Virus record (IMG/VR): IMGVR_UViG_3300031730_000001
Coordinates: 25,874 to 89,873 of that record
Length of the DNA: 64,000 nt
Strand: one strand, 5' to 3'
From: a virus
The notes beneath the pieces were generated by a model that worked only from the letters and a program-made list of their open reading frames with translations, made no database searches and had not been told where the DNA came from. Shown here piece after piece: positions 1-64,000 of the stretch; position 1 is the stretch's first letter, and each line of letters starts with the position of its first letter. Made by a program: the position numbers and the translations under genes.

Positions 1-2
1 AG

Positions 3-356
3 GCGTCGAGGGTGCGGTTCGCACTGGAGGCCATCACGCACCGCGCCTACCAGGCGCTGCGGGCCGAGCATCCGCCGACGAAGGAGCAGATCGAGGCGGC
101 GGCAAGGCGGGGCGGTGATGAGGAGCCGGCCTTCGACCCGGACGCGTTCGCCCCGGCGCTGGTTGAGGCTCAGTTGATCGAGCCGAAGCCGGAGACGAAG
201 GAGGAGTTCGCCGCGTTCTGGGATGACCTCTCCGACGGCCAGCTCGGGCAGCTGTGGCAGGCCGCGATCAGCATCCAGTTCCAGACCGGCGAACTTGGTC
301 CGCCGTCACAGGCCGCCGCCGACATCCTGCGCTCCTTCGGGATGGCCACCGGCTGA
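3..356 (+). CDS. Tail assembly chaperone, 5' end outside window
   Basis: The frame is open to the left edge, so the true start is probably outside; a GTG at 12 is only an internal candidate. The protein is acidic and helical, with the segment HRAYQALRAEHPPTKEQIEA typical of actinophage tail assembly chaperones, which sit just before the tape measure gene and help fold that protein during tail building. The neighbour is indeed a tape measure gene 71 bases downstream. Such chaperones are often made as two products by frameshifting; the slippery site, if any, is not in the window. Confidence 0.7.
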   Translation, partial: ASRVRFALEAITHRAYQALRAEHPPTKEQIEAAARRGGDEEPAFDPDAFAPALVEAQLIEPKPETKEEFAAFWDDLSDGQLGQLWQAAISIQFQTGELGPPSQAAADILRSFGMATG

Positions 357-427
357 CCGGCTGAAGTTCACCTCCCGCACCGCGCTCAGCGCGTGCACGT
401 CTCCATAACTGAAGATCGGGGGCTGCC

Positions 428-3400
428 GTGGCCGACCGTACTGTGCGCGTCCGCGTCATCGCCGAGATGCCCGGCTTCGGCACCGTCATTCGCACCGGCA
501 CCGGCGAACTGATCGCCCTCGGGGAAGCCTCCCTGGTTGCCGGACGCGGAATCCGGGCGCTCGGCGCCGACGGCGCGGCGGCCCGCGCCGGGCTGACGGC
601 CATGGGTGCGGGTGCGCGCGGCGGCGCGGCGGGCGTGCGGGAGGGCGAGGCCGCAGCACTGGCTGCCAGCCGTGGCACGCGAGCGATGCGAGACGAGACC
701 GTGCTCGCGCCCGCAGCCTTCGGACGCATGGGTACGGCGGCCCGCACCGGCATGGGATCGGTCCGCTCCGGCGTCGAATCCGTCCTCGGCCCCGTCAAAC
801 ACCTCGGCGCCCTCCTCGCTGGCGGCGCGATCCTGTTCGGCCTGCACGACATCGTCCACGCAGGCAACGAATACACCGACGCGATGAACAAGTTCCTTGA
901 GGTCACACGCGCCTCAGGGGCACAGATGTCGTCGGCAGGCCGCGAAGCCCAGGCCCTCGGCGCCGACATGAAACTGCCGTCGGCGAACGCAGCTGAGGCC
1001 GCTGACGCGATGGTCGAGTTGGCCAAGGCGGGCCTGTCGGCGCAGGACGCCATCCGGGCAGCCCGAGGCACCATCCAGCTCTCCGCCGCCGCTCGAACCG
1101 ACGTCGCAACCGCGGCGAAGATCGAGGGCGACATCATGGACCAGTTCGCCCTCAAGTCCACCGAGGCGACCCACGTAGCGGATGTCCTCGCCAACACGTC
1201 GAACTCGGCGTCCGGCGAACTCATGGACATCTACTATGCGATGAAGTACGTGGGCCCGATCGCCCACACCATGGGCATCTCCATCAAGGACACGGCAACC
1301 GCGGTCGGCCTGCTCGGCAAGTCCGGCATCATCGGCGAAACCGCCGGTACAGCCCTGCGGTCGGCACTGGTCAACATGGCGAAGCCCACGAAGCTGGCCT
1401 CGAAGGGCCTGCACGAACTCGGCATCGAAGCGTTCGACAGCCAGGGCAACTTCAAGGGCCTGCAGTACGTCATCACGAAGCTGGGCGATGCCTCCCACCA
1501 CCTGACCACCCAGCAGTTCACCGCCGCCGCCGCGATGGCGTTCGGCAAGCCCGCCCTTGCGGGCATGGTGGCGCTCGCCCACCAGGGCGGGACTGCGTTC
1601 CAGCAGTTCGGTGTCCAGGTGGGCCGTGTGGGTGGCGCCGCAGCCTTGGCGGCGGCGGAGTCGAAGGGCCTGGGCGGCGCGATGCGCGGCCTGGGCAAGC
1701 AGCTCCAATCCGCCTTCTTGCAGGTGTACTTGGGTGTCGCCCCCGGCCTGGAGAAGATCACCCGGTCGATGACGAAAGGCGTCTCGGACGCCATCCCCTA
1801 CATCAAGAGCGGGATCCGTATCGCCGGAGACCTCTGGGACATCTACGGGCCATCGGTTGAGGCGAAACTCCACTCGGCGTCGAGCGGCATCGGCAAGGCT
1901 GCCGCGAGCCTGGCGAACCCGGTGAAGGCGGCACTCAGTGGGGCGCTCGTCGCCGCCGTGCCGCTGGCCATCACCTCCGTGCAGTCGCTGGAGAAGGTAC
2001 TTTCCAACGCCGGTGCTGCAGCCGCACCGCTCGTCGGCGGCATGCACGACCTGCTCACATCCGTCTCCTCGGGGGCGGGCGCCCTCGGCGTGGCCACAGG
2101 ACGGCTACAGGTCGGCGTCGGCCTGATCGGCGACATGTCCGGCATCCTGCGGCCGATCGGTGCCATCGTCGGCGGCATCGCGCACGCCTTCGCCGGACTG
2201 CCGGGCCCGATCCAACTGTCGATCCTCGCCATGCTCGCCATGCGCCCGTTTCGCGGCCAGATCCAGGGCATGCAGAGCGCGGTCGCCGGCTACGGCCGGT
2301 CGGCGGTCGCCTCGTTCAACGGGGTGCGCGGCGCCATGCAGACGCAGACGATGCTCGCCGCCCGGGCCGGGGTGTCGCTCGGCCGCTGGGGTGCCGGGCT
2401 CGCCTCGCTGGAAGCACGCTCCCCGACGATCGCCGCAATGGGCAACAGCTTCCGCAGCGCCTCCACCGGCATTCAGGAAGCCGGTGGCCGCCTCGTAGGC
2501 TTCCGGTCCGCTGCGGGCGGCGCAATGGCCGCCATCGGTACCGGTGTCGGGCGCGGGCTCATGGGCGGCATGCGCGGACTGTACGGATTCCTCGGCGGCC
2601 CGTGGGGTATCGCCATCGCAGGCGCCATGATCGGCTTGGACATGCTGGCCCGCAAGCAGCAGGAGGCTGCCGCTGCCGCCGCCGCGCACCAGCAGCGGAT
2701 CTCCAGCCTCACCCAGGCGCTGGCAGCGTCCGCCGGCCTGGCGGACGGCTCGGTTCGTGCTGCCGCCGTACAGACGCTGGCTGACGCGAAGCTGAAGGAC
2801 GGCAAAACCCAGCTCCTCAACGTGATGCATGAGGCGGGCGTGGGCACCAGCCAGCTCACAGACGCCTACCTGGGGCAGGGCACGAGCATCGACACGCTTC
2901 AGAAGAAGCTCCTTACCGCAGCCAACGCGAACCGGGAGTGGGTGGCGTCTGGCAAGAACGGCCGCAAGGTGGCGTTCACCGACCAGGGGCAGGCCTACAA
3001 GGACGCCGCTGATGCCCTCGGTAGCCTGTCCGGCGAGTTCGGCACGGCCAAGAAGAAGCAGGCCGACCTGGCCGCCGCAGTGAAGGGCTCGGGCGCTGCC
3101 GCGCTCGACGCAACAGACCCGACGGGTCGGCTACAGACCGCCATCAAGACACTCGGGGACAGCGCCAGCGATGCGGACACGAAGGCGCGCGCGTTGCACA
3201 CCGCCCTCGACCTGCTCTCGGGCGGCGAGCTGGATGTTCAGGCGGCGGTCGCCACCATGAACCAGGCGCTCATCGACCTCAACGGCAGCTACAAGGACGG
3301 CCTCGACCACGCCAAGGGTTACGGCAAGGCTCTTCTCCAGGTCGACGGGTCGCTCAACACGACATCGGAGAACGGGCAGAGCCTGTGGACCAAGTTGCAG

Positions 3401-5719
3401 GCGCTGAACGAGCAGACGGCTGGCGCGGCGCAGTCGACCTACGATTTCGCGCGCGCCAACAATGAGGGCGTCGTCCCGGCCTTGAAGCAGGCCGAGGCCC
3501 GCATGGAGACGTCCTGGAAGGCCGCGGTCACTGCGGGGGAGAAGTTCGGGCTCACCGCGGACCAGGCGAAGGTGCTGGCGGCCCAGATGGGATTCATCCC
3601 GTCGTCGCTGGCCATCACCATGTCGACGCCAGGTCTCAGCGAGACCCAGAAGCAGCTGCTGTATGTGCAGGGCCTCGCCGGGCACATGCCGAAGGGGTCC
3701 ACGATCCGCGTGTCGGCACTCACCGCCGAGGCCAAGGCGGACATCGAGTCCGTCGGCTTCAAGGTGAAGACCCTGCCCGGCGGGCGCCAGATGGAAATCA
3801 CCGCCCCGACAGGGAAGGCCGCCGCCGCCCTGGACGCGCTGATCGCCAAGAAGCTGCCCTCCAAGGCGGTGGGCGTCGACGCCAAGACCGCCAGCGCCAT
3901 GGCGGCTCTGGAGGCCGTCAGGCGGAAGGTGGCAGGGACCAAGGGGAAGTCGATCACTGTTGGCGCGCTGACCGGTGCAGCACAGAGCGCCCTGACCAGC
4001 CTGGGCTTCAAGGTGCAGAGGCTCCCCAACCGTCAGGTCAGGGTGACGCTGCCGACCGGTGGTCCGGCAGCGGCAGCCGCCGCAATCCAGCGCTACATCA
4101 ACAACCTGCACGGCAAGACCGTCACCAACTACGTCAACTCGATCGTGACGACGACGAAGAAGTCCGTCCACGAGGTCGTCGGCAAAGCCGACGGCGGCAT
4201 CGTCAGCTTCTACGCCGACGGCGGCATGCACGAAAACCATGTCGCCCAGATCGCCCGCAAGGGCACGTACCGGGTGTGGGCGGAGGATGAGGCAGGGGAC
4301 GAGGCCTACATCCCTCTCAACCCGGCGAAGCGTGGCCGCTCGCGGCAGATCGCCGCGCAGACGGTCAGCCGGCTCGGCGGGGCTGTCGCCTGGTACGCCA
4401 ACGGCGGCCTGAGCGGATTCACGTACTCGCCGACCGGCCAGCCGGTGCTTGGCGGCCCGTCGGACGCCAAGTCGCGCTACGACCAGGACGTCCAGCGCCT
4501 GAAGGACGCCTGGTCGAAGCTCACCGCTGCGCTGGCGGACGCCAAGAAGAAGACCGACGCCCTCGGCGCCGCGGAGAAAAACCTCTCCCGGGTGCGCCAC
4601 GAGCACCACACGGCAGCCCAGCTGCGGGCCGCCGAGGAGCGTGTCGACAAGGCCCGGTCAGCGAAGAAGGCGGCGGACAAGACGGTCTCCAAAGACCGGG
4701 CCGCCGTCAACGCGGCCGACAAGGATCTCGGACTGAAGAAGGGCGCCAAGGCTCCGACCGGGTTCAACCTGGCCGCCTACCAGGCCGAGCTGAACAAGTC
4801 GGTGGCGGCGACCGAGAAGTGGCGCGGCAACCTGTCGAAGATCTCCAAGCGGGGTGGCGCCGAAGTCGAATCCCTCCTGGAGAACATGGGCCAGGACGGC
4901 TACGCCCTCGTCAACTCGCTGGCCGGAGCATCCACGAAGCAGTTCAACGACATCGTCAAGAAGCTGCAGAAGACCGGCGACGTCGCGAAAGCCACCCTCG
5001 CCGACTTCGACAAGCAGCTCAACGCGAGCACGCAGCAGAACGCGCAGTTCGCCGCCGACCTGCAGAAACTGGCCGCCGAGGGCTATGGGGATCTCGCACA
5101 GGCCCTCGCCGCCCAGGGCGACTCCAACGCGCAGGCCCTCGCCCATGAGGCGGCAGGCAACAGCAAGAGCGCCTCAGCGGCCAACAAGAACGTCGGGAAG
5201 GCGCAGGCCGCACTCACCGGCGACGACCTGACGAACTCGCTGATCCTCCTGTCCACACTGCGCGGCGGCGCGGGCCGCGGCTATGCGGACCTGATCGCGG
5301 CGGGTCTAGGAACGGACGTCATCAAGGCCCTCGTGCCGAAAATGACGAAGCAGATCGCCGCGCTGCCCGACGCGAACAAAGCGGTGTTCGTCCGCCAGTG
5401 GGTGTCGCAGGGCGGCACGGCGATGGCGGCCGGCGGAATCCTCACCAAAGCCACCCCGGTTCTCGCCGGCGAGGCCGGCGTACCCGAGGCGTTCATCCCG
5501 CTCACCCAGACCTCCCGCAGCCGGGCACTGCTTGCAGCCTCCGCCGCCGCGCTCGGCTACCACCTGGTGCCGGCGAGCCGGTATGCGAGCCACGGCTACA
5601 GCGACGGGCGGGCCGGATATGGGGGCGACCGGATCAACAACATCACCCTCAACGGCGCCAAGCAGACCACCGCCGAACAGGCAATGGACATCGCCCGCCA
5701 CATGGCGTTCGTCGGCTGA
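428..5719 (+). CDS. Phage tail tape measure protein
   Basis: At 1,763 residues this is by far the longest gene. It sets tail length and is threaded inside the tail tube of a siphophage. The first 400 residues match the TP901-type tape measure core (alternating Ala/Gly-rich helices, NEYTDAMNKFLEVTRASGAQ and later TAVGLLGKSGIIGETAGTAL). A hydrophobic Gly/Ala-rich centre follows, around residues 500-800, then repeats of about 80 residues, a coiled coil around 1350-1430 and a conserved tail. The GTG start follows GGGGGC. Position between chaperone and distal tail gene fits standard siphophage order. Confidence 0.95.
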   Translation: MADRTVRVRVIAEMPGFGTVIRTGTGELIALGEASLVAGRGIRALGADGAAARAGLTAMGAGARGGAAGVREGEAAALAASRGTRAMRDETVLAPAAFGRMGTAARTGMGSVRSGVESVLGPVKHLGALLAGGAILFGLHDIVHAGNEYTDAMNKFLEVTRASGAQMSSAGREAQALGADMKLPSANAAEAADAMVELAKAGLSAQDAIRAARGTIQLSAAARTDVATAAKIEGDIMDQFALKSTEATHVADVLANTSNSASGELMDIYYAMKYVGPIAHTMGISIKDTATAVGLLGKSGIIGETAGTALRSALVNMAKPTKLASKGLHELGIEAFDSQGNFKGLQYVITKLGDASHHLTTQQFTAAAAMAFGKPALAGMVALAHQGGTAFQQFGVQVGRVGGAAALAAAESKGLGGAMRGLGKQLQSAFLQVYLGVAPGLEKITRSMTKGVSDAIPYIKSGIRIAGDLWDIYGPSVEAKLHSASSGIGKAAASLANPVKAALSGALVAAVPLAITSVQSLEKVLSNAGAAAAPLVGGMHDLLTSVSSGAGALGVATGRLQVGVGLIGDMSGILRPIGAIVGGIAHAFAGLPGPIQLSILAMLAMRPFRGQIQGMQSAVAGYGRSAVASFNGVRGAMQTQTMLAARAGVSLGRWGAGLASLEARSPTIAAMGNSFRSASTGIQEAGGRLVGFRSAAGGAMAAIGTGVGRGLMGGMRGLYGFLGGPWGIAIAGAMIGLDMLARKQQEAAAAAAAHQQRISSLTQALAASAGLADGSVRAAAVQTLADAKLKDGKTQLLNVMHEAGVGTSQLTDAYLGQGTSIDTLQKKLLTAANANREWVASGKNGRKVAFTDQGQAYKDAADALGSLSGEFGTAKKKQADLAAAVKGSGAAALDATDPTGRLQTAIKTLGDSASDADTKARALHTALDLLSGGELDVQAAVATMNQALIDLNGSYKDGLDHAKGYGKALLQVDGSLNTTSENGQSLWTKLQALNEQTAGAAQSTYDFARANNEGVVPALKQAEARMETSWKAAVTAGEKFGLTADQAKVLAAQMGFIPSSLAITMSTPGLSETQKQLLYVQGLAGHMPKGSTIRVSALTAEAKADIESVGFKVKTLPGGRQMEITAPTGKAAAALDALIAKKLPSKAVGVDAKTASAMAALEAVRRKVAGTKGKSITVGALTGAAQSALTSLGFKVQRLPNRQVRVTLPTGGPAAAAAAIQRYINNLHGKTVTNYVNSIVTTTKKSVHEVVGKADGGIVSFYADGGMHENHVAQIARKGTYRVWAEDEAGDEAYIPLNPAKRGRSRQIAAQTVSRLGGAVAWYANGGLSGFTYSPTGQPVLGGPSDAKSRYDQDVQRLKDAWSKLTAALADAKKKTDALGAAEKNLSRVRHEHHTAAQLRAAEERVDKARSAKKAADKTVSKDRAAVNAADKDLGLKKGAKAPTGFNLAAYQAELNKSVAATEKWRGNLSKISKRGGAEVESLLENMGQDGYALVNSLAGASTKQFNDIVKKLQKTGDVAKATLADFDKQLNASTQQNAQFAADLQKLAAEGYGDLAQALAAQGDSNAQALAHEAAGNSKSASAANKNVGKAQAALTGDDLTNSLILLSTLRGGAGRGYADLIAAGLGTDVIKALVPKMTKQIAALPDANKAVFVRQWVSQGGTAMAAGGILTKATPVLAGEAGVPEAFIPLTQTSRSRALLAASAAALGYHLVPASRYASHGYSDGRAGYGGDRINNITLNGAKQTTAEQAMDIARHMAFVG

Positions 5720-5734
5720 CGGGAAGGAGGCGCG

Positions 5735-6607
5735 GTGTCGTTGATGGCAGGGCAAGACCTCGGCGGAGTGTGGGTTGACCTCGGCGCCATCCCGCTCGGG
5801 CGGGTGGACTCCGTCGGGGTCGCCTGGGGGTTGCAGTCGTTCGACGGCTGGGACAGCGCCGAGGTCCGCAGCGAATACACCGACCGGGAGGCCGACCACG
5901 GATCGTGGGCATCCCCGGCCTATCTCGGCTCGCGGCCCATGACGCTGGCCGGGACGGTCACCGCCCCGGACCGGACAAGCCTTGAGGACGCCCTGGAGCG
6001 GCTGCGCACCGCGACAGCACTCACCGACACCACGCTGGTGGTGTACGAGCTGGCGTCGCCGAAACAGGCGGTAGTACGCCGCTCCGGGAAGCCGCTGATG
6101 GCTTACGTCACCGACCGGATCGCCACCTACAGCGTGCTCGTCACCGCGGCCGATCCGCGCCGCTACAGCACCACCCTGCAGACCGGGACGACCGGCCTGC
6201 CTGCCACCACCGGCGGACTGACCTTCCCGATCACCTTCCCGGTCACGTTCTCGGCGACGACCGTGTCCGGGCAGATCGGCGCCGTCAACTCGGGCTCCAT
6301 AGAGACCCGCCCGATCCTGACGATCGCCGGCCCCGTGGTCGCGCCCACCGTGTCCGCGCTCTATCCGGATGGCACGGTGCGACAGCTCATCTACTCGCTC
6401 GACCTGGCGTCCGGCGATGTCCTGACCGTCGACACCGACGCCCACACCGTGCTGCTCAACGGCTCCGTATCCCGGCGCCGCTTCATGTCGGTGCCGTCCG
6501 GATGGCCCACGATCCCGGCCGGGGCGTCCGTCAGCTACCAGTTCCAGAGCTCGACCTACAACGCGAGCGCAATGCTGACCGCCCAATGGCGCTCGGCGTG
6601 GATGTGA
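5735..6607 (+). CDS. Distal tail protein (Dit-like, Sipho_tail)
   Basis: This 290-residue protein resembles the distal tail family that forms the hub joining tail tube to baseplate. Visible features are an N-terminal beta-rich half with the GSRPMTLAGTV strand and the ALERLRTAT helix common in phage tail proteins, then a beta-sandwich C-terminal half. It begins 15 bases after the tape measure gene with a clear GGAAGGAGG ribosome site, and the next baseplate gene follows within 11 bases. Family assignment rests on order and pattern, not on a search. Confidence 0.8.
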   Translation: MSLMAGQDLGGVWVDLGAIPLGRVDSVGVAWGLQSFDGWDSAEVRSEYTDREADHGSWASPAYLGSRPMTLAGTVTAPDRTSLEDALERLRTATALTDTTLVVYELASPKQAVVRRSGKPLMAYVTDRIATYSVLVTAADPRRYSTTLQTGTTGLPATTGGLTFPITFPVTFSATTVSGQIGAVNSGSIETRPILTIAGPVVAPTVSALYPDGTVRQLIYSLDLASGDVLTVDTDAHTVLLNGSVSRRRFMSVPSGWPTIPAGASVSYQFQSSTYNASAMLTAQWRSAWM

Positions 6608-6617
6608 GGAGGCGTTC

Positions 6618-7646
6618 ATGCCAGTAGACCCGTGGGCAATCGATGGCCTGGCGTTCTCGGGCCTCGAAGCCCGGCTCGTGGAATCCCTGGCCGTCATGGG
6701 CAACGGAAGCGCCCTGGGAGCCGTCTCGGGCGTCCGGCCCGGCGACCCCGGCCTGACCGTCACCCTGGCCGGTACCACCATCAACTGCTCGGCCGGGGTG
6801 GCAGCCGTCGCCTACAGCGGGCAAGGCGTCTACCGGTGCGCGTTCCCCTCGTCGGTGTCACCCGGCACCTACACGGCAGCCCACGCGACCCTGAACAGGA
6901 TCGACCTCGTCTACCTGCGGGTGTGGGACAACAGCGTGGACGCGTCCGGCCTCAACAAAGCGGACATCGTCTACCTGGCGGGCACCCCGTCGTCAACGCC
7001 GGTCGCCCCGACCCCGGCAGGTACGCAGATCTACCTGCCGCTCGCCACGATCACCGTGCTGTCCGTGTCCAACGGCGGCACCGCCTCCGTGAGCACGGCG
7101 ATACGCCCGTACACGGTGGCGCCCGGCGGCATTCTGCCCGCCACCACCGCGCCGACCGGCCTGTACGTCGGCCAGTACTACGACAACGCCACCGGCCTGC
7201 TGCGCTGGAACGGCACCAACTGGCGGCAGGTCAGCCCCTACACACCACTCTCCCAGGCGCAGGTCAGCCAGCCCGGATCATTCACGGCCGGTACCTACAC
7301 CGACTTCCCCTCCGGGAACTGGCCGACACTCGCCTTCACCGTGCCCCCCAGCGGCCTGGTGTGGATCAGCATCGGCGCAGCCATCCAGAACACCAACTCG
7401 GGTACATCCACGGGATGGGTTACATGGCGCGCCTCCGGAGGGGTGACCGAGGCGGGGTCCGAGGCCAACGGGGTGTCGACCTACGGCTCCCGCACCTACG
7501 CCACCCGCCGCGTCCTGCGCTCCTGGACGCCCGGCGCAGCTGTCACACTCACCCCGCAGTACCTGTTCAGCTCCGTCGGCACTCTGACCTCCGTCACCCG
7601 GGCCGACAACGGGCTGCTCACCGTCGAACCCGTCGCCGTCGCATGA
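6618..7646 (+). CDS. Minor tail / baseplate protein
   Basis: A 342-residue beta-rich protein of the type found after Dit in Streptomyces phages. It contains the GLYVGQYYDNATGLLRWNGT segment seen in many actinophage tail proteins and a low-charge Ser/Thr-rich C-terminal half suited to a trimeric fibre or receptor-binding role. It overlaps the next gene by 4 bases (ATGA), which implies translational coupling. Exact role unknown. Confidence 0.72.
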   Translation: MPVDPWAIDGLAFSGLEARLVESLAVMGNGSALGAVSGVRPGDPGLTVTLAGTTINCSAGVAAVAYSGQGVYRCAFPSSVSPGTYTAAHATLNRIDLVYLRVWDNSVDASGLNKADIVYLAGTPSSTPVAPTPAGTQIYLPLATITVLSVSNGGTASVSTAIRPYTVAPGGILPATTAPTGLYVGQYYDNATGLLRWNGTNWRQVSPYTPLSQAQVSQPGSFTAGTYTDFPSGNWPTLAFTVPPSGLVWISIGAAIQNTNSGTSTGWVTWRASGGVTEAGSEANGVSTYGSRTYATRRVLRSWTPGAAVTLTPQYLFSSVGTLTSVTRADNGLLTVEPVAVA

Positions 7647-8734
7647 CCGAGACCGCCTACCAGCTCGACTGGTACGGCTGCGACCTGCGCACGGGCGGCA
7701 TCGTCGAAGACCTCCGCTCCATCAAACCGACCGGGCCGCTCACCCGGAAACTCGGCGACTCGACCACCCTGCAGTTCGACCTCAGCCTGCCCGGCGCCCC
7801 CGGCGGATGGGACAGCGCCACCGCGCCCGGCCGGTCCATGCTCGTTGCTGTCGACGCCGCCACCAACACCCCGATCTGGGCAGGCGCCGTACTCCCCCGC
7901 AGCGGCGGCAGCTCACAGACCGTTTCGCTCGGCGCCGCCACCCTGGAGGCCTACTTCGACGCCCGCTTCCCCGGCGACCAGACCTTGGTCGGCGTCGACC
8001 AGGCCGCCGTGATTTCGGCGCTTGTCACGCCGGCGCTCACCAGCGGGCCGCCGATCGTCATCGACGCGCCCAACACGGGCGTCGTCATGACCTACCTGAC
8101 GCAGGACGGCGACGACAAGTCGATCCTGTCCTGCCTCAAAGAGGTCATGGCCCTCGATGGCGGCCCCGAGTGGACCATCGACGTCGCGTGGAACGCAGGG
8201 CACACAGGGTTTCAGTTTCCGCTGCGGGTCCGCCCCGCCATCGGCACTCAGGCCAGCCCGCCCGAAGGCACCTTCGATTTCCCGGGCTGCGTGGACAGCT
8301 ACACGCTCGCCGAATCCTACGAGTCAGGCAAGGGCGCCACTCGTGTCATCGCCCGCGGTGAAGGCGAAGGCACCTCCCGGCTCACCTCCATCGTCCACGA
8401 GGCGACCGCACTGATCGCCAACGGCTGGCCCGCGTGGGAATACCGCTACACCCCCGCGACGGGCATCGACGACCCCGACCAGCTGGACGCGCACGCCACG
8501 CAGTCCCTGGCCCTCATGCAACTGGGCGCGCAGGTCTGGTCCGTTGAAGCGGTCGCCTCCCGCGCGCCACGACTCGGCCGGGACTGGGGCCTGGGCGACA
8601 CCGTGCGTCTCGCCGTCGAAACCGGCAGATCACCCCGCCACCCGCAAGGCGCCGACATCACAGCACGCTGCTGGTCCTGGGAACTCGACCCCGGCGCCGA
8701 CAAAATCCGGCCCATCCTCGTAGAGGAGAGCTGA
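7643..8734 (+). CDS. Minor tail protein, ReqiPepy6 Gp37-like
   Basis: This 363-residue protein resembles the siphovirus ReqiPepy6 Gp37-like family, a baseplate component of actinobacterial phages. Supporting pieces are the N-terminal RSIKPTGPLTRKLGDSTTL strand region, the central MTYLTQDGDDKSILSCLKEV and the C-terminal GRDWGLGDTVRLAVETGRSP. The ATG overlaps the upstream stop; the same frame is open about 1 kb further upstream, but that part is a shadow of the previous gene. It ends in an ATGA overlap with the next gene. Confidence 0.78.
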   Translation: MTETAYQLDWYGCDLRTGGIVEDLRSIKPTGPLTRKLGDSTTLQFDLSLPGAPGGWDSATAPGRSMLVAVDAATNTPIWAGAVLPRSGGSSQTVSLGAATLEAYFDARFPGDQTLVGVDQAAVISALVTPALTSGPPIVIDAPNTGVVMTYLTQDGDDKSILSCLKEVMALDGGPEWTIDVAWNAGHTGFQFPLRVRPAIGTQASPPEGTFDFPGCVDSYTLAESYESGKGATRVIARGEGEGTSRLTSIVHEATALIANGWPAWEYRYTPATGIDDPDQLDAHATQSLALMQLGAQVWSVEAVASRAPRLGRDWGLGDTVRLAVETGRSPRHPQGADITARCWSWELDPGADKIRPILVEES

Positions 8735-9543
8735 TGCCACGCCAGCTCGACCAACTGCCCACCGACGCCACCACGATGGCCCGGAAAATCGCCGCCCTGG
8801 AACGGCAGGTCAACGAGCTGCGGGCCGCCCGCCGCCTCGGCTCCGCAACCGCAGGGGTGATCCAAACTGCAGCCTCCGGCGCCCGCGTTGTGATGGACGG
8901 AGACAACCAGGCCGTCGACGTGTACGGGGCCGACGGCACGACTCTCCTGGCGGAGCTTGGCCCCGACGCCAGCGGCGGCGGCGGCCTGTGGACGCGCGGC
9001 CTGCAAGACCCCAACAACATCAGCTCCTACCTGGGCAGCGGAGAGCTGTCCTTCCGGCCTGTCGAAAACGGGCTCGTCCAGGTCCCGGCCAACATCTACT
9101 ACGACACCGACGCCTTTCAGTACTCCGACTTCACCCTCACCAGCGGCTCCGTCGGCGCGGCCGACCACCGGGCGCTGCTCATCCTGGAGTCCATCTACGC
9201 CGGCGCGACCCCGTATGTATACATCCAGGGCGAGAACGGCACCCAGTGCAACATGGACGTTCTCGGAGTCCTCACCGCGAGCAACCTGGCGTGGGGCAGC
9301 GTGGCCATCACGCCGAGCGCCGCGAACACCCCAACGAGCGCCACCGTCACGGGACTCAGCCTCAAGGGCAGCACGTTCATCGGCTTCTCCGGCGCCCAGA
9401 CTGCCGCCCCCGGCTCGACAACCCTCACGAACGGCGTCACTGGCACGAGCGCCATCTCCGCCACCTCAACTGGCCTGACGGTGTGGCTGACCCGGCAAAA
9501 CACGAGCGCGACAACAGTGAACTGGCTGGTGATAGGCATATGA
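8734..9543 (+). CDS. Tail fibre-like minor tail protein
   Basis: 269 residues. The first 40 form a short coiled coil (ARKIAALERQVNELRAARRL) followed by Gly/Ser/Thr-rich beta repeats ending in a hydrophobic strand. A coiled-coil head followed by a beta shaft is characteristic of trimeric phage fibre or appendage proteins. It starts inside the stop of the baseplate gene and its own stop overlaps the next gene. Receptor and fold cannot be read from sequence. Confidence 0.68.
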   Translation: MPRQLDQLPTDATTMARKIAALERQVNELRAARRLGSATAGVIQTAASGARVVMDGDNQAVDVYGADGTTLLAELGPDASGGGGLWTRGLQDPNNISSYLGSGELSFRPVENGLVQVPANIYYDTDAFQYSDFTLTSGSVGAADHRALLILESIYAGATPYVYIQGENGTQCNMDVLGVLTASNLAWGSVAITPSAANTPTSATVTGLSLKGSTFIGFSGAQTAAPGSTTLTNGVTGTSAISATSTGLTVWLTRQNTSATTVNWLVIGI

Positions 9544-9749
9544 GCGATGTGACGTTCCAACCTGGCCTGTACTACGAGGTCACCGCGCGCGACAACAACG
9601 AGGCATGCGCGAATTACGGGCAGATCTTCGACGTTCCGCAGTTCTACAGCAACGCCGGAACGAACTGTTTCGTGCAGTGCGGGCTCTGCAGTCAGCACAT
9701 GGAGATCCTCACAGCCACGCTCCTCGACCCGCAGCCCGAAGTCACCTGA
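9540..9749 (+). CDS. Small cysteine-containing phage protein
   Basis: 69 residues, starting within the stop of the fibre gene. It carries four cysteines spread as ACANYG, CFVQCGLC and is otherwise unremarkable. It closes the tail operon, with a terminator right after. Similar short proteins follow fibre genes in some Streptomyces phages; function unknown. Confidence 0.6.
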   Translation: MSDVTFQPGLYYEVTARDNNEACANYGQIFDVPQFYSNAGTNCFVQCGLCSQHMEILTATLLDPQPEVT

Positions 9750-9769
9750 ACCATCCACCGCACCACCCT

Positions 9770-9796
9770 GCCCGAGCCCTCCGGCCGGGCCTTTTT
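9770..9796 (+). terminator. Terminator after tail operon
   Basis: GCCCG and CGGGC arms enclose a GC-rich loop and are followed at once by TTTTT. It separates the tail genes from the lysis genes. Confidence 0.65.
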
Positions 9797-9813
9797 CATG
9801 CCCTGGAGGGCAC

Positions 9814-10662
9814 TTGAGCACGAACGTTTACACCTCGGGTGATCCGAGACTCGGCCGCCGCGTCGAACATGATCCCCGCAGCCTTGCCTACGCCCACGGG
9901 GTACTACCCAAGGCCGCCATCAAGTCCGTGGACTGGACACGCCGCGCACCGATCTTCGATCAGGGGCAGGTCGGAAGCTGCACCGGCAACGCAGCTGCCG
10001 GACTCGTCGCCACCGACAGCGCCGCCCGCGCCGGGCTGACCACTGTCCCCATCCCCGGCGACCCCAACTTGTGGCCCGTCGACGAAGAGTTGGCCGTCGA
10101 GGTCTACAAGCTCGCCACCACCCTCGACAACATCACCGGCGCCTACCCGCCAGACGACACCGGCTCCTCCGGCATCGGCGCCGCCAAGGCCCTGAAGAAG
10201 CTCGGCCTCGCCACCAGCTACACCCACGCCTTTAGCATCGACGCACTCAAGAGCGCACTCCAGACCGGGCCCGTCATGGTCGGCACCGTCTGGCTGGAGT
10301 CCATGTTCGACCCCACACCGGCGGGCAACATCACCGTCGACCGGAAGTCCGCCGTGGCAGGCGGCCACGAGTACGTGCTCTCCGCCTACGACGCCAGCGC
10401 CCGCCAGTTCCGCATCGACAATTCGTGGTCAGAGTCGTGGGCCATACGCGGTTCGGCCTGGATCACCGAGGCGGACATGCAGTGGCTGCTGTCCCAGCAG
10501 GGTGACGTCACCGTCCCCGCCTGGACCACGGCCCCGGTGCCGACCCCTCCTCCCGCGCCCACTCCTGCTCCGGATCCTCGACTGGCTGAGGCGGCTGTTG
10601 CTGCCCAGCAGGTGGCGGATCTGATGCGGCCGTGGGCGCCCAGCAAGACGACGGGAGCCTGA
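9814..10662 (+). CDS. Papain-like (C1 family) cysteine protease
   Basis: 282 residues, TTG start after CTGGAGGG. The C1 peptidase signature is complete: QGQVGSCTGNA gives the oxyanion Gln50 and catalytic Cys56, AGGHEYVL gives His185 and DNSWSESWA gives Asn203. No signal peptide is seen. A proline-rich linker (residues 217-232) leads to a short helical tail. C1 enzymes cleave proteins; in phage lysis or tail regions they may trim structural proteins or attack cell-surface proteins. The next gene is the endolysin, 2 bases downstream. Confidence 0.85.
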   Translation: MSTNVYTSGDPRLGRRVEHDPRSLAYAHGVLPKAAIKSVDWTRRAPIFDQGQVGSCTGNAAAGLVATDSAARAGLTTVPIPGDPNLWPVDEELAVEVYKLATTLDNITGAYPPDDTGSSGIGAAKALKKLGLATSYTHAFSIDALKSALQTGPVMVGTVWLESMFDPTPAGNITVDRKSAVAGGHEYVLSAYDASARQFRIDNSWSESWAIRGSAWITEADMQWLLSQQGDVTVPAWTTAPVPTPPPAPTPAPDPRLAEAAVAAQQVADLMRPWAPSKTTGA

Positions 10663-10664
10663 CG

Positions 10665-11507
10665 ATGGTTGATCTCTGGATGCCTGGCGCGGCCCGGCAC
10701 TCTCTCGGCAACACCGGCGCGATGTCCGGCGGGCCCGCGCGCGCGGTCTGGCACATCACCTCCAACGAGCACGACTGGACGTTCAAGAACGAGCTGGGTT
10801 GGTTCACCGGTGGCGGCGCCGACGTGGCACCGCACCTTCTGTGGGACCCGTTCACCGGCGAGATGGCGCAGTTCTTCCCCGCGGACTCGCGGTCGCTGTC
10901 TCTCCAGAACGACGGCGCGGTGAAGACGAACCGGACCGGTAAGTACTGCATCCAGATCGAGACCGTCTTCACGCAGGGCGAGACCGTCGGCGGCAAGAAG
11001 TACAACGCGGTCAAGGACACCCCCTGCAAGGGCCTCGACCAGATCATGGACTGGCTGAGGAGCCTCGGCATACCCGACGTCTGGCCTGGGGGAGCCCCGA
11101 CGGGCTTCGTCCGCGATACCGTCTCCGCCGGCATGTGGGCGAACGACGGCGGCCAGTACGGGCACCACCAGATCCGCGGCAACGCGCACGTCGATCCGGG
11201 CCCGATGCCGAACCTGGCCGCGTTCGGTACGACGCCGGTCAAGCCGAAACCCAAGCCCGCCGTGAAGTACGAGCCGTTCCCGGGCGCCGCCTGGTTCTCG
11301 ATGGGCCGCACGTCGCCGATCGTCGCCGCCATGCACGACCGGCTCGTCGCCGTCGGCTGCAGCCGCTACAAGTCGTCGACGGGCAAGAGCACCATCGGCT
11401 CCGGCGACAAGGCCAGCTACGAGGCCTGGCAGGAGAAGTGCGGCTTCCCCGGCGACTGGCCGCCCGGCAAGACCACCTGGGACCTGCTCAAAGTCCCCAA
11501 CGTCTGA
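10665..11507 (+). CDS. Endolysin, amidase-type with C-terminal binding domain
   Basis: 280 residues. The N-terminal part (about 1-165) resembles the amidase_2-type fold of actinophage endolysins, with ARAVWHITSNEHDWTF carrying a likely zinc-binding His and HHQIRGNAHVDPG a second histidine cluster. A Pro/Lys linker near 185-195 leads to a C-terminal domain of about 80 residues with the SMGRTSPIVAAMHDRLVAVG helix typical of peptidoglycan-binding modules. It would cut peptidoglycan for host lysis. The ATG at 10,665 has GGGAGC upstream; a frame extension to 10,632 lies inside the protease gene and is unlikely. Confidence 0.82.
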   Translation: MVDLWMPGAARHSLGNTGAMSGGPARAVWHITSNEHDWTFKNELGWFTGGGADVAPHLLWDPFTGEMAQFFPADSRSLSLQNDGAVKTNRTGKYCIQIETVFTQGETVGGKKYNAVKDTPCKGLDQIMDWLRSLGIPDVWPGGAPTGFVRDTVSAGMWANDGGQYGHHQIRGNAHVDPGPMPNLAAFGTTPVKPKPKPAVKYEPFPGAAWFSMGRTSPIVAAMHDRLVAVGCSRYKSSTGKSTIGSGDKASYEAWQEKCGFPGDWPPGKTTWDLLKVPNV

Positions 11508-11815
11508 TGGGCTACGACCGCGGCGTGCCGCCGTCTGACTGGCCGGGCATGGAGATGGTCGGCATGACCCGGCTGACTGACGAGATCTACTTCGGGTGGC
11601 TGGCCAAGGAGCCCAACCCGACGTTCTGGCATTGGTGCAGCGCGCTGGAGGGCGTACCCGCCGAGCGCAAGGTGCACGACGGCTGCTGGGTGGCCGCCGG
11701 AACGAGCAGCCACCAGCTGGTTTCGCGCGACCCGCTGCACCTCGAACCGTCCCTGCTGTGGCAGTGCTGCGGCACGCATGGTTTCGTCCGCGAGGGGAGG
11801 TGGGTGTCCGCGTGA
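11507..11815 (+). CDS. Small conserved phage protein, DUF6527-like
   Basis: 102 residues, starting on the endolysin stop. Trp, His and Cys are enriched (NPTFWHWCSAL, LLWQCCGTHGFVREGRW), suggesting a small metal-binding fold. The C-terminal pattern recalls DUF6527 but the assignment is tentative. It is coupled to the next gene by overlap. Confidence 0.6.
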   Translation: MGYDRGVPPSDWPGMEMVGMTRLTDEIYFGWLAKEPNPTFWHWCSALEGVPAERKVHDGCWVAAGTSSHQLVSRDPLHLEPSLLWQCCGTHGFVREGRWVSA

Positions 11816-12390
11816 CCGACCTCTTCTACGATCTCGAATTCCTGGAGGACGGCCGCACCATCGAGCTGATCTCGATCGGCATGGTGTGCGACGACGGCCG
11901 CGAGTACTACGCCGTCAACTCCGAGGCCCCCTGGGATCGCGTCCGGAAGCACGACTGGCTGATGCAAAACGTGTGGCCCCATCTTCCATTGCGCGGTCAC
12001 AAGAGCGGCCTGGTCACTGTCGGCGGCAAGACGGAGGTCAGGCTCACGGAGCCCGGTGTCATCGACGCCAGCAACACCCAGGTCAAACCGCGCTGGGTCA
12101 TCGCCAATGAGGTCCGCGACTTCATCCAGGCGGCGGACGACCCGCAGTTGTGGGCAAACTGCGGAGCCTACGACTTCGTTGCGTTCGCCCAACTGTGGGG
12201 CCCGCTCGTCCGCCGCCCCAAGGGCGTGCCAGTCCGAACCAACGACATCCAGCAGGAACGCGCCCGCCTCGGCATCGCCTGGGACCAACTCCCGAAGCAG
12301 GAGTCCGGCGAGCACAACGCGCTCGCCGACGCGAGACACAACCAGACCATCCGGCGCTGGCTCGCCGAACAGGAAACGAGAACCCCATGA
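11812..12390 (+). CDS. 3'-5' exoribonuclease, Rv2179c-like
   Basis: 192 residues. FYDLEFLEDGRTIELISIGM carries the first DEDD acid pair (DLE), an Asn-Cys-Gly-Ala-Tyr-Asp segment follows near residue 120, and a His...Asp pair (SGEHNALADA) ends the domain. This matches the small Rv2179c-like exoribonuclease fold used in RNA 3'-end trimming. GTG 11,812 is chosen because GGAGGT lies 9-10 bases upstream; a GTG at 11,800 sits too close to that site. An RNase in a lysis cassette is unusual. Confidence 0.8.
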   Translation: MTDLFYDLEFLEDGRTIELISIGMVCDDGREYYAVNSEAPWDRVRKHDWLMQNVWPHLPLRGHKSGLVTVGGKTEVRLTEPGVIDASNTQVKPRWVIANEVRDFIQAADDPQLWANCGAYDFVAFAQLWGPLVRRPKGVPVRTNDIQQERARLGIAWDQLPKQESGEHNALADARHNQTIRRWLAEQETRTP

Positions 12391-12755
12391 AGATCTTCGG
12401 ACGCGAACCGGCTGCGGTCCTGGCCTTCGTCAGCATCCTGGTGAAGCTCGGCTCGGCCTACGTATTCCACGCCACCCAGACTCAGCAGGCCACCGTCAAC
12501 ACGGCTGCCGCCTGCATCGTCGCCCTGGCGATCGCGTTCATGGCCCATGACGCCATCGGCGCGGCCGTGTTCAACCTGGCGCAGGCCCTCGTCGCCGCCG
12601 CAGTCGGCTTCGGGCTGAAGCTCGACGCCGATCACCAGGCGCTGTGGCTGTCGCTCGTGACCGTCGTCATCGGCCTGTGGAGCCGCACCCAGATCACCGC
12701 GAAGACGAAGGCGTCCGTGCCGCGATCCGCCCGGGCCGTACAGGACGTCGTCTGA
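12387..12755 (+). CDS. Holin-like membrane protein
   Basis: 122 residues with three hydrophobic helices at about 12-30, 38-58 and 63-100, then a basic C-terminus. Size, several membrane segments and position after the endolysin fit a phage holin, which opens the membrane to release or activate the endolysin. It overlaps the exoribonuclease stop by 4 bases. Confidence 0.75.
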   Translation: MKIFGREPAAVLAFVSILVKLGSAYVFHATQTQQATVNTAAACIVALAIAFMAHDAIGAAVFNLAQALVAAAVGFGLKLDADHQALWLSLVTVVIGLWSRTQITAKTKASVPRSARAVQDVV

Positions 12756-12772
12756 GCCAGCCGGAGTAGCAC

Positions 12773-13120
12773 GTGCCTCCCGAGCCGTCGAACGCAGAGC
12801 TCGCCCACCGCATCGAGGCCATGCGGTTGGACCTCAAGGAGGACTTCAGGGAGCTCGGCAAGCGGCTCGACGCCAAGGTGTCCGTCGAACGCTACGAGCT
12901 GGAACGGCGGGCCGCCGACGGGGTGCACCGTGCGCTCATCGAACGCGTGGCGGCCATCGAGGCCGAGCGGGCATCGGAGAAGCGGGACACCGAGTTGGAG
13001 CGCCGGAAGCGGGAGGATGAGCGGCGCGCAGACAAGCGGCTCATCTTCTCCGCGCTGATCGTGCCGGTGCTGATCGTGCTGCTGCAGGTGTACCTCTCGT
13101 CACGGGGGGCCGGTTCGTGA
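12773..13120 (+). CDS. Coiled-coil protein with C-terminal membrane anchor
   Basis: 115 residues. A long charged coiled coil (about 6-88) is followed by one membrane helix (RLIFSALIVPVLIVLLQVYL). This plan resembles XhlA/hemolysin-type holin partners, so it is a likely second holin or antiholin. GTG start 17 bases after the holin with CCGGAG upstream; its stop overlaps the collagen-like gene. Confidence 0.65.
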   Translation: MPPEPSNAELAHRIEAMRLDLKEDFRELGKRLDAKVSVERYELERRAADGVHRALIERVAAIEAERASEKRDTELERRKREDERRADKRLIFSALIVPVLIVLLQVYLSSRGAGS

Positions 13121-13833
13121 GCGAACACGCATCCCCGACGAAGGAACGGCGGCGCGCCGATGTGCGGTACATAGTCGTCGCAACTGGCGCCGTCGGCTCC
13201 TTCGCCGCCATGGCGATCTGGGTACAGGGCCTCTCGCACGACCTGCGCGTCTCCAACGACGCCCGCGACGCCCTGGCCCGGCAGGTGCAGTCCCTCGGCC
13301 ACAAGCCGGTCGCCGGACCGCCCGGGTCGCGCGGCGAGGCAGGCGCATCAGTCGTCGGGCCCCGCGGACCTCAGGGCGTCGCCGGCTCGCCGGGCCCGAC
13401 CGGATCACCCGGCAGTACGGGCAAGACCGGGGCGACCGGCGCGCCAGGCGCCACCGGATCACCCGGAGTCGGCGTCACCGGGGCCGCCGGCAGCCCAGGC
13501 CCCGCTGGACCCCAAGGTGAGGCCGGGCCGGCAGGCCCCCAAGGCGACCAGGGTCCGAAGGGCGACACCGGGGACACGGGCGCGACCGGCCCAGCACCGT
13601 CCGGCTGGACGTTCACCGACGGCACCGGGGTCACCCAGGAGTGCGCACCTGACAGTGAAGGCTCCACCCACTACACGTGCACGCCCGCCCCGGCGAGCCC
13701 TTCGCCCACTCCGTCGAATCCGGAGTCCGCGGTGCTGGTGCTCAGTTCCGCGCTCGTCCGCAGGAGGATCGATGCCCCAAGCAGTACCCGCGGCCGACAC
13801 CGGGCGGTCCGCCACCGCGGTGCCCATCGCTGA
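13117..13833 (+). CDS. Membrane-anchored collagen-like protein
   Basis: 238 residues. An N-terminal membrane helix lies around residues 18-36 (YIVVATGAVGSFAAMAIW), then a short coiled coil, then about 35 Gly-X-Y triplets (residues 67-162, GPPGSRGEAG to GATGPAPSG), then a Cys-containing tail. Collagen triplets trimerise; in phages they usually form fibre shafts. Membrane anchoring points to a protein displayed on the host surface. The last about 20 residues overlap the next gene in another frame. Confidence 0.75.
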   Translation: MSEHASPTKERRRADVRYIVVATGAVGSFAAMAIWVQGLSHDLRVSNDARDALARQVQSLGHKPVAGPPGSRGEAGASVVGPRGPQGVAGSPGPTGSPGSTGKTGATGAPGATGSPGVGVTGAAGSPGPAGPQGEAGPAGPQGDQGPKGDTGDTGATGPAPSGWTFTDGTGVTQECAPDSEGSTHYTCTPAPASPSPTPSNPESAVLVLSSALVRRRIDAPSSTRGRHRAVRHRGAHR

Positions 13834-13990
13834 ACCGGCCCCGCGGACTCCCCGCCGCGACGACACTGCGGCCGACGCCGGGTCGCTGGAGCGCGCGGGC
13901 CGCCTCGACCCGCAGCCGGTCCCCGCGCCGTCGATCAGCCCGTTCCTGGCGCCCGACCTGCCGCCCTACGAGGAGGACAACGGGACCTAA
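13772..13990 (+). CDS. Small proline-rich protein of unknown function
   Basis: 72 residues beginning MPQAVPAADTG and ending PYEEDNGT. CAGGAGG lies just upstream of the ATG, and the start falls inside the end of the collagen-like gene. The sequence is disordered-looking, rich in Pro, Ala, Asp and Arg. No family recognised. It is the last gene before the TnpB element. Confidence 0.5.
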   Translation: MPQAVPAADTGRSATAVPIAEPAPRTPRRDDTAADAGSLERAGRLDPQPVPAPSISPFLAPDLPPYEEDNGT

Positions 13991-14059
13991 CCTTGTCGTT
14001 GACTCGCCAGAAGGGGGGCGACTAGCCGCCCAGTAAGTGCCTTGACCTGCACTTTTGAT

Positions 14060-15358
14060 GCTAGAATGGGTCAACTTAGCTTCTGCTGGAGGGTGTTGCC
14101 TTGCTGACGGGTCGTCGCTACCGGCTCGCGCTCACGCCCGAGACAGGAGGCGCAGTGCGAGGAGTACGCCAACACCTGCCGCGCCGTATGGAACACCGGC
14201 CTCGAACAACGCCGGGAGTATCGGCGGCGCGGGGCGTGGATGAACTTCGTGCCACAGTGCGCCGAGCTCGCGGAGGCCAGGCAGGCGCTTGAGTGGCTGC
14301 GCGCCGCGCCTTCCTGCATTCATCAACAGACGTTGCGGGACCTTGAACAAGCCTGCCGCGAGCGCGGCACGTGGAAAGTGCGATGGCGGTCGAAGGCGCG
14401 CTGGAGCCCGTCGTTTCGCTTTCCTGACAGGAGATGGCTTCGCGTAGAGCGGCTTGGCCGCAAGTGGGGCCGGGTCAAGCTGCCAAAACTCGGATGGGTC
14501 CGCTTCCGTTGGTCGCGCCCCCCGGGCGGTGAGATCCACTCCGCCACGGTGTCCCGAAAAGGTGCGCACTGGTTCGTTTCCCTCCTGATAGACGACGGTC
14601 GGGAGGTGCCCGAGAAGCACGCCATGCCGAACACGGCGGTAGGCATAGATCGGGGCGTGAAGGTCGCCGCAGTCACCTCCGATGGCGCGTTCCATGACCG
14701 GGAGTTCATCACTGCTGGCGAGGCCGGCCGGTATCGACGGTTGCAGCAGAAGCTAGCCCGCTCCAGGCGTGGATCCGCGAACCGGCGCAAGACCATCACG
14801 GCCATGGGCCGAATCACGAGCCGAGCGTCAGACCGCCGTGGTGACTTCTGCGCCTTCACCGCGAACCGCATCACCGGGCGGAACGCCGTGGTGGTGCTGG
14901 AAGACCTCAAGATAAAAAACATGACCGCATCGGCGTCCAGAACTCTGGACGAGCCGGGTGAGCGAGTCGCTCAGAAGCGCGGCCTGAACCGCAGCATCCT
15001 CGACAAGGGGTGGAGCCGCCTTGGGCTCGCCCTTGCCAACGCCGCCCGATACACGGGCACCTCCGTGGTTCTGGTTAATCCCGCGTACACCTCGCAGCGT
15101 TGCCACGCCTGCGGGTTCGTCACTGAAGGCAACCGCGAGAGCCAAGCGGTCTTCGTGTGCAAGAACCCTGGGTGTGGCCACGCAGACCATGCCGACGTGA
15201 ACGCCGCAAAGAACATCCTCAGCGCCGCAGGGCATGTGGTGCCAGCCTGTGGAGACCTCGCCGTTGGGCGGTCCGCGAAGCAGGAACCCGGAGGCCGGGC
15301 GACCGGCCGAACCCTTCGTTTGGGAATCTCCGGCCTCCATGCCGGAGAGGAAGCCAAC
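14060..15358 (+). mobile_element. IS605-type element with TnpB only
   Basis: The proposed left end follows TTGAT at 14,055-14,059, identical to the target motif known for ISDra2. The right end carries a 7-bp hairpin at 15,329-15,348 (CTCCGGC, 6-nt loop, GCCGGAG) followed by GAGGAAGCCAAC, the kind of subterminal hairpin seen in IS200/IS605 elements. Only tnpB is present; no tnpA transposase is visible, so the element probably needs a partner in trans. Ends are inferred by pattern. Confidence 0.6.
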
Positions 15359-15394
15359 TGCTCGTCAGCCTGTCCACCCTCCCTCTGCCTCTGA
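14101..15394 (+). pseudogene. tnpB: TnpB RNA-guided nuclease with N-terminal frameshift
   Basis: The start (TTG 14,101 after GGAGGG) gives LTGRRYRLALTPE, the usual TnpB N-terminus, then the frame is lost at 14,143 by one extra A. The next frame continues as QEAQCEEYANTC...MNFVPQ and runs to 15,394. RuvC-type residues are intact: Asp in GIDRGVK, Glu in VLEDLKIKNM, Asp in HADVNAAKNI. The zinc site CHAC...CKNPGC is present. TnpB cuts DNA using a guide RNA made from the element's right end. Without frameshifting, translation would have to begin at a later start such as ATG 14,240, losing about 45 residues. The last dozen residues are read past the predicted right end. Confidence 0.85.
15250..15358 (+). 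ncRNA. Putative omega (reRNA) guide scaffold
   Basis: TnpB guide RNAs come from the 3' part of tnpB and the right end. Here the 3' coding part runs into the hairpin at 15,329-15,348, so the scaffold would end near 15,358 and the guide would be the roughly 16 bases after it (from TGCTCGTCAG). Boundaries are inferred from known TnpB loci. Confidence 0.4.
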
Positions 15395-15405
15395 CCGGCA
15401 CGACT

Positions 15406-15437
15406 GCGCCCCCGCTGCCTTCGGGCGGTGGGGGCGC
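15406..15437. terminator. Strong UUCG-loop terminator
   Basis: Arms of 14 bases (GCGCCCCC then GCTGCC, pairing with GGCGGT then GGGGGCGC, with wobble pairs) close a TTCG tetraloop. It lies between convergent genes and can serve both. No long T-run. Confidence 0.65.
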
Positions 15438-15441
15438 TTCC

Positions 15442-16050
15442 TCACGTCCCGTCGGTGAACGGCGGATTCTCCAGGTGCCGGGCGAGGATCCATTCCTCGT
15501 CGCCGCGGCGGCAGGTCAGGATGAGCCGGATCGGCTTGCCGACGTACTCGCCTTGCCACATGGCCTGGGACTTGCCCTCCATCCAGCGCCCGGGCCTGGT
15601 GCGCTGCATCGCGCGTTGCGTCCCAGTACCCACGTCGAGCGGGAAGGCTTCGGGCCCGCGCCCGTGCTCGTCGGTTCCGTTGCTGCCGTGTGAGAAGCGG
15701 AAGGGCCCCCAGACGAAGGCGTCGACGTCGGCCTGCGTCACGTTCCTCTCCGGGTGGAGGACATTGCGTTCCTTGTCGTCGTCGCCGACGACTATGCGTA
15801 CCTCGTCGAGGCGGCGCAGCGCGTCGGGCCCGCTGAGATGCACGTTGAGGAGGGCCTGGCCGTTGCCGGTATCTATCAGCTCAAGGTCGAACTGCGGCGT
15901 CAGCTCGGCGTGCCACCGGTCCTGCTCGATGTGGGTCATGGCGTCCGCGGTCTCCGCGGATCGGTGGGCGGCGAGCCATGCGCCGGCCGTCGCGACCGCA
16001 CTGAGGGCGGCCGTAGAGAAGGTGGCGACGTCGCCCCAATGGATGCTCAT
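15442..16050 (-). CDS. Membrane-anchored protein of unknown function
   Basis: 202 residues. One N-terminal membrane helix (about 7-28, GDVATFSTAALSAVATAGAW), a short helix with AHRSAETADAM, and a cytoplasmic or surface domain rich in beta strands (DLELIDTGNGQALLNVHLSG). This resembles a group of Streptomyces proteins of about 200 residues with one N-terminal helix and no known role. The ATG at 16,050 is preferred: a -10-like TACGCT ends 8 bases upstream, consistent with a leaderless message. The frame is open further upstream but that part is Arg/Pro-rich noise. Confidence 0.65.
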   Translation of the reverse strand: MSIHWGDVATFSTAALSAVATAGAWLAAHRSAETADAMTHIEQDRWHAELTPQFDLELIDTGNGQALLNVHLSGPDALRRLDEVRIVVGDDDKERNVLHPERNVTQADVDAFVWGPFRFSHGSNGTDEHGRGPEAFPLDVGTGTQRAMQRTRPGRWMEGKSQAMWQGEYVGKPIRLILTCRRGDEEWILARHLENPPFTDGT

Positions 16051-16100
16051 GCGGCGGGAGCGTAGCGGGAGTTGACCGCTGGCGAACCCGGCACGACAAC

Positions 16101-16146
16101 GCCCCGCCCTCTCACTGCCTTCCGGCGGCGGGGGAGCGGGGCTTTT
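16101..16146. terminator. Imperfect terminator with T-run
   Basis: GCCCCG and CGGGGC arms enclose a GC-rich interior and are followed by TTTT on the plus strand. Downstream of the leftward gene ending at 16,164. Confidence 0.5.
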
Positions 16147-16163
16147 CTGTCGTTGCGGGAGGT

Positions 16164-16346
16164 CTACTCCCGTTCGCGGATCGCCTGCGCCAGGTCTCTG
16201 ATCGCCGCCCCGACGGCTAGGAGGGCGTGCACCTGGGCCCTGGCAAGCAGCGCTGCCTGATCGCCGGAGCCGTCTTCTCTGGCGTGGCTGTCGTCCAGGT
16301 TGTTGAGTGCTCGCGCCTGTAGCTGGTCGTACCTTCGCTCTGTCAT
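16164..16346 (-). CDS. Small helical protein of unknown function
   Basis: 60 residues (MTERRYDQLQARALNNLDD onward), helical, ending AIRDLAQAIRERE. GAGAGGG lies 5-10 bases before the ATG. Similar short proteins are common in Streptomyces genomes. No function recognised. Confidence 0.55.
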   Translation of the reverse strand: MTERRYDQLQARALNNLDDSHAREDGSGDQAALLARAQVHALLAVGAAIRDLAQAIRERE

Positions 16347-16478
16347 GGCCGCCCTCTCGTCTACTACAGGGCGAGAGTCTGCCGAAGGTGGGCCCATCTG
16401 TCAGGAGGGCCTCGGCGACTTCATAGCGCATAACGCCTTGTGAAGCGCGCCGAGTTGACCGGGTTCGGCATTCTCCAC

Positions 16479-16510
16479 CGCTACAGAATAATGACCGTTA
16501 TCCTGTAGCG
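16479..16510. promoter_or_regulatory. 32-bp palindrome abutting integrase start
   Basis: Thirteen-base arms CGCTACAGAATAA and TTATCCTGTAGCG, with one mismatch, flank a 6-base centre (TGACCG). The integrase ATG follows directly. The shape (two inverted arms and a 6-bp centre) fits either a tyrosine-recombinase core site or a repressor operator. The left arm includes TACAGAA, the half-site of the ribbon-helix-helix operators near 20.4 kb. Confidence 0.6.
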
Positions 16511-17551
16511 ATGAACACGCTTCCCGTCATCCGATCCACCGGGACCAGCCCCGACCGTCCAACCCAACGGGCCATCACGCTCCGCGGCAGGCCGCCCGCT
16601 TCGACCCCCGACGCACTGCTCGCGCTACTCGCTGAGGCCGGCGCCGGGCCCACCGTCCTGAAGGCCACCCGATCGTGGCTCGCCAAGCGCCCGAGTGGGC
16701 ACAGCAAGACCGCCTACGCCAAAGACGCCGCCTGGTGGCTCGCCTTCTGTGCCGCCAGTGACACCGACCCCACGCGCGCACGGGCCACCGACGCCGACGA
16801 CTACGAAACGGCGCTCCGCGAGACAGGCCTGGCCAAGTCAACTCGTGGGCGCCGCCTGGCTGCCGCGTCGAGCTGGTACACCTACCTGATCCGCGCGGAC
16901 GTCGCCGACCGGAACCCATTCGAGGGGATGGAGCGACCCTCAGTCTCCGCCGACGACTCACCCACCCGCGGACTCACCGCCGACCAGCTCGGCAGGCTGC
17001 TCAACCACGCCCGCGCTCGCGAGTCGACGCGCACCTATGCCCTGCTCGTCACGCTCGCCACCACCGCGGGTCGCATCGGCTCCGTCCTCGCTCTCACCGT
17101 AGGCAAGCTTGGCCACGACCAGGGTCACCGCGTCGCCGACCTGATCGTGAAGGGCGACAAGACCAAGCGCGTCGTCCTGGTCCCGCTCGCCGTCGAGGCC
17201 ATCGACCGCCACATGGACGGTCGACCCCTCCAGGACGACGACTATGTGTTCGCCACCAGTACCGGGCGGCCGATGGACGAACCGGCCGCCTTCCGTCTCG
17301 TTCGACGCGTAGCCGGGGCGGCAAGGCTTCCGCACGCCGACCAGTTGTCGCCCCACTCGCTGCGCCACTCCTACGCAACGGCGCTCCTGAGCAAGGGCGT
17401 CCCCCTCGCGGATGTGCAGGACGCCATGGGGCACGCAGACCCGCGCACCACTCGCCGCTACGACCGGGCCGCCGGGGCACTCGACCGCTCGCCGTCATAC
17501 AAGATGCAGGACGAGATCACGGCCGCGATGCGGGCTGCGGAGGGTGAGTAA
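16511..17551 (+). CDS. Tyrosine recombinase / integrase 1
   Basis: 346 residues. An N-terminal SAM-like DNA-binding domain (about 45-135) precedes the catalytic domain with Arg188 (TAGRIGSV), a Lys near 214-219 (KGDKTKR), His282 and Arg285 (HSLRHSYAT), His308 (GHADP) and Tyr317 (TTRRYDRA). The set is complete, so it should be active. The arrangement and the palindrome at its start recall XerC/D-like solitary recombinases. It is transcribed away from the phage late genes and is followed by a strong terminator, so it is a single-gene unit. Confidence 0.93.
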   Translation: MNTLPVIRSTGTSPDRPTQRAITLRGRPPASTPDALLALLAEAGAGPTVLKATRSWLAKRPSGHSKTAYAKDAAWWLAFCAASDTDPTRARATDADDYETALRETGLAKSTRGRRLAAASSWYTYLIRADVADRNPFEGMERPSVSADDSPTRGLTADQLGRLLNHARARESTRTYALLVTLATTAGRIGSVLALTVGKLGHDQGHRVADLIVKGDKTKRVVLVPLAVEAIDRHMDGRPLQDDDYVFATSTGRPMDEPAAFRLVRRVAGAARLPHADQLSPHSLRHSYATALLSKGVPLADVQDAMGHADPRTTRRYDRAAGALDRSPSYKMQDEITAAMRAAEGE

Positions 17552-17581
17552 CTGCCGCCCCGTTCTGTCATGCTGGGAGCA

Positions 17582-17610
17582 GCCCGCCTCGTCCCCCCGT
17601 CGAGGCGGGC
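17582..17610 (+). terminator. Terminator after integrase 1
   Basis: Perfect 10-bp stem GCCCGCCTCG / CGAGGCGGGC with a C-rich loop. The remaining bases to 17,816 show no gene. Confidence 0.7.
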
Positions 17611-17816
17611 GCTCGCGCGTTCACTCTTGGTTGAAGTTGACGCCCCGAATTTCAAGGTTGCGGCCCTACAGTTGAACTTGCGGCATCCGGGTGGAAGACC
17701 CGGCGCTCACGCCTCGCGCCGCTTGGGAGGTGGCCCGACTGCCCTCGTGGAGTCGGAGAACCCCTGTGCCGCATCGAGTGGCTGTCCGCGCCGACGCGCG
17801 GGCGGCCACTTGCACG

Positions 17817-18002
17817 TCACCCCTTCGGTTCCGGCAACACCCCCGGCTTGACCGGCACGATCTCCACGTCGGTGGCGCCGCCCGTCTCCAGCTCCGCCTT
17901 CCGCTGCCCAGCGCTGGCTTGGTCGTAGGCGACAGCGGACGCGCGGTGCGCCCCGTCTGGGTCGGTCCAGGTGAGGGCGAAGCTCTTCATGGTGGTCGTC
18001 AT
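17817..18002 (-). CDS. Small beta-rich protein of unknown function
   Basis: 61 residues starting MTTTMKSFALTWTDPDGAHR. A -10-like GATGAT ends 6 bases before the ATG, suggesting leaderless expression. A strand-helix-strand pattern with DVEIVPVKPG at the end is common in small actinobacterial proteins. Unknown. Confidence 0.5.
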   Translation of the reverse strand: MTTTMKSFALTWTDPDGAHRASAVAYDQASAGQRKAELETGGATDVEIVPVKPGVLPEPKG

Positions 18003-18037
18003 GCGCTCATCATCGCTGCCGGGCCTGACAGTCACCG

Positions 18038-18160
18038 TCAGACGAACCGGCGCATTCGCGGGTCGAGCTTTCCGAGGGTGCACATCCACACCATCATGTC
18101 CATCATCCCGAAGCTGAGCCGCAGCGACAGCCGCACCAGCGAGATCGCCAATCCGATCAT
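18038..18160 (-). CDS. 40-residue membrane microprotein
   Basis: MIGLAISLVRLSLRLSFGMM then a Met/Trp-rich stretch and a basic tail. The N-terminal 30 residues form an amphipathic or membrane helix. GAAGGGGG lies 5 bases upstream of the ATG, a strong ribosome site. It sits inside a longer open frame whose upstream part looks non-coding. Unknown function. Confidence 0.5.
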   Translation of the reverse strand: MIGLAISLVRLSLRLSFGMMDMMVWMCTLGKLDPRMRRFV

Positions 18161-18287
18161 TTCGTCCCCCTTCAATGCCGAAGCCAGGACTACACGTCGG
18201 GGCCCTGACCCCGCGTTGGCGGATCCCGGGATCTCGCCAGAACGGGCTGCCCAGTCCAGGTGGCTGGGATCGGCGTTCTGGCGCCGG

Positions 18288-18614
18288 CTAGTACTCGCTG
18301 AGCCCGAGTTCCCGGTCGGGCCGGCAGTGCTCGCACGGGTGCATGAACCCCTTGTCTTTGGCAAGGGCGAAGCGGGCTTCGGCTTCGGTGAGGGTGGCGG
18401 CGGGCGGTCCGATGTGGGTGCAGGTGGCGAGGTGGATGGTGGCGCCGACGGCCTGCCCGGCTTTGCGTTCCTGCTCGGTGATGTAGCCGCCTGCCGTTTT
18501 GGCCTGCTGCTCAGCCTGCTCGATCTTCCGCCTCGTATCCCGCAGCTGCCAGTCGAGCCACTCTTCGAGGGCGCGCAGTTTGGCGAGCCGCTCGGCTGGC
18601 GTTAGATCGGACAT
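18288..18614 (-). CDS. DUF6233 family protein
   Basis: 108 residues. LRALEEWLDWQLRDTRRKIE gives the conserved N-terminal helix, then ATIHLATCTHIG and the closing HPCEHCRPDRELGL, the standard DUF6233 pattern found widely in Streptomyces. Three cysteines and nearby His could bind a metal. TAGACT ends 7 bases before the ATG, so the message is probably leaderless. Divergent from the gene at 18,660. Function unknown. Confidence 0.75.
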   Translation of the reverse strand: MSDLTPAERLAKLRALEEWLDWQLRDTRRKIEQAEQQAKTAGGYITEQERKAGQAVGATIHLATCTHIGPPAATLTEAEARFALAKDKGFMHPCEHCRPDRELGLSEY

Positions 18615-18659
18615 GTGTTCGAGTCTAGGGGTGGGGTCGCCGGCTGGCATCCTGGGGGT

Positions 18660-18857
18660 GTGACCACCCCGGACCGCTACCGCCTCACCCTGACCGTCGA
18701 CGGCCGGCCCGTCGCGCACGGCTGGTGGCCGTCGGAGCAGGTGGCGCGCGACCGGCATACGGAGTGGGTGGGGGACTGGGGCAGGCCCGGCGCCAGCGTC
18801 GCGCTCGTCGACGAGGAGAGCGGCGAGACGCTGACGAGCTGGCCGGACGAGGCGTGA
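18660..18857 (+). CDS. Small protein of unknown function
   Basis: 65 residues, GTG start, RYRLTLTVDGRPVAHGWWPS near the N-terminus and an acidic end. A -10-like CATCCT ends 6 bases upstream of the GTG. Beta-hairpin-like N-terminus. No family recognised. Confidence 0.55.
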   Translation: MTTPDRYRLTLTVDGRPVAHGWWPSEQVARDRHTEWVGDWGRPGASVALVDEESGETLTSWPDEA

Positions 18858-18876
18858 GGTCTGCCATCCTGTGCTC

Positions 18877-19104
18877 ATGAATGCGATCCGTCGGGCGGCC
18901 GTCGCCTACTACCGGGCCAACGTGGACGCCTGGGTGGCCCTGAAGCGTCTCCTGCCCCGCGACCCGGATCCGTGGGTTCTCTCCGGGCTGGCACAGTTCG
19001 GCGCGGTAATCACCCTGCTGGCGTCGGGCCACTCGGATGCGGCCCTCATCGTCGGCGCGTCCAGTCTGTGGCTGCTCGTCCTGCAGCGGGCCTTCGAACG
19101 CTGA
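18877..19104 (+). CDS. Small membrane protein
   Basis: 75 residues. An amphipathic N-terminal helix is followed by two hydrophobic helices (WVLSGLAQFGAVITLLASG and AALIVGASSLWLLVLQRAF). CATCCT again ends exactly 6 bases before the ATG, so this gene and its neighbour share the same leaderless promoter form. Unknown. Confidence 0.55.
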   Translation: MNAIRRAAVAYYRANVDAWVALKRLLPRDPDPWVLSGLAQFGAVITLLASGHSDAALIVGASSLWLLVLQRAFER

Positions 19105-19218
19105 CCCCGCCCGCGTTGTCAGTGGCGCCCGCTACGCTGGTCCCACTATCCGGCATTGAGATCCAGTCGGGTTTGCTGCACCCCGTCGAGCGTGGAACCC
19201 CGACGGGGTGCGCTGCTG

Positions 19219-19422
19219 TCAGCCTTCGGCCGCCGGATGCCGCACGACCCGCTTCAGTTCCATCTCCACCTCGTACCGGTCGCGCCCGGCCTCCGCTGCG
19301 TACTCGCTGACCGCCTCATGCACGGCCTGCGCCGTCTCCACGGTGAGCTGCCCGGCCCGGATTTCAGCCCAGGCGCGGGACTCCAGGTCGAGCAGGTGCG
19401 GGGGGAAGTCGATGTCGGTCAC
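19219..19422 (-). CDS. Small helical protein of unknown function
   Basis: 67 residues, GTG start, helical throughout (DLESRAWAEIRAGQLTVETA). The -10 box TAAGAT ends 6 bases before the GTG, pointing to a leaderless message. The family is widespread in Streptomyces without known role. Confidence 0.6.
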   Translation of the reverse strand: MTDIDFPPHLLDLESRAWAEIRAGQLTVETAQAVHEAVSEYAAEAGRDRYEVEMELKRVVRHPAAEG

Positions 19423-19489
19423 TGGGGGATCTTAGATTGTTCACCGCTTCCCCTTGGGGGCGGTACTCCCCGTAGCGGACGCTGATCGC

Positions 19490-19711
19490 ATGGACATCAT
19501 CGATCTGAACGAGAAGCGCCGTGAACGCGAGGAGCCCCAGCCGGAGCACGCGGCCTGCGAGTGCGGGGAGGCGTGGTTCGAACTGCGCGGCGGACCTACC
19601 GGGAACGGAGCGGTCTGCATGACGCCGGACGGCTGCATCACTGGATACGCAGGGACGCCGTGCTGCGTGAGCTGCGGGAAGCCCGTCACTTTGCGGGCCG
19701 CCGCAGAGTGA
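19490..19711 (+). CDS. Small zinc-ribbon-like protein
   Basis: 73 residues beginning MDIIDLNEKRRER. Cysteine pairs CECG, C-x5-C and CCVSCG suggest one or two zinc sites. GACGCT lies 6 bases before the ATG. DNA, RNA or protein binding cannot be told apart. Confidence 0.55.
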   Translation: MDIIDLNEKRREREEPQPEHAACECGEAWFELRGGPTGNGAVCMTPDGCITGYAGTPCCVSCGKPVTLRAAAE

Positions 19712-19749
19712 TCTACCAATCTGGGACGGGCTGGTAGATCACTAGTAGT

Positions 19750-19938
19750 TCACGCCGCCTCGACGAGCCCGTCCCGCTCGGCCGCCACAGCCACGGTCCA
19801 CTCATCCCGCAGCATCTCGTACCGCTGCCGCGTCTCCCCGTACAGCCAGCCGCCCGCCCGCGCGACGAGGGCACGGATCTCCTCATTCACCACAGCGGCA
19901 GGGCGCGGACGGCCCGAAGTGGGGGGAGTGGGGGGCAT
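19750..19938 (-). CDS. Small helical protein of unknown function
   Basis: 62 residues. Proline-rich start, then VNEEIRALVARAGGWLYGE and a second helix. TAGACT ends 6 bases before the ATG at 19,938; a TTG two codons upstream is less likely. Common type in Streptomyces mobile regions. Confidence 0.55.
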   Translation of the reverse strand: MPPTPPTSGRPRPAAVVNEEIRALVARAGGWLYGETRQRYEMLRDEWTVAVAAERDGLVEAA

Positions 19939-19972
19939 GGTCAAAGTCTATCGGCGACCACTGTCAGAGCGT

Positions 19973-20188
19973 TTACTCCGCGGGCTCTTCGACCTCGACG
20001 ACGACGGTCGTCGTCTTGCGGACGAGCCGGTAGGACACGGACGGTGCGGCGTTGTCGCGAAACCAGGCCAGGCGTTCCACGGCATGGGCGCGGTCCGGGT
20101 GCCATTTGGTGGCTAGGTGCTGCTGGCCGCCGCTGTCGGCCTGGACGGCCCATTCTGCCGTCACGTCCTCAGTCGGACGGCGCGTCAT
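19973..20188 (-). CDS. Small conserved Streptomyces protein
   Basis: 71 residues: MTRRPTEDVTAEWAVQADSG, a central WHPDRAHAVERLAWFRDN and a beta-rich end. It resembles short proteins in many Streptomyces phages and integrative elements that carry a strand-helix-strand fold. Unknown function. Confidence 0.55.
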   Translation of the reverse strand: MTRRPTEDVTAEWAVQADSGGQQHLATKWHPDRAHAVERLAWFRDNAAPSVSYRLVRKTTTVVVEVEEPAE

Positions 20189-20239
20189 GAGTCAAGCCCG
20201 ATAGGCGGTAGAGCGCGGCGCGCCGGGCGATCATCGCGG

Positions 20240-20425
20240 TCACTGGATTGCACGTCCTTCTGCAGTGAGGCGGCGGCGTCGATTCACGTAGCGGTGCAGG
20301 TCGCCGACAATGACGTCGGTCAGCGTGCGGCCTTCCGCCTTCGCCTCGGCCATGGCTGCGCTCCAAAGCTCGTCGGGCACGCGGATGTTGCGGAGTTTCG
20401 TCTCTCCTGTTGCTGGCCTTGCCAT
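20240..20425 (-). CDS. Ribbon-helix-helix transcriptional regulator
   Basis: 61 residues. LRNIRVPDELWSAAMAEAKA is a textbook ribbon-helix-helix core: a beta strand that reads the major groove and the first helix, followed by GRTLTDVIVGDLHRYV as the second helix. Such proteins act as dimers on short palindromes, as in Arc, MetJ and antitoxins. Two identical palindromes lie just upstream in the divergent promoter region, so it very likely represses itself and the genes at 20,545-20,926. No toxin partner is obvious. Confidence 0.75.
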   Translation of the reverse strand: MARPATGETKLRNIRVPDELWSAAMAEAKAEGRTLTDVIVGDLHRYVNRRRRLTAEGRAIQ

Positions 20426-20439
20426 CTCTCCCCCTCGGA

Positions 20440-20522
20440 TCTGTAGGTACAGAAACTAGCATCCATATCGGTAGACGACTTGACAAGGGGACGCCGTGAG
20501 CGCATTCTGTAGGTACAGAAAC
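20440..20522. promoter_or_regulatory. Divergent promoters with twin RHH operators
   Basis: The identical 17-mer TCTGTAGGTACAGAAAC occurs at 20,440-20,456 and 20,506-20,522; its core is the palindrome CTGTA-GG-TACAG. A rightward promoter is suggested by TTGACA at 20,480 with CATTCT 17 bases on; the second operator overlaps its -10 and start. A leftward promoter (TTGTCA, 17 bases, GATGCT) puts the first operator at its start point. Confidence 0.7.
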
Positions 20523-20544
20523 AGGAGCCCAGCAGGGAGAACGA

Positions 20545-20727
20545 ATGACCACCCACACTACCGCCCTCCAGCTGAAGCAGGGCGACGTCATCACCCTCTG
20601 CGGCCGTCGCGAGACCGTCACCCGGGTCGAAAACGCGGGTACCCACATCCACGTCTACGTGCCCGACGACCCGAGCGACCCGTACCTGCTCAAGCCCAAC
20701 GAGATCGTCCCCATCCACGCCAGCTGA
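20545..20727 (+). CDS. Small beta-barrel-like protein A
   Basis: 60 residues: LQLKQGDVITLCGRRETVTR then a beta-rich end. It is similar to the next gene (QL.PGD.I...GR.ETVT), so the two arose by duplication. The pattern suggests a small SH3-like barrel. Under control of the twin operators. Confidence 0.6.
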   Translation: MTTHTTALQLKQGDVITLCGRRETVTRVENAGTHIHVYVPDDPSDPYLLKPNEIVPIHAS

Positions 20728-20740
20728 TCAGGAGACGTCC

Positions 20741-20926
20741 ATGAGCGAGAAGCTCGCAGTCCAGCTTCGCCCCGGCGACCGGATCGTCATCGACGGCCGC
20801 ACGGAGACCGTCACCGGCACCGAACTTTCCCCGTCCGGCAACTGCTGGGTCGCCACCAACGTCAGGGGCGAGGCGGACGCCCACAGCCTCGGCTCCTTCG
20901 AGCGAGTCACCGTCAGCAACCGCTGA
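20741..20926 (+). CDS. Small beta-barrel-like protein B
   Basis: 61 residues: VQLRPGDRIVIDGRTETVTG, paralogous to the preceding protein, 13 bases downstream with GGAGAC upstream. The pair form one operon ended by a terminator. Function unknown. Confidence 0.6.
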   Translation: MSEKLAVQLRPGDRIVIDGRTETVTGTELSPSGNCWVATNVRGEADAHSLGSFERVTVSNR

Positions 20927-20936
20927 CCCGCCCACC

Positions 20937-20956
20937 GCCCCGCCACTGTGCGGGGC
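20937..20956. terminator. Hairpin between convergent genes
   Basis: Perfect 7-bp stem GCCCCGC / GCGGGGC, loop CACTGT, followed by TTCGG. Serves the rightward pair and possibly the GntR gene. Confidence 0.6.
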
Positions 20957-20965
20957 TTCGGCATG

Positions 20966-21220
20966 TCAGCTCTCGGCGGGCGGCTCGCTCCGGTCAACGA
21001 CGTACAGGCCCATGCCCTGGATGGATTCGATGAGCCCTTCCTCCTTCAGGACTCTGGTCGCTTTGCGGAGGGTGTCGCGGGCGACCTCGTACTCCTGCTC
21101 CATCTCGACGGTGGAGGGGATGCGGCGGCCTGGGGGAATCGTGCCGTCCTTGATCTTCCGCCGGAGGTCGTCGGCGATCTGGAGGTACGGAGGTACAGGT
21201 CCCTCCCGGTCGATGATCAT
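20966..21220 (-). CDS. Short GntR-type winged-helix regulator
   Basis: 84 residues: GPVPPYLQIADDLRRKIKDG, PGRRIPSTVEMEQEYEVARD and TRVLKEEGLIESIQGMGLYV form the complete GntR winged helix with nothing after it, so there is no effector domain. TAGCGT ends 7 bases before the ATG at 21,220. GntR proteins such as KorSA regulate transfer in Streptomyces elements but are longer; this one may act as a simple DNA-binding repressor. A CTACCCC...GGGGTAG inverted repeat at 21,259-21,284 is a candidate operator. Confidence 0.8.
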   Translation of the reverse strand: MIIDREGPVPPYLQIADDLRRKIKDGTIPPGRRIPSTVEMEQEYEVARDTLRKATRVLKEEGLIESIQGMGLYVVDRSEPPAES

Positions 21221-21365
21221 GCTTTGGACGCTAGCCCGCCACCCCCGGCACGCCATAGCTACCCCCAGGGGTGGTATGGGGTAGTAAGGTCCAATGGCGT
21301 AATGGAAGAGCCCCCAGGCCGCAGCTCACGCGACCCAGGGGCAAGCCGACGAACGGACCGTCGAC

Positions 21366-21557
21366 ATGCAGCAGCCTACGGACAGAGCAGCCCCCGAAAC
21401 AGAACCCGAACCACCGGACGAACCACCGTGCCCCTGCGGCAGCCGCGACCACCCTCCGCTGCGCATCGGCGACCAGCTCTCACCCAGCGGCGGCACCATA
21501 GGCCCCGTCTACGTGTGCCCCGCCGAATCCGCCAACGGGCTCCGAGGTGTGCTGTGA
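21366..21557 (+). CDS. Small Cys-containing protein
   Basis: 63 residues. An acidic Pro/Glu-rich start precedes PPCPCGSRDH and a C-terminal half with one further Cys (VYVCPAES). Stop overlaps the next start (GTGA). Unknown. Confidence 0.45.
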   Translation: MQQPTDRAAPETEPEPPDEPPCPCGSRDHPPLRIGDQLSPSGGTIGPVYVCPAESANGLRGVL

Positions 21558-21733
21558 CCGCGCCCAAGCCGGGAGCCGACCGCGACGACATGTCCGGCGC
21601 CTGCCAGCTCGACGAGCACGGCTACTGCCACGGCAACATCGACCTCGCATCCGGGCCGGGGTCGGCCGTGCCGCTCCTGCGCTGCGGATGCCCCTGCCAC
21701 CGTGACCGGATACGGATCGAACGGCAGCAGTGA
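21554..21733 (+). CDS. Small zinc-binding-type protein
   Basis: 59 residues with CQLDEHGYCHG and CGCPCHRD; the spacing resembles a metal-binding knuckle. A similar CRLDHHGYCQAH motif is in the protein at 47,488-48,366, which suggests shared ancestry between this region and the early operon. Translationally coupled to the preceding gene. Confidence 0.5.
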   Translation: MTAPKPGADRDDMSGACQLDEHGYCHGNIDLASGPGSAVPLLRCGCPCHRDRIRIERQQ

Positions 21734-21914
21734 ACTCCCGGCCGCCGTGGACGGTGCGGCGGCCGGGGCTATGGCCAGAGGATCACAGCGGGCTAGATGT
21801 TCACACAGCTCACGAAGCCTCCGCAGATATATGCAGTGGGCACACTTCCGCTACCGGTGGTTCGGTTGTTGACTCGGATTCAGCACCACGGCGCAGCCCT
21901 CGCCGAGCAGCGCC

Positions 21915-22214
21915 TTAGCTGGCCTTGAGGAGGTCGGAGATGGTCACGCCGATGACTCGCGCGATACGAAGCAGCATCTCCAGTGAAGGGTTCGCCCGGC
22001 CGGCTTCGATCTCCTGATAGAAGCTCCGGGCTGCGGGGACCGCCAAGTACACCTGCTCTTGGGTGAGGTCGTGGTCCATGCGGGCATCCCGGATGCACTT
22101 GCCGATGCGCCGGCGTTCGCGTTGGAGCCAGGCGTCGTCGCTGGGGGGATCGGGAAGCACTCGACAAACGCTCTGACCTGCTTGATTATTAGTCAGCCCG
22201 GTGACACCGGGCAT
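21915..22214 (-). CDS. XRE-family helix-turn-helix regulator
   Basis: 99 residues. IGKCIRDARMDHDLTQEQVY, VPAARSFYQEIEAGRANPS and LEMLLRIARVIGVTISDLL form a classical XRE domain. It may be the repressor of the block 16.5-22 kb. The ATG at 22,214 follows an AT-rich CATAAA stretch; no ribosome site is obvious. A complex palindromic region lies 60-140 bases upstream. Confidence 0.75.
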   Translation of the reverse strand: MPGVTGLTNNQAGQSVCRVLPDPPSDDAWLQRERRRIGKCIRDARMDHDLTQEQVYLAVPAARSFYQEIEAGRANPSLEMLLRIARVIGVTISDLLKAS

Positions 22215-22275
22215 TTTATGATCTTGAGATGGAGTCCGATCCCCGCGCCGCTCCGTCGCGCCACCCCCCACCGGC

Positions 22276-22356
22276 AGCCCTGTGGTCCTGGCATATGCCG
22301 CAGGGCTTCAGGTAGTGTCCGAGAATCGAACGCATGTTCACTCGAATGAGTGAACA
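22276..22356. promoter_or_regulatory. Nested palindromes including a LexA-like box
   Basis: Left: AGCCCTG (22,276) pairs with CAGGGCT (22,301) around the palindrome GGCATATGCC. Middle: TCGAACGCATGTTCA (22,326-22,340) matches the actinobacterial or B. subtilis LexA consensus CGAACRNRYGTTYG at 13 of 14 positions. Right: 9-base arms TGTTCACTC and GAGTGAACA (22,335-22,356) with spacer GAAT overlap it. No convincing gene begins within 100 bases. Confidence 0.55.
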
Positions 22357-22460
22357 ACCGCATTGACCTGCAACCGTTAGGCAATACGGAAGGTCAGGCA
22401 CCCAAGAACGTGCCGACGGGCCATAGAGGGGCGCCCTCCGTTGTGGTCGCCGGCGCGAGC

Positions 22461-22489
22461 GCACCCCCAGCCCAGTGGGCTGGGGGTGC
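22461..22489. terminator. 14-bp perfect hairpin
   Basis: GCACCCCCAGCCCA and TGGGCTGGGGGTGC separated by one base, with weak outer pairing (GAGC/GCTC). Probably a bidirectional terminator at the boundary between blocks. Confidence 0.65.
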
Positions 22490-22500
22490 GTGCTCATTTC

Positions 22501-22800
22501 TGGGAGTCTGGGAGACGGATTGGGAGACGATCACACTGGCGGAACCCAACGAAACACCCAACGAATCCGACGGTAGCCAGAGAGAAATGGGCTCTATGCT
22601 GGAGAGACGCCAGATCGTCGCAGGTAAGGAAGGCTCAACGAAGAGTCTGGGGCGACGCGGGGGATCGTCTCAGGCGGGCGGCGTGAGGGCCAGCGGACGG
22701 TCACGCGGCCCCACTTCCCGCCCAGCAGGACACGCGTAGAGGACTGATCCCGGAGTCGTCAGAGTGATCTTCATTCTTGGGCTTGGGAGATTTCTGGGAG
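22501..22800. other. Putative attachment region of integrase 2
   Basis: No gene is credible here. TGGGAG occurs at 22,501, 22,509, 22,521, 22,784 and 22,795, all in one direction and flanking a central segment, the arrangement of integrase arm sites. CCCAACGAA occurs at 22,545 and 22,557, with a related CAACGAA at 22,636. No tRNA was found, so the core cannot be named. The last TGGGAG copies lie within the 3' end of integrase 2. Confidence 0.4.
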
Positions 22801-24075
22801 ATCCACTTGCGGTCCGCGCTCCGACCGGCGCGGGCGGGGCTCCTCCCACTCCCGGTGGTGGTCCCTCACGCCCGCCGAGGCCTCCCACAGCTTCTGCAGA
22901 TCCGCCGCGATGTCCAGCTCCATCGGCAGCGTCGTGTGGCTGTAGGTCCCCTCAACTCCAGGGATAACGTGCCGCATCCGCTCCTCGACCGCAACCCGCG
23001 GGTGCTTCAGCTCATCGAGCCACACCTTCATGCTGTGGCGCAGCCCGTGCGGCACGATGTCCTCGATCCCCGCCACGGCCCTCATGTCCGGCAGTCGCGC
23101 AGGGCGGCCGAGCTTGTCCGGCGTCGCCGTGTGGCCGTCCACCCAGCGGCGCCAGATGTCCGTGTAGAAGTAGGCGCTCGTCGACATCTTCTTGCCGTTG
23201 GCCGAGGGGAACACCCAAGGCGACTTGTGCGAGGCCAGCACCTCTCCCAGTAGTTCGGCGAGGAACGGAGGGATGATCAGGCTTCCCGAGCTGCCGTACT
23301 TCGGATCCACCTGCGCCGGCTTGCCGCCCACGTACTGGTGCTGTTCCTCCACCAGCAGCCGGAAACCCTGCCCGTGGTCTTCGAGGATGAGGTGTTCGCG
23401 GCGCAGGCCGGCCGCCTCGGATATCCGGAGCCCGCAGTAGGCGATCGTGAGAACCAGGGCGTAGCCGACGATGCCGCGCATGGCGCGGGCGTTGCGGGCC
23501 AGCAGCAGGGCCTGGCGCGGGGTAGCAAGGACTGTGTCGTCCTTCTTCGGCTTGCCCTTGTACTTGCCGCGCCGACGGGCCTTCAGTGTGGGCACCGGGT
23601 TGTCGCCGATCACCTTCGAGGTGACGGCGTCGTCGAACATGACCCGCATCACCGACATGACGCTCTTTACGTACCGGGGCTTGTAGCGCTTGCGCAGCTG
23701 CTGCTCCCACGTCTTCACAGCGACCGTGGACACATCGGCCATGGCGGTCGGCTCCCACCTGGGGAGGATCACGGACCGGAGGCGTTGCCGGTACGTCTTG
23801 TCGCTGCGGTTGGCGAGCTCCACCGACTCGATCCACAGTTCGGACCAGTCGCCGACCGTGATGCGGCCGTCCTTCGGGTTGATGAACTTCTTGCGGCGCA
23901 CGTCGGTTTCGAGGCCGGCCGCATACTTCGTGGCGGCGTTGGCGCTGTAGAAGGGCTGCCCGAGATCGTCACGACTGACGGAGCCGTAGTTGATGCCGTC
24001 GGGCAGCAGGTAGCGCCCGCGGTATCGGTACTTGCGAGCCTTCTTGTCGTAGCCGCGCTTCTCTGGGTACGCCAT
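22771..24075 (-). CDS. int: Phage-type tyrosine integrase 2
   Basis: 434 residues. An arm-type N-terminus (RYRYRGRYLLPDG), SAM-like domain (about 70-170) and catalytic domain with Arg217 (CGLRISEAAGL), His343 and Arg346 (HGLRHSMKVW), His369 (MRHVIPG) and Tyr378 (EGTYSHTT). It integrates and, with a directionality factor, excises the element. The gene points toward the repeat region at 22.5-22.8 kb, which is the usual int-att layout in actinophages and AICEs. A likely excisionase is at 25,484. Confidence 0.93.
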   Translation of the reverse strand: MAYPEKRGYDKKARKYRYRGRYLLPDGINYGSVSRDDLGQPFYSANAATKYAAGLETDVRRKKFINPKDGRITVGDWSELWIESVELANRSDKTYRQRLRSVILPRWEPTAMADVSTVAVKTWEQQLRKRYKPRYVKSVMSVMRVMFDDAVTSKVIGDNPVPTLKARRRGKYKGKPKKDDTVLATPRQALLLARNARAMRGIVGYALVLTIAYCGLRISEAAGLRREHLILEDHGQGFRLLVEEQHQYVGGKPAQVDPKYGSSGSLIIPPFLAELLGEVLASHKSPWVFPSANGKKMSTSAYFYTDIWRRWVDGHTATPDKLGRPARLPDMRAVAGIEDIVPHGLRHSMKVWLDELKHPRVAVEERMRHVIPGVEGTYSHTTLPMELDIAADLQKLWEASAGVRDHHREWEEPRPRRSERGPQVDLPEISQAQE

Positions 24076-24140
24076 CGGTCACCTCGCGCGTCGATCACTC
24101 GGATGGCAGAACTGTGGCATGGCGTGGGGGATGTTGACCA

Positions 24141-24356
24141 TCAGCCGGTGACTGCTCTGAGGGTGCGCAGGACTATGTCCTCGTCGACACGCCGCCAGCC
24201 TGCGGCGGTGGTGCGCAGTATCCGCTCCAGCGCACTCGCGCCGCGCTCGGTGATCAGCTTTTTGTCGATGTAGATCGTGAAGCAGTCGAGGCCGTCATCG
24301 ATCCAGATCTCGACGTTGCACGGCATTCCGGAAACGCGCAGCACCCGCACAGGCAT
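24141..24356 (-). CDS. Small protein of unknown function
   Basis: 71 residues with a beta-rich first half (VEIWIDDGLDCFTIYIDKKL) and a helical end. GGGGGA is just upstream of the ATG. It lies between integrase and repressor, where lysogeny-linked small proteins are common. Confidence 0.55.
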   Translation of the reverse strand: MPVRVLRVSGMPCNVEIWIDDGLDCFTIYIDKKLITERGASALERILRTTAAGWRRVDEDIVLRTLRAVTG

Positions 24357-24460
24357 AGGTCCCCCAAGACCACTGCGGGCGCCCTCCGTTGCGGATCCGC
24401 ATATGACACCACACGTTTGAGTGGTGCGGGAGGGGATGTGCGCAATCCGTGTGCAGGCCG

Positions 24461-25018
24461 TTACGAACCGTTGGCAGCCTGAGGCTCGCCGTTGTCATCG
24501 TCGTCATCGGGAAGGCGACGCAGATTCTCTTCTGTCCGGCGCCAGGCGAGCAGCGCGTCCTGGATCTGCTGCGGCGTGGCGTCGGGGCTGCCGTGCACGA
24601 CCACGGTCATGCGGGCGCCGTTGGCGCCGGGCAGCTGGATGACGGTGGAATCGACCAGGGGGTCGTCGGACTCCAGTTCGTCCACGATCCGCAGCGAGTA
24701 CTTCCGCCGCAGCTTGTCCGCTTCCGCTCCGCCGCGGTCACCGGCCGGGACGTCCGAGGCGGGGATGGGCTCGCCGCCGTCGAGGACCAGGCGGCCCGAC
24801 CCGGCTTCCCATCCAAGATGTGGCTCGATCTTGGCCAGGGTTTGGGGCATACGGCCGCGCGGCTTGCCGGCTTCGAGGTTTTGGACGCTGCCCTCGCTGA
24901 CGCCGGCGCGTTCGGCGAGCTGAGGCTGTGTGAGACCACGGCCTTCGCGTGCCGCCCGGATGGCGGTTCCGAGTGCGGCCCAGTGCAGCTTGGTCCGGTC
25001 CTCTGTCATGGCCCTCAT
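24461..25018 (-). CDS. CI-type XRE repressor
   Basis: 185 residues. N-terminal XRE domain (LGTAIRAAREGRGLTQPQLA and AGVSEGSVQNLEAGKPRGRM), then a middle linking region and a C-terminal part (RIVDELESDDPLVDSTVIQL) with an acidic tail. No LexA-type Ser/Lys protease core is visible, so induction would not be by RecA cleavage. Position opposite the early operon and beside integrase 2 fits a lysogeny repressor. An ATG at 25,009 is an alternative start. Confidence 0.78.
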   Translation of the reverse strand: MRAMTEDRTKLHWAALGTAIRAAREGRGLTQPQLAERAGVSEGSVQNLEAGKPRGRMPQTLAKIEPHLGWEAGSGRLVLDGGEPIPASDVPAGDRGGAEADKLRRKYSLRIVDELESDDPLVDSTVIQLPGANGARMTVVVHGSPDATPQQIQDALLAWRRTEENLRRLPDDDDDNGEPQAANGS

Positions 25019-25278
25019 GATGCACCACGGCTAGGCAACACGCACCCACTGAATCCCCTAATTGACCAGGATTGATCGGTCTTTGGGTGGCTTTTTTGTT
25101 GCCTCGTTAGCGCCTCCTTGCGCTTGCGCCCCGCCTTCACTCCGACGCACTGCGTACATCTCTGGCCACAGCTCTTGACTGATGGCGACACCCGCCACCC
25201 AACGAGGCCAAAGAAAGACCCAACGAAACCAACGGAACGCCTTGCGGATATCGCTTCGATGGGTCTACGTTGTGGCTC
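25019..25278. promoter_or_regulatory. Divergent lysogeny switch region
   Basis: The gap between repressor and early operon. CCCAACGAG (25,198), CCCAACGAA (25,219) and CCAACGGAA (25,229) form a direct array; an inverted CTCGTTAG lies near 25,103. The 9-mer CCCAACGAA also occurs twice near the attachment region, so it may be a repressor or Xis site. Early promoter: TTGCGG at 25,242, 18 bases, TACGTT at 25,266. Confidence 0.6.
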
Positions 25279-25533
25279 GTGAGACCCAATGGAGCCGCAA
25301 TGAAGGCCATCCGCGAGGCACGGGGGATCAGCCTTCAGCGGCTCGCGAAAGACATCGGCAGAGACGTCGGCTTCCTCTCCAAGGTCGAGAACGACCAGCA
25401 GGGAGCGGGAGACGAAACCCTCCACCGCTACGCCGAACGCCTGAACGTGCCAGTCAGAGCCATCACCCACAAGGAGACACCCCGTGACCAGGAACGACCT
25501 GGCTCCCCCCACCCCGGAGACGAACCCGACTGA
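25279..25533 (+). CDS. Cro-like XRE regulator
   Basis: 84 residues. MKAIREARGISLQRLAKDIG, RDVGFLSKVENDQQGAG and ETLHRYAERLNVPVRAIT form a compact XRE domain, as expected for a Cro-like first early gene. GTG 25,279 lies 7 bases after the -10 TACGTT, giving a leaderless message; ATG 25,300 with GGAG upstream is the alternative. The C-terminal end overlaps the next gene by 50 bases. Confidence 0.72.
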   Translation: MRPNGAAMKAIREARGISLQRLAKDIGRDVGFLSKVENDQQGAGDETLHRYAERLNVPVRAITHKETPRDQERPGSPHPGDEPD

Positions 25534-25822
25534 CCGCCCCGAGGTCGACGAAGCAACGCTCACACTCCGCCTCGCCGAGGCCGTAGAGCAGCTCACCGTC
25601 AGGCAGACGGCCGCCGACCTGGAACTCCGCTGCTTCACCCCCGCACAGGCCGCCGACATCCTCGGCAAGGGCGAGTGGTGGGTCCGCGAGGCCATCCGAG
25701 ACGGCCGAATCCCGTACACCACCGTCGGCAAGTCGCCGCGACTCACCGCCGCCCACATCCGCTGGATCCAGGCGAACGGCGAGCGAGTGCCCAACCAGTA
25801 CGCCAAGCCCATCACCGCCTGA
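25484..25822 (+). CDS. Excisionase-like winged-helix protein
   Basis: 112 residues. The C-terminal part CFTPAQAADILGKGEWWVRE, AIRDGRIPYTTVGKSPRLTA and HIRWI matches the excisionase/MerR-type fold that directs integrases toward excision. The N-terminal 45 residues are acidic and disordered-looking. AAGGAG lies 7 bases before the GTG. Its place as second early gene suits a directionality factor for integrase 2. Confidence 0.78.
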   Translation: MTRNDLAPPTPETNPTDRPEVDEATLTLRLAEAVEQLTVRQTAADLELRCFTPAQAADILGKGEWWVREAIRDGRIPYTTVGKSPRLTAAHIRWIQANGERVPNQYAKPITA

Positions 25823-25844
25823 GACGGCAAGCGGCCCCTTCGCC

Positions 25845-25896
25845 GGTGGATCAGACCGGCAGCCGGGGCCAGCGGCCAAAGGCCGCGCGATCCACC
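25845..25896 (+). promoter_or_regulatory. Structured intergenic RNA element
   Basis: GGTGGATC and GATCCACC close a 52-base structure; inside, GCGGCC-AAA-GGCCGC and CCGG-CAG-CCGG form two small hairpins. It lies between the excisionase-like gene and the next start. Confidence 0.5.
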
Positions 25897-25926
25897 CACA
25901 CCAACCATGAACAGAAGGGCGAACCG

Positions 25927-26367
25927 TTGCCTGACATCGTCTCATCCGCCCCCGAGGTCAAGCGAACCTCACCCGTAGTTGAGCTGCGGGATGCGGCGGC
26001 GAAGCTCCGCAAGCACGTGAAGCACGCGACCGAGGGCCCGTGGGTCACCAGTTCCGTCTGGTCGCCGCGAGCCACCTCGACGAGCGCCGTCTACTCCCAC
26101 GCCCACCTGGCTGGGTCGATCGAGTCCGAGGTTGTGGCTTCGGGTCGGATCCGGTCGGGCTACGGCGGGATCCGTGAGCCGTGGAACGCCGAGTACATCG
26201 CCCTCATGCAGCCAACTGTCGGTGCTGCGCTGGCCGACCTGTTGGAGCTGGAGGCCGACGTCATCGAGGCGCGGATCGTCGAGGAAGGCTCGGACGAGTT
26301 CGCGGTCGACCTCGGCGGCGACCACGCGCTGACCATCGCCCGCCTCATCAACGGCGGTGCCAAGTGA
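25927..26367 (+). CDS. Conserved phage protein of unknown function
   Basis: 146 residues, TTG start after GAAGGGCG. VELRDAAAKLRKHVKHATEG begins a family seen in Streptomyces phages; NAEYIALMQPTVGAALADLL is its central helix. A paralogue with NADYIAGMQPSVALTVAKFL is at 33,387. Both end in acidic helices. Function unknown. Confidence 0.6.
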   Translation: MPDIVSSAPEVKRTSPVVELRDAAAKLRKHVKHATEGPWVTSSVWSPRATSTSAVYSHAHLAGSIESEVVASGRIRSGYGGIREPWNAEYIALMQPTVGAALADLLELEADVIEARIVEEGSDEFAVDLGGDHALTIARLINGGAK

Positions 26368-27182
26368 CAACGCCGATCGTGTTCACCTTCCCTGAGACCG
26401 CACAGCACGTGCGGTCCGTGATGGTCGACGGCGAGCCGTGGTTCGTCGGCAAGGACGCCTGCGATGGCGTCGGCATCGTCAAGTATCGCGACGCTCTCGT
26501 TCAGCTCGATGAGGACGAGAGGGTGTCCATGGCCGTGGACACCCCTGGCGGCGCCCAGCAGATGGTGCTCGTATCCGAGGCCGGCGTGTACGCCCTGCTG
26601 CTCATCTCTCGCTCGCCGAAGGTGAAGCCGTTCCGCCGCTGGCTCACGCACGAGGTGCTGCCCGCGCTCCGCCGGACCGGCTCGTACTCGGTTGAGGTGG
26701 CCCCCGCCTTCCCGGTGCCGCGCACTCTGCCGGAGGCGCTGCGGGCCTTCGCCAACGAGGTCGAGGCCCACGACGAGACGAAGCAGCGCGTCGCCGAGCT
26801 GGAGCCGGCTGCTGCCGCGTGGGACAAGCTCGCCGCCGCCGATCAGGACTTCTCGGTCCGGGAGGCCGCGCACATCCTCAACCGCGACCCGCACATCGAG
26901 ACCGGGGAGCGTCGCCTGTTCGCGGTGCTGCGCGGCATGGGCCTGGTCGACAAGACGGACCGCCCGTACCAGAAGCACACCGCGCACGTCCGCCTTCGCC
27001 CGCGCTCGTACACGAACCCGGTCACGGATGAAGAGACCCCGGCGAAGCCGCAGGTCCGCGTGACATTGCAGGGCATCGCCTACCTCCACAAGCGGCTCGG
27101 CGGCGCGGTCAACGTGCACCGCCTGGTCGCCGAGGAGCAGCTGGCCCTGCCCGCCTCGACCGGAGCGGAGATCACCCGATGA
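26364..27182 (+). CDS. Phage antirepressor (BRO-N and KilAC/ANT-like)
   Basis: 272 residues. N-terminal BRO domain (about 1-105): VMVDGEPWFVGKDACDGVGI and KPFRRWLTHEVLPALRRTGS. C-terminal domain (about 150-260): DFSVREAAHILNR, GERRLFAVLRGMGLVD and VRVTLQGIAYLHKRL, as in KilAC antirepressors. These counter repressors to favour lytic growth. GTG start overlaps the preceding stop. Confidence 0.9.
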   Translation: MTTPIVFTFPETAQHVRSVMVDGEPWFVGKDACDGVGIVKYRDALVQLDEDERVSMAVDTPGGAQQMVLVSEAGVYALLLISRSPKVKPFRRWLTHEVLPALRRTGSYSVEVAPAFPVPRTLPEALRAFANEVEAHDETKQRVAELEPAAAAWDKLAAADQDFSVREAAHILNRDPHIETGERRLFAVLRGMGLVDKTDRPYQKHTAHVRLRPRSYTNPVTDEETPAKPQVRVTLQGIAYLHKRLGGAVNVHRLVAEEQLALPASTGAEITR

Positions 27183-27337
27183 GCGACTACCCGAATTCCG
27201 ACATGGACCCGTTCTGGGTCGAGCAGCGCACCAGGTTCCTTGCCGAGCGGAGCACTTGCGCCGAGCCGAACGCGTGCCACGCAGCCGTGTGGGCCATCGG
27301 CCAGTACGACGCCGCCCGTCAGGCGGTGTCGGTATGA
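27179..27337 (+). CDS. 52-residue protein
   Basis: MSDYPNSDMDPFWVEQRTRF followed by a helical end with two cysteines. Start and stop both overlap neighbours (ATGA at each end), the clearest sign it is translated. Unknown. Confidence 0.5.
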   Translation: MSDYPNSDMDPFWVEQRTRFLAERSTCAEPNACHAAVWAIGQYDAARQAVSV

Positions 27338-27603
27338 CGGGGCGCCGCGAGGTCCGTGTGGTCCTCCACCAGCCCGCCGGGTCCGTCCCGCACGAGTCGG
27401 CCTTCAAGCACACCGACATTGACGGCGACCGGCTCCTGATCAGCACCGCGCTGTTCGACGACGGCACGCCCGGCATCTACTTCCGCACCGACCCCAACGG
27501 GTCGTCCATCACGTTGGCCGAACTCCCGGGTCTCATCGCCCAGTTGCAGGTCATCGCCGACGCCTCCCAGGCGGAAGCGGACGAGGCGGAGGCCACGTCA
27601 TGA
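27334..27603 (+). CDS. Small protein of unknown function
   Basis: 89 residues: a beta-rich front (REVRVVLHQPAGSVPHESAF, DGDRLLISTALFDDG) and an acidic C-terminal helix. ATGA overlaps on both sides. Unknown. Confidence 0.5.
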   Translation: MTGRREVRVVLHQPAGSVPHESAFKHTDIDGDRLLISTALFDDGTPGIYFRTDPNGSSITLAELPGLIAQLQVIADASQAEADEAEATS

Positions 27604-27809
27604 CCCGCCCGGTCGGCCGCCTCGACGTCCCGCTGCCGACGCTGACCGAGCGCCTGAACCTACTGCTGGCCGACCCGCTGGCCGGTGTCCACGGCCAGCA
27701 CGCCACATCCGGCGAGGGCGCCGAGATGCGGCATCTGCTCTACGACGCCGACGACGACGCATCGACCCCCGCCTTCCCGTATCCGACCGCCCAGGAGGCG
27801 TCGAAGTGA
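27600..27809 (+). CDS. Small protein of unknown function
   Basis: 69 residues with LPTLTERLNLLLADPLAG and an acidic tail. Coupled to both neighbours by overlaps. Unknown. Confidence 0.48.
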   Translation: MTRPVGRLDVPLPTLTERLNLLLADPLAGVHGQHATSGEGAEMRHLLYDADDDASTPAFPYPTAQEASK

Positions 27810-28015
27810 CTGCGATCTCGCTCCTCTCCATCAAGGTCGACTCACCGCCCGAGCAGCTCAGCCTCGACCCCGAGTACGGGCTGCTGCTGCGCCTCGAAGT
27901 CGGCGTCCACCTCGACCTGTCGGACGCATCGGAAGCGACCTGCCGCGCCATGGCCCGGCTCCTCATGCAGGCGGCCCGCATCAAGGCCAGCCAGACGCTG
28001 AAGCAGGTGGCGTGA
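27806..28015 (+). CDS. Small protein of unknown function
   Basis: 69 residues, GTG start. Beta-rich first half (SIKVDSPPEQLSLDPEYGLL), helical second half. Coupled. Unknown. Confidence 0.48.
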   Translation: MTAISLLSIKVDSPPEQLSLDPEYGLLLRLEVGVHLDLSDASEATCRAMARLLMQAARIKASQTLKQVA

Positions 28016-28209
28016 TGGCGACCGCCGTAGACCCCCGCCCGCTGGCCGATCTGGCGATGGACGCCCTCGTCCGCGTCGAGAAGGAGATGGAACGCCGTGC
28101 GCACGGTGTCCGACCGTGGCCGATCGCCGACATGCTCGACCAGAACGCTGCTGAGCACGCCCGGTTCGAGATCGCGCGCCGAGTCCGGCTCGGGCGGGTG
28201 GCGGCGTGA
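28015..28209 (+). CDS. Small helical protein
   Basis: 64 residues, helical with several Arg (RVEKEMERRAHGVRPWPIAD, FEIARRVRLGRVAA). ATG overlaps the upstream TGA. Unknown. Confidence 0.48.
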   Translation: MATAVDPRPLADLAMDALVRVEKEMERRAHGVRPWPIADMLDQNAAEHARFEIARRVRLGRVAA

Positions 28210-28451
28210 CCATTCTCCTCGACGGCACCGCCATCGACCTCGACCGCGTACAGGTCGCGTTGGATGGCTCCCGCTGGCTGTGGACGTGCGAGCACAGCGA
28301 GTCCGGTCAGCCGCTCATGCAGCGCATCGACCGGCCGCACACCGTGCCCGCCCCGCTCGCCGACGTGTACCAGGCGCACGGGCCACTCGCCGCACAGGCC
28401 GCACCCACCACCGCCGCCATGTACCGGCAAGTCATGGAGGCCGCCTCGTGA
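28206..28451 (+). CDS. Small protein of unknown function
   Basis: 81 residues, GTG start. GTAIDLDRVQVALDGSRWLW forms a beta-rich half, followed by a helix. Coupled at both ends. Unknown. Confidence 0.48.
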   Translation: MTILLDGTAIDLDRVQVALDGSRWLWTCEHSESGQPLMQRIDRPHTVPAPLADVYQAHGPLAAQAAPTTAAMYRQVMEAAS

Positions 28452-28699
28452 GCGGCGGAGAACTGGGCCAGTCCGTAGGGGCGGTTAGTGCGCCCACCGC
28501 CCGGCAGGCCCGCGCTGCGGCCGTGCACTGCGCGGACCGGATCGCCGCCGAACACCGGCACCCGCTCGACGACGTCATGCCGAAGCGCGCCGGCCGGACG
28601 CTCGCCCAGGACCCGGCCATCGCCGCTGGGGTCCTCGAACTCCTCAACGTGCTCGGGCTCGTCACCACCAAGCGGCAGCCGGAAGGAGCCGAGTCGTGA
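28448..28699 (+). CDS. Small helical protein of unknown function
   Basis: 83 residues, GTG start; TARQARAAAVHCADRIAAEH and AAGVLELLNVLGLVTTKRQ suggest an all-helical, possibly winged-helix-like fold. Coupled. Unknown. Confidence 0.48.
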   Translation: MSGGELGQSVGAVSAPTARQARAAAVHCADRIAAEHRHPLDDVMPKRAGRTLAQDPAIAAGVLELLNVLGLVTTKRQPEGAES

Positions 28700-28920
28700 T
28701 CGGCAACATCATCCTCGGGCTCGCCCTCGGAGTCCTCGTCACCTCCGCAGTCAGCTTCGGGCGCTGGACGGCCCGCCGCGACATCCGCCGCCAGGACGCC
28801 CGCGAAGCGGCAGCCGACGCCACCGAGGTCAGCATCGCCGAAGCCACCGCCCGGGACTTCGCCGACAGCGACGCCGCCGGATACATCGACCGCACCGGAC
28901 TGGAGAACGACCGTGCCTGA
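28696..28920 (+). CDS. Small membrane protein
   Basis: 74 residues. One N-terminal membrane helix (IGNIILGLALGVLVTSAVSF) followed by a charged helical tail. GTG start overlapping the preceding stop. Unknown. Confidence 0.52.
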   Translation: MIGNIILGLALGVLVTSAVSFGRWTARRDIRRQDAREAAADATEVSIAEATARDFADSDAAGYIDRTGLENDRA

Positions 28921-29278
28921 CACCGCCACCGGACCGACCGATACCGAGATCGCCGAACTGTGCGACCAGGCCGCCAACGTCATCGACGCCAACGGCCACT
29001 GCAAGCGGGACCTATACGACCACAAGCAGGCTGCGGGCGGCACCAGGCTCGCCGACTGCCGGGTCGACATCATCGGCGCCCTCAACATCGCCGCCCACGA
29101 CACACCCGTCTACACCGGCCGCGACCTGCGCGTGTGGGCGGCAGAGCAGGCCATCCTCGCCCGGATCCCGGAGGCGGCGATCGTCACCTGGAACGACGCC
29201 CGCGGCCACGGCAAACGGGAAGCGATGAAGCTGCTCCGCGACACCGCGGCCGGCCTGCGTGCGGGGGTGGCCGCGTGA
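28913..29278 (+). CDS. DUF6197-like protein
   Basis: 121 residues. CRVDIIGALNIAAHDTPVY and EAAIVTWNDARGHGKREAMK match the pattern of DUF6197 proteins, in which a Trp-Asn-Asp turn precedes the last helix. A second copy lies at 63,133. Function unknown. Confidence 0.6.
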   Translation: MPDTATGPTDTEIAELCDQAANVIDANGHCKRDLYDHKQAAGGTRLADCRVDIIGALNIAAHDTPVYTGRDLRVWAAEQAILARIPEAAIVTWNDARGHGKREAMKLLRDTAAGLRAGVAA

Positions 29279-29787
29279 TGGCGCTCCTGCAAGACGTGCG
29301 CACAAAGGCGAAGCACCGCGGCCTCACCCCGTGGCAGCTGGTGCAGAAGATCCGGCGGATCGAAGGCGAACTCGACGAGACCACCTGCAAGAACATCGAG
29401 CTGGCCACCGAGAACGACGAGCTGAAGGCCGAACGCAACCAGCTGGAAGGCGACTTCGATCAGGCCGCCATCGACCTGTCCGGCTGCCGCGAAGACCTTC
29501 AGGCCGCCGAGGCGGAGATCGACTACCTGCGGAAGCGACTCGCCCCGTTCCTGGCGGCCGACGCCAACGAGAACGCGGTCACCGTGCCGCCGATGGTGCG
29601 CGACACCGCGGCGATCGAGGACCAGGCGACCGGGCCGATCTACGTGCAGACGCTGTGGGACGCCCTCGGGGTCGGGCCGACCGCCGCAGTCACCGACCCC
29701 GGGCGCCTGGCGCCGGCTTGGGCGCGCAGCGAGGACGACACCGCGCCCGTGCCCGTCGTCGAGCCGGACCCGGCCACCACCCCCTGA
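29278..29787 (+). CDS. Coiled-coil protein
   Basis: 169 residues. Residues 14-90 form a continuous coiled coil (IRRIEGELDETTCKNIELAT onward), followed by an acidic, disordered region. Similar coiled-coil proteins are frequent in actinophage early operons. Last gene of this block; hairpins follow. Confidence 0.55.
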   Translation: MALLQDVRTKAKHRGLTPWQLVQKIRRIEGELDETTCKNIELATENDELKAERNQLEGDFDQAAIDLSGCREDLQAAEAEIDYLRKRLAPFLAADANENAVTVPPMVRDTAAIEDQATGPIYVQTLWDALGVGPTAAVTDPGRLAPAWARSEDDTAPVPVVEPDPATTP

Positions 29788-29791
29788 TCGT

Positions 29792-29824
29792 CCGGCTGGC
29801 CGGTGCACCCTCCCGGCCAGCCGG
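29792..29824 (+). terminator. 12-bp perfect hairpin
   Basis: CCGGCTGGCCGG / CCGGCCAGCCGG with a 9-base loop, then a second hairpin CCCGCCGA / TCGGCGGG about 25 bases on. Terminator, attenuator or RNA-processing site; no T-run. Confidence 0.55.
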
Positions 29825-29891
29825 CGCCCAACGCAAGAACCCCGCCGAGGTGAAGTCGGCGGGAGTCCACCACCAAGTCTGAGAGCAAGCG

Positions 29892-30536
29892 ATGACGACG
29901 ACAAAGCCACCGTGCGTCGAGTGCGGCGCGCGCATCACCGGAAAGCGAGCCCGCGGGCGATGCCGCCCTTGCTATAAGCGCCTCTACAAAAGGCTCAAGC
30001 GTGAAGGGACCTTCACCTCTTTGGCGGGCGCACCTCGCCCCGGCGCTCCGCTACGTGAGCGCCTGCTGTCCAACATCGACAAGACGGACACCTGCTGGTG
30101 GTGGACCGGTCACGTGGCACCCAAGGGGTACGGCGTGATCTACCTGAAGGGCAAGTCCCTCTATGCGCACCGGGTTTCCTACGAGACCCATATCGGCCCC
30201 ATACCTGAGGGGCTCGTGATCGACCACGCCTGCCACAACCGCGACGAGCAGTGCGCTGGGGGATTCGGCTGCGTCCACCGCCGTTGCGTAAACCCTGGGC
30301 ATCTCGACCCCGTTACCGACGAGGTCAACCGGCAACGGGGTCGCGGAGGGGGAGCGGCTAACCGAACCAAAACGCACTGCATTCGCGGCCATGCATTCAC
30401 TCCGGAGAACACCGAGCGCCAGGCGCCGAGCAAGCCGGGCGGCCGTGAGCGCCGGCGCTGCCGCACCTGCACCCGAGCAAACAAAGACCGTCGTCGTCGT
30501 GCGAAAGCAGCCCAGAAGGCCTCGGCCACCGCCTGA
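29892..30536 (+). CDS. HNH endonuclease, homing type
   Basis: 214 residues. N-terminal zinc ribbon (CVECG...CRPCYKRLYKRLKREG), core HNH_3 motif (GLVIDHACHNRDEQCAGG and CVHRRCVNPGHLDPV) and a C-terminal Cys set (CIRGH...CRRCTRA-like) with a basic tail. Free-standing HNH genes move by cutting DNA that lacks them. A clear paralogue is at 54,528. Flanked by hairpins on both sides, so it looks inserted as a cassette. Confidence 0.88.
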   Translation: MTTTKPPCVECGARITGKRARGRCRPCYKRLYKRLKREGTFTSLAGAPRPGAPLRERLLSNIDKTDTCWWWTGHVAPKGYGVIYLKGKSLYAHRVSYETHIGPIPEGLVIDHACHNRDEQCAGGFGCVHRRCVNPGHLDPVTDEVNRQRGRGGGAANRTKTHCIRGHAFTPENTERQAPSKPGGRERRRCRTCTRANKDRRRRAKAAQKASATA

Positions 30537-30588
30537 CCAACAACCCCATAGCTGGCCGCCGGAGTCCCCCCAACTCCGCGGCCTCCCA

Positions 30589-30632
30589 GGGTCGCCAGCC
30601 CTGCACCACCCCCCGGTCGGGGCTGGCGACCC
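30589..30632 (+). terminator. 13-bp hairpin before recT
   Basis: GGGTCGCCAGCCC / GGGCTGGCGACCC with an 18-base loop; a smaller CGGAGT/ACTCCG hairpin lies just before. The rest of 30,537-30,693 shows no gene. Confidence 0.55.
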
Positions 30633-30693
30633 GCCCTCAGTGCACCCATTTCACGCAGAACACGCAGCTCAGAAGCGAACAGGAGCACCAGAA

Positions 30694-31806
30694 GTGAGCA
30701 CCGATCTCATCAAGGCCGGCGGGGCGCTCGCCATCCGACCGGACCAGACCGACTGGACGCCCGCACAGCAGGCCGTGCTCCAGCAGTCCGGCATCGACAA
30801 CCAGGTGACCGCAGCGGAACTGTCTGCATTCCTCCACCTCTGCCAGCGCACCCGCCTCGACCCGTTCTCCCGGCAGATCTACCTGATCGGCCGTTGGGAC
30901 AGCAGGCAGCAGCGCAAGGTGTACACGCCGCAGACCAGCATCGACGGATACCGCGTCGTCGCACATCGGGTCGTCGCCGAGCAGAACGTAAACCTCGGTT
31001 ACGAGGACACCCTCTGGTGCGACCAGAACGGCCAGTGGCGGGACGTGTGGCTGTCCGATGCGCCGCCGTCCGGTGTGAAGGTCACGGTGGTCCGGAACGG
31101 CCAGCGGTTCCCCGCGGTGGCGCTGTTCCGCGAGTACGTCCAGACCGGCAAGGAGAACAAGCCGATCGGCCTGTGGGGCAAGATGCCCGCCGGCCAGCTC
31201 GCGAAATGCGCCGAGGCGCTGGCGCTCCGGAAGGCGTTTCCCCAGGACCTGGCGGGCGTGTACACGGCCGAGGAGATGGCACAGGCCGACAACCCAGCCG
31301 ACGAGCGGCACCTGCGTTCCGTGCAGCCGGGCGAGAGCGACCCGTGGGCCACGCCTGCACCGGAGCAAGGCGCCGAGTTCGAGCCGCACACCGAGGCGCA
31401 GGCCCTCGCGAAGCGCGCCGCAGCAGCTCAGGACCGCTTCATCATGAGCGCCCTCATCGACGAGGCGAAGCGGCACCTGCCTGCGGACGCCCAGATCCTC
31501 GCGCCCGACACGGAGAAGCCGGACACCCTGCGCGACTACCTGGGGCGCCGCTGGGCGGTTCTGCCGAAGCCGAGCGGGCAGGGCGGCGGCGAGCAGCGCG
31601 AGGACGACATCCCGGATGCCGTGACTGTCCCTGAGGGTGAGACCGAGGCCGACATCGCCGAGCGTCACCTGCGCTCCGCAGCGGCGGCGGCCGGACTCAC
31701 CGAACTGGACACCGAGTTCGAGCGCTCCTACGGCCTGCCCATCCGTGAGGCCGGCGCACAGCAGATGCGCGAAATGACCCGCATCCTCACCGGCTCCGCC
31801 GCCTGA
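30694..31806 (+). CDS. recT: RecT-family single-strand annealing protein
   Basis: 370 residues. RTRLDPFSRQIYLIGRWDSR, TPQTSIDGYRVVAHRVV and PIGLWGKMPAGQLAKCAEAL mark the RecT/Bet core (about 40-190), which anneals complementary strands during phage recombination and replication. A long acidic C-terminal extension follows. The GTG start has AGGAG about 9 bases upstream. The DnaQ-type exonuclease at 32,410 may supply its partner nuclease, although a RecE or lambda-Exo type enzyme is not seen. Confidence 0.92.
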   Translation: MSTDLIKAGGALAIRPDQTDWTPAQQAVLQQSGIDNQVTAAELSAFLHLCQRTRLDPFSRQIYLIGRWDSRQQRKVYTPQTSIDGYRVVAHRVVAEQNVNLGYEDTLWCDQNGQWRDVWLSDAPPSGVKVTVVRNGQRFPAVALFREYVQTGKENKPIGLWGKMPAGQLAKCAEALALRKAFPQDLAGVYTAEEMAQADNPADERHLRSVQPGESDPWATPAPEQGAEFEPHTEAQALAKRAAAAQDRFIMSALIDEAKRHLPADAQILAPDTEKPDTLRDYLGRRWAVLPKPSGQGGGEQREDDIPDAVTVPEGETEADIAERHLRSAAAAAGLTELDTEFERSYGLPIREAGAQQMREMTRILTGSAA

Positions 31807-31820
31807 CCCACCACCAGCAC

Positions 31821-31859
31821 GGGGCCGCCCTGCCCGTCGACAGCAGGCAGGTCGGCCCC
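31821..31859 (+). terminator. 14-bp hairpin after recT
   Basis: GGGGCCG-C-CCTGCC pairs with GGCAGG-T-CGGCCCC (one mismatch), loop of 11 bases. Same form as the other intergenic hairpins of the operon. Confidence 0.55.
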
Positions 31860-31882
31860 ACATCCCAAGGAGACCACGAACC

Positions 31883-32413
31883 ATGAGCCTGAAAGAGGCA
31901 GCAGCCCGCGAGGCCTACCTCAAGACCCTCCTCGACGTCGTCGACGGCGCCTACAAGGCCGCCCGCGTCGAGACTCAGCAGCACCTGGACGAGGCCGCCC
32001 GAGAGAGTGGCACCCGGCAAGTCGCCGTCACGCTGCCCGACGGCCCGGACATCGCCACCGTCAGCCTCTCCGCAGGTGAAGGAGCGGCGAAGGTCACCGA
32101 CTCGGAGAAGTTCAAGGCCTGGGTGCTGGAGAACTACGGCAGCGAGATCAAGCGCGAGTTCGTCACCACCGTGCAGCCCGCGTTCGAGAAGAAGCTCCTC
32201 GCCGAGATGACGGCCTCCAACTCCACCGAGTGGGCCGACATGGAGACCGGCGTCGTGCACGAGGTGCCGGGGGTCGAGATCGCCCCCGCCCGGGCGCGCA
32301 CCCACAACGTCCGCTTCAAGACGGGTGGCCGCGACCAGGTGATGGCCGCCTGGCGTGACGGGCGACTCGTGAACGTCGCGCTGCCGGAGCTCACCGCCGG
32401 GGGTGCCGAATGA
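31883..32413 (+). CDS. Conserved phage protein next to recT
   Basis: 176 residues with a helical N-terminal half, a small beta domain (QVAVTLPDGPDIATVSLSAG) and the conserved WVLENYGSEIKREFVTTVQP. It often follows recT in Streptomyces phages and may work in recombination. AAGGAG precedes the ATG. Unknown biochemical role. Confidence 0.6.
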   Translation: MSLKEAAAREAYLKTLLDVVDGAYKAARVETQQHLDEAARESGTRQVAVTLPDGPDIATVSLSAGEGAAKVTDSEKFKAWVLENYGSEIKREFVTTVQPAFEKKLLAEMTASNSTEWADMETGVVHEVPGVEIAPARARTHNVRFKTGGRDQVMAAWRDGRLVNVALPELTAGGAE

Positions 32414-33390
32414 GCTGGCACACCGAACCCCTGCTCGGCTTTGATCTTGAGACAACCGGGATCAACGTCGAGACCGCGCGCATCGTCACCGCGGCGGCCG
32501 TCGACTGGAAGCCCGGCGACAACCTCGACACCCTCCCGGACCGCGCCCGCCTGTGGCTGGCCAACCCGGGCGTCCCGATCCCCGACGAGGCTGTGGCGGT
32601 CCACGGAGTCACGAACGAGATTGCCCGCGCCAACGGCCGGCCCGCCGCCGACGTAGCCGATGAGATCGCGGACGTGCTCGCCGCAACCCTGGCCACCGGC
32701 ATCCCCGTCGTCGCCATGAACGGCCGCTACGACTTCACCGTCCTCGACCGCGAACTCCGCCGCTACGGCCTGCGCACCTTGTGGGAACGCCTCGGCAGCG
32801 AGGTCACGCCCGGCCCGGTCATCGACCCCTACATCCTCGACAAGCAGGCCGACAAGTGGCGGCGCGGCTCCCGCAAGCTGGAAGCGCTCGCCGTTCACTA
32901 CGGGGTCACCCTTGCCGCCGCGCACTGTGCGGACGCCGACGCGCTCGCCGCCGTCGAAGTAGCCGTCGCCATCGGCGAGAAGTACCCGCAACTCCAGGTG
33001 GCCGCCGAGCAGTTGCACGTGTGGCAGATCTGGTGGGCGCGCCAGCAGGCCGCCGACTTCCAGCAGCACCTGCGGAAGACCGACCCCTACGCCGTCATCG
33101 AGGGCGAGTGGCCGCTCATCCAGCTCACCGAGGAGCGGAAGCTGCGGGCGGCCTTCGATCTCCTCGCCGAGCGGTACGAGCACCTGGCCGAGGCCGCCCC
33201 CGACCTGGGCAGCGAACTGCTCATCGACGAGCCCACCCCCCTCCAGCAGTGCCAGGTCGAGCGCGCCCACGCCTACCTCACGGCCGCGACCGACGTCCGC
33301 GAAGTGCTGCGCACCAGTCGGCCGCCCCACGCCCTGATGACCGACGCCGAGCTGGAGCAGTACGGCGCACCCGAGGAGGCCGGGCGATGA
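32410..33390 (+). CDS. DnaQ-like 3'-5' exonuclease
   Basis: 326 residues. DEDDh residues visible: Asp12 and Glu14 (FDLETTG), Asp108 (NGRYDFTV), His172 and Asp177 (AHCADADA). The exonuclease domain covers about 1-195; the remaining C-terminal helical region is specific to this phage type. It probably trims DNA ends for recombination or repair. ATG overlaps the upstream stop. Confidence 0.85.
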   Translation: MSWHTEPLLGFDLETTGINVETARIVTAAAVDWKPGDNLDTLPDRARLWLANPGVPIPDEAVAVHGVTNEIARANGRPAADVADEIADVLAATLATGIPVVAMNGRYDFTVLDRELRRYGLRTLWERLGSEVTPGPVIDPYILDKQADKWRRGSRKLEALAVHYGVTLAAAHCADADALAAVEVAVAIGEKYPQLQVAAEQLHVWQIWWARQQAADFQQHLRKTDPYAVIEGEWPLIQLTEERKLRAAFDLLAERYEHLAEAAPDLGSELLIDEPTPLQQCQVERAHAYLTAATDVREVLRTSRPPHALMTDAELEQYGAPEEAGR

Positions 33391-33791
33391 CCGAGACCCA
33401 TTCCGCCACGATCCTCCGCGCCGCCGACCTGATGCGGCGCCGGGCCCTCGCCGCAACCGCCAGCCCATGGCAAGCCAGTTGGCGCGGCCAGGAGTACCAA
33501 CTCGACGGCAACACCGATAACGACCTCAGCCCGATCGCCGAGTGGACCTACGCCATCGTCACCACCGAGCCGAAGGCCGCAGAGCAGCGCGCCGAATGCG
33601 ACACGGCGAACGCCGACTACATCGCCGGAATGCAGCCCTCCGTCGCCCTGACCGTCGCCAAGTTCCTGGAGTCCAGCGGCAAGCAACTGGCGAACACGGG
33701 TGAGCGCTACGGCACCTGCGACGAGCCGGCCGCCATCGAGTCGGCATACGAGATCGCCGTCACCTACCTCGCCGAGGAGGCCACCTCATGA
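33387..33791 (+). CDS. Phage protein, paralogue of 25,927 gene
   Basis: 134 residues. ANADYIAGMQPSVALTVAKF and a Trp-rich N-terminal half align with the 25,927 protein. Coupled at both ends. Unknown function. Confidence 0.58.
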   Translation: MTETHSATILRAADLMRRRALAATASPWQASWRGQEYQLDGNTDNDLSPIAEWTYAIVTTEPKAAEQRAECDTANADYIAGMQPSVALTVAKFLESSGKQLANTGERYGTCDEPAAIESAYEIAVTYLAEEATS

Positions 33792-34195
33792 GCAACATCC
33801 AGCCCGCCTTCGACGGCAGCCAGCTCACCGCCGCGGCCCCCGCCACCCGCCGCATCGTCGACGACTACGAGGCGTGGGTCGACGAGGTCACACCGTTCTA
33901 CGAGGCCGCCGCCGACACCCGGCTGCCGTTCACGATCGACGAGGTCGCGAGCCGCCACCACCTGCCGGATCCGCCCAAGCCGAAGAGCATGTGGGGATCG
34001 TTGCCCCGCCGCCTCCTCGACGCCGGAATCATCCAGCACGCCGGCGCCTCCACCTCCGCCCGCGCCGGCTACTCCATGGTCCACCGCTGGATCGGGGTGC
34101 CCGCCGCCCACCGCGAAGCCGTCGCCCGCATGCGGAAAGAGCAGCGGAAGGCCGCCCGGAGCGCGCGCATGGACGGGCGGAGGGCCGCCGCATGA
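33788..34195 (+). CDS. Conserved phage protein, possible winged helix
   Basis: 135 residues. TIDEVASRHHLPDPPKPKSM, WGSLPRRLLDAGIIQHAG and a basic tail resemble winged-helix fragments of phage regulators. Coupled. Function unknown. Confidence 0.52.
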   Translation: MSNIQPAFDGSQLTAAAPATRRIVDDYEAWVDEVTPFYEAAADTRLPFTIDEVASRHHLPDPPKPKSMWGSLPRRLLDAGIIQHAGASTSARAGYSMVHRWIGVPAAHREAVARMRKEQRKAARSARMDGRRAAA

Positions 34196-34311
34196 TCTCC
34201 GCTGCCGCCGCCGCCTTCCTCGCCTGCCTGGGCCTCACCGTCGGTGTCGCCGCCGTCGTGTACTCGCTCATCGTCCGCCGCGCACAACCCGACGCGGGGA
34301 GGCGGACGTGA
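34192..34311 (+). CDS. 39-residue membrane microprotein
   Basis: MISAAAAAFLACLGLTVGVA continues as one membrane helix and ends in a basic tail. Both ends overlap neighbours (ATGA and GTGA), so translation is likely. Unknown. Confidence 0.5.
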   Translation: MISAAAAAFLACLGLTVGVAAVVYSLIVRRAQPDAGRRT

Positions 34312-34457
34312 GCCACAACGGCACCCTCCCCGTCGTCGCCAACTGGTACATCAACCAGCTCGCCACCTACGGCTGGCCCGTCCTCGCCGTCACCGCCATC
34401 GCCTGCACCGCCGCATGGTGCGGCATCAGTGTCCTCCTCAACCGGGGGCGGTCATGA
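34308..34457 (+). CDS. 49-residue membrane microprotein
   Basis: VSHNGTLPVVANWYINQLAT then a hydrophobic helix with two Cys and a basic end. GTG start overlapping the previous stop; its own stop overlaps the next ATG. Unknown. Confidence 0.5.
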   Translation: MSHNGTLPVVANWYINQLATYGWPVLAVTAIACTAAWCGISVLLNRGRS

Positions 34458-34756
34458 ACCCCGACCTGTACGGCGCGTGGCTCACCGCCGGCAACAACCT
34501 GCAACCCGTCGGGGACTGGCTCGCCGGCAACTGGATCTGGCTCACCGCCGTAGTCGTGGCTGCCGGATTCGCCTGGTGGGCGCTGCGGCGGGAACTCCGG
34601 GCCGCCGGCGAACACGTCACCGCCATCCTCACCGACCAGCGGCAGCCCGGCACCGACAGCGGGCTGTACCTCGACTGCATCGCCATCTACGGCGACTGCG
34701 ACGAACTCGACCGACTCCGCGACGCCATCGAACAACACCGGAAGGAGAAGCCGTGA
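34454..34756 (+). CDS. Small membrane protein
   Basis: 100 residues. One membrane helix around 27-45 (WIWLTAVVVAAGFAWWAL) then a soluble helical end with three acidic turns. Third consecutive membrane microprotein. Unknown. Confidence 0.52.
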   Translation: MNPDLYGAWLTAGNNLQPVGDWLAGNWIWLTAVVVAAGFAWWALRRELRAAGEHVTAILTDQRQPGTDSGLYLDCIAIYGDCDELDRLRDAIEQHRKEKP

Positions 34757-35136
34757 GCCGCTACGACTGGATGGACAGCGCGGCCTGCGCGCAAGTCGAC
34801 CCCGAAATCTTCCACCCCACCGGCAACCCCACCCGCCAGGCCAAAGACGTGTGCGCCCGCTGCCCCGTCCAACGCCAGTGCGCAAGCTTCGCCCACGCCG
34901 TCGAAGGCGAAGTCAGCCACCCCCACCGGCACGGACTGTGGGCCGGAATGTCCGCCCGCGACCGGGCCGGCCGAGCCGTCGAAGACGCCCGGCTCAAGCG
35001 CGACGACACCATCTGGCGCCTCCACACCCGCGGCGGCATGACCGCCGACGAAATCGGGGTGGCTGTCGGCTGCGACGCACGCACCGTCTACCGCGTCCTC
35101 AAGCAGAACCGCGGCTCCTACAAGGAGGCCGCGTGA
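34753..35136 (+). CDS. WhiB-like protein with C-terminal HTH
   Basis: 127 residues. The N-terminal half has WhiB cysteines (DSAACAQV and CARCPVQRQC) that bind a 4Fe-4S cluster, with GLWAGMSARDR replacing the usual Gly-Val-Trp-Gly-Gly turn. The C-terminal half (TIWRLHTRGGMTADEIGVAV, GCDARTVYRVLK) is a helix-turn-helix, an unusual addition. WhiB proteins regulate transcription with sigma factors. Overlaps the second WhiB gene. Confidence 0.82.
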   Translation: MSRYDWMDSAACAQVDPEIFHPTGNPTRQAKDVCARCPVQRQCASFAHAVEGEVSHPHRHGLWAGMSARDRAGRAVEDARLKRDDTIWRLHTRGGMTADEIGVAVGCDARTVYRVLKQNRGSYKEAA

Positions 35137-35516
35137 TCGTCACCGACTGGCGCCACCTCGCGGGCTGCCTCGACGAGGACCCCGAACTCTTCTTCCCCGT
35201 CGGCGACTCCGACCGCGCCCGCCGGCAAGCCGAGGACGCCAAACGGATCTGCCACACCTGCCCGGTCATCGAGCAGTGCGCCCAGTGGGCCATCGACAAC
35301 CGCATGGAAGCCGGCGTGTGGGGCGGCCTCGACGAAAACCAGCTTCGCAACACCCGCCGCCACCGCACCCCGTCACGGCGCACACCCGCCCGCTGCGGCA
35401 CCCGCCCCGGCTACAAACGCCACCACCGCGAAGGCACCCCCGTCTGCCAGCCCTGCAACGACGCCAACCGCGACTACGCCACCCAACGACTCAACAACCT
35501 CAAGGAAGCCGCCTGA
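35133..35516 (+). CDS. WhiB-family transcriptional regulator
   Basis: 127 residues. HLAGCLDEDPELFFPVGD, CHTCPVIEQCAQWAIDNR and GVWGGLDENQLRN are the standard WhiB signatures with four cysteines. The C-terminal part is basic and has further Cys/His (CGTRPGYKRHHREGTPVCQP). Tandem with the preceding WhiB-like gene. Actinophage WhiB proteins can alter host transcription or superinfection immunity. Confidence 0.9.
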   Translation: MIVTDWRHLAGCLDEDPELFFPVGDSDRARRQAEDAKRICHTCPVIEQCAQWAIDNRMEAGVWGGLDENQLRNTRRHRTPSRRTPARCGTRPGYKRHHREGTPVCQPCNDANRDYATQRLNNLKEAA

Positions 35517-37321
35517 TGGCCCGCAACGACAACGACGCGCTCACGGTCATGGACTGGTTCTGCGGTGCCGGCGGCTCCAGCCAGGGCATGCACTCCATCC
35601 CGAGCGTCCGCATGGAACGGGCAGCGAACCACTGGGAGCGGGCGATCGAGTCGCACGCCGCGAACTTCCCCACCGTCGACCACTACCGCGGCGACATCCG
35701 CGAAGCGCCGGTTGAGACGTGGCCCGTCACCGACATCTTCTGGGCCTCCCCGGAGTGCCCACAGTGGTCCAACGCCCGCGGCAAGAAGCGGGACTTCGAC
35801 GCCTCCCTCCAAGGCGACCTCTTCGACGGCTTCGGCCCGTCCGATGAAGTCGAGCGGTCCCGGGCGCTGATGGAGGAAGTCCCCATGTACCTACGCGGTG
35901 TTCAGGCGCGCGGTGGCCTCGTCAAGGCTGGCGTGGTCGAGAACGTGGTGGACGTCCGCGCCTGGGACCAGTGGGACCGGTGGATCGGCGAGATCAAGAA
36001 ACTCGGCTACGAGACCCGGGTCATCGCCCTCAACTCCATGCACGCCGACCCGCGCACCGTCCACAAGGCGCCGCAGAGCAGGGATCGCCTGTACGTGGCG
36101 TACTGGCACAAGAGCCTGGGCCGGACGCCCGACTGGGACAAGTGGCTCCGGCCGCGCGCCTGGTGCACCGGCTGCGACACCTGGGTGCAGGCCGTCCAGC
36201 GATTCAAGCAGCCCGGCCGGGACATGGGCCGCTACCGCCAGCAGTACGTGTACCGGTGCCCGAACGTGGCCTGCCGCAACCAGATCGTCGAGCCGGAGAC
36301 CCTGCCCGCCGCAGTCGCGATCGACTGGAACCTGCCCGGCCAGCGCATCGGCGACCGGACCAAGCCCCTCGCCGACAAGACGCTCGCCCGCATCCAGGCC
36401 GGCCTCGACAAGTTCGCCCGCCCGATCACGCTGGAGGCTGCGGGCAACACCTTCGAGCGGCGCCCCGGTGTCCGTACATGGCCGGTGGATGCTCCGCTGA
36501 CCACACAGACGACGACACCCACCAAGGCCGTGGCCTACGAGCCGTTCATGGTCCCCGCCGGTGGAACCTGGCGGAACGACCCGGTGAGCGTCATGGACCC
36601 GATGGCGTGCCGGACGACGCGCGAGAACGACGGCCTGGCGATACCGCCGCTGCTCATCCCCGTCGAAGGCAGGGATGGTAAGGAGCCCGCCTCGGCGAAC
36701 AACCCGCTGCGGACGCAGACCGCACGGAACGAGACCGGGCTGGCGTGGCTGCCGTTCATGGTGACGATGCGCGGCGGCGGCGACCAGCTCCGCGGCCGCT
36801 CCATCGGCGAGCCGGTCGGCACTGTGTCCGCCAACGGCAACCACCACGGTCTGGTCACCCCGAACCTGCCCGCCTTCCTCATGCGGAACAACACCCCGCG
36901 CGGCAACCCGGCCCAACTGTGCACGGGGGTCGACGAACCAGCGCGCACGCTGACCGCGGCCGGCCATCAGTCGCTGGTGACGTGGGAGCACCTGCTGGTC
37001 CCGTACTACGGCAAGGGCAACGCGCGCACGGTGTCCGAGCCGGTCGGCACCATGATGCCGACCGACAAGTACGCCCTCGTGCAGGGCGACGTCGACATCA
37101 ACGACGTGCTGTTCCGCATGTTGGAGCCCCACGAGATCGGCCGGGCGATGAGCTTCGCCGACGCGTACATCGTCCTCGGCTCGAAGCGCGAGCGCGTCCG
37201 CCAGTACGGCAACGCCGTCACCCCCAACTGCGCCGAGGTCATCGTCTCCGCCCTCGTCGAAGCGATCACCGGCGACGACATCGACCGGCATGCCGAGCCC
37301 GAAACGGCCCTCGCCGCGTGA
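35516..37321 (+). CDS. C5-cytosine DNA methyltransferase
   Basis: 601 residues. FCGAGGSSQG (SAM-binding motif I), SPECPQWS with the probable catalytic Cys81, ENV at 142-144, QSRDRLYV (motif VIII) and YGNAVTPN (motif X). A zinc-ribbon-like insert (CTGCD and CPNVACRN, about 220-265) and a long target-recognition region with repeated GEPVGTVSANG-type turns precede motif X, making it longer than the usual 330-450. It probably protects the element from host restriction. No cognate nuclease is adjacent. Confidence 0.9.
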   Translation: MARNDNDALTVMDWFCGAGGSSQGMHSIPSVRMERAANHWERAIESHAANFPTVDHYRGDIREAPVETWPVTDIFWASPECPQWSNARGKKRDFDASLQGDLFDGFGPSDEVERSRALMEEVPMYLRGVQARGGLVKAGVVENVVDVRAWDQWDRWIGEIKKLGYETRVIALNSMHADPRTVHKAPQSRDRLYVAYWHKSLGRTPDWDKWLRPRAWCTGCDTWVQAVQRFKQPGRDMGRYRQQYVYRCPNVACRNQIVEPETLPAAVAIDWNLPGQRIGDRTKPLADKTLARIQAGLDKFARPITLEAAGNTFERRPGVRTWPVDAPLTTQTTTPTKAVAYEPFMVPAGGTWRNDPVSVMDPMACRTTRENDGLAIPPLLIPVEGRDGKEPASANNPLRTQTARNETGLAWLPFMVTMRGGGDQLRGRSIGEPVGTVSANGNHHGLVTPNLPAFLMRNNTPRGNPAQLCTGVDEPARTLTAAGHQSLVTWEHLLVPYYGKGNARTVSEPVGTMMPTDKYALVQGDVDINDVLFRMLEPHEIGRAMSFADAYIVLGSKRERVRQYGNAVTPNCAEVIVSALVEAITGDDIDRHAEPETALAA

Positions 37322-37403
37322 CCGCCCGCCACCGCCCGCGCGCCGGGCCCTGACACCCATCCCGCATACCAGCCGGACATGCACCCCAAGGCAGACATAG
37401 CGA

Positions 37404-37424
37404 AGCCCCGCACATGGCGGGGCT
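37404..37424. terminator. Terminator after methyltransferase
   Basis: Perfect 8-bp stem AGCCCCGC / GCGGGGCT with loop ACATG. It separates the rightward methyltransferase from the leftward gene at 37,450. Confidence 0.65.
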
Positions 37425-37449
37425 GGGAGGAGACGAGGACGTGCAGCAG

Positions 37450-37659
37450 CTAGGACTTCGGCGCCGGCGCGATGCGGGCGACCCACTCGCGGGTGAAGCC
37501 GGTCAGCTTCGCCATGTGCGACGGGCCCTTGCCTTCTGCGCGTCCCTTCACGAGGAGGTCGCGCAGCTCGGCGTCGGCGTCGTTGAAGGCCTTCTCGGCC
37601 CGAGCGCGCTTCTTCGCTGCGGCCTGAATCTCCGTGTCGAGGGTGTCCATGAAGCACAT
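37450..37659 (-). CDS. Small HTH protein (phage type)
   Basis: 69 residues. A helical N-terminus (MDTLDTEIQAAAKKRARAEK) and a C-terminal helix-turn-helix (SHMAKLTGFTREWVARIAPA), the plan of a family common in Streptomyces phages and elements. CACGCT ends 8 bases before the ATG at 37,659; ATG 37,650 is the alternative. The palindrome GACAC-AGC-GTGTC at 37,663-37,675 may be its own operator. The only leftward gene within the early operon. Confidence 0.65.
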   Translation of the reverse strand: MCFMDTLDTEIQAAAKKRARAEKAFNDADAELRDLLVKGRAEGKGPSHMAKLTGFTREWVARIAPAPKS

Positions 37660-37699
37660 GGTGACACAGCGTGTCGTGGTCGCGCTATGCCTCCGCGCA

Positions 37700-37735
37700 T
37701 TGTGAACGCGATGCGCGAACGCTATTCTCATATGC
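37700..37735 (+). promoter_or_regulatory. Leaderless promoter of endonuclease gene
   Basis: TTGTGA at 37,700, 17 bases, TATTCT at 37,723, then 7 bases to the ATG. Start of transcription and of translation should coincide. Confidence 0.65.
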
Positions 37736-38302
37736 ATGACGAGGGAGCCCTTGATTACGCCCAACAGGCGTACCGAAACGCGCCATGCCACACCAGGCAA
37801 CGCCTGCAATCACTTCCAGAAGTACGGGATGACCTGCGACGACTTCGACCGGTTGCTTGCCCGTGCAGCTGGCCGGTGCGAACTCTGCGAGACGCCCGAG
37901 GGGGAGACGCGACGCGGCGGCCTCGTCATCGATCACTTCGAAGGTGGCGGACTGTTCTTCGTCCGCGGACTGATCTGCGACCGCTGCAACTCGGTCATGT
38001 CGCGACACGACAGGTCGGCAGCGTGGGGGCCCTCTTCGCTGCCGTGGGCGGACAGGGCGCGCAGCTACCACCTCGCCGCGTTCGAGCAGCCCACGGCGGA
38101 GGAGTTCGAGCAGGCCGACCGGTACATCGCGGCGCGTCGGACCTACGGGGTCAAGGACCGCCTGTACGTCCCCGTCGCACAGCCGAGGACGCTCGTCGTC
38201 CGACTGGACCGGTCGATGACGGAGGCCGCCGACAAGTTGCACCGGCACCTCACCGACAGGCAGAGGGCCCGACTGGTCGAACTCCTCTCGAAGCCCAAGT
38301 AG
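37736..38302 (+). CDS. Endonuclease VII-like (HNH) nuclease
   Basis: 188 residues. HFQKYGMTCDDFDRLLARAA, CELCETPEG and VIDHFEG...LICDRCNSVM match the recombination endonuclease VII pattern: Zn-binding CxxC pairs around an HNH-type core that resolves branched DNA. The C-terminal part (DRSMTEAADKLHRHLTDRQR) is an unusual ribbon-helix-helix-like addition. Own leaderless promoter. Confidence 0.82.
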   Translation: MTREPLITPNRRTETRHATPGNACNHFQKYGMTCDDFDRLLARAAGRCELCETPEGETRRGGLVIDHFEGGGLFFVRGLICDRCNSVMSRHDRSAAWGPSSLPWADRARSYHLAAFEQPTAEEFEQADRYIAARRTYGVKDRLYVPVAQPRTLVVRLDRSMTEAADKLHRHLTDRQRARLVELLSKPK

Positions 38303-38322
38303 CGCGCCGGAAGCCGCCTTGA

Positions 38323-38347
38323 GGGCTCGACGCCCCTTACCGAGCCC
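38323..38347 (+). terminator. Short hairpin before replication gene
   Basis: GGGCTCG / CGAGCCC, 11-base loop. Same class as the other intergenic hairpins. Confidence 0.45.
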
Positions 38348-38379
38348 CCATCCAGCACTCTCCGAAGGACTTCAAACTC

Positions 38380-39486
38380 ATGGCTCGTGGCCACGGCCGG
38401 ATCCTCACCAGCATCTGGGAGGACGCCGACTTCCTCGCGCTCGAAGAGAGGGAGCAGCGCCTCTACCTGTTCCTCATCTCGCAGCCGAACCTGAACCACG
38501 CCGGCCTGCTCGACCTCACCCTGCGCCGCTGGTCCCGCAAGGCCCGCGGGCTCACCTCGGCCGAGCTGGAGAAGCTTCTCCAGTCACTGGAGGCCGCCCG
38601 GTTCATCGTCATGGATGACGACACCGAGGAACTGCTGATCCGGTCGTTCATCCGCAATGACGGCGTGTGGCGCATGCCGAAGGTGATGGGCGCGATGGTG
38701 TCCGGCGCACTGGAAATCTCGTCCAGGCGGCTTCAGTTGGCCCTGCTTGCCGAGGTCGACCGCATCCCCCTGGAGGAGTTGAGCGACGAACCGGCGAAGC
38801 TCCGCAACGGCGGCGAGGGCCCGTCGATCCGGCAGCAGGTTTCCGTCCATATCGACACCCTCCGCAAGGCGTTCGACAACCCGGAGCCGGACCCCACGGA
38901 AGGGGGTTCGGCAACCCCCTCTGAACCCCCTTCGGGAACCCCCTCCGATACCCAACCGGAACCCCCTGCCGAAGGGGGTCCGAAAGGCTCTACGCGCGGG
39001 CGCGCAGCCCTGCACGTGCACGCGGCCCCTGCCCCTGCCCCTGCCCCTGCCCCTGCCCCTGCCCCTGCCCCAACCACTCTTGTGGTTGGGGTGGGTAGTC
39101 AAGCCTCAGGTGGTAGCGCGCCGCGCACCTCGCCGCCTGACGGCGACGCCCCCATCGATCTCGATGGCGGATTCACCGTCAATGACGGCCTGCGTCGCTG
39201 GGCTCACCGCGACGGCTACGCCGACCGTGTCGACATCGACTACGAGACCGCCCAGTTCGTCAGCCACTTCCGCGGCAACTGCCAGCACCGCAGCAACTGG
39301 AACGAGGAGTGGCAGAAGTGGATCCGCCGCGCTCACAAGTGGGCGGTCGAGAACAAGCAGCGCCGCCCCTCCAACGTCATCGATCTTTCCTCCGGCCAGC
39401 CCCTTCCCGGCCCGGATACGAACCTCGCCGGCTGGGCCGCTGTCGCTGCTTCTTTCCCTTCCGAGACCTCTGAGGACTCCGCATGA
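38380..39486 (+). CDS. Replication initiator-like protein
   Basis: 368 residues. N-terminal domain (about 1-135) begins RILTSIWEDADFLALEEREQ, the pattern of actinophage DnaD/RepA-type replication proteins, with LLIRSFIRNDGVWRMPKVMG as the conserved part. A Pro/Gly-rich linker (about 165-250) contains an Ala-Pro repeat. The C-terminal domain has a second helix-rich region (DIDYETAQFVSHFRGNCQHR and NWNEEWQKWIRRAHKWA). The linker DNA holds iteron-like repeats, as in lambda O. The downstream coupled gene may be its partner. Confidence 0.72.
   Translation: MARGHGRILTSIWEDADFLALEEREQRLYLFLISQPNLNHAGLLDLTLRRWSRKARGLTSAELEKLLQSLEAARFIVMDDDTEELLIRSFIRNDGVWRMPKVMGAMVSGALEISSRRLQLALLAEVDRIPLEELSDEPAKLRNGGEGPSIRQQVSVHIDTLRKAFDNPEPDPTEGGSATPSEPPSGTPSDTQPEPPAEGGPKGSTRGRAALHVHAAPAPAPAPAPAPAPAPTTLVVGVGSQASGGSAPRTSPPDGDAPIDLDGGFTVNDGLRRWAHRDGYADRVDIDYETAQFVSHFRGNCQHRSNWNEEWQKWIRRAHKWAVENKQRRPSNVIDLSSGQPLPGPDTNLAGWAAVAASFPSETSEDSA
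38899..39091. repeat. Iteron-like repeats and hairpin (possible origin)
   Basis: AACCCCCT or its complement occurs five times between 38,901 and 38,967 and once with a mismatch (38,973). A (CCCTGC)n tract of about seven units follows (39,026-39,070), then a perfect 10-bp hairpin CCCCAACCAC / GTGGTTGGGG with loop TCTT at 39,068-39,091. All lie in the initiator gene. Confidence 0.5.
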
Positions 39487-40232
39487 ATCCGCGAGAAGCA
39501 GCTGAGCTGCTTGGCCATTGCGCCATGTTCGACAACCGAAAGCCCAGTCAGGGGGCCGCCGTTGCCTGGTCGGCCGCCCTGCATGACGTCCCTATGGACG
39601 ACGACGCCCGCGCGGCGGTGGCGATCTACTACTCGACGCCGCCGAAGGATCCGGACGGAAAGCTCTGGATTTTGCCGCATCACGTCCGCACCCTCCGGAC
39701 GAAGATCCGCTCTAAGCGGTTGGAGAACTTCCAGTACGAGCCCATCGCCGGCGAGACGGTCCCGGAGTACCTGGTTCGCCTTCGTGGCCAGACGCAGGCC
39801 ATCGCCTCCGGTGCGGTCGACCCGTCGACTGGCCGGCTGGCGATCGAGGGCGGCCCGTCCCGCGAGTTCATGGCCGAGCTGGAGGCCCGCGGCTGGCAGG
39901 GCGTCCGGACCGTGGACGGCGAGGACGCCGAGGAGCTGGGCGACTCGGTGCGCCGTTCGGGCCCGCTGGGTGTCGAGTGCCCTGCCTGCCATGCCGCGAT
40001 CGGAAAGCCGTGCAAGTCACCTGGCGGCACCGACAAGCAGCCGCTGGGGAAGCCGCGCTTGAAGCCGCACAGCGCCCGCTCCCGGGCTGCGGACGGCGTA
40101 CCGGAGGCCACGGCCGATGAGCGGGCGGCTGAGGAGCGGCGGATCCGGCAGATGTCCGCCGCGCATCTCGCCCGTGAGGCCGAGGAGATCCCGGACGCGC
40201 TGATCGTCGACGAGGAGGAGGCCGCCTCGTGA
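39483..40232 (+). CDS. Replication accessory protein with zinc finger
   Basis: 249 residues. The first 95 are helical (LLGHCAMFDNRKPSQGAAVA, ARAAVAIYYSTPPKD), the middle has a coiled region, and residues 160-200 carry CPACHAAIGKPC...HSAR, an actinophage zinc-finger pattern found again in the 40,969 protein. The ATG overlaps the initiator stop. A helicase-loader role is plausible by position only. Confidence 0.6.
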   Translation: MNPREAAELLGHCAMFDNRKPSQGAAVAWSAALHDVPMDDDARAAVAIYYSTPPKDPDGKLWILPHHVRTLRTKIRSKRLENFQYEPIAGETVPEYLVRLRGQTQAIASGAVDPSTGRLAIEGGPSREFMAELEARGWQGVRTVDGEDAEELGDSVRRSGPLGVECPACHAAIGKPCKSPGGTDKQPLGKPRLKPHSARSRAADGVPEATADERAAEERRIRQMSAAHLAREAEEIPDALIVDEEEAAS

Positions 40233-40552
40233 ACGACCACCAGATCCCGGAAGACGACGGCATTCAGGTCGATGACATCAAGGCGGTTCGTCGTGAGGGC
40301 CGCGAGGAGTTGCGGGCGTTGATGCGCTCGCAGATCGCGATCGGCAGGTCTCGCCGCGACGAGGCCCCGAAGCCGGTCCCACCCCCGGCGCCGCCCGGTC
40401 ACCGGCCTGGCGCCTGGCCGACGGGTTCCAGTCCGCCGGGTCCGCCGCCGGAGTGGTCGATCCCGAAGCCCGTCTGGGATGCGGCGGTCCGGCACTACCG
40501 CAACACCGAGTACCGACCCGACCAGCCGTGCGACTGCGGCAACTGCCCGTAG
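40229..40552 (+). CDS. Small proline-rich protein
   Basis: 107 residues, GTG start. An acidic helix (DDIKAVRREGREELRALMRS), a long Pro-rich stretch and a Cys-containing end (CDCGNCP). Coupled to the preceding gene. Unknown. Confidence 0.52.
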   Translation: MNDHQIPEDDGIQVDDIKAVRREGREELRALMRSQIAIGRSRRDEAPKPVPPPAPPGHRPGAWPTGSSPPGPPPEWSIPKPVWDAAVRHYRNTEYRPDQPCDCGNCP

Positions 40553-40573
40553 CCCGCCCGAAAGGAGAACCCC

Positions 40574-40948
40574 GTGGGAATCGACTTCTCGCACACCCAA
40601 GCCCAGTGGTCGTACACCGGCTTCGGCGCCTTCCGTCGTGCGATCGCCCTGTTTGAGGGCTTCGAGCTCGACGACATGGAGGGCTTCGGCGGCGACCGCG
40701 ACTGGTCCACCGTCGCCACCGACCTCGCGCCGCTGCTCAATCACTCCGACTGCGACGGCGAGATGACGCCCGACGAGTGCCGCCAGGTCGCCCCGCGCCT
40801 GCGGCAGGTGATCGACGAGCTGTGGCCTGCCGAGCGGGCCGTCTGGGAGACCGATCCGAGCGCGCACTACAACCGCCGCGCCGGTCTCGAACTCGCCGAC
40901 GGCATGGACGCCGCAGCCGCCGTCGACGAGCACCTGCAATTCCAGTGA
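40574..40948 (+). CDS. Conserved phage protein of unknown function
   Basis: 124 residues, GTG start after AAAGGAG. IDFSHTQAQWSYTGFGAFRR is the N-terminal signature of a Streptomyces family; the middle has an acidic loop (NHSDCDGEMTPDECRQ) that could bind calcium. Unknown. Confidence 0.6.
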   Translation: MGIDFSHTQAQWSYTGFGAFRRAIALFEGFELDDMEGFGGDRDWSTVATDLAPLLNHSDCDGEMTPDECRQVAPRLRQVIDELWPAERAVWETDPSAHYNRRAGLELADGMDAAAAVDEHLQFQ

Positions 40949-40968
40949 TCCACGCGAAGGAGACCCCG

Positions 40969-41274
40969 ATGACGATCCGTTACAGCGCCCCGATGCCCGT
41001 CGAACTGCGGCATTTCATGCGCGCCAAGCAGGACCCGGCCCGCGCCGTCGCTTGCCCGCACTGCGGGGTGGCCGCGCACAAGCCGTGCCGACTGCGCACC
41101 AACGGCCGCCTGCTGACGGAGCCGCACCCGCAGCGCCGGTCCGTGTGGGCGCAGGCCATCGCCTGCTGCCCCGCCTGCCAGGTCACGCCCGGCACGCCCT
41201 GCCACGAGGACGGCCGCGCCCGCGACACCGTCCATGCCCGCCGCTACACCGAAGCCGGGGAGACCGCAGCGTGA
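40969..41274 (+). CDS. Double zinc-finger protein
   Basis: 101 residues. Two copies of the actinophage finger: CPHCGVAAHKPC...PHPQR and CPACQVTPGTPC...VHARR. GAAGGAG precedes ATG 40,969; an upstream GTG at 40,945 overlaps the previous gene. Likely binds nucleic acid. Confidence 0.65.
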   Translation: MTIRYSAPMPVELRHFMRAKQDPARAVACPHCGVAAHKPCRLRTNGRLLTEPHPQRRSVWAQAIACCPACQVTPGTPCHEDGRARDTVHARRYTEAGETAA

Positions 41275-41588
41275 GCGCCATCTGCCGCATCGACGAGTGC
41301 ACGACCCCGCCCCGGCCCGGCCGCCGCCTGTGCAACAAGCATCAGGTTCGGGTCACCCGCCACGGCAACCCGGACTTCACCGAGTGGACGGTCGCCGACG
41401 GCTTCGACGTCGAACTCCTCGTCGCCGATCCCCGACCCGCCGAGGGGCTGACCCGGCTGGAGCGCGTGATGGTCGCCCGCGGGCTGACCGAACGCGACGT
41501 GCCGGCCGAGGAGATAGCCCGCATCGTCGGCGTCCACCCGCGCAGCGTCTACCGCTGGCGATCTGAGGGATTCCGGCAGGCCGCCTAA
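41271..41588 (+). CDS. Zinc-knuckle protein with C-terminal HTH
   Basis: 105 residues. CRIDECTTPPRPGRRLCNKH forms a Cys/His motif seen in phage HNH-like proteins, and EEIARIVGVHPRSVYRWRSE is a helix-turn-helix. Possibly a regulator. GTG start overlaps the preceding stop. Confidence 0.58.
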   Translation: MSAICRIDECTTPPRPGRRLCNKHQVRVTRHGNPDFTEWTVADGFDVELLVADPRPAEGLTRLERVMVARGLTERDVPAEEIARIVGVHPRSVYRWRSEGFRQAA

Positions 41589-41654
41589 GCCCCGCCACCC
41601 CCGCCCCGCACCGCGACAGCACCGCCGCCTGACCACCCACCGAAGGAGATCCGC

Positions 41655-42077
41655 ATGACCGAGACCGAGACCACACCCCGCCTCGCTACAGCCCTCACCG
41701 TCTGGCAGGCGTGGTGGGAGGACCACGACATGTGGGACGGCAACGAGATGTACCTCGACTTCGACACCGCCAAGACCCATGCCGCGTTCAGCTACGAGAC
41801 CGACGAGTACCCCGAGCCCGAGGACCGCGACGAGACCGTCCGGCCCGACTTCTCGTGGGAGTTCGGCTACGGCCAGTGGATGCTCCTCGACGGCGGCAAG
41901 GACACCCTCGTCCGCGTCTCCCGCCGATCCGTGTACCGCCCGGCGACCGAGCGGGAGGTTCAGCAGCAGGACGCGCTGATGGCTGCCGAGCGTGCCGCCC
42001 GGGTCGCCTACCCGCACTTGTCGACGCGCGAGGCGATGGCGGCCATGCAGCCGACAGGGCGGCCCACTGATGCCTGA
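41655..42077 (+). CDS. Small acidic protein of unknown function
   Basis: 140 residues. WQAWWEDHDMWDGNEMYLDF and DFSWEFGYGQWMLLDGGKD suggest a beta-rich Trp-rich fold. GAAGGAG before the ATG. Overlaps the next start. Unknown. Confidence 0.52.
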   Translation: MTETETTPRLATALTVWQAWWEDHDMWDGNEMYLDFDTAKTHAAFSYETDEYPEPEDRDETVRPDFSWEFGYGQWMLLDGGKDTLVRVSRRSVYRPATEREVQQQDALMAAERAARVAYPHLSTREAMAAMQPTGRPTDA

Positions 42078-42375
42078 CCGCACAACCCCCACCCCGCCTC
42101 CCCGCCGCCGCCAGTCGACCCGCAAGTACTTGACCCCGACCGCCGAGCGGATCATCGCCGACTGCTATCCGGGCCAGGTGCTGGCGACGGTTTTGGAGCG
42201 GGCGGTGCGTGCGATGGCGGTCCGGGACGGGCTGCTGACGGCGGCGACGGGTCGGCGTCGGGCGGGGCGCATCCCAGCCGTGAAGGCGCCGTCCGGCGGC
42301 CCCAGTTCGTCTCTGGCGGCCTCAGGGCCCGTCGAGGCCCCCCGCGCCCTCCCGGACGCTCCTGGCGACTCCTAG
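42070..42375 (+). CDS. Small basic protein, possible RHH
   Basis: 101 residues. TRKYLTPTAERIIADCYPGQ and VLATVLERAVRAMAVRDGLL look like a ribbon-helix-helix fold followed by a disordered tail. May be a small DNA-binding regulator of the following transporter-DpdA pair. Low certainty. Confidence 0.45.
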   Translation: MPDRTTPTPPPRRRQSTRKYLTPTAERIIADCYPGQVLATVLERAVRAMAVRDGLLTAATGRRRAGRIPAVKAPSGGPSSSLAASGPVEAPRALPDAPGDS

Positions 42376-42434
42376 GGCCGTTTACGGGCCTCGGCCCGGA
42401 TCTGAAACCGCAACCCACCGACAGGGGAACCGAC

Positions 42435-42962
42435 ATGACCATCCGCCGTACCGCCGTTGCCGCAACAACCCTCGCCGCCTACATCGCCACGATCCCCGCC
42501 GCGAACATGGCGGTCGCCCATTTCGGCGCCGTCCCGGTCGGCTTCGGGCTACTGGCCCCGGCCGGCGTGTACGCGGTCGGCATCGCCCTGGTGCTGCGGG
42601 ATCTCGCCCGTGAAGTGGCGGGCCGCGCCGCGGTGGCGGCTGCCATCATCGCTGGTGCGGCCCTCTCCTTCCTGCTGGCCACCCCAGCCCTGGCGCTCGC
42701 GTCCACCGTGGCGTTCGCGGTGTCGGAGATCCTTGACTTCGCCGTGTACGAGCCTCTCCGAAAGCGCGGTCTGCTGGCTGCGATGACCGCCTCGAACGCG
42801 GCGGGTCTCGCCGCGGACAGCCTGCTCTTCCTGTGGCTCGCCTTCGGGTCCCTCACGTTTCTGCCGGGCCAGATCCTCGGCAAGGCATGGATGACCGTTG
42901 CCGCAGTCGCCGTCATCGCGGCGTTCCGTCGGCGGGTGCGTGGCGGGGCGGTGACGGCGTGA
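42435..42962 (+). CDS. VUT family (YhhQ-like) precursor transporter
   Basis: 175 residues, five or six hydrophobic helices. The signature region with VAHFGAVPVGFGLLAPAGVY, VLRDLAREVAGRAA, ALASTVAFAVSEILDFAVYE and GLAADSLLFLWLAFGSLTFLPG matches the VUT/YhhQ family, importers of preQ0 or preQ1 for queuosine-type bases. Coupled (GTGA) to the DpdA-like gene, so the imported 7-deazapurine probably feeds that enzyme. RBS is weak (AGGGGAA). Confidence 0.85.
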   Translation: MTIRRTAVAATTLAAYIATIPAANMAVAHFGAVPVGFGLLAPAGVYAVGIALVLRDLAREVAGRAAVAAAIIAGAALSFLLATPALALASTVAFAVSEILDFAVYEPLRKRGLLAAMTASNAAGLAADSLLFLWLAFGSLTFLPGQILGKAWMTVAAVAVIAAFRRRVRGGAVTA

Positions 42963-44005
42963 CCGCGGCCCCCGACCTCGACGCCGTCTGGACGCTGGAG
43001 GACTGCGACTGCGCCATGCGGTTCCTGTGCGGTCACTGCGTCCACGACCGGTGCGAGGACTGCGGGGGCTGCTCCGGCGGCGGCCCATGCGTCTGCCCGT
43101 GCGGGATTGCCGAACGCGGCGCGTGGACGGCGATGTGGGACAGCCTGGTCGCCGACCTGTACCTGGGCACGCACATGACGTCGTGGCTGTGGGACAAGAC
43201 GCTGGAGAAACAGTTCAAGGGCGTCACGTTCTTCATCTCCCGCGTCCGGCTCGCCCCGCGACGCAGCCCTTTCCCGCGCGCCCTGCACCGTTACTGCATC
43301 GACTCCGGCGGCTTCTCCGAACTGCAGAAGTTCGGGCGCTGGAGGATCACCGCCGCCGAATACGTCGCCGAGATCCGCCGCTTCCTTGCCGAACTCGGCT
43401 ACGAGCTGTGCGTGTGGGTTGCCCCGCAGGACCTGATGTGCGAGGAGATCGTCATCCGTGGCGGCGTCGGCGCCCGTGGCCAGGTCTTCCACGGCACCCG
43501 CGAGCTGCGTGGCCTGAAGCCGGGAGATCCGGAACAGGATCTGACGACCGCGGTACGGATCCATCAGCGGCTCACCGTCGAGAACCTGGTCGAGCTTCGG
43601 AGACTCGCCCCAGAGATCAAGTTCATACCGGTGCTGCAAGGCAACCGCTTCGAGGACTACGTGCACTGCGACCAGTTGTACGCAGCGGCGGGTATCGACC
43701 TTGCTGCAGAGCCCGTCGTCGGTCTCGGCTCCGTCTGCCGTCGCCAAGCCACCAGCGAAATCCGGGAGATCGTCGAGCACTTCGCCGCCAAGGGCTACCG
43801 CCTGCACGGCTTCGGCGTGAAAACCCTCGGCCTCGCCCAGTACGCCGACGGGCTCGTCTCCGCGGACTCGATGGCCTGGTCCGAAGACGCCCGCCGCTCC
43901 GGCCCCCTGCCCGGTCACGCGCACAAAAACTGCGCCAACTGTCCCGACTGGGCGCACCGCTGGCACCGGCGCATCGTCCAGACCCACCTCACCCCCGCCC
44001 CGTGA
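42959..44005 (+). CDS. dpdA: DpdA-family 7-deazaguanine DNA transglycosylase
   Basis: 348 residues. The tRNA-guanine transglycosylase fold is marked by Asp115 in DSGGFSELQKFG, FIPVLQGNR (224-230), GLGSVCRR (255-262), LHGFGVK (283-288) and SADSMAW with Asp303, the presumed nucleophile. A Cys pair CANC (325-328) with nearby His gives the zinc site. These fit the DpdA proteins that insert 7-deazaguanine bases into phage DNA better than a tRNA enzyme. The N-terminus (CDCAM to CVCPCG, residues 16-48) is an unusually Cys-rich extension. Overlaps the transporter gene by 4 bases. Confidence 0.88.
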   Translation: MTAAPDLDAVWTLEDCDCAMRFLCGHCVHDRCEDCGGCSGGGPCVCPCGIAERGAWTAMWDSLVADLYLGTHMTSWLWDKTLEKQFKGVTFFISRVRLAPRRSPFPRALHRYCIDSGGFSELQKFGRWRITAAEYVAEIRRFLAELGYELCVWVAPQDLMCEEIVIRGGVGARGQVFHGTRELRGLKPGDPEQDLTTAVRIHQRLTVENLVELRRLAPEIKFIPVLQGNRFEDYVHCDQLYAAAGIDLAAEPVVGLGSVCRRQATSEIREIVEHFAAKGYRLHGFGVKTLGLAQYADGLVSADSMAWSEDARRSGPLPGHAHKNCANCPDWAHRWHRRIVQTHLTPAP

Positions 44006-44061
44006 CCCCCGCCCTGGCCGTCGTCTTCCTGGCGGCGGCCGGCCCCACCCGAAGGAGCCCC

Positions 44062-44328
44062 ATGACCACCGACCCGCAGGCCACTCTCGACCCGTTCGGG
44101 CCGCCTCTGCCAACTGCCGAGGAAGCCGCGACCACAGGGCGTATCGGCTGGAACCTCCGCTGCAACAACTGCGGCGGCTACGGCGCCACCTGGATCCCCG
44201 GCATGCGGCCGGGATGGGGTGCCCTCGCCCTCTGCAACCCGGACGCGAAGGCCCTTCAGGCCATGCAGCTCCGCCACTCCGCCGAGCTGAAGGCCCTGAC
44301 CGTCGTCAACTTCGAACAGGACCGGTGA
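44062..44328 (+). CDS. Small Cys-containing protein
   Basis: 88 residues. IGWNLRCNNCGGYGATWIPG contains one CxxC; ATG 44,062 with GAAGGAG is chosen though the frame extends to 44,002. Coupled to the next gene. Unknown. Confidence 0.55.
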   Translation: MTTDPQATLDPFGPPLPTAEEAATTGRIGWNLRCNNCGGYGATWIPGMRPGWGALALCNPDAKALQAMQLRHSAELKALTVVNFEQDR

Positions 44329-44516
44329 CCGCCGTGACCGACCCGCAGCCTGTCGTCTGGATCGACGGCGACCCGCTCATGGAAGCCATCGCCGCCGCCG
44401 TCTACCGGGAGGCTCGCGGCCTGCCCGAGGACGCCGTTCTCGCGGGGGACGCCCTGTGGTTCCACGTCCGCGACGACGAGGTCGTCATCGAGTTCGCGGT
44501 GGAGGTCCCGCAGTGA
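44325..44516 (+). CDS. Small protein of unknown function
   Basis: 63 residues, GTG start: DPLMEAIAAAVYREARGLPE and an acidic strand. Coupled. GTG 44,334 is another possible start. Confidence 0.48.
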   Translation: MTAVTDPQPVVWIDGDPLMEAIAAAVYREARGLPEDAVLAGDALWFHVRDDEVVIEFAVEVPQ

Positions 44517-44836
44517 CCACCGCGCAGCTCCTCGCTGAGTCCCTCGCCACGATCCCCGTCCTGCTGCGTGCGGGTGCGGTGTGGCTGCTCCTGCTGTGCG
44601 GGGTAGCGGGGCTGGCCGTGTACGCGGCGGGTGTCGTGGCGTGGTGCGGCTGCCGGTGGGTGTGGCAGGCCGTTCGCGGTATCTGGGCGCCCACTGGGGG
44701 GCCTGAGGGGGGCTCGGGGCTCCCGGGCGACCTCCGGGCGGCTCCTGAGCCCGCAGAGACGCTCTCAGGGCGTCCAGGGCCGAGCTGGGCGCGCGGCGAC
44801 ACCGACAACCAACCCGAGATTGGAGAAGCCGCATGA
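44513..44836 (+). CDS. Membrane protein with disordered tail
   Basis: 107 residues. One or two hydrophobic helices (about 15-45, AVWLLLLCGVAGLAVYAAGV) and a Pro/Gly-rich tail. GTG start overlapping the upstream stop. Unknown. Confidence 0.5.
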   Translation: MTTAQLLAESLATIPVLLRAGAVWLLLLCGVAGLAVYAAGVVAWCGCRWVWQAVRGIWAPTGGPEGGSGLPGDLRAAPEPAETLSGRPGPSWARGDTDNQPEIGEAA

Positions 44837-45039
44837 AATTCGCCTGCCAGAACTGCCGCCGCCCACTCCACTGGCTCGACGAAACGGGCTGGCTCCACGG
44901 CGAACTCCCGCAGTACGCCCACGAACCCATCACCTGCGAGCGCCCCGAACCAGTCTGCGAGTACAGCACCTGCAACCACGCCGACGGGCCCGACGCCTCC
45001 TGCACCTGCCGCTGCCACAACCCGAGGACCACACGATGA
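44833..45039 (+). CDS. Small Cys-rich protein
   Basis: 68 residues with eight cysteines, CQNC, CEYSTC and CTCRCH, so one or two zinc sites. Coupled. One of the cluster of zinc proteins at 44-49 kb. Confidence 0.55.
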   Translation: MKFACQNCRRPLHWLDETGWLHGELPQYAHEPITCERPEPVCEYSTCNHADGPDASCTCRCHNPRTTR

Positions 45040-45476
45040 CCGACAAGCCGTACCGACTACTCGTCACCGGGTCCCGCGACTGGACCGACGAGGAACTCAT
45101 CCGCCACCAACTCACCCGCGCATGGCTCACCGTCAAAGGCCCCTTCGTCGTCATCCACGGCGGATGCCCCACCGGCGCCGACTGGATGGCATCCGACTGG
45201 GTCGCCAACATGCTCGAAGCCGAGATGGGCGACGTCCGCGAAGAAGGACACCCGGCCCAGCGGCACCCGACTGAGGACTTCGGCCCGTGGCCAGGCGCCG
45301 GGCCCCGCCGCAACGCCCACATGGTCGGCCTCGGCGCGGACGCCTGCCTCGCCTTCATCGGCCCGTGCACCAAACCCAACTGCCGCCGCCCGCAACCCCA
45401 CGGCAGCCACGGCGCGAGCGGATGCGCAGACCTCGCCGAAGCCGCAGGCATCCCGACGAGGAGGTTCACCGCATGA
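45036..45476 (+). CDS. SLOG/YspA-type nucleotide-binding protein (DUF2493)
   Basis: 146 residues. YRLLVTGSRDWTDEELIRHQ, FVVIHGGCPTGADWMASDWV and the PGAGPRRNAHM region are the SLOG-fold signatures of the YspA/cpYpsA-related family (DUF2493), which bind nucleotides or ADP-ribose-like ligands. The role in phage is unknown; it could supply or recycle a nucleotide. Coupled to neighbours. Confidence 0.85.
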   Translation: MTDKPYRLLVTGSRDWTDEELIRHQLTRAWLTVKGPFVVIHGGCPTGADWMASDWVANMLEAEMGDVREEGHPAQRHPTEDFGPWPGAGPRRNAHMVGLGADACLAFIGPCTKPNCRRPQPHGSHGASGCADLAEAAGIPTRRFTA

Positions 45477-45829
45477 CCGACCTCGTGCGCGCCACATGCC
45501 CCGGCTGCGGCAACGACCGCCGAGTCACCGTCGCCGGAACCTTCGGCCGCCACCGCAAAGGCGGCATCACCTGCCCCGGCGCCGGACAACCCGCACCCGG
45601 CATCACCCCGCCCGAATCACACCGAGGCGCCACCGGTCTCACCGGACCGCCACCACCGGACGAACCTGCAGCAGGCCGATCCTGCGACGCAGGCAACTGC
45701 AACCGGCCCTCCATCGGATGGCGGCTCTTCCGAGGCCAACGCGAATGGCTTCCCGTCTGCGGCTTCTGCATGGACGGACCACCCGGACGCACCCGCATCC
45801 ACGACCCAGAGGACACCGACCATGCATGA
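45473..45829 (+). CDS. Small protein with Cys pairs
   Basis: 118 residues. An N-terminal CPGCGNDRR...CPGAG and a C-terminal CDAGNCNRP...CGFCMDG suggest two zinc sites. Coupled. Unknown. Confidence 0.52.
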   Translation: MTDLVRATCPGCGNDRRVTVAGTFGRHRKGGITCPGAGQPAPGITPPESHRGATGLTGPPPPDEPAAGRSCDAGNCNRPSIGWRLFRGQREWLPVCGFCMDGPPGRTRIHDPEDTDHA

Positions 45830-46403
45830 CCCGTTGACCGTCGCCTTCGAGATCCGCCGCCCGTGGCCCAAGGCCGTTGACTGGCGCGCCAAGCAGGCCG
45901 TCCGAGACGGCGTCCGCTGGAGGCTCGGCGCTCCCTACGCGGTGCTCGCCGGGCGCGGCCTCTACTTCCCCTGCATGATCACCGTCTGGCATCGGGACCC
46001 GTCCGGCCACGACGACACCACCTGCCGCAGCATGCGCTGGCAGTGGCACGTCCACCACTGGAAGATCCAGATCTCGCCGCTCCAACACCTCCGCCGACGA
46101 CTCCTCACCCGCTGCACGTGGTGCGGTGGCCGCTCGACCAAGGGTGACGCGGTCAACGTCTCCCACCAGTGGGACGGGCCGCGCGGGCGCTGGTGGCAGG
46201 GAGAACCCGGCCTGTTCCACCGGGACTGCTCAGCCATCAAGTCCGCGCACGCCACCTGCGTATGCGAGTGGCCCGTGCTGGAGCACGACACCTACGGCAA
46301 GTGCGCCCGCTGCGAACGGTCCCGATCCTTCAGCACCACGGACGAACACCTGCCGCGACTGCGGGAGCTGGCCGCGATTCCGCACGGCAGTCGTCAGCCG
46401 TGA
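45822..46403 (+). CDS. Conserved phage protein with zinc site
   Basis: 193 residues. Trp/His-rich middle (RWQWHVHHWKIQISPLQHLR), then CTWCGGRSTKGDAVNVSHQW and CVCEWPVLEHDTYGKCARCE as two zinc sites. Unknown; the pattern is seen in Streptomyces phages. Confidence 0.6.
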   Translation: MHDPLTVAFEIRRPWPKAVDWRAKQAVRDGVRWRLGAPYAVLAGRGLYFPCMITVWHRDPSGHDDTTCRSMRWQWHVHHWKIQISPLQHLRRRLLTRCTWCGGRSTKGDAVNVSHQWDGPRGRWWQGEPGLFHRDCSAIKSAHATCVCEWPVLEHDTYGKCARCERSRSFSTTDEHLPRLRELAAIPHGSRQP

Positions 46404-46555
46404 CCGCGCCCCCGGACTGCGAGCCCCTCTGGCAGGACGACGACTGGGACATCGCACCACCCGACCCCCGCATCAACGACCTACGCGGACAAGGCCTCAC
46501 CGCCATGCAGCTGCACACCATCACCGACATAGCGATCAGTCAGGAGTACCTGTGA
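46400..46555 (+). CDS. 51-residue protein
   Basis: Acidic N-terminus then LRGQGLTAMQLHTITDIAIS. GTG overlapping the preceding stop and its own stop overlapping the next start support translation. Unknown. Confidence 0.45.
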   Translation: MTAPPDCEPLWQDDDWDIAPPDPRINDLRGQGLTAMQLHTITDIAISQEYL

Positions 46556-46797
46556 CCAGCCCCAGCGACGAACTCACCCGCCAGCGGGAACAACTCATCG
46601 AAGCCATGTCCGGCGTCAGCGAAGAACGCTGGTGCGCAGGCTGGCTGGGCGGCCTCGAACAACGCCTCCACGCAGAAGGCGGCATCTGGGAAACCATCGG
46701 CCGCGCCACCGGCTGGCCAGTCGGCGACTACCAGGAATGGACCTGGTTCCCCTGGGACGAGGCCGCGCAGATCTTCGCGAACGGAGGCCAGCCGTGA
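46552..46797 (+). CDS. Small helical Trp-rich protein
   Basis: 81 residues: TRQREQLIEAMSGVSEERWC then a Trp-rich end (YQEWTWFPWDEAAQIF). GTG start, coupled at both ends. Unknown. Confidence 0.5.
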   Translation: MTSPSDELTRQREQLIEAMSGVSEERWCAGWLGGLEQRLHAEGGIWETIGRATGWPVGDYQEWTWFPWDEAAQIFANGGQP

Positions 46798-46964
46798 CCG
46801 GGCCGTCCAACCCCCGTCGCGAACACGCCGGCACACGTGGCCGCAACTGGGAGACCCGCCTCATCACCCCCGGCGAAACCGTGGTCGAAGACGACGACGA
46901 GGAACTCGCCCCACCACCGTCCGCCAACCGGGAGACACGACGCGCAGCACGGAGGGCGAAGTGA
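46794..46964 (+). CDS. 56-residue charged protein
   Basis: A basic start, an acidic middle (TVVEDDDEELAPPPSANRE) and a basic end. Coupled at both ends. Unknown. Confidence 0.42.
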   Translation: MTGPSNPRREHAGTRGRNWETRLITPGETVVEDDDEELAPPPSANRETRRAARRAK

Positions 46965-47485
46965 CCGACCAGCCCGAGCACGTCTGCAAGCCGGGCGCCA
47001 CCGTCTACTACTGTCCGGCCAGCGACGAAACCGAATCCGACTGCCACGGCGGCTTCGGCCAGTGCTGCGAGAGGCCCGACCTGCACCGGCCCGTATCCAC
47101 CGTCCTCCGCGATCACCTCGCCGCCGCGCTCATCGCCCGCATCAGGCAGGCCACCGTCTCCCGCACTCAGCCTTTCGACGCCGCGACCTCGCTGCTTGCG
47201 GCGACAGAGTTCGACCTCGCCGACACTGCCCTGGCCGCACTCACGAAGTACCTCGACATCGGCGACGCCGAAGCCTGGTGCAAGATCTGCCGCCGCGTCT
47301 GGGACGGCAAACACCACCGCTGCGAGTCGGACGCCGAACAGCGCGTCGCCCGCGTCCATGCCGCGCTCGCCACCTTCGAGGGGCGCGGCGTCCTCGCCAT
47401 CGGCGCCACGAACTTCGACATCCCCACCGCAGGCGAAGTCATCGCCGCCGTCCGTACCGCCCTCGACGAACCCAAGGAGGGCTGA
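46961..47485 (+). CDS. Phage protein with zinc sites
   Basis: 174 residues, GTG start. Cys/His cluster at the N-terminus (CKPGATVYYCPASDETESDC) and CKICRRVWDGKHHRC in the middle; helical elsewhere. Unknown. Confidence 0.55.
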   Translation: MTDQPEHVCKPGATVYYCPASDETESDCHGGFGQCCERPDLHRPVSTVLRDHLAAALIARIRQATVSRTQPFDAATSLLAATEFDLADTALAALTKYLDIGDAEAWCKICRRVWDGKHHRCESDAEQRVARVHAALATFEGRGVLAIGATNFDIPTAGEVIAAVRTALDEPKEG

Positions 47486-47487
47486 CG

Positions 47488-48366
47488 ATGCCCACACCCG
47501 AGGAGGACTTCGACGGCTGCAACTCCGAGTGTCGCCGCGCCGGAACCCACACCCTGCGCTGGGGCGGCTGCGAGCATGCGCCCGAACCCGAGCCGACCGT
47601 CAGCATGTCCGTGGTCTACCAGGACCACGATGGGCAGAACTCGATCGGCTTCGACACGTACACCGTCCCGCAGCTGGCCGACCTCATCGCGGACGCCTTC
47701 GTCACCCCACAGCCCGGATCGCTGCTGATCCCCATGGACAGGGCGTGGGCAAACGGCATAGCCCTCCATGCGGCGAAAGCGATCGTCCACCGCAACGACG
47801 CGAACAACGCCGAACAATCGCCGCGAACAACTCCGGACAACTCGCCGACCAGCAGCGATACGCCGGACAACTCGTTGCGGGATCAGCTTCAGGCCGCGAT
47901 CGAGTCCGAGGTCTACGAGTTCCGCGAGCGCACCATGTGGTGGCCGGAAGGCGAGATCGCCAAGGAGATCGCCCGACTCGCCACACGCGGCGCCATGGAG
48001 ATCCGCGACCGCGAGCTGGAACAACTCCGGGCCAAGGTCGCCGAGTTCGACCACATCATCAACTGGCACACCACCTGCGCCTCCTGCGCCCGCATCCTCG
48101 ACTCCAGCTACCAGGAGACTGTGCGCGCCGAACAGGCCGAGCGGCAGCGTGACCAGCTCGCCGCTCTCGTTCGCGACTTCCGCGACCCCGACCCGTGCCG
48201 CCTCGACCATCACGGCTACTGCCAGGCACACAGCTGGCTGTGTGGCGGCTCCCGCTGCCCGCATGCCCGTGCCCGCGAAGTCCTCGCCGAACTCGACAGC
48301 GGGCCGACCATCGACGAATGCCGCCGCGACGACCTGCGCTGCCCGCTGGAGAGGGACGGCGAGTGA
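47488..48366 (+). CDS. Coiled-coil zinc-binding phage protein
   Basis: 292 residues. N-terminal Cys cluster, a middle beta-rich region, a coiled coil (about 160-195), CASCARIL, another coiled stretch and a C-terminal CRLDHHGYCQAH...CPHARAREVL metal site. It shares that last site with the 21,554 protein. Unknown. Confidence 0.55.
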   Translation: MPTPEEDFDGCNSECRRAGTHTLRWGGCEHAPEPEPTVSMSVVYQDHDGQNSIGFDTYTVPQLADLIADAFVTPQPGSLLIPMDRAWANGIALHAAKAIVHRNDANNAEQSPRTTPDNSPTSSDTPDNSLRDQLQAAIESEVYEFRERTMWWPEGEIAKEIARLATRGAMEIRDRELEQLRAKVAEFDHIINWHTTCASCARILDSSYQETVRAEQAERQRDQLAALVRDFRDPDPCRLDHHGYCQAHSWLCGGSRCPHARAREVLAELDSGPTIDECRRDDLRCPLERDGE

Positions 48367-48587
48367 CCGCCACCGACTGGACCGGGCTCGCCGTCGGCGC
48401 CGCCCTCGGCCTCCTCGGGTACGCCGCCGTCCACACCGTCCGCCACTGGCTGCGCAAGACGATCGCCGCCCGGACGTGCCCGCTCTGCGGCTGCGACTGC
48501 CGGGCCAGCACCCCGCCGCCGCGCAGCTTCAGCGACGGGGCGGCGCAGCTCATCGACCAGCTCGAACGACAGAAGGAGCAGCAGTGA
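48363..48587 (+). CDS. Small membrane/zinc protein
   Basis: 74 residues. A hydrophobic helix (WTGLAVGAALGLLGYAAVHT), then CPLCGCDC and a helical end. Coupled at both ends. Unknown. Confidence 0.5.
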   Translation: MTATDWTGLAVGAALGLLGYAAVHTVRHWLRKTIAARTCPLCGCDCRASTPPPRSFSDGAAQLIDQLERQKEQQ

Positions 48588-48847
48588 CCGACTGGACCCC
48601 GCCACCGCCCGGCGACCGGCGCGAGCAACTCCCGGCACATCTGCTCGCCCTCGTCAACATCCCGCCGTACACGTCGACCGCCTGCGAGATGGCGGGACTC
48701 CTCGACGCAGCCGCCGACGAGTACCAGGACCGGGCCGACGGGATCGCAGCCTGGATTGACCGGCTGCACTCCCGCTGCCGGCTCAACAACAAGTACACGG
48801 GCGCCAGTTGTGACTGCGCCTGCCACCGGGAAGGGCCCCGCCCGTGA
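48584..48847 (+). CDS. Small protein of unknown function
   Basis: 87 residues, GTG start. YTSTACEMAGLLDAAADEYQ and an end with CRLNNKYTGASCDCACHRE. Coupled to the Thg1-like gene. Unknown. Confidence 0.5.
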   Translation: MTDWTPPPPGDRREQLPAHLLALVNIPPYTSTACEMAGLLDAAADEYQDRADGIAAWIDRLHSRCRLNNKYTGASCDCACHREGPRP

Positions 48848-49668
48848 CCGACAAGACCGCGCTCGGCGACCGGATGAAGCGCTACGAGGCCGCCTATCGA
48901 TCCACTCTGCCGCGCCGCACGTACACGCTGCTCCGCGTCGACGGCCGGTCCTTCCACAGCTACCTGCGCGGCGCGGCCAAGCCGTTCGACGAGGCGTTCA
49001 TGGCCGACATGAACGCGGTCGCCGAAGCCCTCTGTGCGGAGATCACTGGCAGCGTGTTCGCCTACACGCAGTCCGACGAGATCAGCATCCTCGTCACCGA
49101 CTTCGCCAGCGAGCAGACCGAGCCGTGGTTCGGAGGGGTGGTTGCCAAGCAGCTCAGCATCTCCGCCGCACTCGCGACCGCCGTCCTCAACGAGCGGCGC
49201 CCGGGGGCGCGAGCTCTCTTCGACGCCCGCGTGTTCACCCTGTCCGACCCGGTGGAGGTGGCGAACTACTTCCTGTGGCGGCAACGCGACGCGGTCCGCA
49301 ACTCGATCTCGATGGCCGCCCAAGCCCGCTTCTCCCACAAGCGGCTGCACGGCGTGAGCAGCGGCGGCATGCAGGAACTGCTGTTCACCGAAGCCAGGAT
49401 CAACTGGAACGACTACCCCGGCGGCTGTAAACGCGGCCGGATCGCCGTCCGGCAGGTCGGGGAGCGGGCCGTCGAGTACGTCGACAAGCGCAGCAACGAG
49501 ACGGTGAACACCATCGCGGTCCGGTCGTGGTGGGAAACCAGCGCAGCCCCGCACTTCACCACCGAGCCGGGCTCGTGGCTGGCCCGCACAATCCCGGCGC
49601 TGCCGACTCTTCAGACGGCGCCCGCAGTCACCTGGACCTACACCAGCGACCCGCAGCCCGCGCGATGA
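48844..49668 (+). CDS. Thg1-like 3'-5' nucleotidyltransferase
   Basis: 274 residues. RVDGRSFHSY with Asp33, AYTQSDEISIL with Asp78 and Glu79 (metal-binding acids), KQLSISAALATA and ANYFLWRQRDAVRNSISMAA then FSHKRLHG are the Thg1/TLP signatures. Thg1 adds guanosine to tRNA-His; TLPs extend or repair tRNA 5' ends in reverse direction. In a phage it could mend tRNAs damaged by host defence nucleases or act in RNA repair. GTG start overlaps the previous stop; it is the last gene of the early operon. Confidence 0.92.
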   Translation: MTDKTALGDRMKRYEAAYRSTLPRRTYTLLRVDGRSFHSYLRGAAKPFDEAFMADMNAVAEALCAEITGSVFAYTQSDEISILVTDFASEQTEPWFGGVVAKQLSISAALATAVLNERRPGARALFDARVFTLSDPVEVANYFLWRQRDAVRNSISMAAQARFSHKRLHGVSSGGMQELLFTEARINWNDYPGGCKRGRIAVRQVGERAVEYVDKRSNETVNTIAVRSWWETSAAPHFTTEPGSWLARTIPALPTLQTAPAVTWTYTSDPQPAR

Positions 49669-49676
49669 CGGTCAGA

Positions 49677-49702
49677 AGCCCCGCACCTGATGGTGCGGGG
49701 CT
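49677..49702 (+). terminator. Terminator after Thg1-like gene
   Basis: Perfect 11-bp stem AGCCCCGCACC / GGTGCGGGGCT with loop TGAT, followed by CCTTTG. Confidence 0.75.
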
Positions 49703-49787
49703 CCTTTGCGTGGCCAGTTCGCATCCTTGCCGCCCTGGTATTGCACCCTCACGCTGACCAGGACAGTCAGCGACCAGAGGGGGAACG

Positions 49788-50504
49788 TTGGCGATCTTCG
49801 GCAAGGACAACTCTGATCTCCTGCACCAGATCCTGCGAGAACTCGGCGAACTCCGTGAACGCGTGACGGGCCAGCAGCAGGCCATCGAGCAACTCCGCGG
49901 CGACACCGGCGCGACGCTCAACACCGGCCTCGCCGAGACCCGGGCCGTCGTCCGTGACGGTCTCCAGCGGCATCAGGAGATGATCGGCGAACCGCTCAAC
50001 CGGATCGGCGGCGAACTGGTAGCCATCCGCAATGGCGTCAACGATCTCGGCCGCGAACAGCCGGCACCTACGCAAGCCGCGGCCGAGCCAGATCGTGAGG
50101 TAGCCGACCAGGCGCCCGCGGCCATCAGCGACGGACTCCTGCGCGCTGCTGCCGGCATCTCGCGCGCCAAGCTCCAAGCGCACCGCGACACGTGGGCGTT
50201 CCTCGTCGAACACGCCATCCACGACCGGCACTTCCGCATTCCCGGCGAAGTCCAGGACGCCGACGGTGCTGTCACCGCCTACGTCTCCGGGCCCAGCCTC
50301 GTTGCCGCCGTCACCAGTCTTCACGACGTCAGCCGCACCAGCGACAGCCCCGTCACCCGCGCCATCGCCGGCCACCTCCACGACCGGCTCACCGAAACAG
50401 TGCAGGCCATCATCAGCGATCCGCACCGCGGCGACGGAGCCGACGAAGTCGCCATCGTCATCGACGACCGGGCGAAGACGGCAGACGACGAGCCGAGCGA
50501 CTGA
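49788..50504 (+). CDS. Coiled-coil protein of unknown function
   Basis: 238 residues, TTG start after GAGGGGG. An N-terminal coiled coil (about 8-85, LLHQILRELGELRERVTGQQ) and a helical C-terminal domain (DGLLRAAAGISRAKLQAHRD). Single-gene unit flanked by terminators. Similar proteins occur in Streptomyces elements; unknown. Confidence 0.58.
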   Translation: MAIFGKDNSDLLHQILRELGELRERVTGQQQAIEQLRGDTGATLNTGLAETRAVVRDGLQRHQEMIGEPLNRIGGELVAIRNGVNDLGREQPAPTQAAAEPDREVADQAPAAISDGLLRAAAGISRAKLQAHRDTWAFLVEHAIHDRHFRIPGEVQDADGAVTAYVSGPSLVAAVTSLHDVSRTSDSPVTRAIAGHLHDRLTETVQAIISDPHRGDGADEVAIVIDDRAKTADDEPSD

Positions 50505-50510
50505 ACACGG

Positions 50511-50541
50511 CAGGCCCCGACCCATTGCGGGTTGGGGCCTG
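50511..50541 (+). terminator. Terminator, 13-bp stem
   Basis: CAGGCCCCGACCC / GGGTTGGGGCCTG (one G-T pair), loop ATTGC. Confidence 0.7.
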
Positions 50542-50595
50542 CCCGCCTGCCGCTTTCGCCTCGCGCGCGCACGCACTAAGGCCGGGCCTGCGGCC

Positions 50596-50631
50596 CCGCG
50601 TATTTTGCTGACGCGGAAGCGGGAGTTTTTT
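50596..50631. terminator. Hairpin with T-run
   Basis: CCGCGT / ACGCGG with 9-base loop, then TTTTTT at 50,626. The AT-rich stretch to 50,692 also holds GTCTT-ATAA-AAGAC, which could serve the leftward gene. Confidence 0.5.
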
Positions 50632-50692
50632 ACCTGCCGTATTAGGTCACCCGTCTTATAAAAGACCCGCCAGTCGCGAGCCCCCTCAGTCG

Positions 50693-51085
50693 TCAGTCCA
50701 CCCACTGGCCAACCCCTCCGTGGGTGCCATCCTGGTTATGTCCGTTTTGGGGCAGGCCGTAGAAGGCGAGCGTCGTTATGAATCCGCCAGCCCCTGGCTG
50801 CCCCTTGGGAATCCGCGAACGAGTCCGAACCAGGTAGCCGAACTTCTCCAACTCAGTGAACGCGGCGTGGATGGAGCGCCGGCTCTCCGCACCCGGACCA
50901 CGTTCCCGCTTGCCCTGGGCGGCCAACTCGTCCGCCGTGGCCTGCCACCCCGGCGGACGAGCCATGATCTCCGTGAGCAACTGGCGGGCCAGCCGCGTCA
51001 GTCGCCCGTCGAACACGGTCTCGTTGGCCATCTGTACGAAGTTCTTCGACAGCTTCGGCCGGTGCACCACCATCACCACTCGCAT
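50693..51085 (-). CDS. Helix-turn-helix (winged-helix) protein
   Basis: 130 residues. DGRLTRLARQLLTEIMARPP, GPGAESRRSIHAAFTELEKF and GYLVRTRSRIPKGQPGAGGF form a winged-helix domain like those near replication genes in Streptomyces plasmids and AICEs. The second start (ATG 51,073) is possible. First gene of the leftward regulatory block. Confidence 0.68.
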   Translation of the reverse strand: MRVVMVVHRPKLSKNFVQMANETVFDGRLTRLARQLLTEIMARPPGWQATADELAAQGKRERGPGAESRRSIHAAFTELEKFGYLVRTRSRIPKGQPGAGGFITTLAFYGLPQNGHNQDGTHGGVGQWVD

Positions 51086-51215
51086 GCCCCTGTCTGGCAG
51101 GCGCGAGCGCGGGTCGGTACAGTCAACGTGAACTCCTCAGGTTGCGCGGGCAGTCACCCGCCGATCGAGACGGCCGGGCGGGACGCCACATCCCACCGGC
51201 CGTTGCTGCGTCCGG

Positions 51216-51524
51216 TCACTCCCCGGACAGGTATCCGTGCTCTTCGAGCTCGGCGATCCAGCCGCGAATTTCGTCAATGTCTTCGGTGGGGTGCAGCTCC
51301 GCCAGGCCCTCCGCGTCGATGTCCCACGAACCGCCATGCGCCAGGATCTCGACGAGCAGGCCGCGTGCGCCCAGGCTCAACCGATAGTCCTGGATCCATT
51401 CGACCGGCACGGCCGTGTGCCCTTCTGGCACTTGGTCCGGGCTGTCGACGATCGGCGGTCGATGGACGACGTGGATCGGGGCGTCCCAGGGGAAGTAGTC
51501 GTCTTCGTCCAGAGGCCCGGTCAC
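51216..51524 (-). CDS. Winged-helix-like partner protein
   Basis: 102 residues, GTG start overlapping the XRE stop by 4 bases. IQDYRLSLGARGLLVEILAH and PTEDIDEIRGWIAELEEHGY resemble a replication-type winged helix, like the protein at 50,693. Coupled to the XRE regulator, so likely works with it. Confidence 0.6.
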   Translation of the reverse strand: MTGPLDEDDYFPWDAPIHVVHRPPIVDSPDQVPEGHTAVPVEWIQDYRLSLGARGLLVEILAHGGSWDIDAEGLAELHPTEDIDEIRGWIAELEEHGYLSGE

Positions 51525-52282
51525 TGGGGCGGCCGGTTGTACTGAGCGACGGTCGCCTGATTCGTTGATGCATCCTGAAGTCGCAGCTCCCAGGGTCCGG
51601 TGTTGACGTCCATGTCTTTCCCGAAGCCGGTCCACTTGCCGGCCATCCGCGTCCCGGTCGGCTCGACGAGCATCTGGATCGCACCGTGATACCGGGCGCC
51701 GCGGTAGTAGCCGTCTTTCGCGGTGGTCTCGACCCAGGTTCCGGTGACGACGCTGCCGTCCACGGTGAGGTCCATGGAGAGTGGCGAGTTGGCGTTCGAG
51801 CATCCCTGGGGCGTGGAGTGGACGCTGAGGCGGTTGCCATGCTGAAGGACGACGACGTAGTGCTGTCCGACGAAGCTGGAGTCCCTGCCGCTGGAGAAGT
51901 ACTCGTATCGCGACAGCCAGACTCCTGAATAATTGGCGCGCGCCGAAGTCTGAGGCGTAGGCCCTGGCCTCGGTGCGGCGATACCTTCGAGGGAGGGGTG
52001 TACGTCGTGGCCGCCCGACCCGTCGTCGGCGACGCGGGCCATTACGGGGTTGGTGAAGCCGAGGGAGTCGATGGGCATTCCCGTGACAACTTCGAGGGCT
52101 CGGGCGTATACCGGTCGAGGTGCAGCGGTAGTGCCGGACTCCCAGCGCTGGACGAGGCGCTTCGTGGCGTCGTTGGGCTGGCCAGCGCCCTCGCCGGCCT
52201 CTTTGATGGCCTTCGCGAACTCGTCCTGACTCAGGAGCATGCTCGTTCGGACCGCCCGCAATGTGGCGTTTGGTGTGGTCAT
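51521..52282 (-). CDS. XRE regulator with beta-rich C-terminus
   Basis: 253 residues. N-terminal XRE domain (RAVRTSMLLSQDEFAKAIKE, DATKRLVQRWESGTTAAPRP) and, after a linker, a C-terminal domain of about 145 residues full of beta strands (SGVWLSRYEYFSSGRDSSFV, DMDVNTGPWELRLQD) that could sense a ligand. TACCGT ends 6 bases before the ATG, so probably leaderless. Controls the module to the right; GACGCC repeats upstream are candidate sites. Confidence 0.78.
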   Translation of the reverse strand: MTTPNATLRAVRTSMLLSQDEFAKAIKEAGEGAGQPNDATKRLVQRWESGTTAAPRPVYARALEVVTGMPIDSLGFTNPVMARVADDGSGGHDVHPSLEGIAAPRPGPTPQTSARANYSGVWLSRYEYFSSGRDSSFVGQHYVVVLQHGNRLSVHSTPQGCSNANSPLSMDLTVDGSVVTGTWVETTAKDGYYRGARYHGAIQMLVEPTGTRMAGKWTGFGKDMDVNTGPWELRLQDASTNQATVAQYNRPPQ

Positions 52283-52321
52283 GTGACCACGGTAGCGGAA
52301 CGCAGCGCCCAATGACACCGG

Positions 52322-52429
52322 TTTGACGCCCCCTGTGGGAGTAGAGCGACGCCAAGAGTGACGCCGCGCAACCATGCTGTGCGGCGCCACTGTGTCTTCA
52401 TGACGGATCACGGAACATCGCGTGACGCC
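52322..52429. promoter_or_regulatory. GACGCC repeats
   Basis: TTGACGCC (52,322), GCGACGCC (52,345), GTGACGCC (52,358) and GTGACGCC (52,422) lie between the XRE gene and the small HTH gene, with a GGCGCC-rich inverted repeat near 52,362-52,390. Candidate operators. Confidence 0.45.
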
Positions 52430-52684
52430 CTACGGCGTCGAGGGATCGTCGCCCTCGGCCGTCAGGACGATGCGGCGGACCTGCTGGCGCGTGTAGCCGG
52501 TCGCCTCGCAGATGTCCTTCTGGGGCAAGTCGTCGTCGTCGGCAAGCCTGATGGCTGCCGCGAGCTCCTTACGCAAGATCTCGGTTCGCGCCTTGGCTGT
52601 TCTGTAGCGCTGCGCGAGCTGCTCCAGTGATCGCTTATCCATGACGCGCAGTGTTCCATCCTCCAGCAATGTGACAGTAGGCAT
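52430..52684 (-). CDS. Small HTH protein
   Basis: 84 residues. A beta-rich start (MPTVTLLEDGTLRVMDKRSL), a helix and a C-terminal helix-turn-helix (DICEATGYTRQQVRRIVLTA). Similar in plan to the 37,450 protein. TAACGT ends 8 bases before the ATG. Divergent from the 52,867 operon. Confidence 0.65.
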   Translation of the reverse strand: MPTVTLLEDGTLRVMDKRSLEQLAQRYRTAKARTEILRKELAAAIRLADDDDLPQKDICEATGYTRQQVRRIVLTAEGDDPSTP

Positions 52685-52731
52685 GGAACGTGACGTTACG
52701 CGAACAAACTAAAATTGCCTAGGTCTAGCGC

Positions 52732-52761
52732 TTGACGCAGGGAACATCGTGTTCCTAAGGT
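52732..52761 (+). promoter_or_regulatory. Promoter with operator in the spacer
   Basis: TTGACG (52,732-52,737), 18-base spacer, TAAGGT (52,756-52,761). The spacer holds the palindrome GGAACA-TCG-TGTTCC (52,741-52,755). A repressor bound there would block polymerase. Confidence 0.7.
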
Positions 52762-52771
52762 GGAGCTCGTT

Positions 52772-52848
52772 GGTAGGGAAGCCGCCAACAAAACGGCCCC
52801 GCCCGGTGCTGAGAACACCGAAGCGAGGCCTAGGTCAGACGCCCTACC
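52772..52848 (+). promoter_or_regulatory. Structured 5' leader
   Basis: GGTAGGG at 52,772 pairs with CCCTACC at 52,842, and begins within about 5 bases of the expected transcript start. Inside is a hairpin 52,795-52,830: GGCC, mismatch, CGC, internal loop, CGGTG, a 7-base loop, CACCG, GCG, mismatch, GGCC. The ribosome site AAGGGAG follows directly. Confidence 0.55.
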
Positions 52849-52866
52849 CAAAAGGGAGACCGAACC

Positions 52867-53277
52867 GTGACGACCACAGTACAACCGCCGGCTTCTGCCG
52901 GACCCGAGACCCGCATCGTCCCCGCCCTGATCGACAGCCAGCGCGTATTCCTGGAATGCCCGATTTGGTGCACCATCGATCATGTCCGGGAAAATCAGAA
53001 GTTCCTGGTCGATGTGTGGCACTCCGGAAACTTCGCCGACCTGGAGGCCCCCCGCAGTAGCGGGATCCCCGACCTCCTCGCCTACGCCCGCCTCGGCATC
53101 GACCCGTTCAGCAGCGACGAGACCATGCGCCGCCCCTTCCTCTTCGTCGAGGACGGCAGTAGCGCGAAGGGCTCCTACCTGGACGCCGACAACGCCGAGA
53201 AGTTCGCCGACAACCTCGTCGCCTTCGCGGAGAAGATCCGGGCGATGGGGCGCGTACTCAAGGCGGCGACGGCATGA
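52867..53277 (+). CDS. DUF6907-like protein
   Basis: 136 residues, GTG start. FLECPIWCTIDHVRENQKFL is the DUF6907 hallmark (CP.WC..DH), probably a metal site. Helical C-terminus. First gene behind the regulated promoter. Found often in Streptomyces integrative elements; unknown. Confidence 0.72.
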   Translation: MTTTVQPPASAGPETRIVPALIDSQRVFLECPIWCTIDHVRENQKFLVDVWHSGNFADLEAPRSSGIPDLLAYARLGIDPFSSDETMRRPFLFVEDGSSAKGSYLDADNAEKFADNLVAFAEKIRAMGRVLKAATA

Positions 53278-53573
53278 GTACCCCCACCCCGCAGTTCCAC
53301 TACGCGTCGATGCGCAACGCCGAGCAGTCGGCCCGCAGCATCTCCGTGCAGTTGTCGGTGCGCGGTTTCCTCGCCAGTCTCGCCGATGAGACATCGGCCG
53401 CCGAGTTCGCCGAGTTGAAGGCGACCCGCACCAGCTACTACCTGCTGGCCCTGGCGCACCGGAACGCGGCCCGCCGGCTGGAGCGCGGGCAGCGCATCCG
53501 GTCCCGCGCCGAGCGGATCGTTCGGACCGTCGCCCGTGGCGCGCTTCGAGTCCGCCGGCTGGTGACGGTATGA
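53274..53573 (+). CDS. Small protein of unknown function
   Basis: 99 residues: SISVQLSVRGFLASLADETS and a basic helical C-terminus (RRLERGQRIRSRAERIVRTV). ATGA overlap with both neighbours. Unknown. Confidence 0.52.
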   Translation: MSTPTPQFHYASMRNAEQSARSISVQLSVRGFLASLADETSAAEFAELKATRTSYYLLALAHRNAARRLERGQRIRSRAERIVRTVARGALRVRRLVTV

Positions 53574-53875
53574 GTACCGTCCATTCCACCGCCCCGGTGG
53601 TTGCGGAGCACCGCCGTATCGAGCGGCTCGTGTCCGGTCTGCGCGCCGGCGAGTCGACGGTCATCAACGGCACGCCGGTGACCGCGATCAGCCTGGCGAC
53701 CGCGGACCTTCTGGAGCGGCACGCGTCGGTTGACTTCCACTTTCGCCAGATGTCTGCCATTGCCGCGACGGAGGGGGACTTCGACCGGCTCCTCGCCGTA
53801 CAGGACGAGCTGCTGATGTGCCGCTGCCAGTTGGACGCGGCCGGGATGCTGCACCTCGTCGAGGTGACGGCATGA
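53570..53875 (+). CDS. Small helical protein of unknown function
   Basis: 101 residues; helical middle (TADLLERHASVDFHFRQMSA) and a short beta end. Coupled. Unknown. Confidence 0.52.
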   Translation: MSTVHSTAPVVAEHRRIERLVSGLRAGESTVINGTPVTAISLATADLLERHASVDFHFRQMSAIAATEGDFDRLLAVQDELLMCRCQLDAAGMLHLVEVTA

Positions 53876-54018
53876 GCCCCGCCGACCGTCTCGCCCATGA
53901 GCTGGGGTCCTACGTCCGCCGCCCGGCCACCCCGGTCGCCTCCGACGATCACGCCAAGACGAAGGACGCGTTGCCGCAGTGTCCCCGCGGCCCGCATCCG
54001 CAGACGGCAGGTGCGTGA
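53872..54018 (+). CDS. 48-residue protein
   Basis: MSPADRLAHELGSYVRRPAT then a disordered end. ATG overlaps the previous stop, stop overlaps the next ATG. Unknown. Confidence 0.45.
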   Translation: MSPADRLAHELGSYVRRPATPVASDDHAKTKDALPQCPRGPHPQTAGA

Positions 54019-54212
54019 TGGCCGTCGACCGTAAGGCTGTGATCGCCGAGGCGATGCGCCTGCTGGAGTCTGGCAAGTCGTCCGGCCTGGAGGGTGCGAG
54101 CCCGCTGGCCGTCCACGACCGGCTGGAGCGTGGCGCCGACGGTACGGGCCCTGGCGGATTCGCGGCGTTCAAGACGGCGCAGCGGATCGTCGCCGAAGGC
54201 GGTGCATCGTGA
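54018..54212 (+). CDS. Small helical protein
   Basis: 64 residues: VDRKAVIAEAMRLLESGKSS and a Gly-rich end. Coupled. Unknown. Confidence 0.48.
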   Translation: MAVDRKAVIAEAMRLLESGKSSGLEGASPLAVHDRLERGADGTGPGGFAAFKTAQRIVAEGGAS

Positions 54213-54379
54213 GCGCACGCAAGGTCCTCGCCACCACACAGGCCTCCCATCCGCGCGGTTCTTGGCCCGCGGAGGAGCAGGCGCAGCAGTTCCGCGACCA
54301 GGGCATTCCGGCGACTGTCGTGCAGGACATCCGTACCGACCGGTTCCTGGTTGTGGTTCCGGACGGCGGCGACCAGTGA
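54209..54379 (+). CDS. 56-residue protein
   Basis: GTG start. VSARKVLATTQASHPRGSWP, then a helix and a beta strand (DRFLVVVPDGGDQ). Overlaps at both ends. Unknown. Confidence 0.45.
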   Translation: MSARKVLATTQASHPRGSWPAEEQAQQFRDQGIPATVVQDIRTDRFLVVVPDGGDQ

Positions 54380-54528
54380 TGGCGCTCCCCGTGGCCCTGG
54401 TGACCCAGGCCCAACACGGTCTCGCCGCCAGGCAGTTGGCGGAGCAGGCCCGGCAGCACATGGAGGCCGCGAAGGCGGCAGCCGTCGCCGCCGAGGCCGC
54501 GCGACAGGCCAAGGTGTGTGGCCGGTGA
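54379..54528 (+). CDS. 49-residue helical protein
   Basis: Ala-rich amphipathic helix (LAARQLAEQARQHMEAAKAA) following a short hydrophobic start. Overlaps at both ends. Unknown. Confidence 0.45.
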   Translation: MALPVALVTQAQHGLAARQLAEQARQHMEAAKAAAVAAEAARQAKVCGR

Positions 54529-55130
54529 TGAGCTGCTGCACCGACTGCCGTAAGGGCGTGACGGGCAAGCTGCGCAGGGCGCGCTGCGAGTCCTGCTACC
54601 GCAAGTTGCTCTCGCGCCTCAAGCAAGAGGGTTCCTTCGTCCCACTGAAGCGACGAGCCATGGAGCATCCAGGAGGGCGGGTACTGCGTGGCGTTGCGAA
54701 GGACGCGAACGGCTGCTGGCTATGGACGGGCCCTGTCGACATGAACGGATATGCCCGGTGCTGGCGCGAAGGAGGGCGCACCGGTGCGCATCGGGCGGTC
54801 TACGAGTTCCTGGTTGAGCCCATACCTGCCGGCGCAGAGCTTGACCATCTATGTCACACACGCGACGAGGAGTGCGCTGGCGGGCGGGACTGCCAGCACC
54901 GCAGGTGCGTGAACCCCGAGCACCTGGAGCCGGTGCCTGGATCTGTGAACAACGCTCGCGGCAACGGTCCGGCAGCGCTCAACACCCGCAAGACCCACTG
55001 CAGTCGCGGCCACGAGTTCACCTCCGAGAACACGTATTGGCAGCCAAATGGGGGCCGCAAGCCCTCCCGTCGTTGCCGGGAATGCGATCGCCTCAAAGCG
55101 GCGCGCTATCAGTCGGCCCGGAAGTCCTAG
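54528..55130 (+). CDS. HNH endonuclease, paralogue of 29,892 gene
   Basis: 200 residues. N-terminal zinc ribbon (CCTDC...CESCYRKLLSRLKQEG), HNH_3 core (AELDHLCHTRDEECAGG, CQHRRCVNPEHLEPV) and a Cys-rich end (CSRGHEFTSEN...CRECDRLK). Same domain order as the 29,892 protein. A mobile homing-type nuclease inserted in the operon; its ATG overlaps the upstream stop and a hairpin follows. Confidence 0.88.
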   Translation: MSCCTDCRKGVTGKLRRARCESCYRKLLSRLKQEGSFVPLKRRAMEHPGGRVLRGVAKDANGCWLWTGPVDMNGYARCWREGGRTGAHRAVYEFLVEPIPAGAELDHLCHTRDEECAGGRDCQHRRCVNPEHLEPVPGSVNNARGNGPAALNTRKTHCSRGHEFTSENTYWQPNGGRKPSRRCRECDRLKAARYQSARKS

Positions 55131-55137
55131 ACCAGCT

Positions 55138-55183
55138 GCGCTGACGGGGATGACACCGAATCCCCCGCGGCCCCCGTCAGCGC
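55138..55183 (+). terminator. 12-bp hairpin after HNH gene
   Basis: GCGCTGACGGGG / CCCCGTCAGCGC, then GGCTTTCC. Confidence 0.65.
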
Positions 55184-55235
55184 GGCTTTCCACCCCCGCA
55201 CCACTCACCGTTCCCGCCATCTTGAGAGGTTCGCC

Positions 55236-55475
55236 ATGCCTTCTACCGTCCAATCCGACGCCCAGTCCGCTCCGGAGTCGGCCTCCATGGACCTGTTCTG
55301 GGTGATGACCGTCCAGACGGCCGACGGGCGCGTCAACACCCGGACCGCCGTGATCACTGCCCCGGTCGGCTTCAAGCGCTCCCAGGCCTTCGAGTACGTC
55401 TTCGCCCAGTTCAAGAAGGACTACGGGAGCCCGCTCACGGTCCTGTTCTTCGACCTCCAGCTGAACGAGTTCTGA
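55236..55475 (+). CDS. Small protein of unknown function
   Basis: 79 residues. MDLFWVMTVQTADGRVNTRT and AFEYVFAQFKKDYGSPLTVL give an alpha-beta pattern. GAGAGG lies upstream of the ATG. Common in Streptomyces mobile elements; unknown. Confidence 0.55.
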   Translation: MPSTVQSDAQSAPESASMDLFWVMTVQTADGRVNTRTAVITAPVGFKRSQAFEYVFAQFKKDYGSPLTVLFFDLQLNEF

Positions 55476-55513
55476 CTCACCCCCACGTTCTCTGCGACCT
55501 GAAAGGTCCCGCC

Positions 55514-55723
55514 ATGTCTCCGTTCCTGTTCTCCGCCGATCACGCCACGTTGACGGGCGGCGCCGACCGCGCGCTGGCCCTGGTGCCGACGGCGCTGTCG
55601 ATCTCGGACCTGTTCGCCGAGTACGCCGCCGCCAGTAAGGCCCGGCGGGCGGAGATTCGACTCGCCGCCGACCCGGAGCTGCTCGACGAGCTCGACGGCT
55701 TCAACTACCTGGCCGCGGCCTAA
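55514..55723 (+). CDS. Small helical protein
   Basis: 69 residues. ISDLFAEYAAASKARRAEIR and an acidic end. GAAAGGT before the ATG. Unknown. Confidence 0.52.
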   Translation: MSPFLFSADHATLTGGADRALALVPTALSISDLFAEYAAASKARRAEIRLAADPELLDELDGFNYLAAA

Positions 55724-55771
55724 CCCCCTGATCGCCGGTCGCGGGTCATCCCCCGTCTCGTGTCCGGCTCG

Positions 55772-55817
55772 CCGCGCTGGCGGGCGTCAACGGCTCCCCT
55801 CCGTTCCGCCAGCGCGG
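55772..55817 (+). terminator. 12-bp hairpin
   Basis: CCGCGCTGGCGG / CCGCCAGCGCGG. The remaining gap (55,724-55,923) shows no gene. Confidence 0.5.
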
Positions 55818-55923
55818 TCCAAGCCCCTACCCCTGGCCCTGCCGGGGACCGCATCGCCTACACGGTGCGGTGCCCAGCACGACCGGCACCACCACATCCA
55901 TTCACCGAACCGAAGGAACACCC

Positions 55924-56094
55924 ATGTCGAAGGAAATCGATCGCAGCAAGGTCGTCGAGGTCCGGTCCGCCGGCGAAACCGTCTATCGGGCGGTCGGCGG
56001 CGACGGCGTCACCACGTACAAGACGCCCGAGCGGGCCGCCGCCTCATCCGACCGGCAGGACGCCTACAGCAAGGCCATCGGCCGCACCAAGTAG
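55924..56094 (+). CDS. 56-residue protein
   Basis: MSKEIDRSKVVEVRSAGETV with a charged second half. GAAGGAAC upstream of the ATG. Unknown. Confidence 0.5.
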   Translation: MSKEIDRSKVVEVRSAGETVYRAVGGDGVTTYKTPERAAASSDRQDAYSKAIGRTK

Positions 56095-56135
56095 CCCCAG
56101 CCCTCATCCCGTACCCCCCCGAGAGGAGCCCTGTC

Positions 56136-56252
56136 GTGCCCACCAACCCGGAGACCGGCAGCGAACTCGCCGTGAAGGGCATCGACGGCCGGTTCGCCGA
56201 GGCCGTCAAGGGCTATCGCGGCTACAGCGCCGGCCAGTTGCGGAGGGTCTGA
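56136..56252 (+). CDS. 38-residue protein
   Basis: VPTNPETGSELAVKGIDGRF then a short basic end. GAGAGGAG lies upstream of the GTG. Very short but with a good ribosome site and tight spacing to the next gene. Unknown. Confidence 0.42.
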   Translation: MPTNPETGSELAVKGIDGRFAEAVKGYRGYSAGQLRRV

Positions 56253-56255
56253 CCG

Positions 56256-56630
56256 ATGTCGTACCACGGCCAGCTTCCGACGGCGATGTTCAACGACGGG
56301 CAGATCCGTGCGAAGGAGTTCGCGAAGTGGCGCCACTGTCACGACGCGTTCCGTCGCGGAGAGCGCCGGCGGATCGTCGACCACTACAAGGCGGACATCG
56401 TCGGCCGTGGCGGGCTGCCGAAGCCGATCTGGCTGGACGTCGACGACAAGTACGGCCGCGTGTACCTCGGTGACGGTCACCACCGTGCGGTCGCCCTGAT
56501 CGAACTGGGTGTCGCTCAGTTCGACTTCCACTGGCGGCTGGTTTCCAAGGGCGGCTGGTTCAGTCAGCCCCCGCTTGAGTCCGGCCCGTTCCCCTACCGC
56601 CTGCTCGGTTTGCCCCGGGCTTCCGCCTAG
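56256..56630 (+). CDS. ParB N-terminal-like protein
   Basis: 124 residues. AKEFAKWRHCHDAFRRGERR and RVYLGDGHHRAVALIELGVA recall the ParB N-terminal/nuclease fold, in which a Gly-Asp-Gly-His-His-Arg turn lies at the nucleotide site. No C-terminal DNA-binding domain. Frequent near Spd and Tra genes in Streptomyces elements. Could have CTPase or nuclease activity. Confidence 0.68.
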   Translation: MSYHGQLPTAMFNDGQIRAKEFAKWRHCHDAFRRGERRRIVDHYKADIVGRGGLPKPIWLDVDDKYGRVYLGDGHHRAVALIELGVAQFDFHWRLVSKGGWFSQPPLESGPFPYRLLGLPRASA

Positions 56631-56647
56631 ACCGAAAGGAGTTCGCT

Positions 56648-57172
56648 ATGCGTCTCGTCGAGTACCGCCTCCCGCGCCGCTACCGCCCGGTCCTGGACCG
56701 TGTCGACCTGGTGATGGACGAGGCGGCCCGCATGATCGGCCGGCGCGAGCGGGGCGGTCTCGGCGCCGTGGAGGTGGCCGTCACGGTCACCGACGGCATC
56801 CCGGATCTGATCTGCGCCGCCCACCGGCAGCTGTTCGGGCGTAGCGACTGGGATGCGTGGGCCGGCCCGGGACGTCACGGCGCGGCCACCCTCAATCGGG
56901 CCGGAACGCTGGTCGTGATCAACGCCCAGTCGCTGCTGGGCAGGCAGGCGGAGATCGACAAGACGGTGCTGCATGAGCTGAAGCATGCCGCCCAGTTCAA
57001 CCGGCCCGGCGCCTGGGCGTCCGCGCGTAAGGGCATCGCCTTCGACTTCTACGACATCGGCTGGATGACCGACAGCGAGCTGCGGTCGTTCGACCGCCGC
57101 ATCCAGCGCGACGAGCGGGAGGCCGAGGGCGTCGAACGACTCCACCGGCAGCTCGCCCAAGCCGTCGCCTGA
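56648..57172 (+). CDS. HELKH metallopeptidase-like protein
   Basis: 174 residues. LHELKHAAQF holds the HExxH-like zinc motif (His-Glu-Leu-Lys-His) and a third ligand may be Asp/Glu downstream. The N-terminal half is alpha-beta. Resembles small SprT/ImmA-type or antirestriction-associated metallopeptidases of mobile elements; target unknown. GAAAGGAG before the ATG. Confidence 0.65.
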   Translation: MRLVEYRLPRRYRPVLDRVDLVMDEAARMIGRRERGGLGAVEVAVTVTDGIPDLICAAHRQLFGRSDWDAWAGPGRHGAATLNRAGTLVVINAQSLLGRQAEIDKTVLHELKHAAQFNRPGAWASARKGIAFDFYDIGWMTDSELRSFDRRIQRDEREAEGVERLHRQLAQAVA

Positions 57173-57204
57173 CCACCCCAAACCAACCGAAAGGAATGAT
57201 CCAC

Positions 57205-57396
57205 ATGAGCAACGAAAACCGGACGGATCCGCGCGAGCTGATCGCCCGACGCCTCCAGCAGGCAGGCCGGACTGTGGCCGGCGAGCGCGGATCGCGGGCG
57301 GCGAACGCCGTATCCAGCGCGATCGGCTGTGGGCGCATCGAGATCTGCGACGACCCGAACTGCCTCAACTGTGCGCCCGTCCGCGAGGAGAACTGA
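57205..57396 (+). CDS. Small Cys-containing protein
   Basis: 63 residues: RELIARRLQQAGRTVAGERG and an end with CGRIEICDDPNCLNC. GAAAGGA precedes ATG 57,205; ATG 57,196 is closer than usual. Unknown. Confidence 0.55.
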   Translation: MSNENRTDPRELIARRLQQAGRTVAGERGSRAANAVSSAIGCGRIEICDDPNCLNCAPVREEN

Positions 57397-57401
57397 CCGT
57401 C

Positions 57402-57605
57402 ATGCCGATCACGTTCCGCAAGAGCTTCCAGATCCTGCCCGGCCTCCGGGTCAACATCAACCGGCGCAGCGTGTCGTGGACGCTCGGCTCCGGCAACGGG
57501 CCCCGGTATACGCGCAGTTCGACCGGCCGGCGCACCACCTCGATGAATCTTCCCGGCGGCTTCGGCTGGAGGAAGACCACCACCCGACGTAACCGAGAGG
57601 ACTAG
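57402..57605 (+). CDS. DUF4236-like protein
   Basis: 67 residues. ITFRKSFQILPGLRVNINRR and VSWTLGSGNGPRYTRSSTGR are the DUF4236 pattern (Phe-Arg-Lys-Ser...), a small beta-rich, glycine-turn domain found in phage and mobile-element proteins. Unknown. Confidence 0.75.
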   Translation: MPITFRKSFQILPGLRVNINRRSVSWTLGSGNGPRYTRSSTGRRTTSMNLPGGFGWRKTTTRRNRED

Positions 57606-57608
57606 CTC

Positions 57609-57743
57609 ATGCCCACCGACGGCAAGCCCAACTGCTGGATCTGCGGCGAGCCGGGAGCCGTACCGGAACGGACGCTCCTCGGCTTCAAGAAGCCCATCTG
57701 CCCGCCGGGCGCGGGCTGCTCCCGCAGCAAGACCACGAAGTAG
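57609..57743 (+). CDS. 44-residue zinc-ribbon-like protein
   Basis: MPTDGKPNCWICGEPGAVPE and CPPGAGCSRSKTTK hold two Cys pairs. Tight spacing within the operon. Unknown. Confidence 0.48.
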   Translation: MPTDGKPNCWICGEPGAVPERTLLGFKKPICPPGAGCSRSKTTK

Positions 57744-57777
57744 TCACCCGCCGAACCTCGAAAGGAAACCGATCACC

Positions 57778-58866
57778 GTGAGCAGCTGGTCCGAGGAGCG
57801 TCGCGCCGACAAGGCCGCCGACGCCGCCGAGCGCCGCCGCACCGACGAGCACCGGGCCCAGCTGCGTCGCGACGAGCGGCGCAAAGACCGCGACGAGGCC
57901 CGCGAGGTCAAGGCACAGGAGCGCCGCGACAAGACCGCCCGCCGGCAAGCCCGCGCAGCCCGACGGGAGAAGACCCTGACTGCGGCCAACGTGTACCGCA
58001 AGGGCACCCTCGCCTTGGTCGCAGCGTCCGCGCTCGCATCTCTGCCCGCGCAGGTCATGCACTTCGTGTCGATCAGCCTGATCCTGCTGCCGCTGCCGTT
58101 CGCGCTGGAGGGCGCGGCCTGGGTGATGGCTGCCGGCGTCGCCTACGCCGATGAGCGGAAGCTGCCCGCGTGGGTGCGCTGGCTGCTGCGGGCCCTGTCG
58201 ATGGGCGCGGCCGGCTATGCCGCCCACATCAACTACGAGTACGGCTCGCAGACCAACGCCTCGGTGGCGTGGGGTCTGGCCGGTGTCACGGTCATGGGCC
58301 CGGCGGTGTTCGAGATCCGGCAGTGGGTGCACACCCTGTCCGCTGCTGCGGTGGACCCGAAGAAGCGGGCCGAGGAGAAGGCCCGTGCCGCCCATGCCAG
58401 GAAGCGCAGCCGCCACCACGGCGACGTGGTGAAGCTGGCACGGAAGTTGGTCTCTGCCGCCCCCTTCGGTGTGCTGGCTTTCGAGGAGGCGTTCGTGTCT
58501 GCCTGGGAGATTCTGTACGGCACGCGCACCCCGGGCATGACCCCCTCCTTGCACGCTCAGGCGCACGCCTCGCGTAAGGCGCTGGCGGCTGCGTTCGACA
58601 CCGCCAACGGCTCGCCGGTGAGTAATCGCGCGCGCCTCCTGGAGCTGCTGCACCCGGCTCCGGTGAAGGTACTCGGAGTGCCCAAGAAGTCGCAGGTGGT
58701 TACCGATCTCCCCCCCTCCCCGGTGAAGCCCGGCAAGGCGGCCCGCAGGAAGCCCCCCGAGCACCGCCGCACCCCCGGCGACAGCGTGCCCTTCCACCCC
58801 CTCGCGAAGGTCGCCGCCGCAGACACCGCACACAAGCACATGGCCGTCAACGGCCACCACAACTGA
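57778..58866 (+). CDS. DUF2637/Spd-like membrane protein
   Basis: 362 residues. A highly charged coiled-coil N-terminus (about 1-60) precedes four to five hydrophobic helices (about 68-185), then a basic C-terminal region. This is the DUF2637 architecture of Streptomyces spread (Spd) proteins, which help plasmid DNA cross septa after conjugal transfer. GAAAGGA precedes the GTG. Upstream of the translocase gene, as in AICEs. Confidence 0.82.
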   Translation: MSSWSEERRADKAADAAERRRTDEHRAQLRRDERRKDRDEAREVKAQERRDKTARRQARAARREKTLTAANVYRKGTLALVAASALASLPAQVMHFVSISLILLPLPFALEGAAWVMAAGVAYADERKLPAWVRWLLRALSMGAAGYAAHINYEYGSQTNASVAWGLAGVTVMGPAVFEIRQWVHTLSAAAVDPKKRAEEKARAAHARKRSRHHGDVVKLARKLVSAAPFGVLAFEEAFVSAWEILYGTRTPGMTPSLHAQAHASRKALAAAFDTANGSPVSNRARLLELLHPAPVKVLGVPKKSQVVTDLPPSPVKPGKAARRKPPEHRRTPGDSVPFHPLAKVAAADTAHKHMAVNGHHN

Positions 58867-58908
58867 CCCCGCCCGAACGACAACCAGCCCACTCAGGAGA
58901 GAGAAGCC

Positions 58909-59487
58909 ATGAACCCCACCATCCGCCAGTTCGCCGTCTCGGGCAGTGCGGCCGTAGCCCTCCTCGGAGGCGCCGCAGCCATCACTACCGTGGCCGCGCC
59001 GTCCGCGTCCGCCGCCGAGCAGGCCACCGTCACTCGCGCCGCCACCGCACCCGTGCAGATGCCCGACGGCCGTACCGTCCGGATCACCGGCATGGGCGGC
59101 TACGGCCACCAGGCCACCGGCGCGCACATCGCCACCGTCGCCGCGTTCGAGACCGACACCAGCCCCGGTGTCGGCTCAGGCCTCACCCCCGACGGCGGCG
59201 CAGGCGCAGCCATCGGCAACCCGGTCACCGGCACCCAGACCGGCTACAACCAGCAGGTCACCACCCAGGCCACCGGTGCCGGCGTCGCGACCGGTGTCGT
59301 CGCGATCCTCGTCCTCGGCATCATCGTCTTCTTCAAGGTCAAGCACGGCCACGTCAAGGCCATGGACGCCGTCGTCGTCGCCCTGTTCGGGATCGCCATC
59401 TCCGGCACGGTCATCGGCGGCATGGGCGGCTCGCTCACCAACTCCCTCGTCGGCTCGATGGGCTCCATGCTCAGCGGCCTCGGCTAG
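58909..59487 (+). CDS. Exported membrane protein of tra module
   Basis: 192 residues. A signal peptide (AVSGSAAVALLGGAAAITTV, cleavage near ASA-AEQ), a Gly/Thr-rich extracellular stretch, and two C-terminal hydrophobic helices (about 126-145 and 152-180). This is a VirB2/SpdB-like plan typical of AICE transfer regions. AGGAGAG before the ATG. Confidence 0.65.
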   Translation: MNPTIRQFAVSGSAAVALLGGAAAITTVAAPSASAAEQATVTRAATAPVQMPDGRTVRITGMGGYGHQATGAHIATVAAFETDTSPGVGSGLTPDGGAGAAIGNPVTGTQTGYNQQVTTQATGAGVATGVVAILVLGIIVFFKVKHGHVKAMDAVVVALFGIAISGTVIGGMGGSLTNSLVGSMGSMLSGLG

Positions 59488-59548
59488 CCACATCTCACGG
59501 CGGCGCCCACCCGGGGCGCCGCCCCCGACCCCAGGAAGGAACCCGGCC

Positions 59549-61729
59549 GTGGCCACCGAAGCCCAGCCCGACATGGAGAAGCAGCCGACCGAGGCGGCCA
59601 CCGAGCCCACTCGCGGCGACCGCATCAAGGCCGCGTTCGCCGTGCAGCGTGGCCACGTCAGCGCCCGCACCAAGGACTGGCTCGCCACCGGCGACCTCGA
59701 CGAACTCGACATCCTGCAGCTCGCCGCCGAACGCAAGCAACGCAAGCACAACGAGAAGATCGTCCACCAGAACCGGATCGTCGCCGAAGCGCACGGAAAC
59801 CTCTACAACGCCAAGCTGCAGGCCGAGAACGGCGACGGCGGCAACGGTGCCGTGTCGCGTCTGGGAGGTCGCGTGGCTGCGGAAGAGGCCAAGCTCGCCG
59901 CACTCCAGAACACAATCGTGATGCCTCCGACCGACCGTGAGATCAACATGGTCCGCCACACCAAGAAGGCGACCCGGGGCGCCATCCTCGCTGGCGGCGG
60001 CCTCGCATCGCTGCCCATGCTGGGCACTGCGATCGAGATGACCGCCAACGGTCAGCCGCTCATCCTCGCCGCCCTCGGCACGGCCGCCGGCTACGGCTGG
60101 TACCTGGTCTCGCGCCCTTTCGTCGACGGCCAGCCTGCACCTGCCCCGAGCATGGAGACGCAGCTGGCCGCCCCGGTCGACATGGTGAAGACCGAGCAGC
60201 CGGGGATGCGGGAGTTCAACGCCCCGCCGCCGCCCGCGTGCACCGTGCCGCAGCTTGAGGAAGCCCTCCGCAAGATCGGCATGGTGAAAGGTGACGAGCA
60301 GCTCGCGATTCTCGCCGTGCCGCAGCGGGAGAAGGACGGCAACACCACCGTCGTCTTCGACCTGCCCGCAGGCCAGACTGTCGCCAAACTCCAAGACAAG
60401 ATCGAGGTGTTCGCCGGCGCGATCGGCCGCGACTCCGCCATGGTCGACATCGAGAAGAAGGGCAGCGCAGTCCGCACCAGCCTGTGGATCGCCGACCAGG
60501 ACCCGTTCGAAGATGTCCGGCCTTCACCGCTCCTGAAGAAGCCCACCCAGTTGGACGCCTTCAAGGACGGCGTGCCGGTCGGCTGGGGCAAGCGGGGCAA
60601 CACCATCCTGCTGCCCATCAGCACCTCCAACACGGTGATCGGCGGCACGACCCGCTCCGGCAAGGGCGTCGGCGCATCCAACCTGGTCGTCGGCGCCGCC
60701 TTCGACCCGCGCATCAACCTGCGGATCATCGCAGGTAAGCAGAACGGTGAATGGGACGCCTACGCCAAGGCCGGAGTCGCATCCACCTACTTCAAGCCCG
60801 ACCCGGACAGGCTCGTCGCCCTCCTGGAAGCCGAGATCGCCGACAAGAACAGGCGCGAAGTCGAACTCGGTCGCCTCGGCAAGAGCAAGCTCGTTGCGCC
60901 CGCCATTGAGCAGATCGGCGGCATTGAGCTGATCGTGATCGACGAAGGGGCGACATACACCAGGTCGAAGAAGCATCGCCGTGACGAGATCATGGAGAGG
61001 CTGGTCCTGCTCGCGTCGGTTGCCGCTGGTGCAGGCATCCTCATCGTCTTCATCACGCAGTACCCGAACGCCGACGTCTTCCCGAGCGAACTCGCCGTCA
61101 ACTTCACGACCAGCTGGGCGATGCGCGTCGACAATGCGGAGCAGTCGAACGCCATCCTCGGCAAGGGCCAGTCGGGCATGGGGCGTGACGCCTCCAAGTT
61201 CGATCCGCCGCGGCCCGGCCTCGGCTGGCTGGTCAATCCGTTCGCGGGGATCACCGACAAGGCCCGCAGCTTTGACATCGACGAGGACGACCGCAGCGAG
61301 ATCACGATGCTGCTAGAGAAGGCGGCGAAGATCCGCGAGAAGGCGGGCCGGCTGGCCGGGCAGTGGGACGACCCGATCGAGCAGCACCTCCTCAACGCCA
61401 CCGGCCTGTCGTCGGCAGCCGGCGGCCCGAAGCGGGACGGCATCCCGGGCCGGAACGTCCTCAACCACACGCCGGAGCAGCGCATGCAGATGGACGCGCT
61501 GCGCGGCTGCCTCGTCGCGATGAACGACCTCGGCCGGGATGTGGCGCAGCTCGACGAGATGGCCCAGGTCATCGGCGGCGGCATGGCGGAGGAGCGTCTC
61601 GGCGAGTTGCTTCGAGCGGCCGGGGCCGGCGGAACGGTCAAGGTCACGATTCCGGGGTTGCGGAACCGCGTGAACGGCTACAAGCGGGCGGACATCGCCG
61701 ACGCGCTCGAACTCCTCGAAGGCAACTAG
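59549..61729 (+). CDS. FtsK/SpoIIIE-family conjugative translocase (TraB-type)
   Basis: 726 residues. N-terminal cytoplasmic coil, two membrane helices (about 145-185), then the motor: Walker A GGTTRSGKGV (about 365-374), Walker B IELIVIDEGA (about 459-468), arginine-rich segment and a C-terminal winged helix (AGGTVKVTIPGLRNRVNGYK). It pumps double-stranded DNA into the recipient, the hallmark of Streptomyces conjugation. AGGAAGGA precedes the GTG; the frame extends upstream but is a shadow of the previous gene. Candidate recognition repeats lie just downstream. Confidence 0.9.
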   Translation: MATEAQPDMEKQPTEAATEPTRGDRIKAAFAVQRGHVSARTKDWLATGDLDELDILQLAAERKQRKHNEKIVHQNRIVAEAHGNLYNAKLQAENGDGGNGAVSRLGGRVAAEEAKLAALQNTIVMPPTDREINMVRHTKKATRGAILAGGGLASLPMLGTAIEMTANGQPLILAALGTAAGYGWYLVSRPFVDGQPAPAPSMETQLAAPVDMVKTEQPGMREFNAPPPPACTVPQLEEALRKIGMVKGDEQLAILAVPQREKDGNTTVVFDLPAGQTVAKLQDKIEVFAGAIGRDSAMVDIEKKGSAVRTSLWIADQDPFEDVRPSPLLKKPTQLDAFKDGVPVGWGKRGNTILLPISTSNTVIGGTTRSGKGVGASNLVVGAAFDPRINLRIIAGKQNGEWDAYAKAGVASTYFKPDPDRLVALLEAEIADKNRREVELGRLGKSKLVAPAIEQIGGIELIVIDEGATYTRSKKHRRDEIMERLVLLASVAAGAGILIVFITQYPNADVFPSELAVNFTTSWAMRVDNAEQSNAILGKGQSGMGRDASKFDPPRPGLGWLVNPFAGITDKARSFDIDEDDRSEITMLLEKAAKIREKAGRLAGQWDDPIEQHLLNATGLSSAAGGPKRDGIPGRNVLNHTPEQRMQMDALRGCLVAMNDLGRDVAQLDEMAQVIGGGMAEERLGELLRAAGAGGTVKVTIPGLRNRVNGYKRADIADALELLEGN

Positions 61730-61753
61730 GCGAAGCGGTATGCACCGCTTTGC

Positions 61754-61868
61754 CCCGGACAGTCCAGGGTGAAATGTGACATTCACCCGGACTGTACCCC
61801 GGACGCTCGCCCCGTCGCCCCGGACAGCACCCGGACGCGACCCGGGTCACGACCACCCGCCGTCCGGG
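61754..61868. repeat. CCCGGAC repeats, putative clt/TRS
   Basis: CCCGGAC occurs at 61,754, 61,786, 61,798, 61,819 and 61,830, and inverted at 61,862. Start spacings are 32, 12, 21 and 11, near whole helical turns. ACAGTCCAGGGTGAA and TTCACCCGGACTGT (61,759-61,796) form a large imperfect hairpin around ATGTGACA. As recalled, pSVH1 TraB binds GACCCGGA repeats; ACCCGGA occurs twice here and GACCCGG once (61,839). Confidence 0.65.
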
Positions 61869-61938
61869 GGTGCGACTGGGTGCAAATTATCGCAAGTCCA
61901 CCCGACAAAGCTACGTAAAAACGACAGGAGATCCACTC

Positions 61939-62364
61939 ATGCCCAAGACCTGGCAGCCCGGACGCAGGGGCGTCCGTGAGCTCACCCGCTTCATCTCGGA
62001 GAACGGCAAGGGCGTCACCGTCTACACCGTCTCCCAGCAGGCCCTCAACGCGGCGCCGTGGGAGGACGCCAAAATGTGGGTCGCCCGCACCTTCGACTGG
62101 CGCTCCCCGATCACCGGCCACTGGATGACCGGGCACCTCTCCGTCGAAGGACTCTTTGCGCAAGAGGGCACCGTCTACGAGCAGCCGCCCCGCGGCATGC
62201 GCGAACTCGGCAGCCCCGGACGTCAGGTCGCCGGCCCCGTCGGCCACGGCGACTACAGCGCCTATCTCGACGACTCGGAGATCCGCGGACTGCAGAAGCG
62301 GGTCCAGAACGGAAGCGACCCCGCGACCCGCCCCAGCCGCGGCGAACGCGGACGGCGTCGCTGA
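61939..62364 (+). CDS. Small protein of tra module
   Basis: 141 residues. KTWQPGRRGVRELTRFISEN, WVARTFDWRSPITGHWMTG and a basic end. ACAGGAG before the ATG. No family recognised; follows the translocase and the repeats. Confidence 0.58.
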   Translation: MPKTWQPGRRGVRELTRFISENGKGVTVYTVSQQALNAAPWEDAKMWVARTFDWRSPITGHWMTGHLSVEGLFAQEGTVYEQPPRGMRELGSPGRQVAGPVGHGDYSAYLDDSEIRGLQKRVQNGSDPATRPSRGERGRRR

Positions 62365-62402
62365 CGAAGCCCACCCATCCTCAACCGATCAAGGAGAAGT
62401 CC

Positions 62403-62585
62403 ATGCAGTACACCCACCGCTCCGTCCAGGACTACGTCGCCGCGCTTCTTCGCGGCGACCGCGCCACCACCGACCGCATCGTCCGCGAAGTGACCGCCCG
62501 CTTCGACACCCGGAAGACCGACGGCAGCGAAGCCGCCGAACTCCTCGACGCCACCATGCCCGTCCGCTTCGCCGAAGGCGGCTGA
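62403..62585 (+). CDS. Small protein of unknown function
   Basis: 60 residues. YTHRSVQDYVAALLRGDRAT and a helical end. AAGGAG before the ATG. Unknown. Confidence 0.5.
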   Translation: MQYTHRSVQDYVAALLRGDRATTDRIVREVTARFDTRKTDGSEAAELLDATMPVRFAEGG

Positions 62586-62587
62586 CC

Positions 62588-62827
62588 GTGGCGAAGACGA
62601 CCGCCCGCTACGCCACCCCTGGAGGCGGCACCGTCACCCTGCACCAGGGCGGCATGCTCGCCGCACTTGCAGGCAGCGGCGCCTGGTACGAGTGCACCGG
62701 CTGTGGACCCGGACGCTTCAAAGTCACCAACTGGTCGAACGAAACGCAGTCCGACCTCGTCGACTACGACGGCACCGAGCAAGCAGCCGAACAGCACGGC
62801 ACCACCTGCCGCCGCATCCCCCAGTAG
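62588..62827 (+). CDS. Small protein with Cys pair
   Basis: 79 residues, GTG start 2 bases after the previous stop. A beta-rich start, then WYECTGCGPG and a C-terminal Cys (TTCRRIPQ). Unknown. Confidence 0.5.
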   Translation: MAKTTARYATPGGGTVTLHQGGMLAALAGSGAWYECTGCGPGRFKVTNWSNETQSDLVDYDGTEQAAEQHGTTCRRIPQ

Positions 62828-62850
62828 CCCAGCCAGCCAAGGAGACCCGA

Positions 62851-63042
62851 ATGACCGACAAGCAGCGCCTCTTCGAGACCGCCGTCCGCGACGCCGTCGT
62901 CGTGCTCACGATCATGCAGCAGAAGACCTTCGAGATCGGACCCGCGTTCGCCACAGCCGACGCCAGCACCGACAAGGCGAAGGCCGTCGGCTGGACCCTC
63001 GAACAAATCGAGGCCGAAGCCAAACGACGCGTCGGCGCCTGA
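62851..63042 (+). CDS. Small helical protein
   Basis: 63 residues. RLFETAVRDAVVVLTIMQQK and TLEQIEAEAKRRVGA. AAGGAG before the ATG. Unknown. Confidence 0.5.
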   Translation: MTDKQRLFETAVRDAVVVLTIMQQKTFEIGPAFATADASTDKAKAVGWTLEQIEAEAKRRVGA

Positions 63043-63132
63043 CTCAGCCGGGGCGCCCCTTCCCGCCTGGCAGCAAAGCAGGGGCGCCCCATCCACCCAC
63101 CACGCGCGAACGCGCAGACAGGCAACGCCCAC

Positions 63133-63645
63133 ATGACCACGACCATCCTTGCCCCGGCAAGCCCGCCCCCCGCCCTCGACCTCGACGCACGAATAGCGCT
63201 CCGCCTCGCCCTCATGAACGAACGCCTCAACGAAGCCGCCGTCGCCTTCGAGGTCAACACGGCCCACATCGAATCCGCCGAGCCCGTACCGGCGATCAGT
63301 TCCGTCGTACCGCTCACCCCCACCCTGGCGCCCGCGCCCAGCCCCTACGAGACGCCTGTCGCCGCACTACTGCACCGGGCCCGCGTCCGCATCGAAACCT
63401 ACGGCTGGGCCCGCCAGCTCCGCGACGACCAAGCCATGGCCCGCTGCCCCGGCGGCGCCATCCAGATCGAAGCCTCCACCAGCAGCGACGACGCCAGCGC
63501 GCGGCGGCTCCTCTTCGAAGCCATCGAGCGCGACTTCCCGCAGGCGGAGTCGATCCCGTCCTGGAACGACGCACAGGCCGGGCCGCGACTTCCGCTGCTC
63601 TACCTCGAACGTGCCGCGCAACTCGCCGGCGCCCGCGGCCTCTAA
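63133..63645 (+). CDS. DUF6197-like protein
   Basis: 170 residues. IETYGWARQLRDDQAMARCP, LFEAIERDFPQAESIPSWND and a last helix match the DUF6197 pattern; the N-terminal third is a helical addition. Related to the 28,913 protein, linking the two halves of the window. Unknown. Confidence 0.6.
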   Translation: MTTTILAPASPPPALDLDARIALRLALMNERLNEAAVAFEVNTAHIESAEPVPAISSVVPLTPTLAPAPSPYETPVAALLHRARVRIETYGWARQLRDDQAMARCPGGAIQIEASTSSDDASARRLLFEAIERDFPQAESIPSWNDAQAGPRLPLLYLERAAQLAGARGL

Positions 63646-63667
63646 CCCAACCCGAAGGAGCACGCTC

Positions 63668-63739
63668 ATGGCACGGATCCTCACCAGCGAGCCCGACGGC
63701 GTCATCCGCATGGCCCCCGGCAATGCGATCGGGCAATGA
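63668..63739 (+). CDS. 23-residue putative peptide
   Basis: MARILTSEPDGVIRMAPGNA then IGQ. GAAGGAG precedes the ATG and the stop overlaps the next ATG. Too short to judge; translation-coupling leader is possible. Confidence 0.35.
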   Translation: MARILTSEPDGVIRMAPGNAIGQ

Positions 63740-63948
63740 CCATGGCCAGCCTCAGGGAAACCGCAGTCGCCCTCAACGTTGAGTACGAGATGAGGCGACG
63801 CGCCGGAGCGCCCACCGACGACTTCCTCACCAAAACGGTCGTCCCCGCCACCAAGCGGGCAGTCGCCGCCGGCGCCGACTTCGACACCATCCAGGCCGAC
63901 GCCGACCGCGAGTTCGGGCAGTGGCTCATCGACAACGCCGGAAGGTAG
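63736..63948 (+). CDS. Small helical protein
   Basis: 70 residues. ETAVALNVEYEMRRRAGAPT and a helical end (DADREFGQWLIDNAGR). ATGA overlap with the preceding frame. Unknown. Confidence 0.52.
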   Translation: MTMASLRETAVALNVEYEMRRRAGAPTDDFLTKTVVPATKRAVAAGADFDTIQADADREFGQWLIDNAGR

Positions 63949-63959
63949 GGAGATTCGTC

Positions 63960-64000
63960 ATGGGATTCCTGGAACGCCGCGCCACCCGGGCCTGGCATGA
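63960..64000 (+). CDS. Gene start cut by window end
   Basis: ATG after GGGAG, reading MGFLERRATRAWH to the edge. Incomplete. Confidence 0.45.
   Translation, partial: MGFLERRATRAWH

What the first reader, a model, noticed from the sequence alone, without database searches (positions are those of the whole stretch)
42435..44005. Coupled preQ0-type transporter and DpdA: minimal DNA 7-deazaguanine system
A VUT/YhhQ importer overlaps a DpdA-family transglycosylase and no biosynthesis genes (FolE, QueD, QueE, QueC) are seen here. The element could import a host or environmental 7-deazapurine and place it in its own DNA to evade restriction, alongside the C5 methyltransferase. In a Streptomyces element that also carries conjugation genes, this would protect transferred DNA as well.
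Basis: partly seen in the sequence, partly recalled or inferred. Interest (0 to 1): 0.78.

Follow-up and report, generated by a model that had tools for sequence, protein, structure and literature searches.

The report
Phage base-importer and DNA-base-swapper gene pair
A temperate phage, probably of Streptomyces, carries two overlapping genes, one resembling an importer of the modified base preQ0 and one resembling the enzyme that swaps such bases into DNA, and the same pairing recurs in very different phages, which suggests that many phages depend on imported bases to modify their DNA.

Summary
Window 42435-42962 encodes a VUT/YhhQ-family (PF02592) membrane protein and 42959-44005 a DpdA (PF23859). 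They overlap by four bases (GTGA). The 89,873-bp virus record holding the window has no match to QueC, QueD/PTPS, FolE or any radical-SAM (QueE) family. The DpdA model's best solved match is 7ui4, 'DNA preQ0 insertase DpdA'. Both genes are under purifying selection.

The pairing is not a local accident. A search of IMG/VR with the phage VUT profile alone gave 78 loci. In 76 of them a TGT-like transglycosylase of one of three divergent families lies next to VUT, in either order, usually with a 4-bp overlap, and none has preQ0 genes nearby. Transglycosylase loci carry either VUT (143) or preQ0 genes (11), rarely both (1). This refines the published statement that phage YhhQ shows 'no correlation' with phage groups. 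No tRNA TGT was found in 199 Streptomyces genomes, so tRNA queuosine salvage is unlikely.

Most likely the pair is a two-gene salvage module: VUT imports preQ0 and DpdA puts it into phage DNA, as protection from restriction. These three steps are inferred, not shown.

The parts
42435..42962 (+). VUT/YhhQ (COG1738, PF02592) membrane protein, 175 aa, predicted importer of preQ0 or a related 7-deazapurine
   Evidence: profile of phage relatives A2
42959..44005 (+). DpdA-family (PF23859, phrog_1279) transglycosylase, 348 aa, predicted to exchange guanine in DNA for the imported base
   Evidence: 40-sequence alignment with invariant D115-SGGF, D158, Q227-G, D303, C328 and nearly invariant C325, H322; AlphaFold2 pLDDT 87; best PDB match 7ui4 DpdA
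42959..42962 (+). 4-bp GTGA overlap of VUT stop and DpdA start (translational coupling); same 4-bp overlap possible in 40 of 52 same-strand VUT-first DpdA pairs
   Evidence: sequence
42959..43153 (+). about 65-residue Cys-rich N-terminal extension of this DpdA, absent from aligned close relatives; low confidence in the model (residues 1-38 pLDDT < 50)
35276..37321 (+). C5-cytosine DNA methyltransferase ORF (neighbouring modification gene; not part of the pair)
   Evidence: PF00145 E=3.5e-18

Best explanation
The pair is a two-gene salvage module for DNA modification. During infection or lysogeny the phage makes a VUT-family importer that brings preQ0 (or a close 7-deazapurine base) into a host that does not make it. 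The translationally coupled DpdA exchanges guanine in the phage's own DNA for that base. The modified DNA resists some host restriction enzymes. Shown here: gene identities, coupling, intact TGT-type active-site motifs, a fold closest to the known DNA preQ0 insertase, purifying selection, and recurrence of the pairing across divergent enzyme families. Inferred: the transported molecule, the direction of transport, DNA as the target, and protection as the benefit.
For: 76 of 78 phage loci found with the VUT profile alone have a TGT-like transglycosylase beside VUT: 18 DpdA, 23 of the StevieRay-gp54 type, 35 of the phrog_887 type, and none has QueC/QueE/QueD/FolE within the flanks. After dereplication at 90% identity, 50 of 52 clusters; at 60%, 19 of 19. 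Both gene orders occur, mostly with 4-bp overlaps. Reverse scans: VUT near 54 of 77 and 67 of 75 loci of the two other enzyme families. Either VUT (143) or preQ0 genes (11) accompany the enzyme, both in 1 (Fisher p=1.3e-4); the DpdA of L011 is followed by QueC and a radical-SAM gene instead of VUT. Distances of the two proteins correlate (Mantel r 0.48-0.59, p<=0.001). dN/dS 0.2-0.5 for both genes. Foldseek: 7ui4 'DNA preQ0 insertase DpdA' is first, before tRNA TGTs. Streptomyces: tRNA TGT 0/199, QueC 25/199, VUT above cut-off at 12 loci, 8 beside a DpdA-type enzyme and the other 4 in genomes with strong QueD/QueC on the same contig. Phage DpdA inserts preQ0 in DNA and YhhQ transports preQ0 in published work (PMC6884629, PMC5372724).
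Against: No measurement of base content exists. Many DpdA loci have neither VUT nor preQ0 genes nearby (54 of 80 viral DpdA loci), so DpdA does not always need VUT; the DpdA-only phage Orion carries no modification at all (PMC6884629). Some phages carry both supply routes (CAjan; EC151, PMC8310023). The contig may be incomplete. VUT presence does not track absence of QueC in host genomes (strong QueC in 6 of 14 hosts with the pair versus 12 of 36 without VUT). Loci are not fully independent, so the p-values are indicative.
Confidence: 0.62

Rival explanations
1. The DpdA acts on tRNA: the pair gives the host or phage a queuosine-like tRNA modification during infection, as TGT plus importer does in Q-salvaging bacteria.
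For: VUT-TGT fusions and clusters serve tRNA Q salvage in bacteria (PMC11130926; PMC5372724). The DpdA fold is shared with tRNA TGTs.
Against: The closest solved structure is the DNA preQ0 insertase, before tRNA TGTs; PF23859 is the DNA-type family. No canonical TGT in 199 Streptomyces or in the 14 host genomes with the pair, so no pre-existing tRNA-Q system to feed.
Confidence: 0.1
2. The pair is active but its product serves another purpose than restriction evasion, such as packaging discrimination, marking phage DNA against host degradation, or blocking competing phages.
For: Some DNA 7-deazaguanines barely affect restriction enzymes (dADG in MED16, PMC8306585). The C5 methyltransferase of the same record could already give some protection.
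Against: dPreQ0 and dG+ do block many restriction enzymes in vitro, and deletion of dpdA in CAjan removes the protection (PMC6884629).
Confidence: 0.15
3. VUT and DpdA are unrelated cargo that merely sit together, or DpdA is a non-working relic as suggested by unmodified Orion.
For: DpdA-only phages are common and Orion has no modification.
Against: 76 of 78 adjacency with three enzyme families and both gene orders; purifying selection on both; invariant catalytic motifs; the pair is the best conserved segment shared with an otherwise dissimilar Streptomyces phage-plasmid.
Confidence: 0.07

Closest known systems
DpdA-only phages, 'third group' of Hutinet et al. 2019 (Orion, Salmonella phage 7-11)
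   Same: DpdA with no FolE/QueD/QueE/QueC genes; the authors suggested host preQ0 or uptake of exogenous precursors (PMC6884629)
   Different: Here a VUT-family importer is translationally coupled to DpdA. The paper reported 'no correlation' of YhhQ with phage groups; this scan finds adjacency in 76 of 78 VUT loci
CAjan/EC151/Rosebush-type phages with full preQ0 pathway and DpdA
   Same: DpdA puts preQ0 into phage DNA (CAjan, Rosebush); CAjan and EC151 also encode a preQ0 transporter
   Different: They synthesise preQ0; this phage has no biosynthesis gene
Bacterial dpd islands (dpdA-K)
   Same: DpdA-based 7-deazaguanine in DNA; YhhQ present in about 9% of islands (PMC11888242)
   Different: No dpdB/dpdC or restriction genes were noted next to this pair (not searched for specifically); those islands also act as restriction systems
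YhhQ/COG1738 plus TGT queuosine salvage in bacteria
   Same: VUT importer paired with a base-exchange enzyme
   Different: Target there is tRNA; canonical TGT is absent from 199 of 199 Streptomyces genomes

Membership tests
DpdA DNA transglycosylase (PF23859) | Match to the curated family model above cut-off | tested here: met
   237 bits against cut-off 27
DpdA DNA transglycosylase (PF23859) | TGT-type active-site motifs intact | tested here: met
   D115-SGGF, D158, Q227-G, D303 and C328 invariant in 40 sequences; their roles in TGT are from general knowledge
DpdA DNA transglycosylase (PF23859) | TGT/DpdA fold | tested here: met
   7ui4 first, E=1e-7, TM about 0.46
DpdA DNA transglycosylase (PF23859) | Inserts a 7-deazaguanine into DNA | not testable with these tools
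   needs LC-MS/MS of DNA
VUT/YhhQ (COG1738) transporter | Family match | tested here: met
   PF02592 42.8 bits against 27.2; TIGR00697 42.9 against 50.95, so below that equivalog cut-off
VUT/YhhQ (COG1738) transporter | Transports preQ0 or preQ1 | not testable with these tools
   published for E. coli YhhQ (PMC5372724), not for the phage protein
Phage preQ0 DNA modification pathway (CAjan/Rosebush type) | FolE, QueD, QueE, QueC encoded by the phage | tested here: not met
   no match in the 89,873-bp record
Bacterial dpd restriction island | dpdB/dpdC and dpdD-K neighbours | not tested
   no specific search for these genes was made; neighbouring ORFs scanned gave other families

The most novel reading that the evidence does not exclude
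Importer plus transglycosylase is a general, repeatedly assembled 'salvage type' of phage DNA modification. Phages of hosts that neither make nor use queuosine would modify their genomes with a base released by other microbes, so their resistance to restriction would depend on community chemistry.
Probability: 0.5. Interest if true: 0.82.

Novelty: new variant of a known kind. Interest (0 to 1): 0.62.

Why it matters
DpdA-only phages have been puzzling because their hosts may make no substrate: Orion is unmodified in M. smegmatis. A coupled importer offers a concrete answer for a subset of phages and makes a clear prediction: modification appears only when the base is in the medium. The association also links VUT to a compact phage family of unknown function (phrog_15826) and to phrog_887 as probable base-exchange enzymes, and it means laboratory phages grown without preQ0 may wrongly look unmodified. 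Ready test cases exist: Mycobacterium phages StevieRay, Bhagsy and Bunnies carry VUT beside an annotated 'DpdA-like' gene and grow on M. smegmatis, a genus reported to have none of the pathway genes (PMC6884629).

Tried and rejected
Conjugation reading: no relaxase or transfer system identified; FtsK-like protein only. Riboswitch upstream: no Rfam match at E<=1 in 38000-46000. Membership in the Streptomyces phage-plasmid lineage of NZ_CP046906: only VUT, DpdA and a few weakly similar genes shared. Idea that VUT compensates for hosts without QueC: not supported, QueC frequency similar in hosts with and without VUT. PDB sequence search gave no significant hit for DpdA or VUT, so fold comparison was used. 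Profile-profile alignment of DpdA with the other two enzyme families failed (no significant score), although those two match each other (94%, E=9e-8); the DpdA alignment used there held over-long rows, so that negative is weak. Foldseek of the phrog_15826 type gave generic TIM barrels first, with TGTs and 7ui4 behind at E about 2e-4 to 7e-4, so its TGT kinship rests mainly on colinear motifs. Two papers that may discuss phage YhhQ (MMBR 2024, NAR 2023) were not held, so prior reporting of the pairing cannot be excluded.

Full report
The observation. Window 42435-42962 encodes a 175-residue membrane protein of the VUT/YhhQ family (PF02592, E=9e-11; phrog_4899, E=3e-38), and 42959-44005 a 348-residue DpdA (PF23859, E=2e-70; phrog_1279). 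The stop codon of the first and start codon of the second share the four bases GTGA. The window is bases 25874-89873 of an 89,873-bp IMG/VR virus record. The whole record has no match to QueC, PTPS/QueD, GTP cyclohydrolase I or radical-SAM families. The search tool notes that such a record may be a fragment.

The element. It is a tailed temperate phage: terminase large subunit (closest Streptomyces phage Kromp, 65%), SPP1-type portal, tape measure, and two tyrosine integrases at 16511-17551 (+) and 22771-24075 (-). It also has RecT and a C5-cytosine methyltransferase. The Streptomyces host is an inference from the terminase and from the nearest DpdA relatives.

The enzyme. In 40 aligned relatives D115-SGGF, D158, Q227-G, D303 and C328 are invariant, and C325 and H322 nearly so. 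These are colinear with the TGT active-site and zinc motifs (general knowledge). The AlphaFold2 model (mean pLDDT 87) matches 7ui4, 'DNA preQ0 insertase DpdA', first, before many tRNA TGTs. This copy has a roughly 65-residue Cys-rich N-terminal extension that aligned close relatives lack. dN/dS against five relatives is 0.2-0.5 for both genes.

The pairing is general. A profile of six phage VUT proteins (A2) was used alone to scan IMG/VR. Of 78 new loci, 76 have a TGT-like transglycosylase beside VUT: 18 are DpdA as here, 23 are of the type of StevieRay gp54 (phrog_15826), and 35 are of the type of Pam5_30 (phrog_887). None has QueC, QueE, QueD or FolE within the flanks. Several loci are near-identical or come from contigs already seen. 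After dereplication at 90% VUT identity 50 of 52 clusters keep the partner, and at 60% 19 of 19. The two exceptions, L095 and L098, carry VUT alone. Order and spacing: VUT precedes DpdA in nearly all DpdA pairs; the phrog_887 type mostly precedes VUT; 4-bp overlaps dominate. Different orders and enzyme families suggest repeated assembly. In reference phages, 11 distinct genomes have a VUT relative. Ten have one of the three enzyme types within about 1.5 kb: phiLM21, RHph_N3_2, RHph_X2_30, Pam5, Aoka, StevieRay, Bhagsy, GreaseLightnin, Ksquared and Bunnies. The eleventh is an 8.8-kb unverified fecal scaffold.

Importer or synthesis. Scanning from the enzyme side, VUT lies in the flanks of 22 of 80 viral DpdA loci, 54 of 77 loci of the phrog_15826 type and 67 of 75 (68 with one that also has QueC) of the phrog_887 type. 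Pooled, VUT only 143, preQ0 genes only 11, both 1, neither 77 (Fisher p=1.3e-4). By family the test is significant for the second and third types (p=0.007, 0.002) but not for DpdA alone (p=0.57), where most loci have neither. In L011 the DpdA is followed by QueC and a radical-SAM gene in the place of an importer. CAjan and EC151 (PMC8310023) have both routes, so the exclusion is a tendency.

Hosts. No canonical TGT was found in 199 Streptomyces genomes or in 14 actinobacterial genomes that carry the pair. QueC occurs in 25 of 199, so preQ0 producers may exist among neighbours; one Streptomyces strain was reported to yield PreQ0 base (PMC4698589; the strain's genus from general knowledge). VUT passes its cut-off in 11 of 199 Streptomyces genomes, at 12 loci: 8 beside a DpdA-type enzyme, 4 on contigs with strong QueD and QueC matches, three of these within a few kb and one about 24 kb away. 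VUT in Streptomyces therefore appears only in 7-deazapurine contexts in this sample. Presence of VUT did not track lack of host QueC.

Mobility. The pair also lies on Streptomyces plasmid NZ_CP046906 (91,197 bp, circular), which has ParA/ParB, terminase, capsid and a conjugal transfer protein, and on NZ_CP134214. The first of these shares VUT (65%) and DpdA (62%) with the window but only a few weaker matches otherwise. Distances of VUT and its partner correlate within each family (Mantel r 0.48, 0.54, 0.59). Together this suggests that the pair moves as a unit.

Mechanism and literature. E. coli YhhQ is needed for preQ0 and preQ1 salvage (PMC5372724), and phage DpdA places preQ0 in DNA, with loss of restriction resistance when dpdA is deleted in CAjan (PMC6884629). 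The same paper found Orion, which has DpdA only and a host without pathway genes, unmodified, and stated that phage YhhQ showed no correlation with phage groups. The reading proposed here is that VUT supplies the base and DpdA inserts it into phage DNA. Supply is strongly supported by association; DNA as target is supported by family and fold; transport, chemical identity and protection are untested here. Two relevant papers could not be read, so earlier notice of the pairing is possible.

Noticed in passing
window 48844-49668 (+): Phage-encoded Thg1-like tRNA-His guanylyltransferase (PF04446, E=2e-21), unusual cargo close to the pair.
   Followed up: no
window 42959-43153: Cys-rich N-terminal extension (CDCAMRFLCGHCVHDRCEDCGGC...CVCPC) on this DpdA, absent in aligned close relatives; possible extra metal-binding segment.
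   Followed up: partly
L113:10480-11097 and relatives: phrog_15826 ('unknown function' in PHROGs), 527 relatives found in IMG/VR, looks like a compact TGT-like enzyme with colinear motifs and usually sits beside VUT.
   Followed up: partly
L249-L252 (Streptomyces genomes): Four Streptomyces VUT genes lie on contigs with strong QueD and QueC, three within a few kb: probable 7-deazapurine biosynthetic clusters with a transporter.
   Followed up: partly
NZ_CP046906.1 (L443, L444): Streptomyces 91-kb circular phage-plasmid with ParA/ParB, conjugal transfer protein, C5 methyltransferase, Ku, LexA and the VUT-DpdA pair.
   Followed up: partly
Streptomyces genomes: DpdA over the cut-off in 21 of 199 Streptomyces genomes, only 4 with VUT beside it; one genome has four copies, two of them near opposite ends of the chromosome. 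Substrate source of these DpdA-only loci is unclear.
   Followed up: no
window 16511-17551 (+) and 22771-24075 (-): Two different tyrosine integrases in one phage record.
   Followed up: no
L095, L098: Two close VUT relatives without any TGT-like partner in the held flanks, the only exceptions in the scan.
   Followed up: partly

What the first reader, a model, noticed from the sequence alone, without database searches (positions are those of the whole stretch)
61754..61868. Helically phased CCCGGAC repeats next to the TraB-type gene
Five same-strand heptamers at near-whole-turn spacings (32, 12, 21, 11) plus an inverted copy lie just after the translocase stop. They resemble the TraB recognition octamer GACCCGGA described for pSVH1, and the big hairpin at 61,759-61,796 overlaps. 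This is a strong candidate clt locus with its own sequence specificity.
Basis: partly seen in the sequence, partly recalled or inferred. Interest (0 to 1): 0.7.

Follow-up and report, generated by a model that had tools for sequence, protein, structure and literature searches.

The report
Phage-borne docking array for TraB
A Streptomyces-type phage genome carries, just after a plasmid-style DNA-pump gene, a short non-coding array of repeats that most likely serves as the pump's landing pad for moving double-stranded DNA between cells; in related elements the pad's sequence changes together with the pump's last domain.

Summary
Five forward CCCGGAC heptamers and one inverted copy lie in the 210-bp non-coding gap after a TraB-like FtsK translocase; the largest heptamer count in 2000 shuffles was 4. 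The phasing is weak in the window alone (P about 0.015) but strong across the family. The clt reading is well supported by comparison. About 60 related tra genes, mostly in phage contigs, nearly all have a repeat array at the same place. Its heptamer differs between lineages (at least 15 sequences). Copies run forward, then reverse, in 42 of 45 loci. Same-strand spacings are multiples of about 10.85 bp. Motif identity follows the TraB C-terminal domain, not the motor. In one natural swap the motors are 98% identical, the C-termini 20%, the motifs ACCCTGC and CCCGTGAT, and homology resumes on both sides. pSVH1 shows the same placement with GACCCGGA; that exact octamer is absent here, so specificity is related but probably distinct. 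The hairpin is missing from 8 of 9 close relatives, so it is not core. The record is a closed phage genome of about 89.6 kb. Most likely it is a TraB-type conjugation or spreading module carried by a temperate phage.

The parts
57778..58866 (+). SpdB2-like spread protein gene
   Evidence: 27% identity over about 320 aa to pSVH1 SpdB2, E = 4e-18 for the pair
58909..59487 (+). small putative membrane protein between spdB2 and traB (spd-like by position)
   Evidence: position in the operon; no confident family hit
59549..61729 (+). TraB-like FtsK/SpoIIIE dsDNA translocase gene (726 aa, GTG start)
   Evidence: 29% identity to pSVH1 TraB, E = 6e-36; phrog_1358 FtsK/SpoIIIE-like, E = 2.5e-31; solved FtsK motor structures by phmmer, E = 9e-6; Pfam PF01580 only 16.7 bits, below its cut-off of 24
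61427..61726 (+). codons of the TraB C-terminal domain, proposed repeat-reading domain
   Evidence: motif identity tracks this domain with the motor controlled for; swapped as a block with the array in L084/L086
61583..61627 (+). candidate recognition helix MAEERLGELLRAAGA (fold inferred from the alignment pattern)
   Evidence: alignment; structure not predicted
61730..61939 (.). non-coding clt candidate region
   Evidence: gap between the tra stop and the next ATG; array present at the same place in relatives
61749..61756 (+). left outer element TTTGCCCC
   Evidence: conserved with an inverted partner on the right in the close clade
61754..61760 (+). repeat 1 CCCGGAC
61762..61768 (-). degenerate inverted repeat (GTCCAGG), left arm of the hairpin
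   Evidence: one mismatch to the reverse complement
61755..61802 (+). hairpin, specific to this lineage
   Evidence: z = -4.6; not conserved in 8 of 9 relatives
61786..61792 (+). repeat 2 CCCGGAC
61798..61804 (+). repeat 3 CCCGGAC
61819..61825 (+). repeat 4 CCCGGAC
61830..61836 (+). repeat 5 CCCGGAC
61862..61868 (-). inverted repeat copy (GTCCGGG on +)
   Evidence: relatives also have inverted copies at the right end
61878..61886 (-). right outer element GGGTGCAAA, inverted relative of the left one
   Evidence: CAAA invariant in 10 aligned relatives

Best explanation
The segment is a cis-acting transfer locus (clt): a helically phased array of 7-8-bp recognition sites for the TraB-like FtsK translocase encoded next to it. 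Inferred steps: the TraB C-terminal domain reads CCCGGAC on one face of the DNA; several copies about 11 bp apart nucleate a hexamer; the motor then pumps the phage's double-stranded circular genome across a septum or hyphal contact with SpdB2-like help. The sequence specificity is set by the C-terminal domain, which evolves and recombines together with the adjacent array. Shown by sequence: the array, its placement, conservation, phasing, polarity and co-variation with the C-terminal domain. Inferred: binding, hexamer loading and transfer.
For: Repeats confirmed and far above shuffles. Same placement in pSVH1, whose TraB is described in papers as binding 8-bp repeats in clt (PMC12857230, PMC4170104); in pWTY27 clt lies at the tra 3' end and is footprinted by TraA (PMC3583192). 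Array kept in the 65-75% identical relatives. In 47 non-redundant loci with at least 4 copies, 42 of the 45 that have both orientations split perfectly into forward then reverse (12.1 expected), and 159 same-strand spacings fit a period of about 10.85 bp with R = 0.84. A later set, mostly plasmids, not used to set up the test, gives R = 0.57, n = 29, P about 1e-4. Partial Mantel: motif with C-terminus given motor r = 0.36, P = 0.0005; motif with motor given C-terminus r = -0.003, P = 0.52. Natural 2x2 swap, with L084/L086 homology lost only from -289 to about +200 around the tra stop. SpdB2 homologue upstream. Negative controls: distant Micromonospora FtsK genes without this C-terminus (L026, L028, L029, L031, L038) have no array.
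Against: No binding or transfer data. C-terminus and array are adjacent, so linkage alone could move them together, although linkage does not explain why the repeats stay constant while the spacers diverge. L016/L050 and L047 keep a nearly identical candidate helix but lack clean repeats. The winged-helix fold is unconfirmed. Loci are related, so P-values overstate independence, and the heptamer was chosen per locus by count.
Confidence: 0.85

Rival explanations
1. An iteron-type replication origin: the repeats bind a replication initiator.
For: Streptomyces theta plasmids can have short direct and inverted repeats in non-coding DNA, as in pWTY27, whose RepA binds a 105-bp inverted repeat.
Against: The array is always tied to tra. 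The motif changes with the TraB C-terminal domain. No ParA-type partition gene was found in this record, and the phage has tyrosine integrases.
Confidence: 0.05
2. An operator array for a transcription regulator of the tra operon or of the downstream gene.
For: The region lies upstream of the next gene and could hold its promoter; related plasmid tra clusters carry GntR regulators.
Against: No sigma-70-like promoter or terminator was found. The motif follows the translocase C-terminus. Up to 8 phased copies in two opposed sets is unlike a simple operator.
Confidence: 0.06
3. A packaging (pac) or injection site read by the phage terminase.
For: The genome is a phage with a terminase large subunit.
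Against: The terminase gene is about 17 kb away on the circular map. Similar arrays follow tra in plasmids such as pSVH1.
Confidence: 0.02
4. The TraB/clt module moves phage DNA within the mycelium across septa, rather than between mating colonies (a different use of the same docking array).
For: Spd proteins serve intramycelial spreading in plasmids (PMC12857230), and an SpdB2 homologue sits in the operon.
Against: In plasmids TraB and clt are needed for intercellular transfer; nothing here separates the two uses.
Confidence: 0.3

Closest known systems
pSVH1 traB-clt (Streptomyces venezuelae plasmid, NC_007431)
   Same: FtsK-type TraB with SpdB2 upstream; short repeats in the gap right after traB, mainly forward with one inverted copy; shared CCCGGA core
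   Different: Octamer GACCCGGA there, none here; TraB 29% identical with a different C-terminus; a 12.7-kb plasmid rather than an 89.6-kb phage
pWTY27 traA-clt
   Same: clt at the tra 3' end (16 bp inside traA plus 159 bp downstream) with 7-bp direct repeats and inverted repeats, footprinted by TraA (PMC3583192)
   Different: Repeats TGACACC and CCCGCCC; theta plasmid; phased bipolar geometry not described there
pZL12 / phage ZL12, Streptomyces plasmid-phage (NC_013420)
   Same: About 90-kb phage genome with an FtsK-like gene and a plasmid life stage (cited in PMC4487206)
   Different: P0001 has no tblastn match in the phage collection that holds it; no repeat array after its FtsK-like gene; has ParAB, while no ParA was found here
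FtsK/KOPS loading on chromosomes
   Same: FtsK-family motor with a separate C-terminal DNA-reading domain and short oriented sites (general knowledge)
   Different: Clustered array instead of genome-wide polar sites; sequence differs by lineage; C-terminus has no detectable sequence match to the FtsK gamma domain

Membership tests
TraB-type clt locus | non-coding cis region adjacent to the tra gene | tested here: met
   61730-61939, directly after the tra stop
TraB-type clt locus | several copies of a 7-9-bp direct repeat, more than chance | tested here: met
   6 copies; maximum in 2000 shuffles 4
TraB-type clt locus | repeat sequence linked to the DNA-reading domain of the cognate TraB | tested here: met
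   partial Mantel and natural swaps across relatives
TraB-type clt locus | specific binding by the cognate TraB | not testable with these tools
   needs gel shift or footprint
TraB-type clt locus | required in cis for transfer | not testable with these tools
   needs a transfer assay
pSVH1 recognition-sequence class | octamer GACCCGGA | tested here: not met
   zero copies in 61700-61960; only the CCCGGA core is shared
TraB translocase | FtsK/SpoIIIE motor homologous to known TraB | tested here: met
   29% identity to pSVH1 TraB, E = 6e-36; FtsK structures by phmmer; PF01580 below cut-off
TraB translocase | C-terminal winged-helix DNA-binding domain | tested here: inconclusive
tailed phage genome | terminase, portal, head protease, tape measure, integrase | tested here: met
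   ends of the record overlap by 243 bp at 242/243 identity

The most novel reading that the evidence does not exclude
Temperate Streptomyces phages carry a complete plasmid-type dsDNA conjugation module whose loading site is a bipolar, helically phased array. The two opposed site sets would load two TraB motors facing each other, so that both arms of the circular phage genome are pumped at once, as SpoIIIE does with a chromosome. The phage would then spread through mycelium or to neighbours without making virions. Specificity is exchanged as one cassette of C-terminal domain plus array, giving mutually exclusive transfer types.
Probability: 0.3. Interest if true: 0.82.

Novelty: new variant of a known kind. 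Interest (0 to 1): 0.62.

Why it matters
How TraB recognises DNA and how an unprocessed circular duplex is fed through the pump are open questions. The family shown here gives at least 15 natural protein-repeat pairs, including near-perfect domain swaps and a one-base change (CCCGGAC to CCCGGAA in L055/L056), so a recognition code can be tested directly. It also gives a geometry (forward set, reverse set, 10.85-bp steps) that predicts how many motors load and which way they face. It extends TraB-type transfer to many phage contigs, a possible second route of spread besides virions.

Tried and rejected
Pfam and PDB profile searches with the C-terminus gave nothing meaningful; calmodulin and similar hits have E above 0.03. 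Exact mirror symmetry of the arrays was tested and is only modestly above a spacing-shuffled null (98 against 86.5 pairs), so I claim polarity and phasing, not universal perfect dyads. The hairpin as core element is rejected. Terminator or sigma-70 promoter: none found. Genome-wide KOPS-like polarity: CCCGGAC outside the array is 34 forward to 10 reverse, expected 18-24 and 10-14 by Markov models; a weak forward excess confounded by gene orientation. pZL12 as homologue: not similar. The DUF2637 search rang in no control genome and is uninformative. The phrog_12 search is not used because its label was not checked. Vogelmann 2011 is not held in the library, so the octamer being the pSVH1 recognition site rests on memory; its presence in the pSVH1 sequence was checked here.

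Full report
What was claimed.

Observation. All six copies are where stated. They lie in the 210-bp non-coding gap between the translocase stop (61729) and the next gene's ATG (61940). In 2000 dinucleotide shuffles of the gap no heptamer exceeded 4 copies, against 6 observed. Across the window the heptamer is at its chance frequency (31 against 30.3), so the clustering is the signal. Phasing from four spacings alone is only suggestive (P = 0.0147). The hairpin is real as a fold (z = -4.6) but sits in a lineage-specific stretch: in an alignment of ten close relatives only L044 has a comparable stem, with other arms, and most others carry a forward repeat there instead. Its left arm is largely a degenerate inverted repeat copy facing repeat 2.

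What the genome is. The window is the last 64 kb of an 89,873-bp IMG/VR record whose ends overlap by 243 bp at 242/243 identity, so it closes to about 89.6 kb. It encodes terminase, portal and head protease, tape measure, tail, endolysin and two tyrosine integrases, RecT and an antirepressor. It looks like a temperate tailed phage. No ParA-type gene was found. The tra operon has an SpdB2-like gene (27% to pSVH1 SpdB2, E = 4e-18), a small gene, then the TraB-like translocase (29% to pSVH1 TraB).

Relatives. Searches of viral contigs and of genome contigs gave about 60 related tra loci, mostly in IMG/VR contigs, some in chromosomal contigs and one 92.6-kb circular plasmid. Of 46 viral records tested, 29 match terminase profile phrog_9; a tape-measure domain adds three more, giving 32 with at least one of the two. 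No match to this translocase exists in 50,697 GenBank phage records.

The array is a family trait. The 200 bp after the tra stop contains a repeated heptamer well above shuffles in most loci. The sequence differs by lineage: CCCGGAC, CCCGGAA, CTGCTCG, CCGTGAT, ACCCTGC, AGGTCTG, GGTCGGA, CCTGGGA, TGCGACG, GAGGTTC, GGTGTCC, GCCTGAC, CCCTGAC, CCGGGAC, GGGTGGA and others. pSVH1 shows GACCCGGA four times forward and once inverted within 115 bp after traB. Ten further plasmids give similar arrays in most cases, for example pSG5 CCCGGAC and pFP11 CCTGGAC.

Geometry. In 47 non-redundant loci with at least four copies, 45 have both orientations and 42 of these split perfectly into a forward set followed by a reverse set; 12.1 are expected if orientations are shuffled. 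The 159 same-strand spacings cluster on multiples of about 10.85 bp (R = 0.84). The cleanest case is L082: 1+, 12+, 45+, 56+, then 101-, 112-, 145-, 156-. In the later set, mostly plasmids, R = 0.57 with n = 29. Exact mirror symmetry is clear in some subfamilies only. The window array has five forward copies and one reverse. The loci are related by descent, so the nominal P-values are too small; the effect sizes are the point.

Who reads the repeats. Motif similarity between loci correlates with C-terminal identity after controlling for motor identity (r = 0.36, permutation P = 0.0005) and not with motor identity after controlling for the C-terminus (r = -0.003, P = 0.52). Nature has made a two-by-two design. 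L084 and L086 have motors 98% identical, C-termini 20% identical, motifs ACCCTGC and CCCGTGAT. L074-L076, with a motor only about half identical to L084, share its ACCCTGC and about 60% of its C-terminus. L073 and L079 share the CCGTGAT-type motif and 56-60% of the C-terminus of L086/L088. Between L084 and L086 the DNA is homologous up to 289 bp before the stop and again from 211 (169) bp after it, so the exchanged block is C-terminal codons plus array. Linkage alone could co-transfer the two, but the repeats stay constant inside a class while the spacers diverge, which points to selection on the pairing. Exceptions: L016/L050 and L047 keep the candidate helix but have no clean repeats. Distant Micromonospora FtsK genes without this C-terminus have no array.

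Mechanism. Best reading: TraB docks by its C-terminal domain on phased repeats and pumps the double-stranded phage genome to another compartment or cell, as described for plasmids (PMC12857230, PMC4170104; clt footprint in pWTY27, PMC3583192). Recognition of this segment, loading and transfer are inferred. The forward-then-reverse layout suggests, but does not show, loading of two opposed motors. The TraB/clt pair is a new variant of a known kind: same principle as pSVH1, different recognition sequence, phage carrier, and a geometry I did not find described in the papers held here.

Limits. Vogelmann 2011 is not in the library. All evidence is comparative; no binding or transfer was measured.

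Noticed in passing
L009, L010, L012, L022, L061, L073-L079, L120-L129 and others, about +37 and +134 after the tra stop: A second element, GCAGGTCAG then its inverse CTGACCTGC, flanks or sits inside the array and stays constant across different repeat classes (CGCAGGTC in 37 of 70 loci; shuffle maximum 14). The window clade lacks it. It may bind a shared factor.
   Followed up: partly
window 38868-39150: The only other heptamer cluster of similar density in the record: ACCCCCT x6 in 120 bp, then CCCCTGC/CAGGGGC.
   Followed up: no
window 42833-44005: DpdA-like protein (PF23859, E = 3e-70), suggesting 7-deazaguanine-type DNA modification in this phage.
   Followed up: no
window 48844-49668: tRNA-His guanylyltransferase (Thg1) homologue in a phage.
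   Followed up: no
window 16511-17551 (+) and 22771-24075 (-): Two tyrosine integrases in one phage.
   Followed up: no
L055 and L056, after the tra stop: Array with a single-base change, CCCGGAA instead of CCCGGAC, together with class-specific residues in the C-terminus (DKVKI..W instead of VKV); a candidate for recognition residues.
   Followed up: partly
whole record, outside the array: CCCGGAC is 34 forward to 10 reverse, a weak forward excess over Markov expectation, possibly from gene orientation.
   Followed up: partly
L094 14463-16836 (phage ZL12 gp071): The FtsK-like gene of pZL12 has no repeat array behind it and no detectable similarity to this translocase.
   Followed up: partly
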